DNA of 56,847 nucleotides from Serratia sp. H1w (lineage in GTDB: Bacteria; Pseudomonadota; Gammaproteobacteria; Enterobacterales; Enterobacteriaceae): contig NZ_AYMQ01000048.1 in NCBI RefSeq assembly GCF_000633355.1, positions 1-56,847 on the forward strand, read 5' to 3'. Of the stretch, positions 1 through 56,847 are shown in pieces. A program made the translations under genes and the position numbers. A model generated the notes under the pieces. It worked only from the letters and a program-made list of their open reading frames with translations. It was not told the DNA's origin and searched no databases. Each line of letters starts with the position of its first letter. Position 1 is the first letter of the stretch.

Positions 1-24
1 GAATTCAATCGGTATTGACAGCAA

Positions 25-1158
25 ATGATGGGGACGGAAATAAAACTGCAAAGTGAACCCCAACTGGGGAGCAAATTTTCTGTGACGTTGGATCTTGCCG
101 TTGACGCCATGGCTGATAAACAGCAGCCGCAGTTGGCTGGTGCCACCGTCCTGGTACGCTCGCCGCATTCGGAACTGAGCGAAAATATCTGTGGTTGGCT
201 GCGCTTATGGGGGGCGCGAGCGGCTCCAGCCCTCGATCGCCGATTACCGGGATATGATGAGGCTATTTTACTGAACGTACAGCGAAGCTTGCCAGGTGAA
301 CCGATTGAGTGGCAGGGGCCAATGTTAACCGTTTATTTATCCGGTGAAGTGACCGATGGCGATGAGGTGGATGCATACAGCCTAAGCAGCATAGGTTACG
401 GCATAGGTCAACGGCTGCATGGTCAACCATCACGTGAACGGCACGAAGTGGCGCTGCCGCAATTTCACGTTCGCGTGCTGGTGGCAGAAGATCATCCGCT
501 AAACCAGCTCACGTTGCAGGGACAACTCGAGCTGTTGGGTTGTGAGGTCCAACTGGCTGGCGATGGTGAGGAAGCGCTGGCTCAGTGGGATATTGAGCCC
601 TACGACCTGGTGCTGACCGACGTCAACATGCCTTATCTGAATGGCTATGATCTGGCTCGCAAGCTGCGCGCGGAGGGGGCGACAGTGCCAATTATCGGGG
701 TGACGGCCAATGCGATGCTGGATGAGGAACGTCGCTGTGTTGAAGCTGGCATGAGTGCCTGGCTGGTCAAGCCGATTGAGTTAAGTACCTTGGTTGAAAT
801 CTTGCACAAATATGCCCGCCATGACCATACTCAACATGAGAGTCACAATGACAGAGATTGCCAACACGTAGAACCCAACGTGCTCGACAAACACCGCGCT
901 ATTTTTCTTAGCACCATGGAGGATGATATGCGCCAGCTAGAGCAGGGGATGGCACACGGCGATGCCGACAGGGTGGTTACGGCGTTACACCGCATGCGTG
1001 CTGCTCTGGCATTGGCGCAACATCGGGCGCTGGCGGAGCAAATGGCAGCACTTGAGTGGCAGGTACAAACGCAGGGTCTGGATGAACCAGGGAAGGCGAG
1101 AATGCCGGCGATCGTCGCTGAAATACGGCAGGTTTTGCACAACATCGCGTCAACCTGA
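25..1158 (+). CDS. hybrid sensor kinase, C-terminal part (receiver + Hpt), frameshifted at window edge
   Basis: This is the 3' part of a hybrid histidine kinase that would feed a phosphorelay. The first ~25 residues (MMGTEIKLQSEP..GSKF) are the end of a HATPase domain. A degenerate receiver-like segment follows (~40-135), then a full receiver (~148-265) with phosphoacceptor Asp199 in LTDVNMP and the conserved Lys in LVKPIE. A C-terminal Hpt domain follows (~290-377), with candidate phospho-His322 in ALHRMRAAL. The listed frame has a stop at 16-18, but frame 3 just upstream reads IQSVLTA, which is what should precede MMG. A +1 shift in the AAA at 23-25 therefore separates the two halves. The gene is either broken or carries a sequencing error. 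The partner regulator starts 16 bases downstream. Confidence 0.75.
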   Translation: MMGTEIKLQSEPQLGSKFSVTLDLAVDAMADKQQPQLAGATVLVRSPHSELSENICGWLRLWGARAAPALDRRLPGYDEAILLNVQRSLPGEPIEWQGPMLTVYLSGEVTDGDEVDAYSLSSIGYGIGQRLHGQPSRERHEVALPQFHVRVLVAEDHPLNQLTLQGQLELLGCEVQLAGDGEEALAQWDIEPYDLVLTDVNMPYLNGYDLARKLRAEGATVPIIGVTANAMLDEERRCVEAGMSAWLVKPIELSTLVEILHKYARHDHTQHESHNDRDCQHVEPNVLDKHRAIFLSTMEDDMRQLEQGMAHGDADRVVTALHRMRAALALAQHRALAEQMAALEWQVQTQGLDEPGKARMPAIVAEIRQVLHNIAST

Positions 1159-1174
1159 TAAAAGAAGATGGCCT

Positions 1175-1825
1175 ATGAAAACATTACGCGTAGTGCTGGT
1201 GGACGACCACCAGGTGGTGTTGGCTGGTCTGAAAGACTTTTTAAATCAAACTCTGCATATCGAGGTGGTGGCCACCTTTGCATCCAGCGAGGAACTGGTT
1301 CGCTATCTCAAAACTACTCCGCCAGATGTGGTGATCACCGATTACAACATGCCTAGCGATGGAGTGCACAAAGACGGCTTACGCTACGTCGAATTCTTGG
1401 TCAGAAATTTCCCGCAGGTCAAGATCCTGGTATTGACGATGATCTCTAATCCGATGATCGTGTCTGCGCTTTATGACTCCGGGGTGGCGGGTGTGATCTT
1501 CAAACAGGACCCGCTGTCTGAGGTTCAATCGGCGCTACGGGCAGTCAGGGCTAACACCCGATATTATCCCGCCTCATTCCAGAGCGATGGCCGCAGCGAT
1601 GAGCGTGAGGTGTTTATACAGCAACGCATCAATAGCCTGTCCCCACGCGAGTTTGAAGTTTTACGCTATTTTGTGGAAGGCGATTCCATTGTGCAAATCG
1701 CTGCACGGCTTAATCGCAGTGCCAAGACGGTGAGCCTGCAGAAGAACTCCGCCATGCGCAAGCTGAACGTCGAGAGCAATCAGGAACTGATCCGTTTTTG
1801 CATGGGAAACCATATTTTTGAGTGA
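1175..1825 (+). CDS. RcsB-like response regulator (NarL/LuxR type)
   Basis: A 216-residue two-component response regulator. The N-terminal receiver has the acidic pair Asp10-Asp11, phosphoacceptor Asp56 in VVITDYNMP, and Lys in IFKQDP. The C-terminal LuxR-type HTH includes SLSPREFEVLRYFVEG and LNRSAKTVSLQKNSAMRKL. The layout and the SQK/LQK-xSAM-KL recognition helix resemble RcsB closely. It is an RcsB paralogue rather than RcsB itself, since the chromosomal rcs locus context is absent. The start is the ATG at 1175, preceded by AGAAG, 16 bases after the kinase stop, so the two are probably one operon. Targets are unknown; the neighbouring envelope and T6SS genes are possible but this is inference. 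Confidence 0.85.
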   Translation: MKTLRVVLVDDHQVVLAGLKDFLNQTLHIEVVATFASSEELVRYLKTTPPDVVITDYNMPSDGVHKDGLRYVEFLVRNFPQVKILVLTMISNPMIVSALYDSGVAGVIFKQDPLSEVQSALRAVRANTRYYPASFQSDGRSDEREVFIQQRINSLSPREFEVLRYFVEGDSIVQIAARLNRSAKTVSLQKNSAMRKLNVESNQELIRFCMGNHIFE

Positions 1826-2181
1826 TAGTTTGGCAACAAGGTCTGGCACGGCTACCTGGAATTTTAGTTTGGTAAAATATAATAATATAGATTTAAATTC
1901 TGATTATTATATTTTGTAAGAAATAGTTGACTAAGGAATGGGGTCTCCACGCCATGACTGATTCGCCAATTAGATTTAATGATTAATAAATAGTTATTTT
2001 ATTTTGTTTTGCTGTTTCTTATTTAAGCGTAAATAATCTTACGGCGGCATAATACTTGATAAAAAAAGCTGACTGGTGAATGATATTGCCGTGGCACTGC
2101 CCAGTAAAATGAATGACTTCCTCTTATAGCCCTATTAAACGCAGCTATTTAGTCATATTATGAAAAGTAGCAGGTGATTAA
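1826..2181. other. AT-rich intergenic region
   Basis: This gap between the response regulator and the winged-helix gene is AT-rich, especially 1870-2040. It must hold the promoter of the downstream regulator pair, but I see no unambiguous operator, terminator or small gene in it. Confidence 0.5.
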
Positions 2182-2919
2182 GTGATATATATTATCAACG
2201 ATAGTTTACTCTTTGATTCTGAAGGGTATTTGCTATCCAATAAGCTCAATAATAAGACTTTGCTCCTGAGCGCTATTTCATCGCGGCTTTTTTGTGAACT
2301 GTTGAACAACCCTACTGGCGTGACTCGGGAACATTTGCTGAATACCGTCTGGTCAGAACATGGGCTCACGGCGTCGAATAATAACCTCAACAATCATATC
2401 AGTATATTGCGCAAGCATCTGGAAGAGCTGGCCGGACTGAACGATCTGATTAAAACCGAGCCCAAAAAAGGTTTCTCCTTGAACCGTAACCATAAGGTTG
2501 TGCTGGTCAAAGAGGAAGGGCATGCAGCGCAGGTGGTGCAGGAACCACCGGTGACGAAACAGCGATCCGTCAGGCTAGTCTGTATCAGCCTCGCACTCTG
2601 TATGCTGGCTTTGTTGGCGCTGTTTACCTCGCTGTATGGCAATAAGATTGCCAATACTCAACCGGAAATTGTTTATAGGTATAAAGGCTGTGTACTGAAA
2701 ACGCTGCGGGAGATCCCTGAGAAAAAACGCCAGGCGTACATTGATCTGGTCATGCAGGTGATAAACCAGCATGACGTCGATTGTGAATACGATCGTTATG
2801 ACGTGTTTTTCTATCTCAGCGGTGAGGAACAGAGCACCAACCGATTCAGAATGCTGTCTTTGTGTCGCAATGAGCATGGTGGAAATTATGATCATTGCTA
2901 CAGCATAAAAGTGGTTTGA
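2182..2919 (+). CDS. CadC/ToxR-like membrane-anchored winged-helix regulator
   Basis: A 245-residue one-component membrane regulator. The cytoplasmic N-terminal OmpR/PhoB-type winged helix spans ~1-105 (SSRLFCELLNNP, then the NNNLNNHISILRKHL recognition region and a KGFSLN wing). A single membrane helix lies at ~129-153 (LVCISLALCMLALLALF). The small periplasmic C-terminal domain has several cysteines. The start is GTG at 2182 with AGCAGG about 8 bases upstream. This is the topology of CadC/ToxR, where the periplasmic part senses a signal. The next gene overlaps its stop (TGATG), so the pair is translationally coupled. The signal and targets are unknown. Its position beside a T6SS makes it a candidate local regulator, by inference only. 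Confidence 0.8.
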   Translation: MIYIINDSLLFDSEGYLLSNKLNNKTLLLSAISSRLFCELLNNPTGVTREHLLNTVWSEHGLTASNNNLNNHISILRKHLEELAGLNDLIKTEPKKGFSLNRNHKVVLVKEEGHAAQVVQEPPVTKQRSVRLVCISLALCMLALLALFTSLYGNKIANTQPEIVYRYKGCVLKTLREIPEKKRQAYIDLVMQVINQHDVDCEYDRYDVFFYLSGEEQSTNRFRMLSLCRNEHGGNYDHCYSIKVV

Positions 2920-3407
2920 TGGCTATGAACAACAAAAAGATGGTGTGGCTGTTGATCGGCATACTGTTGTCAGGCGTGTCAGCATTGGCCTATCTGCTGA
3001 CGATGGAAAGCCGGGGGCGATACTTCAAGTGCGATACGGAGGTCTATTTTGAGGATCTCGCCAGCCAAAGCAAGATCGAAGCTGACCTCTCTCTGATGTT
3101 GGTCAGCGATAATATCGGCATGCTGTCTGTCAGGGGCGTACTCAGCAAGGAAGGGGTGAATTATAACGTCAATCGCAAGATTTACTTTAACTACACCAGT
3201 GCGCCCTATGGTCGCTACTATCACCTTAAAAAAATCAATGATGAAAATTACGCCACCGTCAACACTGTGCCAGACGCGCTGTTCAATGAGCTGATTTTTG
3301 AGAATAAGCAGGACTTCTATCTGGCGATTACCCCGGTCGGCAACGGCGGCTATGAACTGCGCGAAATGATCTTCCCGGTGGCGGTATGCGCCAGCAAACG
3401 GGTGTAA
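2919..3407 (+). CDS. FidL-like membrane protein
   Basis: A 162-residue protein with one N-terminal membrane helix (MVWLLIGILLSGVSALAYLL) and a predicted periplasmic domain holding two cysteines. It resembles the FidL-like family, which in enterobacteria is usually encoded right after a CadC-like winged-helix gene. It probably modulates or completes the sensor encoded upstream. I chose the ATG at 2919, which overlaps the TGA of the regulator. The longer frame from a TTG at 2895 lies within the upstream gene and is unlikely. The biochemical role is unknown. Confidence 0.7.
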   Translation: MAMNNKKMVWLLIGILLSGVSALAYLLTMESRGRYFKCDTEVYFEDLASQSKIEADLSLMLVSDNIGMLSVRGVLSKEGVNYNVNRKIYFNYTSAPYGRYYHLKKINDENYATVNTVPDALFNELIFENKQDFYLAITPVGNGGYELREMIFPVAVCASKRV

Positions 3408-3422
3408 CAGGGCGGATGTAAG

Positions 3423-3448
3423 AACAGCCAATCTTTCGATTGGCTGTT
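3423..3448. terminator. hairpin between convergent fidL-like gene and hcp
   Basis: A perfect 11-bp stem (AACAGCCAATC paired with GATTGGCTGTT) with loop TTTC sits between two convergent genes, 15 bases past one stop and about 20 past the other. There is no long T run on either side, so it may act as a bidirectional transcript end or an mRNA-stabilising stem. Confidence 0.6.
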
Positions 3449-3467
3449 GACGAAACCAAGGCTGGCC

Positions 3468-3986
3468 TTAGGCTTCGATTGGAGCACGCCAGTCGTCAGA
3501 ACCCGAAGTCCCGGCGGTGTTGTGTTCCCAGGTAATTTTACGGTATGCCAGTGAAACGCGAACCAACTGAGTGAACTCAGCTTTGGTTGGATCCTGGCAA
3601 TGTGGCATTTTGCAGTCGATATCGATGATGGTGGCATCTTCCAGTTTGGTGGTAAAGAAGTGCTCTTGTTTACCTTCGATAGAGGTGCGGTACCATTTCA
3701 GTTCAACCGTTGGCAGCATTTCGCCGGAGGCCAATGCGTTATACAGCAATGGAACGGCTTTGTTATAAGCCACGGTGAAACGGAAAGGCTTATGCGCACG
3801 CTGCCCTGACGGCTGGCCAGACTGTGGATCGGTTGGCACGGTGACGATATGTTCAAATTCCTGAACCAGCATCTGGTCTTCGTGGCCTTGAACATAGATA
3901 TTACCAACAGATTCCGCGGTAAAGGCGCTGGCGGTAATATTACCCTGGGTTTTCCCTGTGATAGAGATATAAGCTGGAGTTGGCAT
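3468..3986 (-). CDS. hcp: T6SS tube protein Hcp (TssD)
   Basis: A 172-residue Hcp, whose hexameric rings stack into the inner tube of the type VI secretion system and which is itself secreted. The typical N-terminus is present (MPTPAYISITGKTQGNI), followed by VQGHEDQMLVQEFEHIV and the C-terminal VSLAYRKITWEH strand. Length matches the family. It is read divergently from the tssB operon across a 730-bp AT-rich gap, so it has its own promoter, which fits the high dose of Hcp that is needed. The ribosome site AAGGA lies 8 bases before the ATG. No toxin domain is fused to it, so it is a structural Hcp. Confidence 0.97.
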   Translation of the reverse strand: MPTPAYISITGKTQGNITASAFTAESVGNIYVQGHEDQMLVQEFEHIVTVPTDPQSGQPSGQRAHKPFRFTVAYNKAVPLLYNALASGEMLPTVELKWYRTSIEGKQEHFFTTKLEDATIIDIDCKMPHCQDPTKAEFTQLVRVSLAYRKITWEHNTAGTSGSDDWRAPIEA

Positions 3987-4720
3987 CTTAAAGATCCTTG
4001 CTAGTTAGCTTAGTAATAACTCAATGCTAGTCGCACACATAACCGTTAATTAACGATCCCGTATGTTACTTGCCCCACTTCTCACTTCGGCCATCACTAT
4101 AATCAGGTCTTTGCCAAGTGCCAAGCTGCCCACAAAATTACAAAATTTATTCGCATGTCTAATGGTATAAATGATTATAATATTTGTATTATTGGTGTTT
4201 TATGCTGGATTAACTATTGATGATAACTATGTGTTGGTTGTGAACTATAATTTAAAAAATTATGTTATTTTATAACATCATGTTTTTGTTGTTAAAATTT
4301 TTTTATTGAAAAATATTTTTTATGATCATAAGCAAATATTGCCCACGCAGGGTGATTTATTCCTACAGATCTTAGTGAAGAAAAATTTATAGACTTTTAC
4401 CGGTAAGATCGGGGACGATACATTCAGTGAAGCTATGCTAATGCAGGGTTTGTCCGGTTTTGCCGTGGCCGGAGGCTAACTGGTTGGAAGCTTTCTGTGC
4501 TATTTAGGATTATTCTGAACTTTCGATGCGGGGTAGGATAATTATTAGATTTCGGTGCAGACAGCCTGGAAAGGGATATTTTTCGGTTTGCGGTGATAGA
4601 TTTATTATATGAATAGATGGTGCCGACTCTATTAGCATGGATGATACCTGAATGTCATTTTTGGCTGCACATTCAACAAACATTAGCTGGTATTGCTTAT
4701 TGTGACTAAAAGGACGAGTG
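3987..4720. promoter_or_regulatory. AT-rich divergent control region of hcp and tssB
   Basis: A 730-bp gap between the divergent T6SS units holds no convincing gene. It is strikingly AT-rich at 4140-4340, with long A and T runs, unlike the GC-rich genes on both sides. This is the kind of sequence H-NS silences in enterobacteria; that reading is inference. I found no good sigma-54 -24/-12 element on either strand. Promoters for hcp (minus) and the whole tssB-vasL unit (plus) must lie here. Confidence 0.55.
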
Positions 4721-5218
4721 ATGAGTAAGAATAATCAAAGCAGTGTTGCCCCCAAGGAAAGGATCAACATCAAGTATGTTCCCAATACGGGCGATCAAAC
4801 CTCAGAGATTGAACTGCCACTGAACCTGATGGTAGTGGGCGATCTTAAGGGAACTCGTGAAGACACTCCGATCGAGGAGCGTCAAGTGATTTCCATCAGT
4901 AAAACCAACTTCAACTCGGTAATGAACGAAGCCAATATCAGCTTGTCATTCGCCGTGCCTAATCGCTTGGAAGGTGAAGGCCAGGAAGAAATGCCGGTGT
5001 CAATGGCGATCCACTCTCTGGACGATTTCTCACCGGATAATGTGGCAAAAAATGTCCCTGAATTGAAGAAAATCCTGGAACTGCGCGAAGCACTGGTTGC
5101 GTTGAAGGGGCCATTGGGCAATATCCCTGCCTTCCGTTCTCGTCTGCAGGATCTCCTTGGCAATGAAGAAATGCGCGAGCAGTTGCTAAAGGAACTGGAC
5201 ATTCTTAATCAGAAATAA
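4721..5218 (+). CDS. tssB: T6SS contractile sheath small subunit TssB (VipA)
   Basis: A 165-residue TssB/VipA. With TssC it builds the contractile sheath around the Hcp tube in the cytoplasm. Family marks include INIKYVPNTGD near the start, ELPLNLMVVGDLKG, the FSPDNVAKNVPEL segment and the PLGNIPAFRSRLQDLL helix near the end. The start is the ATG at 4721, preceded by AGGACG; the GTG three bases earlier is less likely. It is the first gene of a long co-directional unit, with tssC beginning 27 bases after its stop. Confidence 0.96.
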   Translation: MSKNNQSSVAPKERINIKYVPNTGDQTSEIELPLNLMVVGDLKGTREDTPIEERQVISISKTNFNSVMNEANISLSFAVPNRLEGEGQEEMPVSMAIHSLDDFSPDNVAKNVPELKKILELREALVALKGPLGNIPAFRSRLQDLLGNEEMREQLLKELDILNQK

Positions 5219-5245
5219 TTGAGACGGAAAGAGGGAATTTTACGT

Positions 5246-6727
5246 ATGTCTTTACATGAAGAAAACGCAGTTTTTGTCGCCGAACCTGCCAGCGCGACTT
5301 TCCTGCTAGATGAGATTATGTCTCAGACTCGCATGACGCCAGGGAATGACGGCTACGACGTTGCCAAGCAGGGCGTAGCGGCATTTATTGCCACCATCCT
5401 GGATACCGGCAGCAATGAAGAGCCGATCAACAAACTGTTGGTCGACAGAATGATCATCGAGCTGGATAAAAAACTCAGCGCCCAGATGGATGAAATTCTG
5501 CATGCCAAAGAATTTCGTGAAATCGAATCCTCATGGCGTTCGCTGAAGCTGTTGGTGGACCGTACTGATTTCCGTGAAAACATCAAAATCAATATCCTGC
5601 ATGCGACCAAAGAAGAGCTGCTGGAAGATTTTGAGTTCTCACCAGAAATCGTCCAGTCCGGCTTCTACAAGCATGTCTACTCATCCGGCTACGGCCAGTT
5701 TGGCGGCGAGCCGACTGCGTCCATCATCGGTAACTACGCGTTTAGCAACACTGCGCCGGATATGAAACTGCTGCAATACGTCAGTGCCGTCGGGGCCATG
5801 GCGCATTCACCATTCCTTTCCAGCGTTGCGCCTGATTTCTTTGGTATCAACAGTTTTACCGAGCTGCCTGCCATCAAAGACATGAAGTCCGTGTTCGAAG
5901 GACCGGCACACACCAAATGGCGTGCGCTGCGCGAGTCTGAAGACTCCCGCTACCTGGGGCTGACAACGCCACGCTTCCTGCTGCGTCTGCCTTATTCTAC
6001 CACTGAAAATCCGATCAAGAACTTCAACTACTACGAAGACGTGAGCAAGGATCACGAGCATTTCCTGTGGGGCAATACCGCATTCCTGTTGGCAGCCTGC
6101 CTGACAGACAGCTTTGCCAAGTACCGCTGGTGTCCAAATATCATTGGGCCACAAAGCGGTGGTGCGGTGCATAACCTGCCGGTTCACCTGTATGAGGCGA
6201 TGGGCCAGGTTCAGGCAAAAATCCCTACTGAAGTGCTGATCACCGATCGTCGTGAATTCGAACTGGCGGAAGAGGGCTTCATTACCCTGACCATGCGTAA
6301 AGGGAGTGATAACGCCGCCTTCTTCTCGGCTAACTCGGTACAAAAACCGAAGGTATTCCCAAATACCCTGGAAGGCCGAATGGCGGAGACCAACTACAAG
6401 TTGGGTACCCAACTGCCGTACATGTTCATCATCAACCGTCTGGCTCACTACATCAAAGTGTTGCAGCGTGAGCAGATTGGTTCGTGGAAGGAGCGTCAGG
6501 ATCTGGAGCGTGAGCTGAACATCTGGCTCAAGCAATACATTGCCGATCAGGAAAACCCACCGACCGATGTTCGAAGCCGCCGCCCACTGCGTTCTGCGCA
6601 GATCCAGGTGTTGGATGTCGAAGGCGATCCGGGCTGGTACCAGGTAGCGATGCAGGTGCGTCCACACTTCAAATACATGGGAGCCAGTTTCGAACTCTCG
6701 CTGGTTGGTCGTTTGGATAAGGAATAA
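5246..6727 (+). CDS. tssC: T6SS contractile sheath large subunit TssC (VipB)
   Basis: A 493-residue TssC/VipB, the large sheath protein that pairs with TssB. The EvpB-type core is clear: SSWRSLKLLVDRTDF, then FGGEPTASIIGNYAF, then WGNTAFLLAACL, and the C-terminal YQVAMQVRPHFKYMGASFELSLVGRLDKE region split across the last strands. The start is the ATG at 5246 (MSLHEENAVF), with GAGGG upstream; the frame open from 5219 lacks a better site. The full family length is kept. tssE follows after 6 bases. Confidence 0.97.
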   Translation: MSLHEENAVFVAEPASATFLLDEIMSQTRMTPGNDGYDVAKQGVAAFIATILDTGSNEEPINKLLVDRMIIELDKKLSAQMDEILHAKEFREIESSWRSLKLLVDRTDFRENIKINILHATKEELLEDFEFSPEIVQSGFYKHVYSSGYGQFGGEPTASIIGNYAFSNTAPDMKLLQYVSAVGAMAHSPFLSSVAPDFFGINSFTELPAIKDMKSVFEGPAHTKWRALRESEDSRYLGLTTPRFLLRLPYSTTENPIKNFNYYEDVSKDHEHFLWGNTAFLLAACLTDSFAKYRWCPNIIGPQSGGAVHNLPVHLYEAMGQVQAKIPTEVLITDRREFELAEEGFITLTMRKGSDNAAFFSANSVQKPKVFPNTLEGRMAETNYKLGTQLPYMFIINRLAHYIKVLQREQIGSWKERQDLERELNIWLKQYIADQENPPTDVRSRRPLRSAQIQVLDVEGDPGWYQVAMQVRPHFKYMGASFELSLVGRLDKE

Positions 6728-6733
6728 CAGACG

Positions 6734-7174
6734 ATGGCTGCGCTTCTTAATTGGGAGCGAGGCAGTTCTGCCAGTTTGTTTGAGCGTATTCAGGGGAAGG
6801 GCATGGGCCCTTCCTCTCATAGCCGTGTTCAAGAGCTATTAATCTCAATCAAGCAGCATCTGAACGAAGTCCTCAATTCGCGCCCCGGAGCCTGCCAGAG
6901 TGCTGCCGGTCTGGGGGTTATTGATCTCAATGATGCCACAGCAACCACGACGGATTTTCGCAAAAGTATTGAACAGGCCATCAAGGAGTGTATTGAGCGC
7001 TACGAGCCAAGAATTTCTGCGGTTAACGTTCATTCCCTGGTGGATCAAGGGGACCCACTGCTACTGAGTTTTCATATCAGTGCTCATGTTGATTTCGACA
7101 ATATCGGCGATGTGGTTGAGTTCAATATCCAACTGGACAGCAACCGCCGCTACTGCCTTAACCAGGAAGCATAA
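6734..7174 (+). CDS. tssE: T6SS baseplate protein TssE (gp25-like)
   Basis: A 146-residue gp25/lysozyme-like baseplate component. It joins the TssK-TssF-TssG wedge to the sheath and triggers sheath polymerisation. The gpW/gp25 core runs from ~30 to 140, with SRPGACQSAAGLGVIDLND, then a Glu-Arg-Tyr-Glu-Pro-Arg motif (IERYEPRI), which is the family hallmark. Its stop overlaps the tssF start by one base (TAATG), pointing to coupled translation. Confidence 0.94.
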   Translation: MAALLNWERGSSASLFERIQGKGMGPSSHSRVQELLISIKQHLNEVLNSRPGACQSAAGLGVIDLNDATATTTDFRKSIEQAIKECIERYEPRISAVNVHSLVDQGDPLLLSFHISAHVDFDNIGDVVEFNIQLDSNRRYCLNQEA

Positions 7175-8994
7175 TGTCGTTCGAAAAGTACTTCAGGGAT
7201 GAGCTGGATTACCTCCGGCAATTAGGGCGGGATGCCGCAATCGAACGGCCGCATCTTGCCGCATTTTTATCCGAACAAGGTTCCGATCCAGACGTTGAAC
7301 GTCTGTTGGAAGGCTTTGCCTTTCTGACTGGCAATCTGCGCGAAAAGATTGACGACCAATTCCCAGAACTGACGCATGGCTTGCTGAATATGCTGTGGCC
7401 AAACTACTTACGGCCAGTCCCCAGCATGACGGTGATCGAATATACGCCCAACGGCGGTGCGATCACTGAAGCGACGCTGATCCCGCGCGGTTCCCAGCTT
7501 GACAGCACACCCATTGTGCAACGAGCGGAACGAGGATCGTTGCACAAAGATGATAGGCCCCAGGGGCCACAGTGCAGTTTCGCGCTGTGCCGGGATGTCT
7601 GGTTGTTCCCGATGGGCATCCAGGATATCTCCGTCAACAACAGCAATGAGCAAGGCATTTTGAGTATTCACTTCGGCGCACAGGCGGAGTTGAATATGCA
7701 GGAATTGCGGCTTGATAAACTGCGTTTCTATCTGGGTGAGGACGAGTATACCAGCAGCCAGCTTTATTTCTGGATCAGTCATTACTTCGAACGGGCCGAT
7801 CTGGTGGTTAACGGTATCACCATTCCGATGCCGGACTTCGATTTCAAACAGGTCGGCTTTGAACGTGAAGATGCGCTGTTGCCCTACCCGAAAAATGCCT
7901 ATGTCGGCTATCGCATCCTGCAGGAGTATTTCTGCTTCCCGGAAGGCTTCCTGTTCTTTGACGTTACCGGTGTGGAAGATTTTCCAACCCATCTGAAAGC
8001 CAGCGAATTTACCCTGAAGCTGCATTTCTCTCAGCCGTTACCGCCAGATGCCAAAATACGGCCAACCACCTTGCGACTGAACTGCTCCCCTGCGGTGAAT
8101 CTGTTCCAGTGCGACAGCGAGGCGATAGCCCTGGATGGTACGCAAACCGAATACCCGCTGTGCGCGAGTTACCAGTATCCCGAGCGCTACGAGATCTTCT
8201 CGGTGGATCGGGTGGATAGCTGGTTAAGCAAGGATGGCGATATCAAGGGTAGCGGGCGCGGGGAGGGTAGAACCTACCCGGCGTTTGAAAGTTTCCATCA
8301 TCAGGTGGAACCTGCGCATGAGCGCAACGTGCTCTATTACCGTTTGCGCGTCAAGAACTCCCTGTTCCGCAAAGGCTTTGAGCACTACCTCTCCTTTGTG
8401 CGCAGTGATGAGAGCAAGGTGGCACTGGCGAACGAGAATGTGTCCGTCAGCATGACCTGTACCAACCGTGAGCTGCCGCTGGCACTGCGTGTGGGTGATA
8501 TCAACAATCGGTCAGGTGCAGGTCCATCATTTGCCACTTTCCGCAACATCACCCGGCCTTCGGTGCCACTGCATCCGGTGTTGGATGGTGGCCTGCAATG
8601 GTCGCTGTTGTCGAATATGTCGCTGAACTATATGTCGTTATTAGACAAGGATTCGTTGAAACAGATCCTGCGGACCTATGATTTCCCCAGTGTCTACAAC
8701 CGCCAATCCGCCAGGTCATCGCAAAAGAAACTGGATGCCATTACGCGCATCGAGACCCAGCCTATCGACAGATTGTTCCGTGGCTTGCCGGTCAGAGGTC
8801 TGCAAAGCACCTTGTGGCTGGAGCAAAGCGCTTTTGGTTCCGAAGGTGAGCTCTACCTGTTTGGTACGGTGTTGGCACGCTTCTTCTCCCTATACGCCAG
8901 CGTCAACTCGTTCCACCTTTTGAAAGTCATCAATCTTGATAATCAGGAATGCTACCAATGGCCGGTACAGACAGGTCAACATGCGTTGATGTAA
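7174..8994 (+). CDS. tssF: T6SS baseplate protein TssF (VasA)
   Basis: A 606-residue TssF (VasA family), the large wedge protein of the T6SS baseplate in the cytoplasm. The N-terminus is typical (FEKYFRDELDYLRQLGRDAA), with the EGFAFLTGNLREKIDDQFPELTH stretch nearby and WPNYLRPVPSM at about residue 75. The C-terminus FGTVLARFFSLYASVNSFH also fits the family. Length is as expected. The 3' end overlaps the start of tssG. Confidence 0.96.
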   Translation: MSFEKYFRDELDYLRQLGRDAAIERPHLAAFLSEQGSDPDVERLLEGFAFLTGNLREKIDDQFPELTHGLLNMLWPNYLRPVPSMTVIEYTPNGGAITEATLIPRGSQLDSTPIVQRAERGSLHKDDRPQGPQCSFALCRDVWLFPMGIQDISVNNSNEQGILSIHFGAQAELNMQELRLDKLRFYLGEDEYTSSQLYFWISHYFERADLVVNGITIPMPDFDFKQVGFEREDALLPYPKNAYVGYRILQEYFCFPEGFLFFDVTGVEDFPTHLKASEFTLKLHFSQPLPPDAKIRPTTLRLNCSPAVNLFQCDSEAIALDGTQTEYPLCASYQYPERYEIFSVDRVDSWLSKDGDIKGSGRGEGRTYPAFESFHHQVEPAHERNVLYYRLRVKNSLFRKGFEHYLSFVRSDESKVALANENVSVSMTCTNRELPLALRVGDINNRSGAGPSFATFRNITRPSVPLHPVLDGGLQWSLLSNMSLNYMSLLDKDSLKQILRTYDFPSVYNRQSARSSQKKLDAITRIETQPIDRLFRGLPVRGLQSTLWLEQSAFGSEGELYLFGTVLARFFSLYASVNSFHLLKVINLDNQECYQWPVQTGQHALM

Positions 8995-10010
8995 GCGATG
9001 CTGATGACGCGCCGCGTGAGCCGGCGCTGGATGTTTCACGTTATAACTTTTACCAATTGGTCGAGCTGCTCAACCAAATGGCGGTAGCGTGGCAAAAATC
9101 CCCCGGCTCAATTCGGCCCGCCGATGAAGCGATCCGATTTAAATCTACCGCCAGTCTGGCTTTCCCGATCCGGGACGTGATCGCGCTTGAGAAGTCTGTT
9201 CGCGGTCAGTTTGAGCTGGAAGTCTCGTTCCTCGGGCTGCATGGCAGCCAGTCGCCGTTGCCTGGTTATTACCTGGACTCGTTGGCTTGGGAAGATGCCC
9301 AGAATGAAAACCGCCTGACGGATTTTCTCAACGTGTTCAACCACCGGTTGCTAACGCTGTTACATCAGATCTGGCGCAAGTACCGCTACTACATCTGCTT
9401 TGACGAGGGGGGTAACGATGAAGTCTCACAGCGCATGTTTGCGTTGGTGGGGTTAAGTAACGATGTGATCCGCAAGAAACTGCGTATCCACCACGGCAAA
9501 ATGCTGGCGTATGCCGGCCTGCTGGCCAACCCTGGGCGCGCCCCGGAAGTGATTAGCAACCTGGTTGCACACTGCTTCAACCTGACGGATGTGAGTCTGG
9601 AAAGCTGGCAGATGCGTAAGGTTAGCATTGCCCCAGACCAGCAAAATCGCCTGGGTAGGCGGGTGAAGGTCAGCGGCCAGAAATATCAGGGGAAATCGGT
9701 GCTTGGCGTCAACTTCTCTCTGGGATCGCAGGTAGCCGATCGTAGCGGTAAGTATTTGCTGTGTATCAACCAGCTAACGCGCGAGCAGTTTTTGTCATTT
9801 TTGCCTAACGGTGCGAACTACGAGTCGTTAGTGATGTTTGTTGCCTTCATCATGCGCGACCAGTTCTCGTGGGATTTACGCCTGGGGCTGGCTGAAGAGC
9901 AGGTTAGCGGCATGATCCTGGGGACCAAACAGAACAACCTGCTGGGTTGGACCAGCTTCCTCGGGCTGCCCGAGCAACAACCCCACGTAACCATCAGCGT
10001 AATGGAATGA
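8958..10010 (+). CDS. tssG: T6SS baseplate protein TssG (VasB)
   Basis: A ~350-residue TssG, the partner of TssF in the baseplate wedge. The N-terminal part shows YNFYQLVELLNQ, then the family region FLGLHGSQSPLPGYYLDSL. The C-terminal half ends FLGLPEQQPHVTISVME. Two in-frame ATGs (8949 and 8958) lie inside the end of tssF. The second is better spaced from CAGGA and gives MAGTDRS, so I prefer it. tagH follows 25 bases downstream. Confidence 0.95.
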   Translation: MAGTDRSTCVDVSDADDAPREPALDVSRYNFYQLVELLNQMAVAWQKSPGSIRPADEAIRFKSTASLAFPIRDVIALEKSVRGQFELEVSFLGLHGSQSPLPGYYLDSLAWEDAQNENRLTDFLNVFNHRLLTLLHQIWRKYRYYICFDEGGNDEVSQRMFALVGLSNDVIRKKLRIHHGKMLAYAGLLANPGRAPEVISNLVAHCFNLTDVSLESWQMRKVSIAPDQQNRLGRRVKVSGQKYQGKSVLGVNFSLGSQVADRSGKYLLCINQLTREQFLSFLPNGANYESLVMFVAFIMRDQFSWDLRLGLAEEQVSGMILGTKQNNLLGWTSFLGLPEQQPHVTISVME

Positions 10011-10035
10011 CCATCAGGATTCAGGAATAGAGATC

Positions 10036-11343
10036 ATGGATAAACAGCAACCGACGCTATCATTGCGGGTAGTTAACAGCGACAAATTGGAAAGTGGCAA
10101 ACCGGCCAGCAGCCTGTTTAACGCACAGGGTGGGATCGTAGGGAGTGACGCCAGCCACCATTGGTCTATTCAGGATCAGGGCGGCAATATCAGCCCTTCG
10201 CAGTTTGCCATTGAATGGCGCGATGGTTCCTTCTGCTTGCGGGTGCTCAACGGCACGGTGAGTATCAACCAGTCGCTGCAAACCCCCAACTCCGGTTTTG
10301 TGCGTCTCCAGCAAGGCGATGAAATCGCCGTGGGCAATTTGGCTATCAAGGGCCATATCGGCCGCTCGAGCGCCGATATGATCGATCCGCTGATGGTCTC
10401 ACCGGAATCGCTGGTCTCCAGCTACAGCAACCCGCTGGAAGCGATGATGGAAGGGGGGAGTACACAGGCTTCCCGCTATGAGCAAGATCACCATCTGGCC
10501 GCCACGGTTGCCGACGGTTTCAGCCACGATCCGCTGCGGGTGCTGGAAACCGAAAGCCTGACAATGAACGGACCTTTGGTCACCTCGCACCTCGGCGCTG
10601 ATCACTCGCTGCAACAGGATCGCTATCGCGACCCGCTTTTTGCTTCCCCACTTTCTGATATCGCCAAGGACAGTGCAATGGATCAGGAGTTTATCGATCT
10701 GCCGCAAATCAGCAGTTTTCTTTCCGGCCAACAGCCATCGTCAGACAGCAAGATGGATCAACAGCACGTGGCAATCACGCCGCTGATGCGGGGTTTTGGT
10801 GCGCAACTGCCAATCCGCAACACCCAGGAAGCCAATGACTTCCTTGAGGAGGCCGGTAAAACGCTAAAGGCCGCCATTGAAGGACTCTTGGCCTTGCAAC
10901 GTAGCCAGCATGGCCTGCGGGATAAACATTTAAGGCCGATCGAAGATAACCCGCTGCGTCTGAACATGGATTATGACACCACGCTCAGCCTGCTGTTTGC
11001 CGATCAAAAAAGCCCGGTACACCTTTCCGCTCCGGCGGCGGTGGCCGAAAGCCTGCATAACCTGCGTCTGCACCACCAGGCCAACCAACAGGCGATTGCC
11101 CAGGCGTTGAACACCATGCTGGAAGCCTTCTCCCCCGAGCGCTTGCTGACGCGCTTTAGCCACTACATGCGTAGCAACGAGCGTCAGGATCAAGATTCCG
11201 CCTGGGCTTGGGAGATGTACAAAAACTACTACCAGGAATTGGCCTCCAGCCGCCAGCAGGGCTTTGAAAAGCTGTTTGGTGAAGTGTATGAGCAGGCTTA
11301 CGACCAGGCGCTGCGCCAAGGGATGAAGGACAGCGAACGATGA
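10036..11343 (+). CDS. tagH: T6SS-associated FHA-domain protein TagH
   Basis: A 435-residue FHA protein. An N-terminal forkhead-associated domain (~5-110; GGIVGSDASHHW, the SPSQFAIEWRDG strand, then RLQQGDEIAVG) would bind phosphothreonine peptides. A low-complexity linker and the T6SS FHA C-terminal domain (~255-435) follow. TagH usually acts in post-translational control with the kinase PpkA and phosphatase PppA, but neither is in this window. Either they are elsewhere or TagH works without them here. The last four bases overlap the tssJ start (ATGA). Confidence 0.9.
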   Translation: MDKQQPTLSLRVVNSDKLESGKPASSLFNAQGGIVGSDASHHWSIQDQGGNISPSQFAIEWRDGSFCLRVLNGTVSINQSLQTPNSGFVRLQQGDEIAVGNLAIKGHIGRSSADMIDPLMVSPESLVSSYSNPLEAMMEGGSTQASRYEQDHHLAATVADGFSHDPLRVLETESLTMNGPLVTSHLGADHSLQQDRYRDPLFASPLSDIAKDSAMDQEFIDLPQISSFLSGQQPSSDSKMDQQHVAITPLMRGFGAQLPIRNTQEANDFLEEAGKTLKAAIEGLLALQRSQHGLRDKHLRPIEDNPLRLNMDYDTTLSLLFADQKSPVHLSAPAAVAESLHNLRLHHQANQQAIAQALNTMLEAFSPERLLTRFSHYMRSNERQDQDSAWAWEMYKNYYQELASSRQQGFEKLFGEVYEQAYDQALRQGMKDSER

Positions 11344-11846
11344 TCCGTGGCAAAGGTTACTTTCTGACAACTGCGTTTTGCCTGGTGTTGATGCTGTCAG
11401 GATGCACGTTATGGAAAAACCAGAAACCGGAGCGCGCCACCGAGCAGCCTTCTACGCTGCGGTTAACGCTGCTGGCGGATGGGAATATCAACCCGAATGA
11501 GAAGGGTGAGGCCACGCCGACCCAAATTGCGGTGGTGTACCTGAGCGATGATTCCAAGTTGCTGGCTGCCGACTATGACCAGCTCAGCAGCGACTTGCTG
11601 GAGAAAACGCTCGGCAAGAACTACATCGACCATCAGGAATACGCCCTGCTGCCGAATCAATATAAACCGTTACCGTCCATTGAACTGGAAGAGAAGACCC
11701 ACTATCTGGGGGTGATTGTCTACTATGCCGATGTTGATCGTGCTGAGTGGAAAAAAATCATCAAAATCAATGATATTGGTCATAATTATGGCGTGCTGAT
11801 CCACGTTAAAACGGATGAGATCGACTTAAGGAAAGAGGAAGAATAA
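11340..11846 (+). CDS. tssJ: T6SS outer-membrane lipoprotein TssJ
   Basis: A 168-residue lipoprotein that anchors the TssL-TssM membrane complex to the outer membrane. A signal peptide (residues 1-21) ends in the lipobox LSGC with lipidated Cys22. The mature part is the small transthyretin-like TssJ fold, containing TQIAVVYLSDDSKL and YLGVIVYYADVDRAEW. It starts within tagH by the ATGA overlap, and tssK begins 2 bases after its stop. Confidence 0.94.
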   Translation: MIRGKGYFLTTAFCLVLMLSGCTLWKNQKPERATEQPSTLRLTLLADGNINPNEKGEATPTQIAVVYLSDDSKLLAADYDQLSSDLLEKTLGKNYIDHQEYALLPNQYKPLPSIELEEKTHYLGVIVYYADVDRAEWKKIIKINDIGHNYGVLIHVKTDEIDLRKEEE

Positions 11847-11848
11847 CC

Positions 11849-13195
11849 ATGCCGACCAAGAATCGAGTGATTTGGCGCGAAGGCCTGTTCATTAAGCCAC
11901 AACACTTTCAACAACAACAAAGGCATAACGACTATCAGCTGCAGCGCCGTATTACCGGGCTGACCAATTACACCTATGGCTTCCACTCGCTGTTGATCAA
12001 TCAGGAGCTGTTGAAGCTGGGGCGTATTGGCCTCACCAACGCCAGCGGTTGCACCGCTGATGGCACGGTGTTTGATATCCCTTACCAGGATCGCTCGCCC
12101 AAGCCGTTGGACGTACTGAACTGTAATGACGCAGCTAGCCGCGATATCTATCTGGCGTTGCCGATGCTTAACGACACTATCAATGAAGTGGCCAGCGAGC
12201 ACAGCCAGATGCCTGGGGCAATCCGTTACGCCGAACATACCGATGACGTGCGTGATTTACATACTGACGGCGGCGATGTCAGCCAGTTGCTGTTGGCCCA
12301 GTTGGCGCCGCGTTTGATGCAGGGCTCCGAGGATCTCAGCGCCTATTCCGTGCTGCCGGTCTGCCGCATCAAAGAGAAACTTTCTGATGGTTCGCTGATC
12401 CTGGATGACGAGTTTATTCCTACCTGTACCACCCTGCATGCCTCTGGTCAGTTGAAAGGCTTTATGGATGAAGTGGAAGGCACCTTGGTAGAACGTGCGC
12501 GTTTACTGGCCAAACGTATTGGTTCGCCGGGCCAGCAGGGGATTGCCGACGTGGCCGAATTTATGATGTTGCAGGTGTTTAACCGGGCGCAGCCCCTGTT
12601 TACCCATCTGTCCCATCAGGCAGTGCTGCACCCGCAGGATTTCTATAGCCATCTGGTGCAAACCTGCGGTGAGTTGCGCACGTTCACCGATGAGTCACGC
12701 CTGGCAGGCAGCTTTATTGTCTATAACCACGACAACCTGACGGACTGCTTCCAGCCGCTGTTCATGGCGATGCGTCAAGCGCTCAGCACGGTGCTGACCC
12801 CGCGCGCCATCTCGGTACAGTTGCATTCGCAGTCCAACGGCATTCGTGTGGCGACGATCAACGACAGCGATCTGTTGCGTAGCGCCGACTTTGTGCTGGC
12901 TGTACGGGCGCAGATCCCACAGGAACAACTGCGGCGGCTCTTCTTGCAGCAAACCAAGATCTCCTCGCTGGACAAAATCCGCGAACTGGTCAGCCTGCAA
13001 CTGCCTGGCGTACCGTTGACGCCGCTTTCCGCCGCACCGCGTCAGTTGCCTTACCATTCCGGCTATACCTACTTCATGTTGGATCGGCAAAGTCCGGCCT
13101 GGAAAGATCTGTTGCAAAGCAACGCGATTGCCTTCCACGTTTCGGGCGAGTTCCCAGAGCTGGATATGCAGTTCTGGGCGATTAGGAGCAGCTAA
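11849..13195 (+). CDS. tssK: T6SS baseplate-membrane connector TssK
   Basis: A 448-residue TssK, the trimeric protein that links the baseplate wedge (TssEFG) to TssL-TssM. The N-terminus NRVIWREGLFIKPQHFQQQ and the C-terminal PYHSGYTYFMLDRQSPAWKD region are characteristic. Full length. The stop overlaps the tssL ATG by one base (TAATG). Confidence 0.96.
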   Translation: MPTKNRVIWREGLFIKPQHFQQQQRHNDYQLQRRITGLTNYTYGFHSLLINQELLKLGRIGLTNASGCTADGTVFDIPYQDRSPKPLDVLNCNDAASRDIYLALPMLNDTINEVASEHSQMPGAIRYAEHTDDVRDLHTDGGDVSQLLLAQLAPRLMQGSEDLSAYSVLPVCRIKEKLSDGSLILDDEFIPTCTTLHASGQLKGFMDEVEGTLVERARLLAKRIGSPGQQGIADVAEFMMLQVFNRAQPLFTHLSHQAVLHPQDFYSHLVQTCGELRTFTDESRLAGSFIVYNHDNLTDCFQPLFMAMRQALSTVLTPRAISVQLHSQSNGIRVATINDSDLLRSADFVLAVRAQIPQEQLRRLFLQQTKISSLDKIRELVSLQLPGVPLTPLSAAPRQLPYHSGYTYFMLDRQSPAWKDLLQSNAIAFHVSGEFPELDMQFWAIRSS

Positions 13196-13962
13196 TGAAA
13201 ATACATGCCGTCACGGATAACCCAGCGCTGCCTGAAACGGAAACCGTCACCGCATATCGGCAATATCAGCTCCCGCTGCGCGGTGAGAGCCTGAACTCGA
13301 TGGTGGATGCCGCCACGCCGTTGCTCGGTATGGTGTTGCGCTTGAAGGACATGGAAAACCAACCGCTGCCGGACCAGCTTTATCAGCAGGTGGTCACGGA
13401 TATCCGCGCCATCGAGCAGTTCCTGCAAACCAAAGGCTATGAGCCAGGGGCGATCGTTTCATTCCGCTATATGCTTTGCACCTTCATTGATGAAACGGCA
13501 TTGGGGCAAGGTTGGAACACGCAAAATGGCTGGTTACAGCAGTCGTTGCTGGTGCATTTCCATAATGAAACCTGGGGCGGCGAGAAGGTTTACGTGCTGC
13601 TGGAACGCCTGATGGGTGAACCCAAGCGTTATCAGGATCTGCTGGAGTTCATCTATCTGTGTTTCTGCCTGGGCTATCGCGGCCGCTACAAGGTGACGCT
13701 GCAAAACAGTGAGGATTTCGAACGGCTGTTCCGCCGTTTGCATCACCAATTGATCCAGCTGCGCGGCGAGGCGCCGCCGACGGTGTTGCACCAGAAACAG
13801 AGTCGTCTCGGCAGCCGTTACTACCTGAGTAAGCGTTTGACCATCAAGCATGTGTTATGGGGTGGTTTAGGCCTGTTGACGGTAATTTACCTGTTTTATG
13901 CCATCCACCTGCATAACCAGACTCAGGATATTTTGCAGCAGCTAAACAATTTATTGAGCTAG
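13195..13962 (+). CDS. tssL: T6SS inner-membrane protein TssL (DotU/IcmH)
   Basis: A 255-residue DotU-type TssL. A cytoplasmic hook-shaped domain (~30-210; CTFIDETALGQGW, and YLCFCLGYRGRYK) precedes one C-terminal membrane helix at ~219-241. No OmpA/TagL peptidoglycan-binding domain follows the helix, so this is the short form. Peptidoglycan anchoring, if any, must come from another protein. With TssJ and TssM it forms the trans-envelope complex. clpV starts 9 bases after its stop. Confidence 0.95.
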   Translation: MKIHAVTDNPALPETETVTAYRQYQLPLRGESLNSMVDAATPLLGMVLRLKDMENQPLPDQLYQQVVTDIRAIEQFLQTKGYEPGAIVSFRYMLCTFIDETALGQGWNTQNGWLQQSLLVHFHNETWGGEKVYVLLERLMGEPKRYQDLLEFIYLCFCLGYRGRYKVTLQNSEDFERLFRRLHHQLIQLRGEAPPTVLHQKQSRLGSRYYLSKRLTIKHVLWGGLGLLTVIYLFYAIHLHNQTQDILQQLNNLLS

Positions 13963-13971
13963 GAAGCACAG

Positions 13972-16575
13972 ATGATTCAAATTGACTTGCCCACGCTGGT
14001 AAACCGCCTTAATCCCATCGCCCGCCATGCCCTGGAAGCGGCCGCGGCGCACTGTGTCAGTCAGCAGGAAGCTGAGATTACGGTTTCCCAGGTATTGATG
14101 CAGCTGATTGCCACCCCGCTAAGCGACGTCAGGTTGATTCTCAACCATGCTGGTGTGGAAACTGACGAACTGCGGGCGTTACTCGATCAACGTATTTCCG
14201 GCTATCAGTCGGTCACGCAGGCTTACCCAAGTTTCTCACCGCTGCTGGTGGAGTGGTTGCAGGACAGTTGGCTATTGGCTTCCACCGAAATGGAACATGG
14301 CCAACTGCGCGGTGGGGTGATGTTGTTGACCCTGCTGTTAAGCCCTTTGCGCTACCTGACGCCCGCTGCCAGCCGACTGTTATCTCCGGTTAACCGCGAA
14401 CTGCTGCGTCAGAACTTCGCTGACTGGACGGCAGATTCGGCGGAAGCGCCGCAGGTGACTAAAGCGGGCGATAAAACCGGCTCAGCCGCCGCCAATGGTG
14501 AAAGCCTGCTGGCGCGCTATGCCAGCAACATGACCGAACAGGCCCGCAAAGGCACGTTGGACCCGGTGCTGTGCCGCGATGAGGAAATCGACCTGATGAT
14601 CGATATCCTGTGCCGCCGCCGCAAGAATAACCCGATCGTGGTGGGTGAGGCCGGTGTGGGTAAAAGCGCCTTAATTGAGGGATTGGCGCTGCGCATTGTG
14701 GACGGCCAGGTGCCGGAAAAACTGTGCAACAGCGAATTGATGACGCTCGATCTCGGCGCATTGCAGGCGGGTGCCGCGGTCAAAGGTGAGTTCGAAAAAC
14801 GTTTCAAAGGGATCATGGCGGAAGTTGCCCAGTCGGCCACGCCGATCATCCTGTTTATTGATGAAGCCCATACGCTGATCGGCGCGGGCAACCAACAGGG
14901 TGGCCTGGATATCTCCAACCTGCTGAAACCCGCGTTGGCGCGCGGTGAGCTAAAAACCATTGCAGCCACCACCTGGAGCGAATACAAAAAATACTTCGAG
15001 AAAGATGCTGCACTGTCGCGCCGTTTCCAACTGGTGAAAGTCTCTGAACCGAGTGCCGAAGAGGCGACGGTGATCATGCGTGGCCTGCGCACCATCTATG
15101 AACAGGCGCATGGCGTGCTGATCGACGATGAGGCGCTACAGGCTTCTGCGGTACTCAGCGATCGTTATCTATCAGGCCGTCAACTGCCGGACAAGGCGAT
15201 CGACGTGCTGGATACCGCGTCCGCGCGGGTGGCGATCAACCTGACTTCGGCACCGCGCCAGGTTTCGGCACTGAAAACCCAGTTGCACCAGCAGGCGATG
15301 GAAATCCAGATGCTGGAGCGTGAGCAGCGCCTCAACCTGAGCCAGCCGGATGAGCGTTTATCCGTGTTGCAGCAACAGCGCAGCGATATCGAACAGCAAT
15401 TGGCAGCTCTCAACGCCAGTTGGCAAACCCAGCAGCAGTTGGTACAGCAGATTATCGCCCTGCGGGCAGAGTTGCTGACGCAGGAAGAAAGTGCCAACGA
15501 GGAACAAGCCACTAATCTGGCGGCGCTGGGTGCCGAGCTGGAGCAGTTGCAACAGCATCAGACACTGGTTTCGCCGCACGTGGATAAACATCAGATCGCG
15601 GCGGTGATCGCCGAGTGGACTGGCGTGCCGTTGAACCGCCTGTCGCAGAGCGAACTGGCGGTGGTGACTGAGCTGCCAACCTATCTTGGTGAGCAGATCA
15701 AAGGCCAGGAAACTGCGATCCATTGCCTGCATCAACATTTGCTGACCGCCAGAGCCGACCTGCGCCGCCCTGGTCGCCCAATGGGAGCTTTCCTGCTGGT
15801 TGGGCCAAGCGGTGTCGGTAAAACCGAAACGGTATTACAGATCTCCGAGCTGCTGTACGGTGGCCGCCACTATCTCACCACCATCAACATGTCTGAGTTC
15901 CAGGAAAAGCATACTGTATCGCGCCTGATCGGTTCACCTCCGGGCTACGTGGGCTATGGCGAAGGTGGTGTATTGACCGAAGCGATCCGTCAGAAACCCT
16001 ATTCGGTGGTGCTGCTCGATGAAGTCGAAAAAGCTCATCCCGACGTGCTCAACCTGTTCTATCAGGCGTTCGACAAGGGGGAATTGGCCGATGGCGAAGG
16101 CCGCATCATCGACTGCAAGAATGTAGTGTTCTTCCTGACCTCCAACCTCGGCTACCAGACTATTGTCGATCACGCCGAACAGCCGGAACTGCTGGGCGAG
16201 TTGCTCTATCCCGAGCTGGCAGCCTTCTTCAAACCTGCCCTGTTAGCGCGTATGGAAGTGGTGCCGTACCTGCCACTGGGCAAGGACACACTGCAAACTA
16301 TCATCCACGGCAAACTCAAACGCCTGGATAACCTACTGCGTCAGCGCTTTAACGCCGAAGTGGTGATTGAGCCTGAGGTGATTGAAGAGATCCTGCTGCG
16401 TGCCACCCGTGCAGAGAATGGTGCGCGCATGCTGGAGTCGATTATCGACGGTGCGCTGCTGCCACCGGTTTCCTTACTGCTATTACAAAAAATGGCGGCA
16501 GGTTCGGTGATTAGCCATATTCGCATCGCCACGGAGGGGAATGCGTTCACCGCACAAGTCGAGGAGGCGCTATGA
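13972..16575 (+). CDS. clpV: T6SS AAA+ sheath-recycling ATPase TssH (ClpV)
   Basis: An 867-residue ClpV (TssH), the Hsp100 ATPase that disassembles contracted TssB-TssC sheaths. It has an N-terminal Clp domain (~1-150) that binds TssC. The first AAA+ module has Walker A at 225-232 (GEAGVGKS) and Walker B LFIDEAH. A coiled-coil middle domain spans ~420-545. The second AAA+ module has Walker A at 611-618 (GPSGVGKT) and the SPPGYVGYGEGG loop. The 3' end overlaps the next gene by ATGA. Confidence 0.97.
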   Translation: MIQIDLPTLVNRLNPIARHALEAAAAHCVSQQEAEITVSQVLMQLIATPLSDVRLILNHAGVETDELRALLDQRISGYQSVTQAYPSFSPLLVEWLQDSWLLASTEMEHGQLRGGVMLLTLLLSPLRYLTPAASRLLSPVNRELLRQNFADWTADSAEAPQVTKAGDKTGSAAANGESLLARYASNMTEQARKGTLDPVLCRDEEIDLMIDILCRRRKNNPIVVGEAGVGKSALIEGLALRIVDGQVPEKLCNSELMTLDLGALQAGAAVKGEFEKRFKGIMAEVAQSATPIILFIDEAHTLIGAGNQQGGLDISNLLKPALARGELKTIAATTWSEYKKYFEKDAALSRRFQLVKVSEPSAEEATVIMRGLRTIYEQAHGVLIDDEALQASAVLSDRYLSGRQLPDKAIDVLDTASARVAINLTSAPRQVSALKTQLHQQAMEIQMLEREQRLNLSQPDERLSVLQQQRSDIEQQLAALNASWQTQQQLVQQIIALRAELLTQEESANEEQATNLAALGAELEQLQQHQTLVSPHVDKHQIAAVIAEWTGVPLNRLSQSELAVVTELPTYLGEQIKGQETAIHCLHQHLLTARADLRRPGRPMGAFLLVGPSGVGKTETVLQISELLYGGRHYLTTINMSEFQEKHTVSRLIGSPPGYVGYGEGGVLTEAIRQKPYSVVLLDEVEKAHPDVLNLFYQAFDKGELADGEGRIIDCKNVVFFLTSNLGYQTIVDHAEQPELLGELLYPELAAFFKPALLARMEVVPYLPLGKDTLQTIIHGKLKRLDNLLRQRFNAEVVIEPEVIEEILLRATRAENGARMLESIIDGALLPPVSLLLLQKMAAGSVISHIRIATEGNAFTAQVEEAL

Positions 16576-17354
16576 GGCAACGGCTGAAATGCTTACTGGC
16601 TCTGCTGGAAAACGATTCGGTCGAACAATTGGTCCATGGCTTTCTGATGTTGGATCACCACCGTCATGGTTTTGACGGTTTGATGGTGGCGATGTTCAAC
16701 GCCAGCGAAGGGCAGTTGGAATGCCTCCGCCTGTCCGATGCCAACCGGCGCGCTACGGTGAAATTGGAAGCCGATATCGAAGACATCAACCACCCGCTGG
16801 TGCGGGTGCTGCGTAATGGCGCACCCGAAGTTTGGTATGCGCTCGATCGCGGGGTGCGCATCGAAGATGACGGCTTTCGCGGTTTTATAGAGACGCTGCC
16901 AAACGGTTGCAGCATGTATGGCGTGCCGCTGTTTGATTTTCACGAACGGGCCTGCGGGGTGATTGCCGTTTTTGCCGAGGATATTGAACGCTTCGTCGAC
17001 AGCCGCGGCATGTTTGCCATTTATTGCCAGGTTTTTCAGCATCGCCTCAACAAGCTGCAAGAGATGGATCACCTGCGCACGCAACTGGCTCAACTGCGTG
17101 CGATGTTCAAGGTGCGTGAAAAACAGTTGGATGAGCTGATGGTCTCGTTGAGCACCGCCGATGTCTCCACCTCGGCGGAACTCTCACGCGATTACAGCAA
17201 GATAGACGACCTGTCGAGCGCAGTGGAGGCATTCGAAGCCGCGGTACTGACGCAGCGCCAGCGTCTGTACGGCAATGACAAAAACCGCATCGCGGACAGC
17301 CTGGGGATCACAACGCGCACCCTCGGTTACAAGTTGGCGAAATACAGGTGTTAG
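16572..17354 (+). CDS. VasH-like T6SS regulator lacking the AAA+ domain
   Basis: A 260-residue protein in the place where T6SS clusters often carry the sigma-54 activator VasH. Residues ~10-165 look like a GAF-type sensor. Residues ~165-200 are a probable coiled coil. The C-terminus (~220-260) is a Fis-type HTH (NRIADSLGITTRTLGYKLAKY). The central AAA+ module is absent: there is no Walker A and no GAFTGA loop. It therefore cannot activate sigma-54 polymerase in the usual way. It may bind DNA as a repressor or co-regulator, or titrate a full-length relative; these are inferences. GAGGAGG precedes the ATG, which overlaps the clpV stop. Confidence 0.75.
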   Translation: MRQRLKCLLALLENDSVEQLVHGFLMLDHHRHGFDGLMVAMFNASEGQLECLRLSDANRRATVKLEADIEDINHPLVRVLRNGAPEVWYALDRGVRIEDDGFRGFIETLPNGCSMYGVPLFDFHERACGVIAVFAEDIERFVDSRGMFAIYCQVFQHRLNKLQEMDHLRTQLAQLRAMFKVREKQLDELMVSLSTADVSTSAELSRDYSKIDDLSSAVEAFEAAVLTQRQRLYGNDKNRIADSLGITTRTLGYKLAKYRC

Positions 17355-17356
17355 CT

Positions 17357-18025
17357 ATGAATACGTGGTTATTGATCGGTTCGTTACTGGTTTCCGGCAG
17401 TCATTCTGCCACCGAGTGGTTAACTAGCCTGGCGCTGTCACAACCCGAAGGGGATGCACATACCTTGGCGCTGGTGATGAGCTGCCGCAGTGAAAACTCG
17501 CCATTGGTGCGCTTGGACTGTTATGACAACGCGCTGTCAGCGGGCAGTAGCGGTGCCAACAGCGGCCAGCAACAGGCCGGGCCAGCCTGGCAGAGAGCGA
17601 TGGCGCAGGAAAAGGGCCGCCGCGATAACTCGACGGCGTTTCTCATCAGCGAGGGGCAGGGCGACAACCCGCAGGTGGTGTTGACTACTCCAGCGCTGGG
17701 TATGCAGCCACCGCGGCCGGTGCTGATGCTGAGCTGCATCGACAATATTACGCGCTTGCAGATCGCCTTGGTCAATCCGCAAAAAGACGGTGCGGTAACG
17801 TTAACGGCGGATAACGACCGGTTTAACGTGCAGTGGTTCCTGCGTGAAAACGGCTATCTGCTGGAGTCCAGCCGGGGCCTGGCGGGCATTGATGAGATCA
17901 AACGGTTGATGTCGGCACAGACGCTGACCATCGACGGGACAAACGGCGGTTTTCCCCGCCTGACATTTAATATTTCGCAGTTAACGCCGGCGCTAAAACC
18001 GCTGCGTAACGCCTGTCATTGGTGA
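17357..18025 (+). CDS. vasI: T6SS-associated protein VasI (VC_A0118 family)
   Basis: A 222-residue exported protein with an N-terminal signal (MNTWLLIGSLLVSGSHSA). The VasI family Cys pair is present (MSCRSENSPLVRLDCYD), followed by a beta-rich domain, LMLSCIDNITRLQIAL. VasI/TagO-type proteins sit in T6SS clusters and act in the envelope; their exact role is less well defined than that of the core subunits. I use the ATG at 17357, with AGGTG upstream, 2 bases after the preceding stop; an in-frame GTG at 17348 lies inside the upstream gene. tssA follows after 5 bases. Confidence 0.8.
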   Translation: MNTWLLIGSLLVSGSHSATEWLTSLALSQPEGDAHTLALVMSCRSENSPLVRLDCYDNALSAGSSGANSGQQQAGPAWQRAMAQEKGRRDNSTAFLISEGQGDNPQVVLTTPALGMQPPRPVLMLSCIDNITRLQIALVNPQKDGAVTLTADNDRFNVQWFLRENGYLLESSRGLAGIDEIKRLMSAQTLTIDGTNGGFPRLTFNISQLTPALKPLRNACHW

Positions 18026-18030
18026 GGACT

Positions 18031-19419
18031 ATGGATAGCACGTCACAACATCCCTGGCATGCATTATTGCTGGCCCCGCTGACACCCGAGCAGACCGCAA
18101 AGGCGTTGGCTGACGACGATCCGCAATGGGAGCACATCGACAGCCAGATGGTCAAGGTGGGTTCGCTGACCCACAGCTCACTGAATATCGACGATCTGCA
18201 GCAGCAGGCGATGTCTCTGCTGTCGCAAAAAAGCAAAGACTTCCGGTTGGTGGCGCACCTGTTGCGCACCTTGCAGCACGGCGGCCAACCGGGCGAGCTG
18301 ATGCTGGCGGTCTCCTTGCTGACCGCTTATGTGAAGCACTTCTGGACTAACGCCTGGCCGCTGAACCCACAGCATAAACGTCGTTTTGCCCAGCAGATCC
18401 TCAAGCGATTTGACAGCGCCAGCGACAGCTTCAGCCAACGGGCGACGGATGACCAGCGCCAGGAAGTACAAGGCTTGTTGGCGCATTTGGCCCAGGTCTG
18501 GCACAGCGATGAACCGGCACTGGCCACCGAGGTGGATAGCCTGCGCGTCAGCTATGCGCGTATGCCAACCCGCACCGTTGAACCGGTGATCCAGGAGGAA
18601 GAGCGCCCGCAGTCCAATTCGGGCTCGGCTCCTTCAGCCAGAACGATCAGCCCCAACCTGAGCATTGATAGCTCCAGTGATAAAGCCTGGCGGCAAACGC
18701 TGCTGAAAATGGCGGATTTGCTGTGTGAACTGCACCCCGACGTGGCCATTGGTTTCCGCCTGCGTCGCCATGCCCTGTGGGGCAGTTTGAGCGCACCGCC
18801 GATAGCGCAGGCCGATGGACGCACGCCGTTGGCCGCCGTTTCTGTCGATCGGATGGCCGATTACCTGGGGCGCGTGGCCACTGCGGATCTGGCCTTGTGG
18901 CAACAGGTGGAACAAAGCCTGGCGCTGGCACCGTACTGGTTGGATGGCCATGCGCTTTCGGCGCAGATCGCTATTCGGCTTGGGTACACGGAGGTTGCAC
19001 AGGCTATCCGTGATGAGCTGATTGCCTTTATCGCGCGGATGCCAGCATTAACCACGCTCTGCTTTACCGACATGACGCCATTCCTCTCCCCAGAATCTGC
19101 CAGTTGGTTACAGCAGGATACGGGCGCGAAAGGGGGAGGTAACACTATTGAACAGGATGAAATTTGGCAATGCTATCAACAGCAAGGACTGGAAGCCGCG
19201 TTACAGATGATCGATCGGCAATCGCAGCAAGCCGCACCCAGGGATCGTTTTTACCTGCAATTGCTCAGTGCCCAACTACTCGAAAAAGCGGGAATGACGG
19301 CGCTGGCGCAGCAGCATTATCACGGCCTGCTGCAAGTGGGCCAGCAGATACAGCTGAGCGAATGGGAACCCACGTTGATCGCCTTGCTGGCCGACAAGCA
19401 ACGGCAGCTCAAATCGTGA
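18031..19419 (+). CDS. tssA: T6SS cap/priming protein TssA (VasJ)
   Basis: A 462-residue protein with an N-terminal ImpA_N domain (~10-130; HPWHALLLAPLTPEQ, and HFWTNAWPLNPQHKRR). After a Ser/Pro-rich linker (~185-215) comes a C-terminal VasJ-type domain. TssA primes and coordinates tube and sheath assembly at the end distal from the baseplate. The start is the ATG at 18031 with GGTGAGG upstream; the frame open from TTG 18019 overlaps vasI and is less likely. It is distinct from the second ImpA_N protein, VasL, further on. Confidence 0.9.
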   Translation: MDSTSQHPWHALLLAPLTPEQTAKALADDDPQWEHIDSQMVKVGSLTHSSLNIDDLQQQAMSLLSQKSKDFRLVAHLLRTLQHGGQPGELMLAVSLLTAYVKHFWTNAWPLNPQHKRRFAQQILKRFDSASDSFSQRATDDQRQEVQGLLAHLAQVWHSDEPALATEVDSLRVSYARMPTRTVEPVIQEEERPQSNSGSAPSARTISPNLSIDSSSDKAWRQTLLKMADLLCELHPDVAIGFRLRRHALWGSLSAPPIAQADGRTPLAAVSVDRMADYLGRVATADLALWQQVEQSLALAPYWLDGHALSAQIAIRLGYTEVAQAIRDELIAFIARMPALTTLCFTDMTPFLSPESASWLQQDTGAKGGGNTIEQDEIWQCYQQQGLEAALQMIDRQSQQAAPRDRFYLQLLSAQLLEKAGMTALAQQHYHGLLQVGQQIQLSEWEPTLIALLADKQRQLKS

Positions 19420-19450
19420 TGGGCACGCAAGGAAACAGGAGCGTTAAAGC

Positions 19451-22400
19451 ATGAGATTGCCCTCTTTTATTCAGTTTGCACGACCAGCCATGCCGCGCAT
19501 CAAAGCCTCGGTGCCGGTGGTGTTGGCACTGCTGGCCTGTATAGGCCTGATTTGGGTATGGGTTTACGGGCCGGAATGGAAGCTGAAGGACTACCAGCCG
19601 TTTGAGCCTTTGCTGAGCCGTTGGCTGGTGACCGCGCTGGTGGTGCTGCTGGCCGTTTGCTGGCTCACCCTCAAGATGGTGCGGCGCCTGCAACAGTTGG
19701 AAAAGCTGCAATTGCAGGCCAAAACACAGGTCGACGATCCGATCCTGGCCGATGTTGCACAGCAGAACCAGTATCTGAACGTCTGGAAACAACAACTGCA
19801 ACGTCGTTTGAATACCCCGGCTTATCTCTATCGCCTGCCTTGGTACATGGTGATCGGCACCCGCAACAGCGGTAAGAGCACCCTGATCAAGGAAGGCTAT
19901 AAGATCACCGAAATCGCCAACCCCGAGCTGACCAGCGTGGAAGACGCGGGTGAACTGCATGTGCGCTGTTGGCTGGGTGAGCAGGCGGTACTGATCGATC
20001 CGGCGGGTGAACTGATTGAACAGCCGACGCTGTCGATCGTGGGCAAAGCCGCGCTGAATAGCCGCCTTTGGCAAAGTTTACTGGCCTGGCTGGTTGAACA
20101 ACGTAAGCGTCAGCCGCTGAACGGCCTGATCCTCACCGTCGATCTGCACCAATTGTTGACGGCGAACAAGGCTCAGCGTGAAAACATGATTGCCAGCCTT
20201 CATCAGCGTTTACAGGATGTGCATCTGGCGCTGCATAGCCAGATACCGCTGTACGTGGTGTTTACCAAAATAGACCTGTTGTATGGGTTCGAAGCGATGT
20301 ACCAGACGCTGGACAAGGTGCAGCGCGAAGCGGTGCTGGGCGTGACGTTCAGCCTGAATACTGCCGATCCAGCGGTGTGGCGCAAAGAACTGCAAGAGTT
20401 CTGGCAGCATTGGATCGCGCAACTTAACGCGGCCATGCCGGATATGATGCTCAACGGCGTCGATGCCGGACAGCGCAGCCAGCTGTTCAGCTTTACTCGC
20501 CAGATGCAGGGTCTGCAAGAGTATGTGGTGCAACTGCTGGAAGGCGTGCTCTACAGCGGTGATCATGCTCAGCCATTGTTACGCGGTGTCTACCTGACCT
20601 CTGCCCAACAGCGTGGACAGATGGATGATGTATTTACCCAGTCCGCCGCCGTACAGTATCACCTCGCGCCGCAGGCCTTCCCAACCTGGCCGGTGGCCGA
20701 TACCGCGCCGTACTTCACCAAAGACCTGTTTAACCAGGTGTTGTTGGCGGAGCCGAATCTGGCGGGTGAAAATGGCCTGTGGCTGCGCCACTCCAGAAAA
20801 CGCCTGATGGTGTTCTCCTGCGTAGGGGCCGTGGTAGCGGTGACGCTATGGGGCTGTTGGCATTACTACTATCAGAGCAACTACCGTGCTGGGCAAGAAG
20901 TGCTTGCCCAGGCCAAAACCTTCCTGTCGATCCCCGCGCCGAAGGGGGACGATCGCTATGGCAATCTGCAACTGCCACTGCTCAACCCGATCCGTGACGC
21001 CACGCTGGCCTACGGTAACTACCATGAGCGCAATAGTCTGCTGGCGGATATGGGGCTGTATCAGGGCAGCAACATTGGCCCTTACGTGGAAAGCACCTAT
21101 CTGCAACTGCTGCAACAGCGCTATGTCCCTGCGTTAATGAGCGGCCTGCTGGAACAGCTGAATGCCGCTCCACCGGGCAGCGAGGAAAAACTCGAAATCC
21201 TGCGTGTGATGCGCATGCTGGAAGACGGCAGCGGCCGCAATATTGCGCTGGTGGAACAGTATATGGGCGATCGCTGGAGCCAGCAGTTTAACGGCCAGCG
21301 CGAGCTGCAACAGCAACTGATGGGTCATCTTGACTATGCGTTGAAGCATACCGACTGGCATGCGGCGCGGGAAAGTGGCGATCAGGTGGCTATCAAGAGC
21401 TTTATTCCTTACCTCCAGCCGATCAAGGCGGCCCAGAATGAATTGAGCAAGCTGTCGATCTATCAGCGGGTCTATCAGAACTTGCGGATCAAGGCACAGG
21501 ATGCGCTACCACCGGCTCTGAACTTGCGTGACCAGATCGGTGCCAGCTTTGACGACGTGTTTGTCTCCAGCAACGACCGTCTGCTGGTGATCCCGCAGTT
21601 CCTGACGCGTAACGGCTTGCAAAGCTACTTCGTCAAGCAGGATGACCAGTTGGTTGATCTGACGGTGATGGACAGCTGGGTGCTGAATCTCACCAAAAAT
21701 GTCGAGTATAGCGAGGCGGATCGTAAAGAGATCCAGCGGCAGGTGACCGAGCAGTATATCGGTGGCTATACCGCTACCTGGCGTGCGGCGATGAACAACC
21801 TGTCGGTCGGTGAGTTTGAAGATCTGCCGCAGGCGATTAGCGCCATCGAACAGGTGATCAGCGGCGAGCAACCTTTCCGCCGTGCCTTGCAAACGCTGAG
21901 TGATAACACGCGTCTGCCTGAGCTGCCTGCCGCGTTGCAGGGTAAAGAACGTCAGGAACTGCTACAAAAAACCGATTATCAATTGCTGGGCCGCATCAAC
22001 CGCGAGTTCGCGCCGGAAACCGGTGTGTTGGTGGAAAACGGTGACAAAGGCAGCGTGATGCAAAGCGTCTACCAGAAACTGACCGAACTGCACCGGTACT
22101 TGCTGGCGATCCAAAACTCACCGGCACCGGGAAAAGCCGCAATGAAGGCGGTACAACTGCGTCTGGATCAAAACAGCAGCGACCCGATCTTCGAAGTTCA
22201 ACAACTGGCAAAAAATCTGCCGGAACCGCTGAACCGTTGGGTCGGGGACTTGGCCGATCAAGCTTGGCGCGTGGTGATGATGGAAGCGATCCAATCGCTG
22301 GAGGTCGAGTGGAACGATACGGTAGTGAAACAGTATCAGACCTACCTGGCTGGCCGTTATCCGTTCGATCCTAAATCGCAGCAGGACGTCCCGCTGAGCG

Positions 22401-22984
22401 AGTTTGAACGCTTCTTCGGGCCGAAGGGCACTCTCGACAGCTTCTATCAGCAGAACCTGAAGCCGTTTGTGGATAACAACCTGAGCAGTGGCAATGACGG
22501 TCAACTGCTGATCCGCCCGGATGTGCTGCAACAACTGGCGCAGGCGCAGAAGATCCGCGACACCTTCTTCTCGGCACAAAATGGCCTGGGTACCCAGTTT
22601 GCCATTGAACCGGTGTTACTGAGCGGCAACAAGCGCCGCAGCGTACTGAACCTGGATGGGCAACTGCTGGACTACGCGCATGGCCGCGGCAACATGGTCC
22701 ATCTGGTTTGGCCAAACTCCATGCGTGCTGGGGTAGAAAGCAAGGTCACACTGGTGCCGGATGAAAACGGCAAGTCACCGCGTTCTCTCAGCTTCAGTGG
22801 CCCTTGGGCACAACTGCGGCTGATCAATGCCGGTGAGTTGACCAACGTCGGGACCAACTCGTTCGATGTCCGTTTCAAAGTGGACGGCGGCGAGATGACT
22901 TACCGCATCCATGTGGACGAGTCCGATAACCCGTTCGCTGGCGGTCTGTTCAGCAAATTCTCCCTGCCAGACACGCTGTATTAA
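19451..22984 (+). CDS. tssM: T6SS inner-membrane protein TssM (IcmF)
   Basis: A 1177-residue IcmF family protein. Two N-terminal membrane helices (~22-42 and ~57-75) and a third (~450-472) bracket a cytoplasmic GTPase-like domain with an intact Walker A at 136-143 (GTRNSGKS). The long periplasmic C-terminus contacts TssJ. The intact P-loop suggests nucleotide binding may matter here, although some TssM proteins lack it. TssM, TssL and TssJ form the trans-envelope channel. It is followed by a 116-bp gap with a repeat and a strong palindrome before vasL. Confidence 0.96.
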   Translation: MRLPSFIQFARPAMPRIKASVPVVLALLACIGLIWVWVYGPEWKLKDYQPFEPLLSRWLVTALVVLLAVCWLTLKMVRRLQQLEKLQLQAKTQVDDPILADVAQQNQYLNVWKQQLQRRLNTPAYLYRLPWYMVIGTRNSGKSTLIKEGYKITEIANPELTSVEDAGELHVRCWLGEQAVLIDPAGELIEQPTLSIVGKAALNSRLWQSLLAWLVEQRKRQPLNGLILTVDLHQLLTANKAQRENMIASLHQRLQDVHLALHSQIPLYVVFTKIDLLYGFEAMYQTLDKVQREAVLGVTFSLNTADPAVWRKELQEFWQHWIAQLNAAMPDMMLNGVDAGQRSQLFSFTRQMQGLQEYVVQLLEGVLYSGDHAQPLLRGVYLTSAQQRGQMDDVFTQSAAVQYHLAPQAFPTWPVADTAPYFTKDLFNQVLLAEPNLAGENGLWLRHSRKRLMVFSCVGAVVAVTLWGCWHYYYQSNYRAGQEVLAQAKTFLSIPAPKGDDRYGNLQLPLLNPIRDATLAYGNYHERNSLLADMGLYQGSNIGPYVESTYLQLLQQRYVPALMSGLLEQLNAAPPGSEEKLEILRVMRMLEDGSGRNIALVEQYMGDRWSQQFNGQRELQQQLMGHLDYALKHTDWHAARESGDQVAIKSFIPYLQPIKAAQNELSKLSIYQRVYQNLRIKAQDALPPALNLRDQIGASFDDVFVSSNDRLLVIPQFLTRNGLQSYFVKQDDQLVDLTVMDSWVLNLTKNVEYSEADRKEIQRQVTEQYIGGYTATWRAAMNNLSVGEFEDLPQAISAIEQVISGEQPFRRALQTLSDNTRLPELPAALQGKERQELLQKTDYQLLGRINREFAPETGVLVENGDKGSVMQSVYQKLTELHRYLLAIQNSPAPGKAAMKAVQLRLDQNSSDPIFEVQQLAKNLPEPLNRWVGDLADQAWRVVMMEAIQSLEVEWNDTVVKQYQTYLAGRYPFDPKSQQDVPLSEFERFFGPKGTLDSFYQQNLKPFVDNNLSSGNDGQLLIRPDVLQQLAQAQKIRDTFFSAQNGLGTQFAIEPVLLSGNKRRSVLNLDGQLLDYAHGRGNMVHLVWPNSMRAGVESKVTLVPDENGKSPRSLSFSGPWAQLRLINAGELTNVGTNSFDVRFKVDGGEMTYRIHVDESDNPFAGGLFSKFSLPDTLY

Positions 22985-23007
22985 TGAGACTGCTGACGAA
23001 GCTCAAC

Positions 23008-23031
23008 GTAGGGGCGCTGCACGCTGCGCCC
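23008..23031. repeat. GGGCGC..GCGCCC short palindromic repeat, copy 1
   Basis: This imperfect palindrome has arms GGGGCGCTGC and GCTGCGCCC. Near-identical copies occur at 41253-41278 and 55333-55358, all intergenic. It is a dispersed small repeat of the kind common in enterobacterial chromosomes. Confidence 0.7.
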
Positions 23032-23053
23032 ATTTCTTAATCGTTGCTATCTC

Positions 23054-23081
23054 GTCTCTCTGCCAGATCTGGCAGAGAGAC
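23054..23081. promoter_or_regulatory. perfect 28-bp palindrome upstream of vasL
   Basis: GTCTCTCTGCCAGA is followed directly by its exact reverse complement, ending 19 bases before the vasL ATG. In RNA it would be a strong hairpin close to the ribosome site AAGGATG; in DNA it could bind a dimeric protein. There is no T run after it, so a simple terminator is unlikely. Confidence 0.7.
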
Positions 23082-23100
23082 GCCTTAAGGATGAGTCCGC

Positions 23101-24504
23101 ATGAGCGAAGCCTCAGAAAATATCATCATTCAAACCGGTGGCGATCCGCGCCAGTGGCCGGAGTTCAGTGCTATTCGTGAAGAGATCAACAAGATCAACC
23201 ACCCGGCGCGGCCAGAGGTTAACTGGCGCCTGATTGAGTCCCTGGCGCTGACGCTGTTCCGCACCAACGGGGTCGATCTGCAAACCACGGCGTATTACGC
23301 CCTGGCGCGTACGCAAAAGCATGGGCTGGCCGGGTTTACCGAAAGCTGCGAGCTGTTGGCGGGCATGGTGGTTAGCCAGTGGGATCGCCTGTGGCCAGAG
23401 CAGCAACAGGCCCGCTCGGAAATCCTGGAGTGGTTTAACGCCCGTGTCGGCAACCAACTGCGCCAGCATGAGTTCGTCATTGATGACCTGCGCCTGATAT
23501 ACCGCGCCGAGCGGGCATTGCAACTGCTGTGCGACAAACTGCAACAGGTCGAGCTAAAGCGCGTGCCACGCATTGAAAACCTGCTGTACCTGATGCAGAA
23601 CACCGCCAAACGGCTCGAAGCGGCTCATGAAGCGGCGAAACAGCCGCCAGCGCAACCGTTGAAGATGCCGCCGATGGTGTATCTCTCGGTACCGGAAACG
23701 GAGCCGATCCGCACGGTGTTCTCTGAGTCCAAACCGGCCGCGCGGGAAGAGCCGCCACGTTACGAAGAACCCGCAGTGAGACCGCAGCCACCAGAAGAAG
23801 CGCCGCTACCTAATGTAGAAGTGCGTTTTAATGCCGCGCCACCGGTTGCCCCCGTGGCGACCAAACGTGCCTCGGCGGGATGGATCTGGGGATTTGGGTG
23901 CGGCGTACTGTGCAGCCTGCTGGTTGCCGGAGCGGCTTATCTGGTGCAGGTCAAACCTCTGCAAGAACGACTGGCCGGGTTAGCCGCGACGCCGGAAGCT
24001 GCGGTGCAGCTGTGGCTGGCCCAACCCACGCAGGACGGCTATGGACAGCAATTGAGTACCCTGGAAAACCTCTCGCCGTTAGCCGGTTTGCGTACTGCCG
24101 ACGCGTCGGTGGCGCTGGCTAACCAACTGTGGCCGACGGATCCGGAGCAGATCGCCCAAAGCCAGCGTTGGCAGCAACTGTTGCAGGCGCGGCTTGGCAG
24201 TGAACGGGCCGATAGCAGCTATTTTCAGGTACAGCAACGCTTGCAGGCGCTGTCGGACAAATTGCTCGAACAGGAACAGACGCGCGGCAGCCTGACGCTT
24301 TCTTATCTGAAAACGCAGGTTTACCAGATGCAAAGTGAATTGAACCGTGAAACGCCTTTGGAAGAGTTGCTGCGGCAACTGGCGGTTTCGGTAGATCAGC
24401 AGCAACCCGCTTCGCCGCTGTTGATTAAACAGATAGACGAACGTTGGAATGCATTGCTCAGTCGTTATCACCAATTAACGCAGCAGGTAGCGCCTGCCCG
24501 TTAA
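23101..24504 (+). CDS. vasL: T6SS-associated ImpA_N membrane protein VasL
   Basis: A 467-residue VasL. An ImpA_N domain (~10-150; the LALTLFRTNGVDLQTTAYY region, VVSQWDRLWPEQQQ) is followed by a Pro-rich linker and one membrane helix (~258-283, WIWGFGCGVLCSLLVAGAAYL). The C-terminal VasL domain is rich in Gln and probably helical. This is the long, membrane-anchored relative of TssA. Related proteins help hold or stop the distal end of the tube at the membrane; that role here is inference. It is set apart from tssM by 116 bp with a palindrome, so its expression may be tuned separately. vgrG starts 19 bases after its stop. Confidence 0.88.
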   Translation: MSEASENIIIQTGGDPRQWPEFSAIREEINKINHPARPEVNWRLIESLALTLFRTNGVDLQTTAYYALARTQKHGLAGFTESCELLAGMVVSQWDRLWPEQQQARSEILEWFNARVGNQLRQHEFVIDDLRLIYRAERALQLLCDKLQQVELKRVPRIENLLYLMQNTAKRLEAAHEAAKQPPAQPLKMPPMVYLSVPETEPIRTVFSESKPAAREEPPRYEEPAVRPQPPEEAPLPNVEVRFNAAPPVAPVATKRASAGWIWGFGCGVLCSLLVAGAAYLVQVKPLQERLAGLAATPEAAVQLWLAQPTQDGYGQQLSTLENLSPLAGLRTADASVALANQLWPTDPEQIAQSQRWQQLLQARLGSERADSSYFQVQQRLQALSDKLLEQEQTRGSLTLSYLKTQVYQMQSELNRETPLEELLRQLAVSVDQQQPASPLLIKQIDERWNALLSRYHQLTQQVAPAR

Positions 24505-24523
24505 CCTCCAGGAAGGAATAGAT

Positions 24524-26836
24524 ATGTTTGCTGATGATAAGAAAAACGGCCTTAAGGGCGGTGTGCAGCCGAAGAACATGGTGGCCTCGGAGACGCCGTC
24601 GGTAAGTGGCGATCAGGTGGCGGATATGGTGGGCAGTGCAGCCGGCGCTCTTGGCGGCAAGGCGGGCAAGGTGGCAGCGAAAGTCACCAATGCTGCCAAA
24701 CAAGCGGAGTCGATGGCCGGTGTCGCGAAGAAGGCGGTGAACGTTTTCACCGACAGTAGTGCTGCGGGTATGGTTCACTCCACAGGCGTGAAGCCGATGA
24801 ACATTGTCAGCGGCGGTGGTGCAGCAGGTATCGCTTCCGCCGCAGGGGTGAGGCCGATGAATATTGTCAGCGGCGGTAGTGCGGCGGGCATGGCCCCTTC
24901 CACAGGCGTAAATCCGATGAACTTTGCCGGTGGGGGGAGCGCCGGATCCCTGGCCTCATCCGCTGCCGGTGCCCTGATGGGCGGCGCACAACCGAGTGGT
25001 TTACAGTTCACGCTCACGGCGGTGGGCTTGCCACCGCAGACTTTCGTGGTGTCGGACTTCAGCATGACCGAGATGCTCTCTTCTCCCTTCGTGCTGAACG
25101 TGGGCCTGGCCAGTGCCGATCCGGCGATCGATTTTTCCGCGGTGCTGGATGAGGATGCCACGCTGTTCGTCTGGCGTGAGGGCGTGCTGCAACGCAGCAT
25201 CACCGGCATGGTGGCCAGCTTTGAACAGGGCGATACCGGTTTACACCAGACCCGTTACAGCATGGTGATCCGCCCGGCGCTGTGGCGTACCACCCTGCGG
25301 CGCAACTCGCGCATCTTCCAGCAAAAGACCATTGAAGACATCATCACCACCTTGCTGAAAGAAAACGGCATTACCGATGTGGCCTTTGGTTTGCGCTACC
25401 CGCACCCGGCGCGGGAGTTTTGCGTACAGTATCAGGAGTCGGATTTTGACTTTATCCAGCGCCTGGCCGCCGAAGAGGGGATTTTCTACTACTTCGAGTT
25501 CACCGAAGGCAAAAACACCGTGGTGTATGCCGATGATGTCGGCACGATGCCGCAGGGCGTGACGCTGCCGTATAACCCGGGCGTGGCCGCTCAGGCACTG
25601 GAACTGTGTGTCACCACCTTCACCCGCAGTGCGCAGGTGCGAACCGCCATGGTGCAACTGAAGGATTACACCTTCAAGGATCCGCAGTGGCGGGGGACGT
25701 TCGACAAACAGGCCAATGAACTGCAAAACCAGCGTCCGGACTACGAACACTTCGATTTCCCAGGGCGGTTCAAAGATGAAACGCATGGCAAGGATTTCAC
25801 CCGCTATCGTCTGGAAGCGCTGCGTAACGATGCCAATCTGGGGCAAGGGCAGAGTAACGATTTTGCCCTGCACCCGGGCAAGCTGTTTACCCTGACCAGT
25901 CACCCACGTGCGGATTTGAACCACCAGTGGCAAGTGCTGAGTGTTGCCCACAGCGGTAGCCAACCGCAGGCGCTGGAGCAAGAGTCCGGTGGGCAAGGCA
26001 CGACGCTGAGCAACCAGTTTACCTTTATCCCGCATACCCAGACCTGGCGGCCATCGCCGATGAGTAAACCGGCCATGGACGGTCCGCAGATCGCGATGGT
26101 GGTGGGGCCAGCCGGGGAAGAAATCTACTGTGACGAGTTCGGTCGTATCCGCCTGCAATTCCTGTGGGACCGCTACGGGGAGAGCAACGACAACAGCTCG
26201 TGCTGGATCCGCGTGACACAGCCGTGGGCAGGGCAGGGCTGGGGGATGTTGGCTATTCCGCGTATCGGCCAGGAAGTGGTGGTGGATTTCCTGCATGGGG
26301 ATCCAGACCAACCAATCGTCACCGGGCGTACCTATCACGCCAACAACATCCCGCCGGGATCGCTGCCGGCCAGTAAGACCCAGATGGCGTTCCGCTCCAA
26401 GACCCATAAGGGCGAGGGGTTTAACGAACTGCGGTTCGAGGATGCGAAGGGGGGCGAGGGGCTGCATCTGCATGCTCAGCGGGATATGGAGACGATTGTT
26501 AAAAACGATCAATCCCTTACCGTAGAGTCAGGCAACCGGACGCTAAATATTCTTGCTGGTAACGAAACCAAGACCGTGAAGCAGGGAGGTCTGTCGGAAA
26601 CCATTTGTACCATGCGCAGCACCAGCGCTAATCAGGTTCAGGTAAAAGCTAAAGCAGGCAAGAGTGGTCTTGGAACACAGCTTTATGAATCCTCAGACGT
26701 CATCACACTGAAGGTGGGAGCTGGCGAAATTAAAATGACTACTGGAAGCATTGTGCTCAAATTCGGTGGTTCAAGCATTCAGCTCGATGCTAATGGAATA
26801 TTTGTTAGTGGACCCGTTATTCATTTAAATAAGTGA
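24524..26836 (+). CDS. vgrG: T6SS spike protein VgrG (TssI) with repeat-bearing N-terminal extension
   Basis: A 770-residue VgrG, the trimeric needle tip. The gp27-like part begins only at ~158 (LQFTLTAVGLPPQTF). The gp5-like OB region is at ~515-610 (CDEFGRIRLQFLWDRYG, with SSCWIRVTQPWAGQGWGM). The beta-helix needle follows to the end, with no enzymatic domain visible. Residues 1-157 are an Ala/Gly-rich extension that includes three 20-residue tandem repeats (79-138). Most VgrGs start within a few residues of the gp27 domain. The last ~100 codons (from about 26500) are more AT-rich, suggesting exchange of the tip that carries cargo. The start has AGGAAGG upstream. It is followed by the chaperone and Rhs effector it likely loads. 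Confidence 0.93.
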   Translation: MFADDKKNGLKGGVQPKNMVASETPSVSGDQVADMVGSAAGALGGKAGKVAAKVTNAAKQAESMAGVAKKAVNVFTDSSAAGMVHSTGVKPMNIVSGGGAAGIASAAGVRPMNIVSGGSAAGMAPSTGVNPMNFAGGGSAGSLASSAAGALMGGAQPSGLQFTLTAVGLPPQTFVVSDFSMTEMLSSPFVLNVGLASADPAIDFSAVLDEDATLFVWREGVLQRSITGMVASFEQGDTGLHQTRYSMVIRPALWRTTLRRNSRIFQQKTIEDIITTLLKENGITDVAFGLRYPHPAREFCVQYQESDFDFIQRLAAEEGIFYYFEFTEGKNTVVYADDVGTMPQGVTLPYNPGVAAQALELCVTTFTRSAQVRTAMVQLKDYTFKDPQWRGTFDKQANELQNQRPDYEHFDFPGRFKDETHGKDFTRYRLEALRNDANLGQGQSNDFALHPGKLFTLTSHPRADLNHQWQVLSVAHSGSQPQALEQESGGQGTTLSNQFTFIPHTQTWRPSPMSKPAMDGPQIAMVVGPAGEEIYCDEFGRIRLQFLWDRYGESNDNSSCWIRVTQPWAGQGWGMLAIPRIGQEVVVDFLHGDPDQPIVTGRTYHANNIPPGSLPASKTQMAFRSKTHKGEGFNELRFEDAKGGEGLHLHAQRDMETIVKNDQSLTVESGNRTLNILAGNETKTVKQGGLSETICTMRSTSANQVQVKAKAGKSGLGTQLYESSDVITLKVGAGEIKMTTGSIVLKFGGSSIQLDANGIFVSGPVIHLNK
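24758..24937 (+). repeat. three 60-bp tandem repeats inside vgrG
   Basis: Three head-to-tail 60-bp units at 24758-24817, 24818-24877 and 24878-24937 each encode 20 residues of the form (S/G)AAG-(M/I)-x3-(T/A)GV-x-PMN-x4-GG. A truncated fourth start (SAGSLASS) follows. The copies differ at many third positions, so the duplication is not recent. Confidence 0.85.
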
Positions 26837-26899
26837 ATTTATTACGAATGGCATTCTGATTAACGGGATGCCTTGAGCCAAATTATTTAGGGATAAATA

Positions 26900-27370
26900 A
26901 TGTTAAATCCTAATGAACTCTCTCTTTTCCAATTTAACGAAGGTGCTATTGAGCTACCTACTGCCTGGAGAGATCTCAGTGTACTGGTGCTCAGTGCGGC
27001 TGATAACGATCAAAGCGGTATCAGCTTTACTATCTCCAGAGACGTTATCCCATGGGGCATGTCATTCAGTCAGTTTGCTGAGCGTGAAATCATCAGTTTG
27101 TCAAAGCAGTTGAAAAATTACCAGCAAATCAATCAAGAGAATGGGGCGCTAAATTCACGCGATACAACTACCTCTGAATTTAGTTGGTCATCGCCACAGG
27201 GACCTATTCATCAATTGATGATGTTGCTAGATGTCAATCCCAAAGTGCTGGTTTTCACTGCCACAGTTCCGGGCGGTATGACAGATGAACAGCGACAACA
27301 AATAAGCGTGTTGATGAGTACATTCCAACTGCGGGAACCGGTGGCGGCAGGCAAAACTGCAACAGAGTAA
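26900..27370 (+). CDS. EagR-type effector chaperone (DUF1795/DcrB family)
   Basis: A 156-residue protein of the DUF1795/DcrB-like fold, with no signal peptide (FQFNEGAIELPTAWRD, FTISRDVIPWGMSF, then the ISVLMSTFQLRE end). Cytoplasmic members encoded between vgrG and rhs are Eag chaperones, which hold the N-terminal transmembrane segments of Rhs effectors and load them on VgrG. The next gene is such an Rhs with two hydrophobic N-terminal segments, so the assignment rests on both fold and position. AGGGA precedes the ATG. Composition is more AT-rich than the T6SS core genes. Confidence 0.85.
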   Translation: MLNPNELSLFQFNEGAIELPTAWRDLSVLVLSAADNDQSGISFTISRDVIPWGMSFSQFAEREIISLSKQLKNYQQINQENGALNSRDTTTSEFSWSSPQGPIHQLMMLLDVNPKVLVFTATVPGGMTDEQRQQISVLMSTFQLREPVAAGKTATE

Positions 27371-27382
27371 CAGGAGCGGGCT

Positions 27383-30300
27383 ATGAGTGTTGCACAAGGA
27401 GTATGGTCGGGTGCAGGTGCTGCTGGCGGGCGCTCTGCCGTTCGTCAGGAGGTGATGGAGCAACAACGCGGGGCAACACCACCGAATACCAGTGAAGACA
27501 GCGCGGAGTCCTTTAACGAACAAGCGCTGAGTTTTATGGAGAGTGAAGAGGTAAACACTGCGGTAACGGCTGGTATGGGGGCTTATGCTGTCGCGAGTGG
27601 TGCTGGGGCACCTTTCGCCGTGGGGCTAGCGGCCGGTTACCTTGGCGCACAAGCGGGTAGTTATGTCGGTGAAAAAGCCGGTACTGCCATTGCTGAATCC
27701 TTTGGGTGGAAAAAAGTAGCAACGGAGGGGGATGCTCCGGCGCGCATGGGTGATTTTATTGCGCACCAAAAGAAAGACCTCGGCACCTGGGGGGCATTGG
27801 GCGGAATATTGCTTGGCGCGGTAGTTGCCGTTGGCGTCGGTGCTTTGGTGGTTGCTACTGGTGGTGCGGCACTGGTTGTTGTGGCAGCAGCAGCGGCAGC
27901 AGGCGGATTTGTTGGTGCGGGTGTAGCCACCGCTTGCGCAGTGATGGGGCAATACGGTGATAACAAAGGCACGATTATCGACGGTTCTCCCAACGTTTAC
28001 TTTGAAGGGAAAAAGGTGGCTCGAGTTGGGGATTCTATCGTATGTAGCGATCATCCCGGTCCCCCACCGGTTATTGCGGAAGGGGCGAAAACGGTTTATG
28101 CCAACGGCAAACAAATTGCCCGTTTAGGGCACCGTACCACCTGCGATGCCAACATCAATAGCGCAGCTGCGACTATTATGGAAACCACAGAAACTGCCCA
28201 GGTTTTTAAAGTCAAAGACAGCCGCAACTCGGCCCTGCGCTGGGTCACTATCGTCGCCAGTTTTCTGCCGATACCCAAAGGGAAGAAAAAGGGCAGCAAG
28301 CCAACAACTTCGGCAGAAACCAAAGGCTGCAGCAATAACAAATGTACCAAACCCGGTGAGCCTGTGGATGCGGCAACGGGGGATTTCCTGCAAGTATGGC
28401 CAATGATTGACATTCCGGGAATATTGCCATTGTCATTAACCCGGTTGTACCGTTCCAGCGGGCATTTGGCAGGTAGTTTTGGTGATAAATGGGCAGATGA
28501 TTGGTCACAGCAACTGATTGTGGAGGGGGATGTTATTCGTTTCCGCAACCATGAAGGTGTATTGCTGACTTACGATGCACCGCAAGACGACGACGATGTG
28601 AAGGCTATCAATCTTCACGAGGGTCATTATCTGCTCTATGGTCAACGTAGTGGCGTATTGCATATCTTTAACCGGCAAACCCAACAGATCATGAGTTTTG
28701 CCGAGCGGCAAGGGAATGTATGCCGCTTATCTTCCATCAGCGATCGTTTCGGCAATCTAATTCGTTTTCGCTATTCTGATGAACGACAACTTTCACACAT
28801 TGAGCACAGCGACGGCTATTCACTTGAACTGAGTTATCATCAACAGCAATTGTCTATGATCGACTTGGTTACGCCAGTACAGCGCCAATGGTTGGTTAAG
28901 TGCCATTATGCTGCCAGCGGCCTGTTGGCTGAATGCGATACTTTCCAATTTACCCATCTTTATCATGAGTATAATGCTGCCGGTCACATGACCCGCTGGC
29001 ATGATACCGACAAGACTGATGCTCATATTCACTACGACGCTCTTGGTAGAGTACTGTCCACACGCACTGCTAGCGGGCATTACCAAGATCGTTTTATCTA
29101 CGATGATGTCGCGCAATGCACAACCTATCTGGATGCGGAGGGAGGATGCACCCGTTTTTGGTATAACAGTGATGGCCAGGTGACCCGTGAAAGTGACCCA
29201 CTGGGGCGTGAACGTTTGACTGAATGGACGTTCGGCAACAAACTTTCTGAAACGGATCCTCTGGGACGCCGAGTGGAGTACGAACGTAATCAATTTGGCG
29301 AATTAGAGCAGATCACGACCTCTACTGGTGAAATTTATCGCCATGGGTACAACGGATTTGGGCAGGTCATAAGCAGCACCTTACCGGATGGTAAAGGTTG
29401 GCAGTTTTTCTATGGCGATGAAGGGCAACTGTGCAATGTTGTCGATCCACAAGGCTTACGGCAAGAATACCGCTATGGCGCAAAAGGAGAGATGGTACGC
29501 CAGATCCTGCCAAACGGTGCCGAATGGCGTTACAGCTATAACACTCAGCATCAGGTTAGAGAGGTTCTTGCACCTGATGGCGGCGTTACGTTGCTCAACC
29601 AAGATGTCTTTGGCCGTCTGAAAGATATACAGGATCCTTTAGGGCAAACCACACGTTATGTGTTTTGCCCATCGCACGCCAGCCCAACAGGCAGTGTCAG
29701 CCAGGTCTATCTGCCTGATGGAGTCAGGCAGGTGATTGCCTATGACAGTGAAAAACGCATAGCGGCAATGACTGATGGTGCAGGCAAAACGACCCGCTAC
29801 GAATACGGTGGTTTTGATTTACTGACGGGGCTTATTCGCCCTGATGGTCAAAAGTTAACATTTAATTATGACAAGCTAACCCGACTTAACGCTGTCACTA
29901 ATGCATTGGGTGAAACTTATCGTTTTACCCGCGATTTGGCTGGACAGGTTATTGCGGAGACGGATTTCACTGGGCGTACCATTCAATATCAATATGACTT
30001 AGTGGGGCGGCGCATTTGGGCGCGTTATCCCGATCGCCGGGTGATCCGTTGGCAATACTCACCGCGCGATCAGGTTCTGGCTCAGCAGACATGGCGCAGT
30101 GATAAATTGAGTTCCACGCTGGTCGCAACGGTCAATTACAGCTACGACGAACAGGGGCGCTTACTCAAAGCTGAAAATACAGAGGCTGTTGTTGAGTTTG
30201 ATTATGATGATACAGGACAACTGATAGCAGAACGCTTGAATGGGCGAGAAGTTAAGCACCAGTGGGATCCGCAAAACGGTACGCCAACGGCACGGTTGGT

Positions 30301-31996
30301 TGGAGAGCTTGGGCTTGATTTTGAGTATGGTCTTCAGGGCGAACTGACGCAGTTAGCGCTTGCGGGTTATCAGCCTTTACATTTCCGCCACGATAAGCTG
30401 GGCCGGGAAACCGTACGCGAAAGTGCTGCCGGGTTCATCCAGGCCTGCAATTATACCGCGGTGGGATTGTTGGCCAATCAGGCGGCAGGGCGTAACTCAT
30501 CTTTGTTCCAACAGCAATTAATGACACCAGACGCAATGACACCGGCGTTGCATGGTAGTGCAGTCAACCGCAGTTGGCAGTATGACCAAGCCTACAACGT
30601 GGTGGGGATTGATGATGGGCGCTGGGGTAAAACACAGTACCAATATGACCTTAATGACCAGATAATTCGCGCGAATTTTGGTGGTATTCTACCGCTAATT
30701 GAACAGTTTACCTACGATGCTAATCAGAACCTGACATTGCATGCCCGCATGCCACGTGGGGCTGAGGCTGCTTTACAGCAAGAGCAGCAGCACCAGCGGG
30801 CTGGCCGTGTTATATCTTGCGGTAACAACCAATATCATTACGACATAGGGGGACGACTGGTTGAAAAACGTGTTCTGAAAGAAGGGTTCCGGCCACAGGT
30901 GTGGCGTTACCGCTGGAATGAACAGGATCAGTTATCTGAGCTGATGACGCCGAAAGGTGAGCGATGGCGCTATGGTTATGATGCTTTTGGCCGGCGGATC
31001 CGAAAACTGCGGGTAGTAGATAACAAACCATTTAACCCATTGTTTGATTCGCCCGCACCAGTCATTCAACCGGCTAGTGCTATGGTGCAGGGTTATGAGT
31101 ACCTGTGGAGTGGCGATCAACTGATTGAAGAAGCCCCGATCTATGCAGATGGTACCGTTGCCTATGAGGAGAGTATCCACTGGTTGTATACACCGGGAGC
31201 GTTAACTCCGGTAGCCCGTTACGAACAAGGCAAGCTTCATTATGTTGTTGCCGATCACCTGGGTACCCCACGTGAATTGCTCAACGAACAGGGGAAAATG
31301 GTTTGGGCAGACCGCCTGAGTACCTGGGGTAAAACAGAGTTGTGGCAACAAGCGGCCAACGACGAAGATAAGGTCACCTGCAATTTACGGTTCGCCGGAC
31401 AGTATGCAGATGCTGAATCTGGGTTGCATTATAACCGTTTCCGCTATTATGATGTGGATACGGGACAGTATCTGTGTCCAGACCCGATAGGGCTGGCGGG
31501 GGGAAATAACCCTTACGCTTATGTTCATAATCCCCTTACATGGGTAGATCCGCTTGGGTTGGCTGGGTGTCCTTTGAGGGATAGTAATGGTCGTTTTAGA
31601 AGTGCCCAAAATATCTCTGAGGAAATGAGTTCATTGCCAAGTTTTGCTGGAAAAACCCCTGGTCAAGTTCGTCAAGGATTACGTCGTCGAGGATATACCT
31701 CTACTTCTGCCCATAGTGGCGGCGAGATCTGGACAAAAGCACTACCAGATGGAAATACTGCTTCTGTTCGCATTGATCCACGAAAAGTGAGAAATCCTAA
31801 TTTGGGCTATGCGGATGAAGTTCCACATTTCCATAAGGAAAGTGTGCCTACAGCCAAAGTAACGAATGGAAACTATAAGCCGAAGCATTCTACTCAATAT
31901 AATGACATGGGTTCTCCTTCCCATAAAGGGACGAATTCTAATCATGCGGCTGATGTGCATATAGATATGAAACCAACAAGAGCGCCTTATAACTGA
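27383..31996 (+). CDS. PAAR-Rhs T6SS effector with C-terminal toxin domain
   Basis: A 1537-residue Rhs effector. Residues 1-58 are a prePAAR-like lead. Hydrophobic segments at ~60-91 and ~136-190 are the chaperone clients. A PAAR domain at ~196-258 caps the VgrG spike. Many YD repeats form the Rhs shell (~330-1330). The core ends in two DPxGL motifs; the second (PLTWVDPLGL, D1389) is the usual autocleavage boundary. The remaining ~144 residues are a toxin tip with EIWTKALPDGN, SVRIDPRKV, PHFHKE and NHAADVHI. I cannot assign its fold; the Arg/His pattern fits a nuclease, as inference. The tip is markedly AT-richer than the core, as expected for exchanged tips. AGGAG precedes the ATG. Confidence 0.95.
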   Translation: MSVAQGVWSGAGAAGGRSAVRQEVMEQQRGATPPNTSEDSAESFNEQALSFMESEEVNTAVTAGMGAYAVASGAGAPFAVGLAAGYLGAQAGSYVGEKAGTAIAESFGWKKVATEGDAPARMGDFIAHQKKDLGTWGALGGILLGAVVAVGVGALVVATGGAALVVVAAAAAAGGFVGAGVATACAVMGQYGDNKGTIIDGSPNVYFEGKKVARVGDSIVCSDHPGPPPVIAEGAKTVYANGKQIARLGHRTTCDANINSAAATIMETTETAQVFKVKDSRNSALRWVTIVASFLPIPKGKKKGSKPTTSAETKGCSNNKCTKPGEPVDAATGDFLQVWPMIDIPGILPLSLTRLYRSSGHLAGSFGDKWADDWSQQLIVEGDVIRFRNHEGVLLTYDAPQDDDDVKAINLHEGHYLLYGQRSGVLHIFNRQTQQIMSFAERQGNVCRLSSISDRFGNLIRFRYSDERQLSHIEHSDGYSLELSYHQQQLSMIDLVTPVQRQWLVKCHYAASGLLAECDTFQFTHLYHEYNAAGHMTRWHDTDKTDAHIHYDALGRVLSTRTASGHYQDRFIYDDVAQCTTYLDAEGGCTRFWYNSDGQVTRESDPLGRERLTEWTFGNKLSETDPLGRRVEYERNQFGELEQITTSTGEIYRHGYNGFGQVISSTLPDGKGWQFFYGDEGQLCNVVDPQGLRQEYRYGAKGEMVRQILPNGAEWRYSYNTQHQVREVLAPDGGVTLLNQDVFGRLKDIQDPLGQTTRYVFCPSHASPTGSVSQVYLPDGVRQVIAYDSEKRIAAMTDGAGKTTRYEYGGFDLLTGLIRPDGQKLTFNYDKLTRLNAVTNALGETYRFTRDLAGQVIAETDFTGRTIQYQYDLVGRRIWARYPDRRVIRWQYSPRDQVLAQQTWRSDKLSSTLVATVNYSYDEQGRLLKAENTEAVVEFDYDDTGQLIAERLNGREVKHQWDPQNGTPTARLVGELGLDFEYGLQGELTQLALAGYQPLHFRHDKLGRETVRESAAGFIQACNYTAVGLLANQAAGRNSSLFQQQLMTPDAMTPALHGSAVNRSWQYDQAYNVVGIDDGRWGKTQYQYDLNDQIIRANFGGILPLIEQFTYDANQNLTLHARMPRGAEAALQQEQQHQRAGRVISCGNNQYHYDIGGRLVEKRVLKEGFRPQVWRYRWNEQDQLSELMTPKGERWRYGYDAFGRRIRKLRVVDNKPFNPLFDSPAPVIQPASAMVQGYEYLWSGDQLIEEAPIYADGTVAYEESIHWLYTPGALTPVARYEQGKLHYVVADHLGTPRELLNEQGKMVWADRLSTWGKTELWQQAANDEDKVTCNLRFAGQYADAESGLHYNRFRYYDVDTGQYLCPDPIGLAGGNNPYAYVHNPLTWVDPLGLAGCPLRDSNGRFRSAQNISEEMSSLPSFAGKTPGQVRQGLRRRGYTSTSAHSGGEIWTKALPDGNTASVRIDPRKVRNPNLGYADEVPHFHKESVPTAKVTNGNYKPKHSTQYNDMGSPSHKGTNSNHAADVHIDMKPTRAPYN

Positions 31997-32016
31997 TGAT
32001 ATTAATGAGGTAGGAG

Positions 32017-32334
32017 ATGGAAAGTGATATCTATACTCGGTTTAATAAAAGTGTGGAAGATTTTTGTAGGGATAAATCAATAGGAGCCTTGAAGAGGATT
32101 GTAGATATATATATTGAAGCATATGTTGATGACGATTTTATAGGCGATCATGATATTCATGATGAATGCGTTATTTTTTTATCCCAAAATCCTAGAGAGG
32201 AAATGATTGAGTATTTATCATGTAAAAAAAATAACGAAAATAATCATGATTTGGTTTGTGAGTTGAATGATCTTATCAACATGATTAAGCTTAAATTAAA
32301 TGTAGGCCTGCACAACTCGTGTCATAATGACTAA
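32017..32334 (+). CDS. probable Rhs immunity protein
   Basis: A 105-residue acidic, probably all-helical cytoplasmic protein with no signal peptide or membrane helix and no family I recognise. It starts 20 bases after the rhs stop, with GAGG about 6 bases before its ATG, and is even more AT-rich than the toxin tip. An unrelated small acidic gene right after an Rhs toxin is the standard position of the cognate immunity gene, and a cytoplasmic protein fits a toxin that acts in the cytoplasm. The function is inferred from context only. Confidence 0.7.
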   Translation: MESDIYTRFNKSVEDFCRDKSIGALKRIVDIYIEAYVDDDFIGDHDIHDECVIFLSQNPREEMIEYLSCKKNNENNHDLVCELNDLINMIKLKLNVGLHNSCHND

Positions 32335-32703
32335 AAATATAGGGATATCCCTAGGGGTATCCCTACCATAGACTCATGTATCATAAATTGAAGAAGATAT
32401 GAAATAGATTGTCGGGTTATATAGAAATAACATGCTAAATAAAATATCATCTGACACATGGAAAATGCTAGAGTCATCAAAAGACAAAGTTTTTTTGAAT
32501 ATTTATCTTTGAATGAAAAGATGTGCAAGACTCTTCCTGGCTGTTATCTTAATTGTTGGAAATGATAGTTATATCGAAATCGTAGCTTCAGGTTACACAT
32601 GTTAGCAATGGTTTCTGTATTGAAAAAATAAAGAGCGACCTGAAAGTCGCTCAAATAGCTGGAAATATCTCTCTGAGTCTTACCAGCCATCTTTTATCTG
32701 TTG
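32335..32703. other. AT-rich gap after the Rhs immunity gene
   Basis: No convincing gene is seen. Just after the immunity stop, 32340-32365 can form a hairpin (TAGGGATA with TATCCCTA), which may end the rhs transcript. The rest is AT-rich with short open frames but no ribosome sites. A terminator for the minus-strand gene lies at 32621-32652. Confidence 0.5.
32621..32652 (-). terminator. rho-independent terminator of the SymE-like gene
   Basis: Read on the minus strand, GAGCGAC pairs with GTCGCTC (32633-32652) and is followed by TTTATTTTTTC. This is a good intrinsic terminator about 50 bases past the end of the frameshifted SymE-like gene. Confidence 0.8.
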
Positions 32704-33056
32704 TTACGCAAATATATTACCCTGCTGTACCTGAATCACCACCTTACCGGGCATCATGCTGAGCGCCAGCGGTTGCCCGGTAAGGCCGCTTTGTGTCAGC
32801 CAGTCCCCGCCAGATACAGCTCGCCGTTATCCCTTATCCAATCTGCGCCAGTATGAGGATGAGTGTCCACTTCCAATAATAACCGCTCAATCTCTGCCTC
32901 ATTGGCGGAAAGGGTAATTACCAGTCCATCCCGATACTGTTCTATCTTAAATGCAGCGCCAGGCGTAAACTCCGCCTTGATAATATCCTTGCCGTTGATA
33001 ATCAGTTCAGGAATAAATTCACCCGTGGTTGTCTTTATAATATGAGTCCAGTTCAT
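32704..33056 (-). pseudogene. SymE-like toxin gene, frameshifted
   Basis: The first frame (ATG at 33056, with GGGAG upstream) encodes MNWTHIIKTTTGEF to GELYLAGTG and stops at 32796. Shifting by one base at the C4 run 32805-32808 continues as LAGDWLTQSGL, GQPLALSMMPGKVVIQ, to a stop at 32704. The second part is the clear SymE-type swapped-hairpin motif (GxWLxxxGF..G..xxxxxxPGxLVI). Joined, the gene would make ~117 residues. SymE is an SOS-linked toxin of a type I system that lies near rhs genes in many enterobacteria. Either the gene is inactivated by a one-base loss or the read has a homopolymer error. No antisense antitoxin RNA promoter could be identified. Confidence 0.7.
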
Positions 33057-33094
33057 ACACACTCCCTCACCTGAATAATCAACCTTCTCTGCTC

Positions 33095-33349
33095 AATATT
33101 TACCGTGACCGGCTGGCCGCGCAGATAAAAGCCAGGGTGGCCAGTGGCGAATATGCCTCGGAAAGTGAGGTTATCCGCGAGGGGCTTAGGGCGCTGCTAG
33201 CGCGTGATCAAGCCGTAGAAAAATGGCTTCAACAACAAGTTGTTCCTGCATGGAATGCGCTGAAAAATGGCGAATCGAAAAGCGTCAGTGGTAAAGATGT
33301 CAGGGCACGTCTGAAAGCAGAACACCAAAAGGTGACTGGAGAAAGCTGA
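33095..33349 (+). pseudogene. parD: ParD-family antitoxin, start codon lost
   Basis: The frame from about 33095 reads NIYRDRLAAQIKARV and then ASGEYASESEVIREGLRAL, the ribbon-helix-helix and following helix of ParD antitoxins, and ends at 33349. No ATG, GTG or TTG occurs in frame between the upstream stop (33038) and the GTG at 33137. No ribosome site is seen. Starting at 33137 would remove the DNA-binding beta strand and first helix (~14 residues). The C-terminal toxin-binding part is intact. It overlaps parE by TGATG, as in live operons. It is probably a decayed or truncated antitoxin. Confidence 0.65.
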
Positions 33350-33660
33350 TGGGATACAGGGTGGTATTCTCACCGCAAGCAGAAGAGCAACTTGCCAGGC
33401 TATACCATTACATTGCGAACGCCGCTACACCACAAACAGCCTTACTGTGTACAGAAAATATCGTGGAATACTGCGAGGCCTAGAAGTTGTTCCCACATCG
33501 GGGAAATCCGCGCGACGATATCCTACCAGGGTTACGGGTGACCAATTACCGTAAACGGACGGCGATTGCCTTTATGGTGGAAGCTGAAACGGTAAATGTG
33601 TTAGGTATCTACTACGGTGGGCAAGACTATGAAAACACCTTGCTGTCGGAAGAAGAATAG
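33349..33660 (+). pseudogene. parE: ParE-family toxin with internal stop
   Basis: The frame from the ATG at 33349 (overlapping the parD stop) encodes MGYRVVFSPQAEEQLARLY to YCEA, then TAG at 33481-33483. In the same frame it resumes KLFPHRGNPRDDILPGLRV and ends IYYGGQDYENTL at 33660. Without the stop it is a full-length (~103 residues) RelE/ParE toxin, a gyrase poison in characterised members. The nonsense codon truncates it to 44 residues, which removes the FPHRG and GxYYGGQDY parts. The toxin is therefore very likely inactive, unless the stop is suppressed. Confidence 0.8.
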
Positions 33661-33731
33661 CGGGCTGTGAGATATCATGCCTTTTGTATAGCCATGGGGT
33701 CTTGATCCGCTCACTGCCCATATCTCCCCCC

Positions 33732-35513
33732 TCAATGAGAAGACAACTCATACTTCTTTATCTTGCGATACAGCGTCGCGATACCTATCCCCAGCTTCTC
33801 CGCTACCACCTTCTTGTTGGCGTGTTGACTCAGCGCTTCTTCAATCATCAACTTCTCCATACTTTCCAAACCCGCCATATCATGACTTTCACAGTTTTCC
33901 GTTACTCGCTGTATTGCAGCGGGTGTGCGTACCTCCAGCGGTTGCCCACGGGTCAGATTGGGCGGCAGCAAATAGGTATCGATAATCTCGCCGCTTGGCA
34001 CCACGTTAACCAGGTATTCCATCAAGTTACTCAGTTCGCGTACGTTACCGGGCCAGCGGTGCCGCCGTAACAGTTCAAGCACCTCTGCCGAGATACCGGG
34101 ATAGATAATGCCGATCCTCTTGGTGTGCAAACTGAGGAAGTAGTGCACCAGCAGTTCGATATCGCCTTCGCGCTCGCGCAGCGGTGGCAGGGTGATAGGG
34201 ATAACATTCAGGCGATAATAGAGATCTTCACGGAACTTGCCTTCGGCGATGTATTGTTCCAGGTTCTGATTGGTGGCGGAGATGATGCGGATATCGACCG
34301 GGATCGGCTTGCTGGAGCCGATCGGCAATACCTCACGGGACTCCACCGTGCGCAGCAGTTTGGCCTGCAACATTAACGGCATATCGCCGATCTCATCCAG
34401 GAATAGCGTCCCCTGATTGGCGGCCTGGATGAGCCCCACCTTGCCATTGGCCGAAGCGCCGGTAAATGCGCCTTTCAAGTAGCCAAACAGTTCACTTTCC
34501 AACAGTTGATCGGGAATGGCGGCACAGTTAATAGCGATAAAGGGTTTATCGCTGCGATTGCTTAGCCGGTGGATAGCCCGTGCCACCACTTCTTTGCCGG
34601 TGCCGCTTTCGCCCACCACCAATACGCTGGAGGGGCTGGGGGCAATACGGGTAATCAGGCTCTTCAGCAGGCGCATCGGTTTGCTTTCCCCTGCCAGATG
34701 TTCAATACGTGGGTCTTGCTGGATCAGCGTATCGTTAAATGACGAATGTGACTGATGGAAAGCCATCAGGAACAATTGGTGATCCTGGATCTGGTGCAAC
34801 TGGCCAATCATAATCTCCTGATTATCGTCAAAGGAGAGAATATGTTGCAGATGCCCGCTGGTATAATTTTGCCGGAAGGTGAGGGCGCGGATAGTAAAGG
34901 TTTTACCGATGATATTTTCCTGCGGCAGATTAAGCTGTTTTAAGGCCATCATATTGGCAAACTTGACCTGGCTCTTTTCATTGAGGATTAATACCCCCTG
35001 ATCCATATTTTCAATCAGGCTGAACAGCACTTTATTTAAGCCACTGCTGCCACCTTGCGTCTCCAATAAGTTGGAAACAAAGACGTTGGAGATATTACGC
35101 ACGTAATCCGAGAACTCATGCAGGTTATCCCGTAACCTTTGCTGTTGTTCCAGGGTGAAGGCCACCAGGCTGATCACGCCGATGCAGGCGTCCTGGAACA
35201 GGATCGGGATGCCGAGGAAGGCCTTCTCCTGGCACTCATCTTTGCTGGTGCACCCTTCGCACACCGGATCGAAACGCGAGTGGGTGACTATTTTTTCATT
35301 TTTAGTATCAAGTACATATTTCAATAGCCAGGAGTTACTACCGAGCTTGACCCCAAAGTGTTTACCATAGGGGCCAGTGCCTGCCACGCGCACCAGGTTG
35401 GCATCGACAATCTCCACCTCCAGCAGCAGCACGCTGGAGAGCATTTTGGTAAAGCGCAAAATGGTGGGTTGTATCTGCATAAGAGCCGACTGGGCAGTGG
35501 CCGATGCTATCAT
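33732..35513 (-). CDS. ygeV: sigma-54-dependent activator YgeV
   Basis: A 593-residue enhancer-binding protein, as long as E. coli YgeV. The N-terminal sensory part (~1-180) holds a Cys cluster at 85, 88 and 94 ([10 protein letters not shown]), followed by a PAS-like domain (~160-265). The AAA+ domain has Walker A at 301-308 (GESGTGKE), the sigma-54 contact loop GAFTGA at 348-353, and Walker B LFLDEIGD. The C-terminal Fis-type HTH is [21 protein letters not shown] place the start at the ATG at 35513 after GGGGGA rather than the longer frame to 35642. It is divergent from ygeW and very likely activates the sigma-54 promoters upstream of ygeW and ygfK. Confidence 0.9.
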
Positions 35514-35636
35514 CACGCGTCCCCCGTTATCGTTATTGAAAAAGAAACGATAATACACTACCGCCAGATATAATTTGATAGCCATCAAGCTAATCGCGGA
35601 GAGAATAGAGATTATGCTGTTAACATCACAGTTTAT

Positions 35637-35649
35637 TATCAAAATGATA
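35637..35649. promoter_or_regulatory. candidate YgeV enhancer site (TATCAAAATGATA)
   Basis: TATCA-AAA-TGATA is a palindrome found again, as TATCA-AAG-TGATA, at 45210-45222 upstream of ygfK. A partial copy (TATCATTTTGGGT) follows at 35665-35677. It lies about 196 bp before the -24 element, a normal enhancer distance. Binding by YgeV is inferred. Confidence 0.55.
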
Positions 35650-35779
35650 CTGCGCGCTAATTGCTATCATTTTGGGTTGAGATAATGGCTGATAATTATA
35701 AACGTTGCCTTAACGCCTACGGCCATTATCGTTAATCAGCAATATATTTAGCATAAACCGCACTGAAAACGCTAAATTA

Positions 35780-35795
35780 TGTGATCATCATCATA
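35780..35795. promoter_or_regulatory. imperfect CRP-like site
   Basis: TGTGA-TCATCA-TCATA differs from TGTGA-N6-TCACA in one position of the second half. It lies between the enhancer candidates and the sigma-54 element of ygeW. Confidence 0.4.
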
Positions 35796-35838
35796 TTGTT
35801 TCGCTGTTTTATGTTGCGCCGCTTAACTTTCCTGTTGT

Positions 35839-35854
35839 TGGCACGCTTATTGAT
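35839..35854 (+). promoter_or_regulatory. sigma-54 promoter of ygeW
   Basis: TGGCACG-CTTA-TTGAT matches TGGCACG-N4-TTGCW except for A in place of the -12 C. It lies about 97 bases before the ygeW ATG and reads toward the ygeW-yqeA genes. Confidence 0.65.
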
Positions 35855-35950
35855 TGTCCTGTGGTCAGGCGCTGAAAAGCGTATTTGTCATGCTGAGGTC
35901 AGCTACCTGTTTTATCGGGTCACCACCACACTCTCTATTTAGGGGCAAAG

Positions 35951-37138
35951 ATGAGAACAGTTAACCAGTTAATTAAGGAAATAAGCGCGTTAAAGTCCAA
36001 TTTACATCAAAAGGACTTTTTACTGACGTGGGAACAGAGCCGTGACGAGCTGGAACTGGTGCTCAAGCTGGCGGAATCGCTGAAAACCATGCGCTCAGAA
36101 AATATTGCCACCAAGATTTTCAACAGTGGCCTAGGCATCTCCATCTTCCGCGACAACTCCACACGCACCCGCTTTTCTTATGCCTCGGCGCTCAACCTAC
36201 TGGGCTTGGCGCAGCAAGATCTGGATGAAGGCAAATCGCAGATTGCCCACGGGGAAACGGTGCGTGAAACGGCCAATATGATCTCCTTCTGCGCGGATGC
36301 CATCGGTATCCGTGACGACATGTATCTGGGAGCGGGCAACGCCTATATGCGCGAGGTAGGTGCCGCGCTGGATGAAGGGTTCGAGAAGGGCGTATTGCCA
36401 CAGCGCCCGGCCTTGGTCAACTTGCAATGCGATATCGATCACCCAACGCAGGCCATGGCGGATCTGGCCTGGTTACAGGAGCACTTTGGCAGCCTGGAAA
36501 ACCTGAAAGGCAAGAAGATCGCAATGACCTGGGCCTATTCACCCAGCTATGGCAAACCGCTGTCGGTGCCGCAGGGCATCATTGGCCTGATGACCCGCTT
36601 TGGCATGAAAGTGACGCTGGCCCACCCGGAAGGTTACGACCTTATCCCAGATGTGATCGAAGTGGCGAAAAACAACGCCGCCGCTTCCGGTGGCAGCTTT
36701 CAGCAGGTGACCTCGATGGCAGAGGCCTTCCAGGGCGCGGACATTGTCTATCCGAAATCCTGGGCGCCGTACAAGGTGATGGAACAGCGTACCGACCTGC
36801 TGCGCGCCGACGATCACGCGGGCCTCAAGGCGCTGGAGCAACAGTGCCTGGCGCAAAACGCCTATTACAAAAACTGGCACTGCACCGAAGAGATGATGAA
36901 GCTGACCAAAGGCGGCGAGGCGCTGTATATGCACTGCCTGCCAGCGGATATCACCGACGTCTCGTGCAGCGAAGGGGAGGTCTGCGCCAGCGTGTTCGAA
37001 AAATACCGCATCGCCACCTATAAGGAAGCCAGTTGGAAGCCTTACATCATCGCGGCAATGATCATGGCACGCAAATTCTCCAACCCGGGTCTGGTGTTGG
37101 ATCAATTACTGAAAGAAGCAGAAAAACGCATTAAATAA
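35951..37138 (+). CDS. ygeW: carbamoyltransferase YgeW
   Basis: A 395-residue member of the aspartate/ornithine carbamoyltransferase superfamily. Carbamoyl-phosphate motifs are present: STRTR at 70-74, HPTQ at 164-167 and HCLP at 328-331. The natural substrate of YgeW is not firmly established; with carbamate kinase (yqeA) in the same unit it would act in the catabolic direction, yielding carbamoyl phosphate and then ATP. GGGGC precedes the ATG. It is the first gene of the ygeW-ygeX-ygeY-hyuA-yqeA run and follows the sigma-54 promoter. Confidence 0.96.
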   Translation: MRTVNQLIKEISALKSNLHQKDFLLTWEQSRDELELVLKLAESLKTMRSENIATKIFNSGLGISIFRDNSTRTRFSYASALNLLGLAQQDLDEGKSQIAHGETVRETANMISFCADAIGIRDDMYLGAGNAYMREVGAALDEGFEKGVLPQRPALVNLQCDIDHPTQAMADLAWLQEHFGSLENLKGKKIAMTWAYSPSYGKPLSVPQGIIGLMTRFGMKVTLAHPEGYDLIPDVIEVAKNNAAASGGSFQQVTSMAEAFQGADIVYPKSWAPYKVMEQRTDLLRADDHAGLKALEQQCLAQNAYYKNWHCTEEMMKLTKGGEALYMHCLPADITDVSCSEGEVCASVFEKYRIATYKEASWKPYIIAAMIMARKFSNPGLVLDQLLKEAEKRIK

Positions 37139-37212
37139 ATTTACCTGGTCAGGGATACCGGGCGGTGTCCCTGCAAGGTGAACGGTTAATGCGACCAGAA
37201 GAGGTAGCGGTT

Positions 37213-38406
37213 ATGTCGGTTTTTTCATTGAAAGTGGCGATTGAGGATAACCGTTATTTTAACGGCGAAACCTCCCCTCTGTTCTCCAAGGCGCAAGCGC
37301 AGCAAGCGCGCGAGTTTCATAAAAAGATCGCGGGTTATCAGCCAACGCCGTTATGCGCGTTGGACGATCTCGCTCAGCTGTTTGGCGTGCGCAAAATCCT
37401 GGTAAAGGACGAGTCCCAACGCTTTGGCTTGAACGCCTTCAAAATGCTCGGCGGCGCTTACGCTATTGCCCAGTTGCTGTGTGAAAAGTATCAGATTGAT
37501 ATTAATGCGTTTACCTTCGAAAAATTCAAAGCCGCGGCGACCGAAAAAATGACCTTCGCCACCACCACCGACGGCAACCATGGCCGGGGTGTCGCCTGGG
37601 CGGCACAACAGCTGGGGCAGCATGCCGTGGTGTACATGCCCAAAGGTTCGGCGCAGGAGCGGGTGGATCACATTCTCAACCTCGGTGCCGAGTGCATCGT
37701 TACCGACATGAACTACGACGATACCGTACGCCTGACCATGAGAACGGCCCAGGAGCGTGGCTGGCAAGTGGTGCAGGACACCGCCTGGGAAGGTTATACC
37801 AAGATCCCGACCTGGATCATGCAGGGCTACGCCACGCTGGCAGACGAAGCGGCCGAACAGATGCGGCAGATGCATATCGAGCGGCCAACTCACGTGCTGT
37901 TGCAAGCCGGCGTCGGGGCAATGGCGGCAGGTGTGCTGGGCTATCTGGTGGACGTGTTTGGCGCAGACAAGCTGCATTCGGTGATTGTTGAACCCGAGCT
38001 GGCCGACTGCGTTTATCGCTCAGGGGTAAAAGGGGAAATCGTCAACGTGGGCGGCGATATGGCCACCATCATGGCCGGTCTGGCCTGTGGTGAGCCTAAC
38101 CCCTTGGGCTGGCCGTTGTTACGTAACTGTGCCAGCCAATTTATTTCCTGCCAGGACAGCGTGGCGGCGTTAGGGATGCGTGTGCTGGGCAATCCGCTGG
38201 GCAACGATCCGCGCATTATCTCAGGCGAGTCCGGTGCGGTTGGGTTGGGCGTACTGGCTGCGGTACATCACAGCCCGCAACGTGCGCAGCTGATGCAGAA
38301 ACTTGGTCTGGATAGTCAGTCGGTGGTGTTGTTGATCAGCTCCGAAGGGGACACCGACGTCAAACATTATCGCGAAGTGGTATGGGAAGGGAAACATCCC
38401 ATCTGA
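37213..38406 (+). CDS. ygeX: 2,3-diaminopropionate ammonia-lyase YgeX
   Basis: A 397-residue PLP enzyme that splits 2,3-diaminopropionate to pyruvate and ammonia. The PLP lysine is K77 in [12 protein letters not shown]. The glycine-rich phosphate loop ([15 protein letters not shown]) and [15 protein letters not shown] are typical of fold type II lyases. It reads almost residue for residue like E. coli YgeX. The start is the ATG at 37213 (MSVFSLK), as in E. coli; upstream in-frame starts add no family sequence. 74 bases separate it from ygeW. Confidence 0.96.
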
Positions 38407-38441
38407 AGATACCCGTCGTTAAAAATTGGAGAAAAAACAGA

Positions 38442-39659
38442 ATGGCAAAGCAAATTCCTTTTGAGTTGGTGTTAGAGAAAGCCTACCAATACAAAGATGA
38501 GATGACGCGCTTCCTACGGGACATGATCGCCATCCCGAGCGAAAGCTGTGATGAAAAACTGGTGGTGCTGTGTATCAAGCAAGAGATGGAGAAGGTGGGG
38601 TTCGACAAGGTTGAGATTGACCCGATGGGCAACATCCTGGGCTATATCGGCCATGGCCCACACCTGATCGCGATGGATGCGCATATCGATACCGTCGGCA
38701 TTGGCAACATCAAGAACTGGACCTTCGACCCTTATCAGGGCATGGAAAACGACGAAATTATCGGTGGCCGCGGCGCGTCCGATCAGGAAGGCGGCATGGC
38801 TTCCATGGTTTACGCGGGTAAAATCATCAAGGATCTGGGGCTGGAAGATCAGTATACGCTGCTGGTGACCGGCACCGTGCAGGAAGAAGACTGCGACGGC
38901 CTTTGCTGGCAGTACATCATCGAGCAGTCCAACATTCGCCCAGAATTTGTCATCAGCACCGAACCGACCGACTGCCAGATCTACCGTGGTCAGCGTGGCC
39001 GTATGGAAATCCGCATCGATGTGCAAGGCATCAGTTGCCACGGGTCTGCGCCGGAGCGCGGTGATAACGCCATTTTCAAAATGGGGCCGATCCTCAACGA
39101 ACTGCAAGAACTGTCCGGCAAGCTTGGTCACGATGACTTCCTGGGCAAAGGTACGCTCACCGTTTCAGAGATTTTCTTCACCTCACCCAGCCGTTGCGCG
39201 GTAGCAGACAGCTGCGCGGTGTCGATCGACCGCCGCCTGACCTGGGGCGAAACCTGGGAAGGGGCGTTGGACGAGATCCGTGCGTTGCCAGCGGTGCAGG
39301 CAGCCAAAGCGGTCGTATCAATGTATGACTATGATCGTCCGTCCTACACCGGCCTGGTATACCCGACCGAATGCTACTTCCCAACCTGGAAAGTCGAAGA
39401 AGATCACATCACGGTGAAAACCGTGAGCAAGGCCTATCAAGGGTTGTTCAAGAAGCAACCGGTGGTGGACAAGTGGACTTTCTCAACCAACGGGGTCTCC
39501 ATCATGGGGCGTCACGGTATACCGGTGATCGGTTTTGGTCCGGGCAAAGAGCCTGAAGCTCACGCGCCGAACGAGAAGACCTGGAAAGATCATCTGGTGA
39601 CCTGTGCGGCGATGTATGCCGCCGTGCCTTTGGCCTATCTGGACGAGTTGGCGCAATAA
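38442..39659 (+). CDS. ygeY: M20-family metallohydrolase YgeY
   Basis: A 405-residue M20/ArgE-type zinc hydrolase. Metal ligands are visible: His81 and Asp83 in MDAHIDTVG, the bridging Asp in GASDQEGG, and the general-base Glu pair in [11 protein letters not shown]. The dimerisation lid lies in the middle. Such enzymes remove acyl or carbamoyl groups from amino acids. The substrate of YgeY is not settled; its place between a diaminopropionate lyase and a hydantoinase suggests an N-acyl or N-carbamoyl ureide intermediate. GGAG lies before the ATG at 38442. Confidence 0.93.
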
Positions 39660-39672
39660 GTTTTGGTTGCCC

Positions 39673-39713
39673 CTCACCCCACCCCTCTCCCACAGGGAGA
39701 GGGGTGGGGTGAG
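39673..39713. repeat. long perfect palindromic repeat after ygeY
   Basis: A 19-bp arm (39673-39691) and its exact complement (39695-39713) flank a loop ACA, 13 bases after the ygeY stop. It belongs to the CCCTCTCCC-ACA-GGGAGAGGG family that recurs around yqeA, yqeB and yqeC. It could end or stabilise the ygeWXY transcript. Confidence 0.85.
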
Positions 39714-39755
39714 TAGATTGTTCGTTCGCAAGATTTGATGTGTGGCACGTTCGGT

Positions 39756-39790
39756 CCCCTCTCCCTGTGGGAGAGGGTTAGGGTGAGGGG
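39756..39790. repeat. palindromic repeat providing the hyuA ribosome site
   Basis: The same family in the opposite orientation: CCCTCTCCC-TGT-GGGAGAGGG followed by the tail TTAGGGTGAGGGG. The tail ends 4 bases before the hyuA ATG, so its GAGGGG is the only ribosome site available to hyuA. Confidence 0.8.
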
Positions 39791-39794
39791 AACA

Positions 39795-41195
39795 ATGAAG
39801 CAGCTGATTAAGAACGGCATTCTGGTTGATAGCGAGGGGCAGTATTCTCAGGACTTGCTGATTGAGAATGGGGTGATCTGCCAGCGCGACACGGTGCTCG
39901 AGGCCGATAGTCACTGTGAGGTTATCGATGCGTCCGGCTGTTATGTCATGCCCGGTGGCATCGATGTTCATACCCATTTCAACATTGATGTCGGCATCGC
40001 CCGCAGTTGCGATGATTTTTTCACGGGTACCCGTGCGGCGGCCTGCGGTGGCACTACCACTATTATCGATCATATGGGATTTGGCCCGGCGGGTTGCAAT
40101 CTCCATCACCAGCTAAACGTCTATCACCAGTATGCGGCCGGCAATGCGGTTATCGACTACGGCTTTCACGGCGTGATCCAGCATATTGACGACGGTATTC
40201 TTGAAGAGATGGCCAGCATGGTGCATGACGAAGGGATCAGCAGTTTCAAGCTGTATCTGACCTATCTCTACAAGATCAATGATAGCGACGTGCTGCGCGC
40301 CTTGGGGCAGTTGCGGCAGGTTGGGGCACTGACCACCGTCCACCCGGAAAACGATGCGGCGATCGCCTTGCGCCGCACAGCGCTGGTGGCGGCCGGTAAA
40401 ACGGCACCGATCCATCATGCGTTAAGCCGTCCGCTGGAGTGTGAGGCGGAGGCGATTGGCCGGATGATCAATCTGGCCCAGTTGGCAGACAACGCCCCGT
40501 TGTACATCGTCCATTTGTCCAATGGGCTGGGGCTGGACTATTTGCGTCTGGCACGTCAACGGCGCCAACCGGTGTGGGTGGAGACCTGCCCGCAGTATCT
40601 GCTGCTGAACGAACAATGTTATCTGCGCGAAGATGGGGCGAAATACATCCTCAGCCCACCGCTGCGCGAGCAGCGGGAATTGGATCGGCTGTGGGTAGGC
40701 ATTGCAGAGGGTTCGATCGATACCGTCGCTACCGATCACTGCACTTTTCCGTATCACCAGCGGCAAGCGATGGCGGCAGGGGACTTTACCCGCTGCCCGA
40801 ACGGCCTGCCTGGGGTCGAGAATCGCATGATGCTGCTGTTCTCCCATGGGGTGATGAGTGGGCGGATTTCCCCTTCACGCTTTGTGGCGCTCACCAGCAG
40901 CAACCCGGCTCGGCTGTTTGGCCTGTGGCCGCGCAAGGGCAATCTAAGCCCCGGTGCGTACGCTGACGTGGTGATTTTTGATCCGCGCCAATCCTCGGTT
41001 ATCCGCCACGCCGGGCTGCATGACAATGCGGACTATTCCCCTTATGAAGGATTTCATTGCCAAGGGATGCCGGTATTGACGATGTGCCGGGGCGAAATCG
41101 TTGCCCGCCAGGGTGAGTTCACCGGGCGCCAGGGATACGGGCAGTTCTTACGCCGTCGGCCTTTTAATGCCCAGATTGCGGCAAAAATGGGGTAA
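39795..41195 (+). CDS. hyuA: hydantoinase/dihydropyrimidinase-like HyuA
   Basis: A 466-residue cyclic amidohydrolase of the D-hydantoinase family, which opens hydantoin-like rings to N-carbamoyl amino acids. The binuclear metal site is complete: His59 and His61 (DVHTHF), a probable carbamylated Lys152 in SSFKLYLTY, and Asp314 in ATDHCTF. In E. coli, HyuA acts on D-phenylhydantoin in vitro and its natural substrate is unknown; here a purine-derived ureide is likely. I use the ATG at 39795. The longer frame from 39735 only translates the repeat. Confidence 0.93.
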   Translation: MKQLIKNGILVDSEGQYSQDLLIENGVICQRDTVLEADSHCEVIDASGCYVMPGGIDVHTHFNIDVGIARSCDDFFTGTRAAACGGTTTIIDHMGFGPAGCNLHHQLNVYHQYAAGNAVIDYGFHGVIQHIDDGILEEMASMVHDEGISSFKLYLTYLYKINDSDVLRALGQLRQVGALTTVHPENDAAIALRRTALVAAGKTAPIHHALSRPLECEAEAIGRMINLAQLADNAPLYIVHLSNGLGLDYLRLARQRRQPVWVETCPQYLLLNEQCYLREDGAKYILSPPLREQRELDRLWVGIAEGSIDTVATDHCTFPYHQRQAMAAGDFTRCPNGLPGVENRMMLLFSHGVMSGRISPSRFVALTSSNPARLFGLWPRKGNLSPGAYADVVIFDPRQSSVIRHAGLHDNADYSPYEGFHCQGMPVLTMCRGEIVARQGEFTGRQGYGQFLRRRPFNAQIAAKMG

Positions 41196-41252
41196 CAGAG
41201 TGCCCCTCACACAGCGAGAGGGAGCAAGTTCGGTGTCATGGGTAGGTATTGC

Positions 41253-41278
41253 GTAGGGGCGCCGCATGCTGCGCCCGT
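41253..41278. repeat. GGGCGC..GCGCCC short palindromic repeat, copy 2
   Basis: This copy (GTAGGGGCGC, CGCATG, CTGCGCCCGT) lies between hyuA and yqeA, 25 bases before the yqeA ATG. A fragment of the other repeat family (CCCCTCACACAGCGAGAGGG) lies just upstream at 41203-41222. Confidence 0.7.
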
Positions 41279-41303
41279 GAGTGGCTAATCAATAAGGATC
41301 AGC

Positions 41304-42236
41304 ATGAACAAGAAAATAGTTCTGGCATTGGGTGGTAACGCTTTAGGTGAGGGGCTGGCGGAACAGATGCAGGCAGTGAAAACCACCGCGCGGGCGATTG
41401 TCGATTTAATCGAGCATGGTCACCAGGTGGTGGTCACTCATGGCAATGGCCCACAGGTTGGCATGATCAACCTGGCATTTGAGGCTGCGGCGAAAAGTGA
41501 AGCCCATACCCCGATGCTGCCGATGTCGGTGTGTGTCGCGTTGAGCCAGGGGTACATAGGTTACGATCTGCAAAACGCCCTGCGCGAAGAGCTGCTAGAT
41601 CGTCAGATCGACAAACCGGTCGCTACGCTGATCACCCAGGTGATCGTCAACGGCAGCGATCCGGCTTTCCTCAATCCCACCAAGCCGATTGGTTCGTTCT
41701 TCACCAAGGCCGAAGCCAGCCAACTAACCAAGAATGGCTACAACATGGTAGAGGATGCGGGCCGTGGCTATCGCCGGGTGGTGGCCTCACCCAAGCCGAT
41801 AGATATTGTGGAGAAAGAAACGGTACGCGCCATGATGGAGGCCGGACAGGTGGTGATCACCGTTGGCGGTGGCGGTATTCCGGTGATCCGTGAAGGTAAC
41901 CATCTGCGCGGGGCCAGCGCGGTGATCGACAAAGACTGGGCCAGCGCCAAACTGGCGGAGATGATCGATGCCGATATGCTGATCATCCTCACCGCGGTGG
42001 AAAAAGTGGCGATCAACTTTGGCAAACCGAATCAACAATGGCTGGAGCAACTGAGCATTGCCGATGCCCAGCGCTTTATCGAAGAGGGACATTTTGCCAA
42101 AGGCTCCATGCTGCCGAAGGTCGAGGCGGCGGTAGCGTTTGCCGAATCCAAGCCGGGGCGTCAGGCGTTGATCACGGTGTTAAGCAAAGCCCAGCAAGGT
42201 ATTGAAGGCAAGACCGGCACGGTCATTAGCCATTAA
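41304..42236 (+). CDS. yqeA: carbamate kinase YqeA
   Basis: A 310-residue carbamate kinase that turns carbamoyl phosphate plus ADP into ATP and carbamate. Family motifs: LALGGNALGEG at the start, THGNGPQVGM, TVGGGGIPVI, and DKDWASAKLAEMIDADMLIILTAVE for nucleotide binding. It completes the energy-yielding end of the pathway begun by YgeW. GGATC lies before the ATG. It is the last gene of the plus-strand run and converges on yqeB. Confidence 0.96.
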   Translation: MNKKIVLALGGNALGEGLAEQMQAVKTTARAIVDLIEHGHQVVVTHGNGPQVGMINLAFEAAAKSEAHTPMLPMSVCVALSQGYIGYDLQNALREELLDRQIDKPVATLITQVIVNGSDPAFLNPTKPIGSFFTKAEASQLTKNGYNMVEDAGRGYRRVVASPKPIDIVEKETVRAMMEAGQVVITVGGGGIPVIREGNHLRGASAVIDKDWASAKLAEMIDADMLIILTAVEKVAINFGKPNQQWLEQLSIADAQRFIEEGHFAKGSMLPKVEAAVAFAESKPGRQALITVLSKAQQGIEGKTGTVISH

Positions 42237-42251
42237 CCAACGTCGACATTC

Positions 42252-42288
42252 CCCCCTCACCCTAACCCTCTCCCACAGGGAGAGGGAA
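42252..42288. repeat. palindromic repeat after yqeA
   Basis: CCCTCTCCC (42266-42274), loop ACA, then GGGAGAGGG (42278-42286), with the outer CCCCTCACCCTAA tail. It lies 16 bases past the yqeA stop in a convergent gap, where it may stop transcripts. Confidence 0.8.
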
Positions 42289-42493
42289 CCGAATGTGCCA
42301 CGTTTGACCCCTGTATTTGATGGCTGCTCTGGATTAACCCCCTCTCCCTAAATCCATGTTCATGGGACCTTTGACAGTGCTTGGGAGAAGGGACCGAATG
42401 TGCCACGTTTGACCCCTGTATCTGATGGCTGCTCTGGACTAGCTCCCTCTCCCCAAATCCATGTTCATGGGATCCTCTGACTGTGTTTGGGAG
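42284..42493. repeat. two 105-bp tandem repeats
   Basis: The unit starting GGGA(A)CCGAATGTGCCACG recurs with a period of 105 bases (42288 and 42393). Each unit carries CTGATGGCTGCTCTGGA-like sequence, a CCCTCTCCC arm, a CCATG-TT-CATGG mini-palindrome and a GGGAGA arm. The copies are about nine-tenths alike. A part of the unit also occurs reversed upstream of hyuA (39742-39760). Confidence 0.8.
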
Positions 42494-42515
42494 AGGGCTG
42501 GGGTAAGGGGATATC

Positions 42516-44105
42516 TTATCTGCGCCCTAACTTCATGATGGCCTCTAGCACCGCTCCGCCGATGGCCCGCGCCTTATCAGACACCGTGGTGTAGTCTGCC
42601 AACGTACCACGCGGATCGATATCGCCGATTTTGCTGCCGGTTTTAACCTCCAGCCCATCATGCAATAAACCACGCACCATGCCGGAGAGCGGAGCAATCA
42701 CCGGCACTTCACCGCAGTGCGCCACCACATCGCCTTCCTGTACCAAATCCCCCAAAGCTACGCGACATTGCATCACGCCATCCGCTGGCGCACGGATCAC
42801 CCGGCGCGTGGTATGGCCCGCGATATTGCCGGGAATACCGGTATTGGGATGGGTATAGCCTTGATAAATCACCCGGCCTAACGCGTGGCCGCGATTGGTT
42901 TCAATCACCGCATCGCAATCAAGACCAGCGTTGAAGCCAGGGCCGAGGGCCACGGTGATCGGGGCCATATTGCGGTGGGTCCCCAGATTTTGCTTGGCCA
43001 GAATGGCATCCACCAGAAAACGCGGTTTCAGCTGCTCCAGGCTGCGGGTGTCCTCATCGACCAACAGCGGGATCTCACCGCGGTTGATGATGTCGAAGGC
43101 TTCATTGACGTCGTTTGCCAGGCAGGCGGTGACACCCTCGACGCAGGTCTTACCGTCAAACATGGCCTGAGCAAATGCCACCGTCCGGCGGATGGCGGTC
43201 GGCTGGGCAATATCCAGCATGATGACCTGAAAACCGGCATGATGCAGCCGCAGGGCCACGCCGGTGGCGATATCGCCTGCGCCACGGATCACCACCAGCT
43301 TGTCGCGCGTTAGCCGGATATCATTTTTCATCAGCCCGCCAGCGGATTGGTTGCGCACCTGCAACAGTTCTGCCAGTACGCTAATAGCGATTTCTTCTGG
43401 GGTCTCTGCCCCGATGTTATAGCCGACCGGAGCATGCAGCCTGGCGAGCTTCTCATCATTCACGCCGCGCTGGCGGAGCTGTTGGGTAAAGGTCTGCACC
43501 TTGCGGCGGCTGGCCAGCAACCCCAGATAGCGCAGCGGCTGCTCGATCAGCACGTTTAAGGCTTCGCAGTCCTGATTGTTGGTGGCGATGATCACAAAGT
43601 TGGCCGGGTCAATATTCATCTTGTCGATAGCCGCCGGGAAGGTTTCGCCATGAACCAGGGTGGTACCCGCTGGAAATAGCGCCGGGTCAAGGCTGGCCGG
43701 GTAGATATCGGCAACGTGAATATCGAAACCCAGCGGTTTGGCGGCGCTGGCGATGGCGCGGTTAACGTGCCCGGCCCCAATCAAGATCAGCCGTGGGCGC
43801 AGGCCATGCACGTCGATATACACCGACATCGCACCGCCGCAGTCCGAACCTACGGCATCCTGCCCGGTACGCGCCATGCGGCCATGAAACACCCTGGCTT
43901 TGCGCTCCGTGATGGCGGCAATGGCCTGTTCAATCACCAGGCGCTCGATCATGCCGCCACCGATGGTGCCAATACAGCCACCGTCAGCCATCACCAGCAT
44001 CTGCCCGGAATGGCGTGGCGTGGAACCCCGGCTTTCGATAATCTGGGCCAGCGCAAAGGGCCGGTTCTCTTCTTCTAGTCGTGCAGCTTCGGCGAAGATA
44101 TTCAT
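42516..44105 (-). CDS. yqeB: XdhC/CoxI-family protein YqeB
   Basis: A 529-residue protein with two parts. Residues ~1-250 are XdhC/CoxI-like (ESRGSTPRHSGQMLVM, GTIGGGMIE, a Rossmann LILIGAGHVNRAIA), a family that inserts or sulfurates the molybdenum cofactor of xanthine dehydrogenases. Residues ~262-529 form the EF2563-type selenium-dependent molybdenum hydroxylase domain (VVIRGAGDIATGVALRLHHAG). It probably matures XdhD. GAGGT lies before the ATG. It is co-directional with yqeC, 28 bases apart, and convergent with yqeA, the same order and orientation as in E. coli. Confidence 0.93.
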   Translation of the reverse strand: MNIFAEAARLEEENRPFALAQIIESRGSTPRHSGQMLVMADGGCIGTIGGGMIERLVIEQAIAAITERKARVFHGRMARTGQDAVGSDCGGAMSVYIDVHGLRPRLILIGAGHVNRAIASAAKPLGFDIHVADIYPASLDPALFPAGTTLVHGETFPAAIDKMNIDPANFVIIATNNQDCEALNVLIEQPLRYLGLLASRRKVQTFTQQLRQRGVNDEKLARLHAPVGYNIGAETPEEIAISVLAELLQVRNQSAGGLMKNDIRLTRDKLVVIRGAGDIATGVALRLHHAGFQVIMLDIAQPTAIRRTVAFAQAMFDGKTCVEGVTACLANDVNEAFDIINRGEIPLLVDEDTRSLEQLKPRFLVDAILAKQNLGTHRNMAPITVALGPGFNAGLDCDAVIETNRGHALGRVIYQGYTHPNTGIPGNIAGHTTRRVIRAPADGVMQCRVALGDLVQEGDVVAHCGEVPVIAPLSGMVRGLLHDGLEVKTGSKIGDIDPRGTLADYTTVSDKARAIGGAVLEAIMKLGRR

Positions 44106-44133
44106 TGTTACCTCGTCAATAACCTCAGAAATA

Positions 44134-44904
44134 TTATCGTGTTAAGCGCCGTATGCAGTGATGAATGGCCGGGGTTTCTTGCACTGCGCCAAACCAGATG
44201 GCGCTAAGCGCCAGTTCTGGCCGCAGCAGGGTATGCCAGTGGGCATTATCACAATGAGAAACCTGATTGATCAGCCAGACCCGCCGTGCCTGAGGTGGCG
44301 TACCTTTAAACATTCCTTCAGGGTGGGCGATGAGGGTATCGAATACCCGCTGATCCAGTATTTCGCCAGCACCGATCCCCGTCAGCGCCGAGAAAATCGC
44401 CCAACGGTGAATTTGCTGTGGGTCTGCGGGACGATCGATCACCCGGCCTCCGGTTAGCGCGATAACACAATCGCTGCTGGAGGGGATGCAAGGTTCATGC
44501 CTTGCCGGGGCTTTCAGCGGTAATCCTCGGGAGCCGTCTGCCTCGACCAGGATCACGTCGAAGGTTGCACGCTGTTTGAGTTCGTCGATTTGCTCGGCAG
44601 GTAACCCGATGACCTTGTTATCCTGCGGCTGATAATGGCTGAAGCAGGCGGTAATGGCCGGGGCGTTGCTGGCGGTGGGCGTTTGGCCGATCAACAGGCG
44701 GTGGTAGTTTGCGGGAGCGGGCAGGTACATCTTGGTGGTGGTGGTGAACAGCACGCGCTTGCCCTGGTGATAAAAGGTCTGTGCCAGCCAGTGCAGGGTG
44801 CTGGTTTTACCTCCGGCCCCAATCAGGGCGATCAGTAGCTGCTGGCCGCTATCGAGGCGGCGATATTCCTCACTGAATAATTCCCTGAAAGTTGGTGTCA
44901 TCAT
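44134..44904 (-). CDS. yqeC: putative molybdenum hydroxylase accessory ATPase YqeC
   Basis: A 256-residue P-loop protein (LIGAGGKTS at 28-35, the Lys at 33), with LVEADGSRGLPLKAP as the second conserved motif. YqeC-family proteins accompany selenium-dependent molybdenum hydroxylases; the precise reaction is unknown. Two adjacent ATGs (44904, 44901) follow GAGGGG from a repeat; the second is better spaced. In E. coli mocA (ygfJ), a molybdenum cofactor cytidylyltransferase, lies next to yqeC; here there is none. Confidence 0.9.
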   Translation of the reverse strand: MMTPTFRELFSEEYRRLDSGQQLLIALIGAGGKTSTLHWLAQTFYHQGKRVLFTTTTKMYLPAPANYHRLLIGQTPTASNAPAITACFSHYQPQDNKVIGLPAEQIDELKQRATFDVILVEADGSRGLPLKAPARHEPCIPSSSDCVIALTGGRVIDRPADPQQIHRWAIFSALTGIGAGEILDQRVFDTLIAHPEGMFKGTPPQARRVWLINQVSHCDNAHWHTLLRPELALSAIWFGAVQETPAIHHCIRRLTR

Positions 44905-44940
44905 CCCCTCATCCTAACCCTCTCCCACAGGGAGAGGGGA
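44905..44940. repeat. palindromic repeat providing the yqeC ribosome site
   Basis: CCCCTCATCCTAA then CCCTCTCCC-ACA-GGGAGAGGG. Read on the minus strand its tail GGATGAGGGG ends directly at the yqeC start, giving the only visible ribosome site for that gene. Confidence 0.8.
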
Positions 44941-45040
44941 CCGTTCGAGTTAGTTTATTGCCCCGAGTAATATCTTGCTTTTGTTGTTCTTACTCCTCGT
45001 TTTCCGGCGTTGTACGGACTAATTACGCACTCTGGACAGT

Positions 45041-45075
45041 TCCCTCTCCCTGTGGAAGAGGGATGGGGTGAGGGG
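45041..45075. repeat. palindromic repeat upstream of ygfK
   Basis: CCCTCTCCC-TGT-GGAAGAGGG with the tail ATGGGGTGAGGGG, in the same orientation as the copy before hyuA. One arm has a mismatch. It faces the yqeC copy in inverted orientation. Confidence 0.8.
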
Positions 45076-45209
45076 CGCAGGTTAATATGGCGGTTTATTG
45101 GAATAGATTGCCGATTTAATAGTAACCCATCTTGATGTAATCGGTATTTAATGAGTGTTCATACTTTATCGATTGCGGTCTCGCTTTTCGCCAAAAGGTC
45201 ATTGACTCG

Positions 45210-45222
45210 TATCAAAGTGATA
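45210..45222. promoter_or_regulatory. candidate YgeV enhancer site (TATCAAAGTGATA)
   Basis: It shares 12 of 13 bases with the palindrome at 35637-35649. It lies about 182 bases before the -24 element of the ygfK promoter, nearly the same spacing as at ygeW. Confidence 0.55.
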
Positions 45223-45312
45223 GTGAACGATGTTTTTTTGATAATCGATTCTATTAGCTTGGTGGTGATAATTAAACGGCTGTTGGCACTGATTTTTATT
45301 CTCACTTGCGAT

Positions 45313-45328
45313 TGTGAGCCTGTTCACA
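45313..45328. promoter_or_regulatory. CRP binding site
   Basis: TGTGA-GCCTGT-TCACA matches both CRP half-sites exactly. It is centred about 84 bases before the -12 element of the ygfK promoter, so cAMP-CRP could modulate the promoter or the divergent yqeC. Confidence 0.7.
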
Positions 45329-45391
45329 AATAAAATTAACAATTAGAACTGCCTCACGAATTTAACCGCTGCCCAACCCGGTTGGGAGATT

Positions 45392-45407
45392 TGGCCTGAT
45401 TGTTGCT
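45392..45407 (+). promoter_or_regulatory. sigma-54 promoter of ygfK
   Basis: TGGCCTG-ATTG-TTGCT keeps the invariant GG and GC with 10 bases between, and differs from TGGCACG-N4-TTGCW at two less critical positions. It ends 65 bases before the ygfK ATG. Confidence 0.75.
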
Positions 45408-45471
45408 GCGTTATGGCATAACCGATGTGGAAACTCATCATTCAGGCATTTCGTCGCAAGGAGATCAAGCT

Positions 45472-48400
45472 ATGGGAGATATAATGCGTCCCGTTCCGTT
45501 CAAGGCGCTGTTAACCCGGATTTTCGATGAATATCAGGCGAGTCGGTCTATTTTTGGTATTCCAGAGCAACAGTTTTATCGCAAACATGACGATCGGCAG
45601 ATTAAGGTCTTCAACGAAAGCTGTGAAACGCCGCTTGGCCCGGCCGCAGGGCCGCATACCCAGTTGGCACAGAATATCATCGTCTCCTGGTTGACCGGTG
45701 GGCGGTTTATCGAATTGAAAACCGTGCAAATCCTCGATCGACTCGAGCTGGAGAAACCCTGTATCGATGCCGAAGACGAATGCTTTAACACCGAATGGTC
45801 GACCGAATTCACGCTGCTCAAAGCCTATGATGAATATTTAAAAGCCTGGTTTGCCTTGCACCTGCTGGAGACGATGTTTGATCCACGGGCGAAGGGGGAA
45901 AGTAAATCCTTCATCTTCAATATGAGCGTGGGCTATAACCTCGACGGAATAAAACAGCCTCCGATGCAGGCCTTTATTCACAATATGATGGACTCGACTC
46001 ACAATCCGAAATATGCCGAGTATCAAGCTATTCTGGATGCATGGGTGCGGGATGAGAGTTTTATTAATCAATTCGCCTTATCTGCTCAGCGTGGGGCATT
46101 GGCTCAGCTATCAGAGCATATTCCAGTACAGTTGGTCAGCGGTATTACCCTTTCAACCATGCACGGTTGCCCGCCAGATGAAATCGAAGCCATCTGCCGT
46201 TATATGCTGGCAGAAAAACGGCTCAATACCTTTGTGAAATTAAACCCGACGCTGCTGGGCTATGCGCGCGTACGTGCCATTCTGGATACCTGCGGTTTCG
46301 ATTATGTGGGGTTGAAAGAAGAGTCTTTCGAACACGATCTGAAACTGGAACAGGCGATCGCCATGTTGCACCGCCTGACCGCCCTGAGCAAACAGCAACA
46401 GTTGGGCTTTGGGGTCAAGCTGACCAACACCTTGGGGACGATCAACCATAAAGGCGCATTGCCGGGCGAAGAGATGTATATGTCCGGGCGCGCGTTGTTC
46501 CCACTGTCGATTAACGTGGCGGCGGTACTTTCCCGTGAGTTCAACGGTGAGTTGCCGATTTCCTATTCCGGCGGGGCGAGCAAGTTTAACGTCCGCGAGA
46601 TTTTTGACACCGGGATCCGGCCAATCACCATGGCTACCGATCTGCTCAAGCCCGGCGGCTATCTACGCCTGACGGAGTGCATGCAGGAGCTGGACGCTTC
46701 CGATAGCTGGCAGATGACGCGCATTGATGTCGATAAGTTACAGGCGCTGGCCGACAAGGCCGTCAGCATGGAGTACACCCAGAAACACTGGAAATCCACC
46801 GATCGCATCGATGCCGGTGGCCCGCTGCCAATGATTGACTGCTACGTGGCACCTTGCGTTACCGCTTGCGCGATTAAACAGGATATCCCGGAATATATTC
46901 GGCTGCTGGGTGAGCAGCGCTACGCAGATGCGCTGGAGCTGATTTATCAGCGTAATGCGCTGCCAGCCATCACCGGCCATATCTGCGATCACCAATGTCA
47001 GTACAACTGCACCCGCCTGGATTACGACAGCGCGCTGAACATCCGCGAACTGAAAAAGGTAGCGCTGGAGAAGGGCTGGGATGAGTATCAGCGCCGTTGG
47101 CATAAACCGGCAGGCTCCGGCAGTAAACGTCCAGTCGCCATTTTGGGGGCTGGCCCGGCAGGCCTGTCCGCAGGGTACTTCCTGGCGCGAGCGGGGTATC
47201 AGGTCACGCTGTTTGAGCGTGAGGCCAATGCGGGCGGGGTGGTGAAAAACATCATTCCACAGTTCCGTATTCCGGCAGAGCTTATTCAGCACGATATCGA
47301 CTTCGTGGCTGCGCATGGCGTGAAGATGGTGTATGGCTGCGATCCCGAGCTGACCGTCGACAAGCTGCAACAGCAAGGCTTCGATTATGTATTTATCGGT
47401 ATCGGCACCGATAAAAACAGCGGCGTGAAGCTGGCGGGCAATAACCGCAACGTGCATAAATCCTTGCCGTTCCTGCGTGATTTCAACCTCGGCAAACCGA
47501 TGAATCTGGGCAAACACGTGGCCGTGGTGGGCGCGGGTAACACGGCAATGGACTGTGCTAGGGCTGCGCTGAAGGTGCCAGGCGTACAGGACGTTACCGT
47601 GCTGTATCGCCGTACGCTCAATGAAATGCCAGCCTACCGCGAAGAGTATCTGGAAGCGGTGGAGGATAACGTGCAGTTTATGTTCCTCACCAACCCGGAA
47701 CACTTTGATGCCAACGGTACCCTGACGGCCAGAGTGATGACGCTGGGAGAACCGGATGAACAGGGCCGCCGCCGCCCGGTTGCCACCGATCAGACCTTGA
47801 CGCTACAGATCGACACCCTGATCACTGCCATTAGCGAACAGGCCGACCAAGAGGTGCTGCATAAGCTGGGCGTGCCGCTGGATGAGGCGGGCTATCCGCA
47901 GGTCAATACCGCCACCGGCGAAACCACCCGGCCAAACGTCTTCCTGATCGGCGACGTACAGCGCGGCCCGTCATCGATTGTTGCCGCCATCGGTAGCGCC
48001 CGCCACGCGGCTGAAACGGTGTTGGCACGGGAAAACGTCAAAACCCATCACGCTGACAAATACTGGTCGAACGTCGATCCGGCGGAAATCTATCGCCGTA
48101 AAGGCAGTATTTCCGTGGCGCTGGTGAATAAAACCGAACGTGAAACCTTCGTGGCTCAAGAGGCTCAACGCTGTCTGGAATGTAACTACGTGTGCAGTAA
48201 ATGCGTCGACGTTTGCCCGAACCGCGCCAACGTGTCGATTGCCATACCGGGCTTCGCGGATCGTTTCCAGACCCTGCATCTGGACGCCTATTGCAACGAA
48301 TGCGGCAACTGCGCCCAGTTCTGTCCGTGGCAGGGCAAGCCTTACCAGGACAAAGTGACGATCTACAGCCTGCCGCAGGATTTTGCCAACAGTACCAATC

Positions 48401-48579
48401 CGGGATTCCTGGTGGACGGTGCACAGGTCAGCGTGCGGCAGGATGGCAAGCTGTATCAATTACGGATCGCCAGCGACGGCCAGTTTGAGCAAGCACCGGC
48501 AGAACTGGAGGAAATGTGCCGCATTATCAGCCATGTGCGCACTCATCATCATTATCTACTTGGTCAGGTGGAGGTGTAA
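45472..48579 (+). CDS. ygfK: Fe-S/flavin oxidoreductase subunit YgfK
   Basis: A 1035-residue YgfK. The N-terminal ~430 residues resemble a dihydroorotate/dihydropyrimidine dehydrogenase barrel. A GltD-like module follows: Cys-rich CYVAPCVTAC (from C457) and CDHQCQYNC, an FAD site GAGPAGL at ~559, and an NAD(P)H site GAGNTAMD. The C-terminus has two ferredoxin-like clusters, CLECNYVCSKCVDVCP (C901 on) and CNECGNCAQFCP (C941 on). It would carry electrons between XdhD/YgfM and a pyridine nucleotide or other carrier. I choose the ATG at 45472 (MGDIMRP, as in E. coli) after AAGGAG. ssnA begins 2 bases after its stop. Confidence 0.95.
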   Translation: MGDIMRPVPFKALLTRIFDEYQASRSIFGIPEQQFYRKHDDRQIKVFNESCETPLGPAAGPHTQLAQNIIVSWLTGGRFIELKTVQILDRLELEKPCIDAEDECFNTEWSTEFTLLKAYDEYLKAWFALHLLETMFDPRAKGESKSFIFNMSVGYNLDGIKQPPMQAFIHNMMDSTHNPKYAEYQAILDAWVRDESFINQFALSAQRGALAQLSEHIPVQLVSGITLSTMHGCPPDEIEAICRYMLAEKRLNTFVKLNPTLLGYARVRAILDTCGFDYVGLKEESFEHDLKLEQAIAMLHRLTALSKQQQLGFGVKLTNTLGTINHKGALPGEEMYMSGRALFPLSINVAAVLSREFNGELPISYSGGASKFNVREIFDTGIRPITMATDLLKPGGYLRLTECMQELDASDSWQMTRIDVDKLQALADKAVSMEYTQKHWKSTDRIDAGGPLPMIDCYVAPCVTACAIKQDIPEYIRLLGEQRYADALELIYQRNALPAITGHICDHQCQYNCTRLDYDSALNIRELKKVALEKGWDEYQRRWHKPAGSGSKRPVAILGAGPAGLSAGYFLARAGYQVTLFEREANAGGVVKNIIPQFRIPAELIQHDIDFVAAHGVKMVYGCDPELTVDKLQQQGFDYVFIGIGTDKNSGVKLAGNNRNVHKSLPFLRDFNLGKPMNLGKHVAVVGAGNTAMDCARAALKVPGVQDVTVLYRRTLNEMPAYREEYLEAVEDNVQFMFLTNPEHFDANGTLTARVMTLGEPDEQGRRRPVATDQTLTLQIDTLITAISEQADQEVLHKLGVPLDEAGYPQVNTATGETTRPNVFLIGDVQRGPSSIVAAIGSARHAAETVLARENVKTHHADKYWSNVDPAEIYRRKGSISVALVNKTERETFVAQEAQRCLECNYVCSKCVDVCPNRANVSIAIPGFADRFQTLHLDAYCNECGNCAQFCPWQGKPYQDKVTIYSLPQDFANSTNPGFLVDGAQVSVRQDGKLYQLRIASDGQFEQAPAELEEMCRIISHVRTHHHYLLGQVEV

Positions 48580-48581
48580 TC

Positions 48582-49910
48582 ATGCTGATATTAACCAATG
48601 CAACCGGCGTGCAGCTTGAGCCTGCCAGCATACAGCACGGTATTGATATCGCCATTGAAGGGACGTTGATCAAAGAGGTCGGCCAAGGGTTGGCGGCAAA
48701 ATATCCCCAGGCAGAAGTGCGCAATATGCATGGCAAATGGGTGATGCCAGGGCTTGTGTGTGCCCACAACCATTTCTACTCCGGGTTATCGCGCGGGATT
48801 ATGGCCAACATTGCACCCAGTCCGGACTTTATCTCCACGCTGAAAAATCTGTGGTGGCGTTTGGACCGAGCGCTGGATGAGGAGTCGTTGTATTACAGCG
48901 GCCTGATTTGCTCGCTGGAAGCCATCAAGAGCGGCTGTACGGCGGTGATCGATCACCATGCTTCGCCCAGCTTTATCGCCGGTTCACTGAAAACTCTGCG
49001 TGCAGGCTTTATCGAGGCTGGGTTACGCGGCATGACCTGTTTTGAGACCACCGATCGCAACGGTGGCGAGCGAGAGTTGCGGGCCGGAGTAGAGGAAAAT
49101 ATCGCCTTTGCCCAGTTGATCGATGTCGCTAAAAAGGCCGGCAAGGAGCCTTATCTGGTGGAGGCACATATCGGCGCCCACGCTCCGTTCACGGTTTCTG
49201 ATGCCGGGCTGGAGATGTTGCAAGCAGCGGTCAACAGCACCGGCCGTGGCCTGCATATCCACGTCGCCGAGGACAGCTACGATGTGTCCCACAGCCACGA
49301 TAAGTATGGCAAGGATCCAATCGTACGCCTGGCACAATACGATCTGATTGGGCCAAAAACGCTGGTGGCGCACGGCCTGTATCTGTCTGCTGCGGATATC
49401 GAGCTGATCAATCAGCACGATGCCTTCCTGGTGCATAACGCCCGCTCCAACATGAACAACCACGTTGGCTATAACCATCAGTTGGCGCAGTACCGCAACC
49501 TGGCGCTGGGCACTGACGGCATCGGCTCAGATATGTTTGAAGAGCTGAAATTTGCCTTCTTCAAACACCGTGATGCGGGTGGCCCGCTGTGGCCAGACAG
49601 CTTTGCCCGTTTCCTGGCCAACGGTAATCAACTGCTGGCGCGCAACTTTGGGGCCAACTTCGGTTGCCTGGCTGCTGGTTACAAAGCGGATCTAACCATT
49701 TGCGACTACCCATCGCCCACGCCGCTGGCGGCGCAAAATATTGGCGGACATCTGGCCTTCGGCATGGGGGCAGGTAGCGTAAACAGCGTGATGGTGGAAG
49801 GCCGCATGGTTTACCAGGATCGCGAGTTCCCATTCGATGTGGAACCGTTCTATGCCGAGGCGCGCAAGGTAGCGGCCAAGTTGTGGCAGCGTATGGATGC
49901 CTTGAACTAA
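48582..49910 (+). CDS. ssnA: amidohydrolase SsnA
   Basis: A 442-residue amidohydrolase of the chlorohydrolase/guanine deaminase group. Metal ligands: His62 and His64 (CAHNHFYSG), a His in HIHVAED, another in LVAHGLYL, and the Asp of LGTDGIGSD. The likely reaction is hydrolytic deamination of a purine or related heterocycle; in E. coli the substrate is not settled and the gene affects survival in stationary phase. GAGGTG lies 6 bases before the ATG. It is tightly coupled to ygfK. Confidence 0.94.
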   Translation: MLILTNATGVQLEPASIQHGIDIAIEGTLIKEVGQGLAAKYPQAEVRNMHGKWVMPGLVCAHNHFYSGLSRGIMANIAPSPDFISTLKNLWWRLDRALDEESLYYSGLICSLEAIKSGCTAVIDHHASPSFIAGSLKTLRAGFIEAGLRGMTCFETTDRNGGERELRAGVEENIAFAQLIDVAKKAGKEPYLVEAHIGAHAPFTVSDAGLEMLQAAVNSTGRGLHIHVAEDSYDVSHSHDKYGKDPIVRLAQYDLIGPKTLVAHGLYLSAADIELINQHDAFLVHNARSNMNNHVGYNHQLAQYRNLALGTDGIGSDMFEELKFAFFKHRDAGGPLWPDSFARFLANGNQLLARNFGANFGCLAAGYKADLTICDYPSPTPLAAQNIGGHLAFGMGAGSVNSVMVEGRMVYQDREFPFDVEPFYAEARKVAAKLWQRMDALN

Positions 49911-49964
49911 ACCGGTCGCCGCCCTGCGCAGACCGTGGGCGGCTGACATTGATGAGGGTGAAAC

Positions 49965-50738
49965 ATGATTGAGCAATTTTATCGGCCAGAAACGGTGCCG
50001 CAGGCGTTAGCGCTAAAACGCCAGTTTCACGATGATGCCGTCTACTTTGCGGGCGGCAGCAAATTAAATGCCACGCCCACCCAAACACGGCAAAAGATTG
50101 CCATCGCGCTCTCGCAGCTGGGCCTGGATCAGGTGAGTTGGCAGCAGGGGGCATTGCATATCGGTGCCACTATCACCTTGCAACGTTTAATGGATACCCA
50201 GCTTATCCCGCAAGCGCTGCGTGAGGCGCTGGGTTTTGTCTATTCCCGCCATATCCGCAATCAGGCCACGCTGGGTGGTGAGGTTGCCTCGACAGCGAAG
50301 GATTCTGTACTGCTGCCGGTGTTGCTGGCACTAAACGCCCAGGTAGTAGTGGGCAGCGGCAAGATGATGGAGTTGGAAAACTATCCGTTGTGTGGTGGCA
50401 ATGAGTTATTGCTGGCGGTGGTGTTACCGGACCCTTACCGTACTTGCGCCACGCGTAAAATCGCCCGTTCAGCGGCGGGGTTGCCCGTGGTCACTGCGGC
50501 GGTATCCCGCGATGCACAGGCAAAAATTCGTATCGCCTTGAGCGGTGTTGTGGAACCCTCCCGGCTACGTGATGCGGAAAATAGCGGCTTGAGCGGCCCG
50601 GCGTTGGAGCAGGCGATGGCGCAGATGATTTCTCCACCGGAGGACATCTGTGGCAGCAGTGCCTATAAGCGCTATATCACCGGCATGGTAGTGGCCGACC
50701 TGCTGGCGGATTGTCTGGCATCGGGGGAAAAATCATGA
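49965..50738 (+). CDS. ygfM: FAD-binding subunit YgfM
   Basis: A 257-residue molybdopterin dehydrogenase FAD subunit (the CoxM/XdhB type). The FAD motifs are FAGGSKLN near residue 30 and NQATLGGEVAS near 105; the usual Asn of the second motif is Glu here. It would pass electrons from the molybdenum subunit XdhD to FAD and on to YgfK. Its stop overlaps the xdhD ATG (ATGA), so the two are made together. GAGGGTG precedes the ATG. Confidence 0.93.
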   Translation: MIEQFYRPETVPQALALKRQFHDDAVYFAGGSKLNATPTQTRQKIAIALSQLGLDQVSWQQGALHIGATITLQRLMDTQLIPQALREALGFVYSRHIRNQATLGGEVASTAKDSVLLPVLLALNAQVVVGSGKMMELENYPLCGGNELLLAVVLPDPYRTCATRKIARSAAGLPVVTAAVSRDAQAKIRIALSGVVEPSRLRDAENSGLSGPALEQAMAQMISPPEDICGSSAYKRYITGMVVADLLADCLASGEKS

Positions 50739-53617
50739 TGAATATTCACTTTACGCTCAACGCTATCCCGCAGGAGATGCAGTGCCAGCCCGGTGAAAAC
50801 GTACAGCGGCTGCTGTTTAAGCTGGGCATGCACTCGGTCCGCAATAGTGATGATGGTTTTGGCTTTACCGGTTCGGATGCGATCCTGTTTAACGGCGTGG
50901 TGATCAATGCCTCGTTGCTGATCGCCGCCCAGTTAGCTAACGCCACGGTGACAACGGCCGAAGCCTTGGGGAGCTGGAACCAGCTCAGTCTGGTGCAACA
51001 GGCGATGGTGGACGTGGGGATTGTCCAGTCCGGCTACAACGATGCGGCGGCGGCGCTGATCCTGACGGATTTGCTGGCCCGTATCGAAGTGCCTACACGC
51101 GCGCAGATCGATGATGCCTTATCGGGTTTGTTCAGCCGTGACGCCGGTTATCAGCAGTTCTATCAGGTGGTGGCGTTGGCGGCAGCTCGCCGTAACGATC
51201 CCGAATTCCAGTCGCTTGCCGCGCCTGAGTTTCGCAGCGATCTGAACGTGGTCGGTAAGCTGTGTCCCAAGGTGGACGCCGCGAAAATGGTGCAGGCCAA
51301 ACCTTGCTATGTAGAAGACCGCGTGGCCCGCAATGCCTGCATCATCAAGATGCTGCGCAGCCCGCACCCTCATGCTCTGATCACACATCTGGACGTCAGC
51401 AAAGCCGAGGCGTTGCCCGGAGTGGTGCATATCATCACCCATCGCAACTGCCCGGATATTTATTACACCCCCGGTGGGCAGAGTGCACCGGAACCTTCGC
51501 CGTTGGATCGTCGGATGTTTGGCCAGAAACTGCGCCACGTAGGTGACCGGGTGGCGGCAGTCGTGGCCGAGAGTGAAGAGATTGCGTTGGCCGCGCTGGC
51601 GTTGATTGACGTCGAATACCAGGTGCTCAAGCCGGTGATGTCGATTGATGAAGCGATGGCGGAAGGGGCTCCGCTGGTGCATGACGAGCCGATTGTCTAC
51701 GTTCACGGCGCACCGGACGATTTGGCCGAGCAGAACCAGGGCAGCGCGCAGCGCGGTACTGAGCATGTGACGATTAACTTCCCGATTGGTGCCAAACCGC
51801 ATAGTAATATTGCCGCGGCGGTGCATGCGCGTATTGGCAACGTGGAGCAGGGCTTTGCCGAGGCGGACGTGGTGCTGGAACGCACTTATGAATCCAAACA
51901 GGTGCAACAATGCCCGGCGGAAATGCACGTTTGCTACACCTACATGGACGGCGATCGGCTGGTGATCCACGCGTCAACCCAGGTGCCTTGGCACCTGCGC
52001 CGCCAGGTTGCCAGGATTGTCGGGCTCAAGCAGCATAAGGTACACGTGATCAAAGAGCGGGTCGGCGGCGGCTTTGGCTCCAAGCAGGATATCCTGTTGG
52101 AGGAAGTCTGCGCCTGGGCCACCTGCGTGACCGGCCGTGCGGTCTATTTCCACTATACCCGCGAAGAAGAATTCATCAGCAATACCTCGCGCCACGTGGC
52201 CAAGGTGCGGGTGAAGATTGGGGCGAAAAAAGATGGCCGCCTGACGGCGATCGACATGAACTTCCTGGCCAATACCGGCCCTTATGGCAACCATGCGTTG
52301 ACGGTGCCCAGCAACGGCCCGGCGCTGTCGCTGCCGCTGTATCCCTGCGATAACGTCAATTTCCAGGTAACCACCTATTACAGCAATATCTGTCCTAACG
52401 GTGCTTATCAGGGGTACGGCGCGCCGAAGGGCAACTTCGCCCTGACCATGATCCTGGCGGAGATGGCAGAACAGCTGCAAATGGATCCGCTGGATATTAT
52501 CGAGCGCAATCGGGTGGTTGAAGGGCAGGAGTTGAAGATCCTCGGGGCGATTGGCGAGGGCAAAATGCCCACCTCGGTGCCAAGTGCCGCCAGCTGCGCA
52601 CTGGAGCCGATTTTGCGCAAAGGGCGTGAGCTGATCCATTGGGGATCGCCAAAAGTGCATCAGGGAGACTGGCAGATTGGCCGTGGCGTGGCCATTATCA
52701 TGCAGAAATCCGGTATTCCGGATATCGATCAGGCCAACTGTATGATCAAACTGGAGTCGGACGGCACCTTTATCGTCCACTCCGGCGGAGCGGATATCGG
52801 CACCGGGCTGGATACCGTGGTGGGCAAGCTGGCGGCGGAAGTGTTGTGCTGCCCGTTCTCCGAGGTGCATGTGATCTCTGGCGATACCGACCATGCTCTG
52901 TTTGATAAAGGAGCCTACGCCTCTTCCGGCACCTGCTTCTCCGGCAATGCGGCGAAGAATGCGGCGGAAAATCTCAGGAAGAAAATCCTGTTCCACGGCG
53001 CGCAGATGCTGGGTGAAGCGGAAAGCGACGTCACGCTGGTGACGCCAGGCGTGGTGCGGGGTAAACAGGGTGAAGTCACCTTTGCCCAGATAGCTCACAA
53101 GGCCGAAACGGGCACCGGTTTTGGTACCCTGGTGGCCACCGCCAGCTATATTTCTGCCGACTTTGCCTTCCCGTTCGGTGCCAACTTTGCCGAAGTGGCG
53201 GTAAACGTGCGCAGCGGTGAGATCCGGCTGGAGAAGTTCTACGCTTTGCTCGATTGCGGCACGCCGGTGAACCCGGAGCTGGCACTGGGGCAGATTTACG
53301 GGGCCTCTATGCGCGCCATCGGCCACAGCATGACGGAAGAGATTATCTACGATAGCCAAGGCTCACCGATCACCCGTGATTTACAAAGCTATGGCGCACC
53401 GAAGATTGGCGATATCCCGCGGGACTTCCGGGCGTTCCTGGTGCCCAGCGACGATCGGGTGGGACCATACGGTGCCAAGTCGATCTCCGAGATTGGCGTC
53501 AACGGGGCTGCCCCTGCGATAGCAATGGCAATCCACGATGCCTGCGGCGTTTGGCTGCGCGAATGGCACTTCACCCCAGAGAAGATCCTCAGGGGGTTAA
53601 ATAAGCTGTCAGCCTAG
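50735..53617 (+). CDS. xdhD: molybdenum hydroxylase XdhD with degenerate Fe-S domain
   Basis: A 960-residue molybdopterin-binding hydroxylase predicted to act on purines (hypoxanthine/xanthine type). Residues ~160-955 are the aldehyde/xanthine oxidase catalytic domain, with GGGFGSKQD and the C-terminal Glu in KSISEIGVNG. Residues ~1-150 keep the fold of the 2Fe-2S domain but have lost the clusters: SVRNSDDGFGF replaces the ferredoxin CxxGxC..C loop, and QSGYN (98-102) replaces QCGYC. E. coli XdhD is alike. Electrons must therefore leave by another route, probably YgfM and YgfK. The start is the ATG at 50735. Confidence 0.94.
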   Translation: MMNIHFTLNAIPQEMQCQPGENVQRLLFKLGMHSVRNSDDGFGFTGSDAILFNGVVINASLLIAAQLANATVTTAEALGSWNQLSLVQQAMVDVGIVQSGYNDAAAALILTDLLARIEVPTRAQIDDALSGLFSRDAGYQQFYQVVALAAARRNDPEFQSLAAPEFRSDLNVVGKLCPKVDAAKMVQAKPCYVEDRVARNACIIKMLRSPHPHALITHLDVSKAEALPGVVHIITHRNCPDIYYTPGGQSAPEPSPLDRRMFGQKLRHVGDRVAAVVAESEEIALAALALIDVEYQVLKPVMSIDEAMAEGAPLVHDEPIVYVHGAPDDLAEQNQGSAQRGTEHVTINFPIGAKPHSNIAAAVHARIGNVEQGFAEADVVLERTYESKQVQQCPAEMHVCYTYMDGDRLVIHASTQVPWHLRRQVARIVGLKQHKVHVIKERVGGGFGSKQDILLEEVCAWATCVTGRAVYFHYTREEEFISNTSRHVAKVRVKIGAKKDGRLTAIDMNFLANTGPYGNHALTVPSNGPALSLPLYPCDNVNFQVTTYYSNICPNGAYQGYGAPKGNFALTMILAEMAEQLQMDPLDIIERNRVVEGQELKILGAIGEGKMPTSVPSAASCALEPILRKGRELIHWGSPKVHQGDWQIGRGVAIIMQKSGIPDIDQANCMIKLESDGTFIVHSGGADIGTGLDTVVGKLAAEVLCCPFSEVHVISGDTDHALFDKGAYASSGTCFSGNAAKNAAENLRKKILFHGAQMLGEAESDVTLVTPGVVRGKQGEVTFAQIAHKAETGTGFGTLVATASYISADFAFPFGANFAEVAVNVRSGEIRLEKFYALLDCGTPVNPELALGQIYGASMRAIGHSMTEEIIYDSQGSPITRDLQSYGAPKIGDIPRDFRAFLVPSDDRVGPYGAKSISEIGVNGAAPAIAMAIHDACGVWLREWHFTPEKILRGLNKLSA

Positions 53618-53640
53618 TTCTCGTGTAATAAGTCGTGCCG

Positions 53641-53670
53641 GGGTAATGACTGATCAAGGTCATTATCCCG
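53641..53670 (+). terminator. hairpin after xdhD
   Basis: GGGGTAATGAC pairs with GTCATTATCCC over 11 bp (one G-T pair) around an 8-base loop, 23 bases past the xdhD stop. It lacks a T run, so it may be a weak terminator or an mRNA end stabiliser that sets apart ygfK-xdhD from xanQ. Confidence 0.55.
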
Positions 53671-53868
53671 CTATACCAACCGAGTTAAACCGACGGTGGG
53701 TATAAGCGATTCAATATATTAGCCCAGAGCTAATCTGTTATTGCCGCCATTATGAGTTCATCACTCAGGCTAGCCCGTGGAATTAACATGGCGAAAGTGC
53801 AGGGCGTGGAGCAGTTAACGCGTGATTATTGAATCAGATGATCAAATTTACTGGCAGGGAGTAAAGCG

Positions 53869-55284
53869 ATGTCTGATATACCTAATCCCAATAGCGATCT
53901 TATTTATCAGTTAGAAGATAAACCGCCGTTTGACCAGTGCATTGTCGGCGCGGTCACCCATCTGTTAGCTATTTTTGTCCCTATGGTGGCACCTGCATTA
54001 ATTGTGGGGACCGCATTGTCACTGCCGCCAGAAATCACCGCCTATCTGGTTTCCATGGCCATGATCGCCTCCGGCGTCGGAACCTGGTTGCAGGTACATC
54101 GCTATGGTCGCGTTGGCTCGGGGTTGCTGTCGATCCAGTCGGTCAACTTTTCCTTCGTGACGGTGATGATTGCTTTGGGCAGCACCATGAAAGCCGACGG
54201 CCTGCACGTTGAAGCGATGATTTCTACCTTGCTGGGCGTTTCTTTTGTTGGCGCATTTTTGGTCGTTGGCTCCTCGTTTATTTTGCCCTATCTGAAACGG
54301 GTGATCACCCCTACCGTGAGCGGTATCGTGGTGCTGATGATTGGCCTGAGCCTGATCAAGGTGGGCATTATCGACTTCGGTGGCGGTTTTGCCGCCAAAA
54401 GCAGCGGCACTTTTGGCAATTACGAAAGCATCGGTATCGGCCTGTTGGTGCTGCTGGTGGTGATCGGCTTTAACTGCTGCCAAAACGCGCTGTTACGGAT
54501 GGGCGGTATTGCCATTGGGATTATCGTCGGTTATGTGGTGGCGCTGTGCCTGGGAATGGTCGATTTCTCGGTGATGCACAACCTGCCGCTGATGACCGTT
54601 CCGGTTCCCTTCAAATACGGTTTCTCCTTCGATCTGCACGCCTTCCTGGTGGCTGGCACTATTTATCTGCTCAGCGTACTGGAAGCGGTCGGGGATATCA
54701 CCGCCACCGCCATGGTTTCCAACCAGCCGATCAAAGGGGAAGAATATACCTCACGCCTGAGCGGTGGCGTACTGGCCGACGGACTGGTGTCGGTGATCGC
54801 CACCATGCTGGGTTCGTTGCCGTTGACCACCTTTGCCCAGAATAACGGCGTGATCCAGATGACCGGCGTCGCTGCACGCCATATCGGCAAATATATCGCC
54901 GTGATCCTGGTGGTGCTGGGGCTTTTCCCGGTCATTGGTCGCTTCTTTACCACCATTCCCGCCCCGGTGCTGGGGGGCGCGATGACGCTGATGTTCTCGA
55001 TGATCGCCATCGCCGGGATACGCATCATTATCTCCAACGGTTTAAACCGTCGCGAAACCATTATCGTCGCCACCTCACTAGGGCTGGGACTTGGCGTTTC
55101 CTATGATCCGGAAGTGTTTCGTGTTTTGCCCGAGTCGATTTATGTGCTGGTGGAAAACCCGATCTGCGCGGGTGGGCTGACGGCCATTTTCCTCAATTTA
55201 TTGATACCGCTGAATAACAAAGAAAAAAACGCCGTTAGGGAGATGGAATTAGACGTGGCTCCGGCGCAAAAAGATACCGATTAA
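53869..55284 (+). CDS. xanQ: xanthine:proton symporter XanQ
   Basis: A 471-residue NCS2/NAT permease with about 12-14 membrane helices. The NAT signature is intact (QNNGVIQMTG, Q324-G333), as is the EAVGDITAT region with its substrate-binding Glu. It reads closely like E. coli XanQ (the former ygfO), which imports xanthine with protons. It supplies substrate to the XdhD and GuaD reactions encoded around it. GGGAG lies before the ATG. The 251-bp upstream gap gives room for its own promoter. Confidence 0.94.
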   Translation: MSDIPNPNSDLIYQLEDKPPFDQCIVGAVTHLLAIFVPMVAPALIVGTALSLPPEITAYLVSMAMIASGVGTWLQVHRYGRVGSGLLSIQSVNFSFVTVMIALGSTMKADGLHVEAMISTLLGVSFVGAFLVVGSSFILPYLKRVITPTVSGIVVLMIGLSLIKVGIIDFGGGFAAKSSGTFGNYESIGIGLLVLLVVIGFNCCQNALLRMGGIAIGIIVGYVVALCLGMVDFSVMHNLPLMTVPVPFKYGFSFDLHAFLVAGTIYLLSVLEAVGDITATAMVSNQPIKGEEYTSRLSGGVLADGLVSVIATMLGSLPLTTFAQNNGVIQMTGVAARHIGKYIAVILVVLGLFPVIGRFFTTIPAPVLGGAMTLMFSMIAIAGIRIIISNGLNRRETIIVATSLGLGLGVSYDPEVFRVLPESIYVLVENPICAGGLTAIFLNLLIPLNNKEKNAVREMELDVAPAQKDTD

Positions 55285-55358
55285 ACGGGCGCAGCATACG
55301 GCGTGTTTTAGGGATTGCAACGGACTTACTCCGTAGAGGCGCTGCATGCTGCGCCCGT
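55285..55358. repeat. inverted pair of GGGCGC..GCGCCC repeats between xanQ and guaD
   Basis: ACGGGCGCAGCAT begins right after the xanQ stop (55285-55297), and its exact complement ATGCTGCGCCCGT lies at 55346-55358 inside copy 3 of the repeat. The pair can fold into a 13-bp stem around 48 bases, which may uncouple guaD from xanQ. Confidence 0.7.
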
Positions 55359-55395
55359 CTGGCAACATTCGCTTAGGGTTATAAGGAATTTGAGA

Positions 55396-56712
55396 ATGGA
55401 ACGTGAACAATCAATCAAGGCCGTGCGGGGCAGTTTCCTCGATATTACCCGCACCGTGCAGTGCCCAGAGGAAATAGAGGGCCAGCTGCGTTTTATTAAA
55501 GACGGTTTGCTGATCATTCGTGATGGGCGAGTGGAGTGGTTTGGCTCTTGGGAAGAAGGACACCACCAGATCCCGGAGAGCATCCGGGTGCGCGATTACA
55601 GCGGCAAAATGATCGTGCCGGGGTTTATCGATACGCATATCCACTATCCGCAGTGTGAGATGGTGGGCGCCTATGGCGAACAGCTGCTGGACTGGTTAAA
55701 TAAGCACACTTTCCCGGCAGAGAAGCGCTATAACGATCTGGAATACGCTCGCGAGATGTCGGCATTTTTCATCAAGCAACTGCTACGCAATGGCACCACT
55801 ACCGCGCTGGTATTCGGCACCGTGCATCCTGAATCGGTAGAAGCGCTGTTTGAGTCGGCACGCCATATCAATATGCGCATGATTGCCGGCAAGGTGATGA
55901 TGGATCGCAACGCACCCGATTATCTGTTGGATACCGCTGAAAGCAGCTATAGCCAAACCAAAGCGTTGATTGAACGCTGGCATAACAATGGCCGCCTGTT
56001 GTACGCCATTACTCCGCGTTTTGCGCCAACCTCCTCACCGGAACAGTTGGAAGTGGTGCAGCGCCTGCGCCGGGAATATCCGGATACCTACTTGCATACC
56101 CACCTGTCGGAAAATAAAGACGAAGTCGCCTGGGTGAAAGACCTGTTCCCAGAGCATAAAAATTACCTCGATGTTTATCATCATTACGGCATGACCGGCA
56201 GAAAAAGCGTGTTTGCCCACTGCGTGCATCTGGAAGACGCAGAATGGGACTGCCTGCACCAAACCCAATCGTCCATCGCCTTTTGCCCGACTTCCAACCT
56301 GTATCTCGGTAGCGGCCTGTTTAATCTGCCTAATGCCTGGCGGAAACAGGTCCGGGTGGGGATGGGCACCGACATCGGCGCGGGCACCACCTTCAACATG
56401 CTACGAACGCTGAACGAGGCTTACAAAATCATGCAGTTGCAAGGTTACCGGCTGTCGGCGTATGAGGCGTTTTATCTGGCGACGCTGGGCGGGGCCGATG
56501 CTCTGGGGCTGGCGGACACCCTTGGTAACTTCAATCTGGGGAAAGAGGCCGATTTTGTGGTACTGGAGCCGACGGCCACGCCGCTGCAGCAACTGCGTTA
56601 CGACAACTCAAAAACTCTGATGGATAAGCTGTTTGTCATGATGACGCTAGGGGACGACCGGTCGATCTATCGCACCTATGTCGATGGCCGGTTGGTGTAT
56701 GAACGTACGTAA
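55396..56712 (+). CDS. guaD: guanine deaminase GuaD
   Basis: A 438-residue guanine deaminase that converts guanine to xanthine and ammonia. Zinc ligands: His81 and His83 (DTHIHYPQ), His in HTHLSEN, His in FAHCVHL, and Asp in GTDIGAG. It reads closely like the E. coli enzyme and gives xanthine, the cargo of XanQ and a likely substrate or product of XdhD. The start is the ATG at 55396 with AAGGA upstream; the longer frame from 55315 translates the repeat. It is the last complete gene. Confidence 0.96.
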   Translation: MEREQSIKAVRGSFLDITRTVQCPEEIEGQLRFIKDGLLIIRDGRVEWFGSWEEGHHQIPESIRVRDYSGKMIVPGFIDTHIHYPQCEMVGAYGEQLLDWLNKHTFPAEKRYNDLEYAREMSAFFIKQLLRNGTTTALVFGTVHPESVEALFESARHINMRMIAGKVMMDRNAPDYLLDTAESSYSQTKALIERWHNNGRLLYAITPRFAPTSSPEQLEVVQRLRREYPDTYLHTHLSENKDEVAWVKDLFPEHKNYLDVYHHYGMTGRKSVFAHCVHLEDAEWDCLHQTQSSIAFCPTSNLYLGSGLFNLPNAWRKQVRVGMGTDIGAGTTFNMLRTLNEAYKIMQLQGYRLSAYEAFYLATLGGADALGLADTLGNFNLGKEADFVVLEPTATPLQQLRYDNSKTLMDKLFVMMTLGDDRSIYRTYVDGRLVYERT

Positions 56713-56781
56713 ATAACCACACTGCCATTTACCAGGGTAGCTAACAGGGTATGTGAGTATAAACTTTCAGAGGGCATTGAT

Positions 56782-56847
56782 ATGTCTAATCATTTATCGC
56801 ATGCGACGTCAGAAAAAGCCGCCAGTTGTAGTGGTCAACTAATACTG
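56782..56847 (+). CDS. start of an unidentified gene, cut by window end
   Basis: An ATG at 56782 preceded by AGAGGG opens a frame (MSNHLSHATSEKAASC..) that runs off the window after 22 codons. In E. coli the next gene is a purine permease (ghxQ), but these residues do not resemble its start. Too little is visible to name it. Confidence 0.4.
   Translation, partial: MSNHLSHATSEKAASCSGQLIL

Follow-up and report, generated by a model that had tools for sequence, protein, structure and literature searches.

Two runs of genes in the window (the whole stretch of DNA that was analysed, 56,847 nucleotides from Serratia sp. H1w) raise the question of whether both are governed by one sigma-54 activator and, if so, through which DNA site. 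The first run, ygeW-ygeX-ygeY-hyuA-yqeA, is headed by ygeW (35951..37138, + strand), which encodes a knotted carbamoyltransferase (NCBIfam PRK07200 / TIGR03316); the second, ygfK-ssnA and the genes that follow, is headed by ygfK (45474..48579, + strand; NCBIfam TIGR03315), the start ATG of which was chosen by reading the sequence. The sigma-54 activator is encoded by ygeV (33732..35513, - strand; Pfam PF00158 and PF02954), its start codon likewise placed by reading. YgeV comprises an N-terminal sensor, a PAS-like region (solved PAS structures match it weakly, with an E-value of 7.7e-06 at best), an AAA+ domain (274-440) and a Fis-type helix-turn-helix (HTH, 549-588) with the conserved core GIG[IV]AT[LI]YRK. 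Four cysteines of the sensor (C85, C88, C94 and C110) are shared by all 73 of the 73 near-full sequences compared. No binding motif for YgeV was found in the literature searched.

A palindrome upstream of two sigma-54 promoters

A preliminary description of this DNA had claimed two near-identical 13-mers, and both are present: a candidate YgeV box before ygeW (35637..35649, TATCAAAATGATA) and another before ygfK (45210..45222, TATCAAAGTGATA), to which no strand is assigned and which differ solely in the third base of the spacer. Each is identified by sequence match, genome count and conservation. There are six matches to TATCAAARTGATA with at most two mismatches in the window, against 1.33 expected, and 0 of 100 shuffles attain this number; of these six, only the two boxes are exact. 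The pattern TATCANNNTGATA (TATCA-N3-TGATA) occurs 10 times in the 6.13-Mb genome and, read backwards, not once; two of the ten copies fall within the two upstream regions (1008 bp), where 0.0016 would be expected (P ~1.4e-6). The weaker second copy that had also been described, TATCATTTTGGGT (35665..35677, no strand assigned), is there too and, by visual count, matches 7 of the 10 arm bases. This degenerate second box, a TATCA half-site 28 bp downstream of the ygeW box, is seen in the relatives as well as in the sequence itself: across 76 ygeW sequences, +29 is the best secondary offset, and the half-site at this offset has 77-83% weighted identity per base. At ygfK, no clear second box was found.

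Both boxes lie upstream of -24/-12 promoters at enhancer distance, in agreement with the K-12 ChIP sites. The ygeW promoter, TGGCACGCTTATTGAT (35839..35854, + strand), has a matrix score of 17.0 bits and corresponds to the K-12 site CTGGCACACTTATTGTT, and the ygfK promoter, TGGCCTGATTGTTGCT (45392..45407, + strand; GG-N10-GC), scores 14.8 bits and corresponds to the K-12 site GTGGTGCGATTGTTGCT, both as given in the accessible part of PMC4591121. The matrix was made from 13 K-12 sites, those of ygeW, ygfK and xdhA included. An earlier -24 candidate for ygfK, TGGCACTGATTTTTAT (45284; 10.4 bits), was dropped because the element at 45392 scores higher and corresponds to a K-12 ChIP site.

The spacing of 190 +/- 10 bp that had been claimed for both promoters has to be corrected: the first G of the -24 element follows the end of the box by 191 bp in the case of ygeW and by 171 bp in that of ygfK (from the box centre, 197 bp to the GG at 35840-35841 and 177 bp to that at 45393-45394). 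The distances between box and promoter may vary by helical turns: those at ygfK, which take 10 distinct values, are compatible with a period of 10-11 (P 0.0014 against a uniform distribution, with species that are not independent), and those at ygeW less clearly so (27 values, P 0.022, the species again being non-independent), a 12-bp period fitting them equally well. For L034, where the script picked another 9/10 site, the box was set by hand for the spacing-period and conservation analyses; at L045 and L137, the script found no sigma-54 match.

Conservation of the box and its company with YgeV

A search for the motif before ygeW and ygfK in relatives had been suggested, its absence there being the outcome that would speak against a YgeV site; the motif proved to be conserved. 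At least 9 of the 10 arm bases are present at ygeW in 76 of 79 sequences, against 2.9 in dinucleotide shuffles, and at ygfK in 60 of 61, against 1.85. The ygeW set comprises 78 of 80 loci and the window (upstream DNA or ygeW is absent from L026 and L080), and the ygfK set comprises 60 of the 80 loci and the window, no ygfK having been found in the stretch at the remaining loci. The exceptions include L059, which has YgeV and just 8/10 at ygeW, and L058, with just 8/10 at ygfK. Control windows before ygeX, ygeY, hyuA and yqeA of the same loci have the box in 2 of 312 cases. Part of the arm conservation among the aligned sites follows from the method, because the box was picked as the best match; in an unbiased count, however, no five-base palindromic dyad is commoner than TATCA-N3, which occurs in 100 of 140 sequences, and the runner-up (32) overlaps it. 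For the central triplet, 15 and 14 different forms were counted. Enterobacterales and Aeromonas have the box before both genes; in Photobacterium, Shewanella and Rhodocyclaceae, too, it is found before ygeW.

That the shared palindrome is due to chance or to common ancestry of the intergenic DNA has, on our reading, a negligible probability and appears to be refuted already by these controls: the closest relatives do have much intergenic sequence in common, and the choice of the best match favours the arms, but the shuffles, the neighbouring-gene windows and the unbiased dyad count all contradict it, as does blastn, which matches neither upstream region to any of 5,426 genomes of E. coli, a species in which K-12 nevertheless carries the box before ygeW and ygfK.

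The box also keeps company with its presumed activator. YgeW is encoded in 15 of 394 order-drawn genomes; leaving aside the genome of the window and one truncated locus (L160, no upstream DNA), 13 of 13 combine a YgeV homologue (45-69% identity) with a box scoring 9/10 or better. This set overlaps with that of the named loci, since some genomes appear identical (e.g. G569 and the genome of L010, Aeromonas).

Furthermore, the box is present at other promoters of the pathway. Before xdhA, 13 of 19 loci have it with 9/10 or better and the other six with 8/10 (L056 was excluded for a spurious long stretch), and it stands there in the genome of the window as well; boxes are paired, 19-23 bp apart, in 16 of the 19. 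In the E. coli K-12 cluster, boxes are situated at xdhA, ygeW and ygfK and between ygfT and uacT, i.e., in four sigma-54 promoter regions; the sigma-54 ChIP sites in the accessible part of PMC4591121 are at xdhA, ygeW, ygfK and ygfT. The YgeV iModulon, as listed in the available portion of PMC12132413, contains xdhABC, ygeWXY, hyuA, ygfK, ssnA, ygfM, xdhD, ygfT and uacT (ybiY and rcsB, also on that list, were left out of the comparison in K-12). No box was found for two YgfT/AegA homologues of the genome of the window, and the extension of the regulon to these homologues failed.

The box alone is not specific, because 7 of the 10 perfect sites in the genome lie away from the ygeW, ygfK and xdhA promoters (which account for the others). 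Six of them (L084-L089) have an FKBP isomerase, an MFS transporter, a DEAD helicase, a TonB plug/glutathione peroxidase or a P-type ATPase nearby, or, in one case, lie within an unidentified frame; these were rejected as targets, their best sigma-54 match being 10.1 bits against 17.0 for ygeW and 14.8 for ygfK. The xdhA promoter of the same genome is GG-N10-GC, yet it scores 7.5 bits and by this matrix is not distinct from those six. A perfect site inside ygeX (37489), also present in K-12, was rejected because it is coding (YQID) and only 6 of 75 loci have it in perfect form, and a perfect site at L136:9365, between converging ends of open frames, was not counted as a promoter site.

It is improbable that the box belongs to another DNA-binding protein, such as a global or purine regulator co-controlling these operons, with YgeV binding elsewhere. 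The contact between YgeV and the box is a prediction from sequence, and CRP (see below) is a sign that a further regulator probably acts at the same promoters. However, in three operons the distance between the box and the sigma-54 promoter is that of an enhancer; the box is kept where ygeV is encoded apart from ygeW (L066, L010, L013 and L015); and it is absent from 3 of 3 ygeW genomes found to lack a YgeV orthologue, a small set in which two are metagenome-assembled genomes (MAGs) of unknown completeness and one has a full-length relative (36%). The box is very probably the enhancer (upstream activating sequence) of YgeV, as predicted from its sequence and distribution. The proposal that YgeV controls both halves of the island is thus supported by conservation of the box at both promoters, at xdhA and in the four K-12 promoter regions, and by its absence from the three YgeV-less genomes.

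A CRP-like site between the probable enhancer and the promoter

Between box and promoter there is a CRP-like site at both genes: TGTGATCATCATCATA (35780..35795, no strand assigned; 9/10 dyad bases), centred 52.5 bp before the first G of the ygeW -24 element, and TGTGAGCCTGTTCACA (45313..45328, no strand assigned; 10/10), centred 72.5 bp before that of ygfK. A TCACG element (45354..45358, + strand) lies 39 bp before the ygfK -24 GG; at its position, TCACA/TCACG is moderately conserved at ygfK and constant at xdhA. In relatives, the CRP dyad (TGTGA-N6-TCACA) has at least 9/10 in 34 of 76 ygeW and 33 of 60 ygfK intervals, whereas shuffles give 0.35 and 0.2 (L048, L072, L059 and L034 were left out at ygeW, L058 and L069 at ygfK, and K-12 was added), and its position relative to the -24 GG is fixed, ~52 bp upstream for ygeW and 72.5 bp upstream for ygfK. 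The dyad at this position is absent from Shewanella, Photobacterium and Rhodocyclaceae. The fixed position, newly described here, suggests a candidate role for CRP in shaping the loop. IHF is not favoured as the loop bender, though it may have a part at ygeW: best matches of at least 12/13 are in excess at ygeW (43 of 76 intervals against 27.1 in shuffles), but they are scattered in position, as judged by eye, and show no excess at ygfK (20 of 60 against 22.4).

Starting from what is directly established, i.e., sequence, conservation, position and co-occurrence with YgeV, we infer YgeV binding, ring assembly, the signal, CRP bending and the sign of CRP. The joint reading, to which we give a probability of about 0.87, is that TATCA-N3-TGATA is the YgeV enhancer, from which a loop reaches sigma-54 at ygeW, ygfK and xdhA, with CRP in between, most likely bending the DNA. 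YgeV dimers would bind the box via the Fis-type HTH and would usually have another, weaker site ~20 bp (xdhA) or ~29 bp (ygeW) away. Once the N-terminal sensor is triggered (urate or another purine as the signal is a guess), YgeV would form an ATPase ring and loop over ~105-240 bp to the sigma-54 polymerase at ygeW, ygfK and xdhA, thereby opening the promoters of the genes for reductive urate degradation. Between the enhancer and the promoter, CRP-cAMP would occupy a fixed position on the helix and most likely bend the DNA for this loop, and this step would put the urate pathway under glucose repression.

A more specific version of the CRP step, that CRP replaces IHF at uricolytic sigma-54 promoters, binding on one helix face, bending the DNA and positively gating the YgeV-enhancer loop by carbon status, with a sign opposite to that reported for other E. 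coli sigma-54 promoters, is tentative. CRP gSELEX in K-12 lists ygfK, ygeV<>ygeW and ygfT<>ygfU (accessible part of PMC3105977), and urate degradation in wild-type E. coli is glucose-repressed, whereas a strain with a promoter cassette in place of the CRP site escapes this repression (PMC12507026). The cassette strain does not settle the sign of CRP, because it has gained strong promoters too. The converse, that CRP acts negatively here and holds the sigma-54 polymerase poised, as at glnAp2, dctA and Pu, while glucose represses urate use by some other route, is rather unlikely: the CRP-sigma-54 cases covered in the available part of PMC3900584 are inhibitory, but the glucose repression and its escape argue against it, the strong promoters notwithstanding, and conserved CRP sites at constant phase are compatible with either sign.

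Within the joint reading, the box beside ygeV may also serve the control of ygeV itself, for which the chances are somewhat below even. In a Rhodocyclaceae MAG (L135:5077), where ygeW is elsewhere, a perfect box lies 45 bp before ygeV, and L105 has a box at the same distance; against this, three Aeromonas loci (L107-L109) with ygeV apart from ygeW have no 9/10 site near ygeV, and in the window the box lies 124 bp upstream of the start of ygeV, with no minus-strand promoter over it in a simple promoter scan.

Relation to known systems

The box is a predicted binding site for an E. coli regulator for which the literature searched names no DNA target, and its distribution predicts a core YgeV regulon of ygeW, ygfK, xdhA and ygfT/uacT, i.e., of the pathway by which gut bacteria degrade urate. 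E. coli IsrR, to which an indole/virulence phenotype is attributed, is YgeV renamed (PMC9426417), so that the YgeV iModulon and IsrR concern the same protein; the accessible parts of these accounts (PMC12132413, PMC9426417) give no binding motif, and the box and the CRP arrangement are what is added here.

The arrangement resembles that of NtrC/NifA/FhlA-type enhancers: palindromic sites, often paired, at enhancer distance before a -24/-12 promoter and beside the gene for an AAA+ activator with a Fis-type HTH. The motif differs, those of FhlA, NifA and fifteen clostridial groups being of the TGT-N10-12-ACA type (available part of PMC6615313). DioR of Clostridiales is similar in being a sigma-54 activator predicted for related enzymes, with the regulon ygeW-ygfK-ssnA-ygeY, yqeB, dpaL and pbuX; its motif is given as distinct in the part of PMC6615313 available.

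CRP acts on the sigma-54 promoters glnAp2, dctA and Pu, where, according to the accessible part of PMC3900584, it is inhibitory, and at Pu without a recognisable CRP site. At the uricolytic promoters, in contrast, CRP-like sites are conserved at a fixed phase, and glucose represses the pathway (PMC12507026); should the phase-locked CRP site aid the enhancer loop, the view that CRP inhibits sigma-54 transcription would change.

A conserved palindrome before ygeW and ygfK

The genes in this window are the reductive urate pathway set, which PMC12507026 describes for E. coli. The set begins with ygeV (minus strand), which encodes a sigma-54 activator and is followed by ygeW, ygeX, ygeY, hyuA (dihydropyrimidinase type) and a carbamate kinase gene; then come yqeB and yqeC on the minus strand and, in this order, ygfK, ssnA and the genes for an FAD-binding subunit, an XdhD-type molybdenum hydroxylase, a purine permease and an amidohydrolase. 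At about 7174–31996, ahead of the urate genes, are genes for type VI secretion (TssF, TssH, TssM, VgrG, an Rhs protein). In K-12, mocA sits between yqeC and ygfK; no mocA is found there in the window (44904–45474), and an inverted CCCTCTCCC-type repeat lies within this interval at about 44915–45080. The ygeW, ygfK and xdhA promoters used here match sigma-54 ChIP sites of K-12, which include xdhA, ygeW, ygfK and ygfT (PMC4591121).

The preliminary description had proposed as candidate YgeV site two nearly identical 13-bp palindromes, each about 190 bases before the -24 element of ygeW or ygfK. Both are present (35637–35649 and 45210–45222); the equal spacing is inexact, as the distance from the centre of the box (TATCA-N3-TGATA, scored by matching arm bases out of ten) to the first G of the -24 element is 197 bp for ygeW and 177 bp for ygfK.

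The comparison used the DNA upstream of ygeW and ygfK in 80 named loci surrounding ygeY. Boxes matching 9/10 arm bases or better were found in 76 of 79 ygeW sequences (48 perfect; dinucleotide-shuffle mean 2.9) and in 60 of 61 ygfK sequences (52 perfect; shuffle mean 1.85), and in 2/312 control windows of 440 bp upstream of ygeX, ygeY, hyuA and yqeA at the same loci. When five-base palindromic dyads were counted without bias, TATCA-N3 ranked first (100/140 sequences), and the runner-up (32 sequences) overlaps it. Among aligned sites, 8/10 arm positions have 97–100% weighted identity at ygeW (weakest 74%) and 9/10 at ygfK (weakest 83%), an agreement that is partly by construction, because the sites were picked as best matches; the central bases comprise 15 different triplets at ygeW and 14 at ygfK. 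At ygfK, the distances from box to promoter group at intervals of about 10.3 bp (10 distinct values; P = 0.0014 relative to uniformly drawn distances). The grouping is weak at ygeW (27 values; P = 0.022), where a 12-bp period fits equally. Both P values are optimistic because the species are related.

The box in other genes and genomes

TATCANNNTGATA occurs 10 times in the 6.13-Mb genome, and its reversed pattern does not occur. Two of the 10 are inside the 1008 bp upstream of ygeW and ygfK (expected 0.0016), and a third perfect copy, on a separate contig (G000:C116:68783), is upstream of xdhA, with a 9/10 partner 23 bp further on and the GG-N10-GC element TGGCCTGCAAGTTGCT; this sigma-54 promoter scores only 7.5 bits. 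Of the remaining perfect sites, one falls within ygeX; the other six neighbour unrelated genes and have no comparable sigma-54 match. The two YgfT/AegA homologues of this genome are without a box.

K-12 has boxes upstream of xdhA (TATCACATTGATT, 9/10), upstream of ygeW and between ygfT and uacT (TATCAATATGAGA at both, 9/10), and upstream of ygfK (TATCATAATGATA, 10/10). These box-bearing genes belong to the YgeV iModulon list of PMC12132413, which also has ybiY and rcsB. Of 19 xdhA loci, 13 score 9/10 or better and the remaining 6 score 8/10; paired boxes, 19–23 bp apart, occur in 16 of the 19 (the exceptions being three Morganella), and Serratia oryzae has two perfect boxes 20 bp apart. A Rhodocyclaceae MAG has only 6 perfect sites in 5.2 Mb: ygeV, ygfK and ygeW each have one upstream, and that region also contains a fourth, between converging gene ends. 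In an Edwardsiella locus, the perfect box TATCAAAATGATA lies some 2.3 kb past the end of ygeV (L006:2877–2889).

Box and YgeV together

The three ygeW sequences below 9/10 are L048 and L072, both MAGs with a best site of 6/10, and L059 (8/10). No YgeV orthologue is found in the L048 and L072 genomes, the best match being a full-length relative at 36% in one and just an AAA+ domain in the other. L059 and L058 have a divergent YgeV (53% identity) and weakened boxes, 8/10 at ygeW in L059 and 8/10 at ygfK in L058. G040, a gamma-proteobacterium whose genome is 100% complete, carries a ygeW of 61% identity and has zero matches to YgeV; its best site, 8/10, is within the upstream open frame. Four loci (L010, L013, L015, L066) encode ygeV away from ygeW, yet have kept the box at ygeW. 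Among genomes drawn from the taxonomic order, ygeW was present in 15/394; apart from the window's own genome and a truncated one, 13/13 had a box scoring 9/10 or better together with a YgeV homologue at 45–69% identity, some of these genomes being the same as those of named loci. The YgeV recognition helix, GIG[IV]AT[LI]YRK, hardly varies, as would be predicted for a helix that reads a constant site.

In the N-terminal sensor of YgeV (window 34689–35513), C85, C88, C94 and C110 are invariant in 73/73 near-full sequences, which suggests a metal or Fe-S centre; a PAS-like stretch gives weak matches. Earlier work in E. coli reportedly connects ygeV with the breakdown of urate. No published YgeV motif was found in a search that covered open-licence papers only.

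A CRP-like dyad between box and promoter

Each interval from box to promoter was scored by its best TGTGA-N6-TCACA dyad. Scores of 9/10 or better occur in 34/76 ygeW intervals (shuffles 0.35) and 33/60 ygfK intervals (shuffles 0.2); with the threshold at 8/10 the numbers rise to 65 (shuffles 3.9) and 47 (shuffles 4.05), respectively. The position of the dyad is fixed: of the dyads with at least 8/10, 58/65 at ygeW are centred 50.5–54.5 bp before the -24 GG, and at ygfK 35/47 are at 72.5–73.5 bp and 10 at 42.5–43.5 bp. At xdhA, a TCACA half occupies the 42.5 position in 18/18 loci with a readable promoter, and the positions at the three genes lie roughly whole helical turns apart. At ygfK, 39 bp ahead of the -24 GG, there is a TCACA/TCACG element (window 45354–45358) that recurs at xdhA promoters (L090, L091 and others); it may represent a CRP half-site or have another identity. 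For IHF, the ygeW intervals contain more matches than the shuffles do, and the ygfK intervals do not.

In Shewanella, Photobacterium and Rhodocyclaceae the box is present but no 8/10 dyad stands at the fixed position, although one occurs at 137.5 in two Photobacterium. In the closest Serratia an 8/10 dyad is found at 42.5, and the ygfK intervals of Aeromonas mostly show 7/10 at that place. These exceptions count against a general CRP rule.

Genomic SELEX in K-12 (PMC3105977) lists ygfK, ygeV<>ygeW and ygfT<>ygfU among CRP targets. For the urate promoters, the sign and mechanism of CRP action are inferred. Glucose represses the degradation of urate (PMC12507026), whereas CRP is reported as inhibitory at other sigma-54 promoters (PMC3900584).
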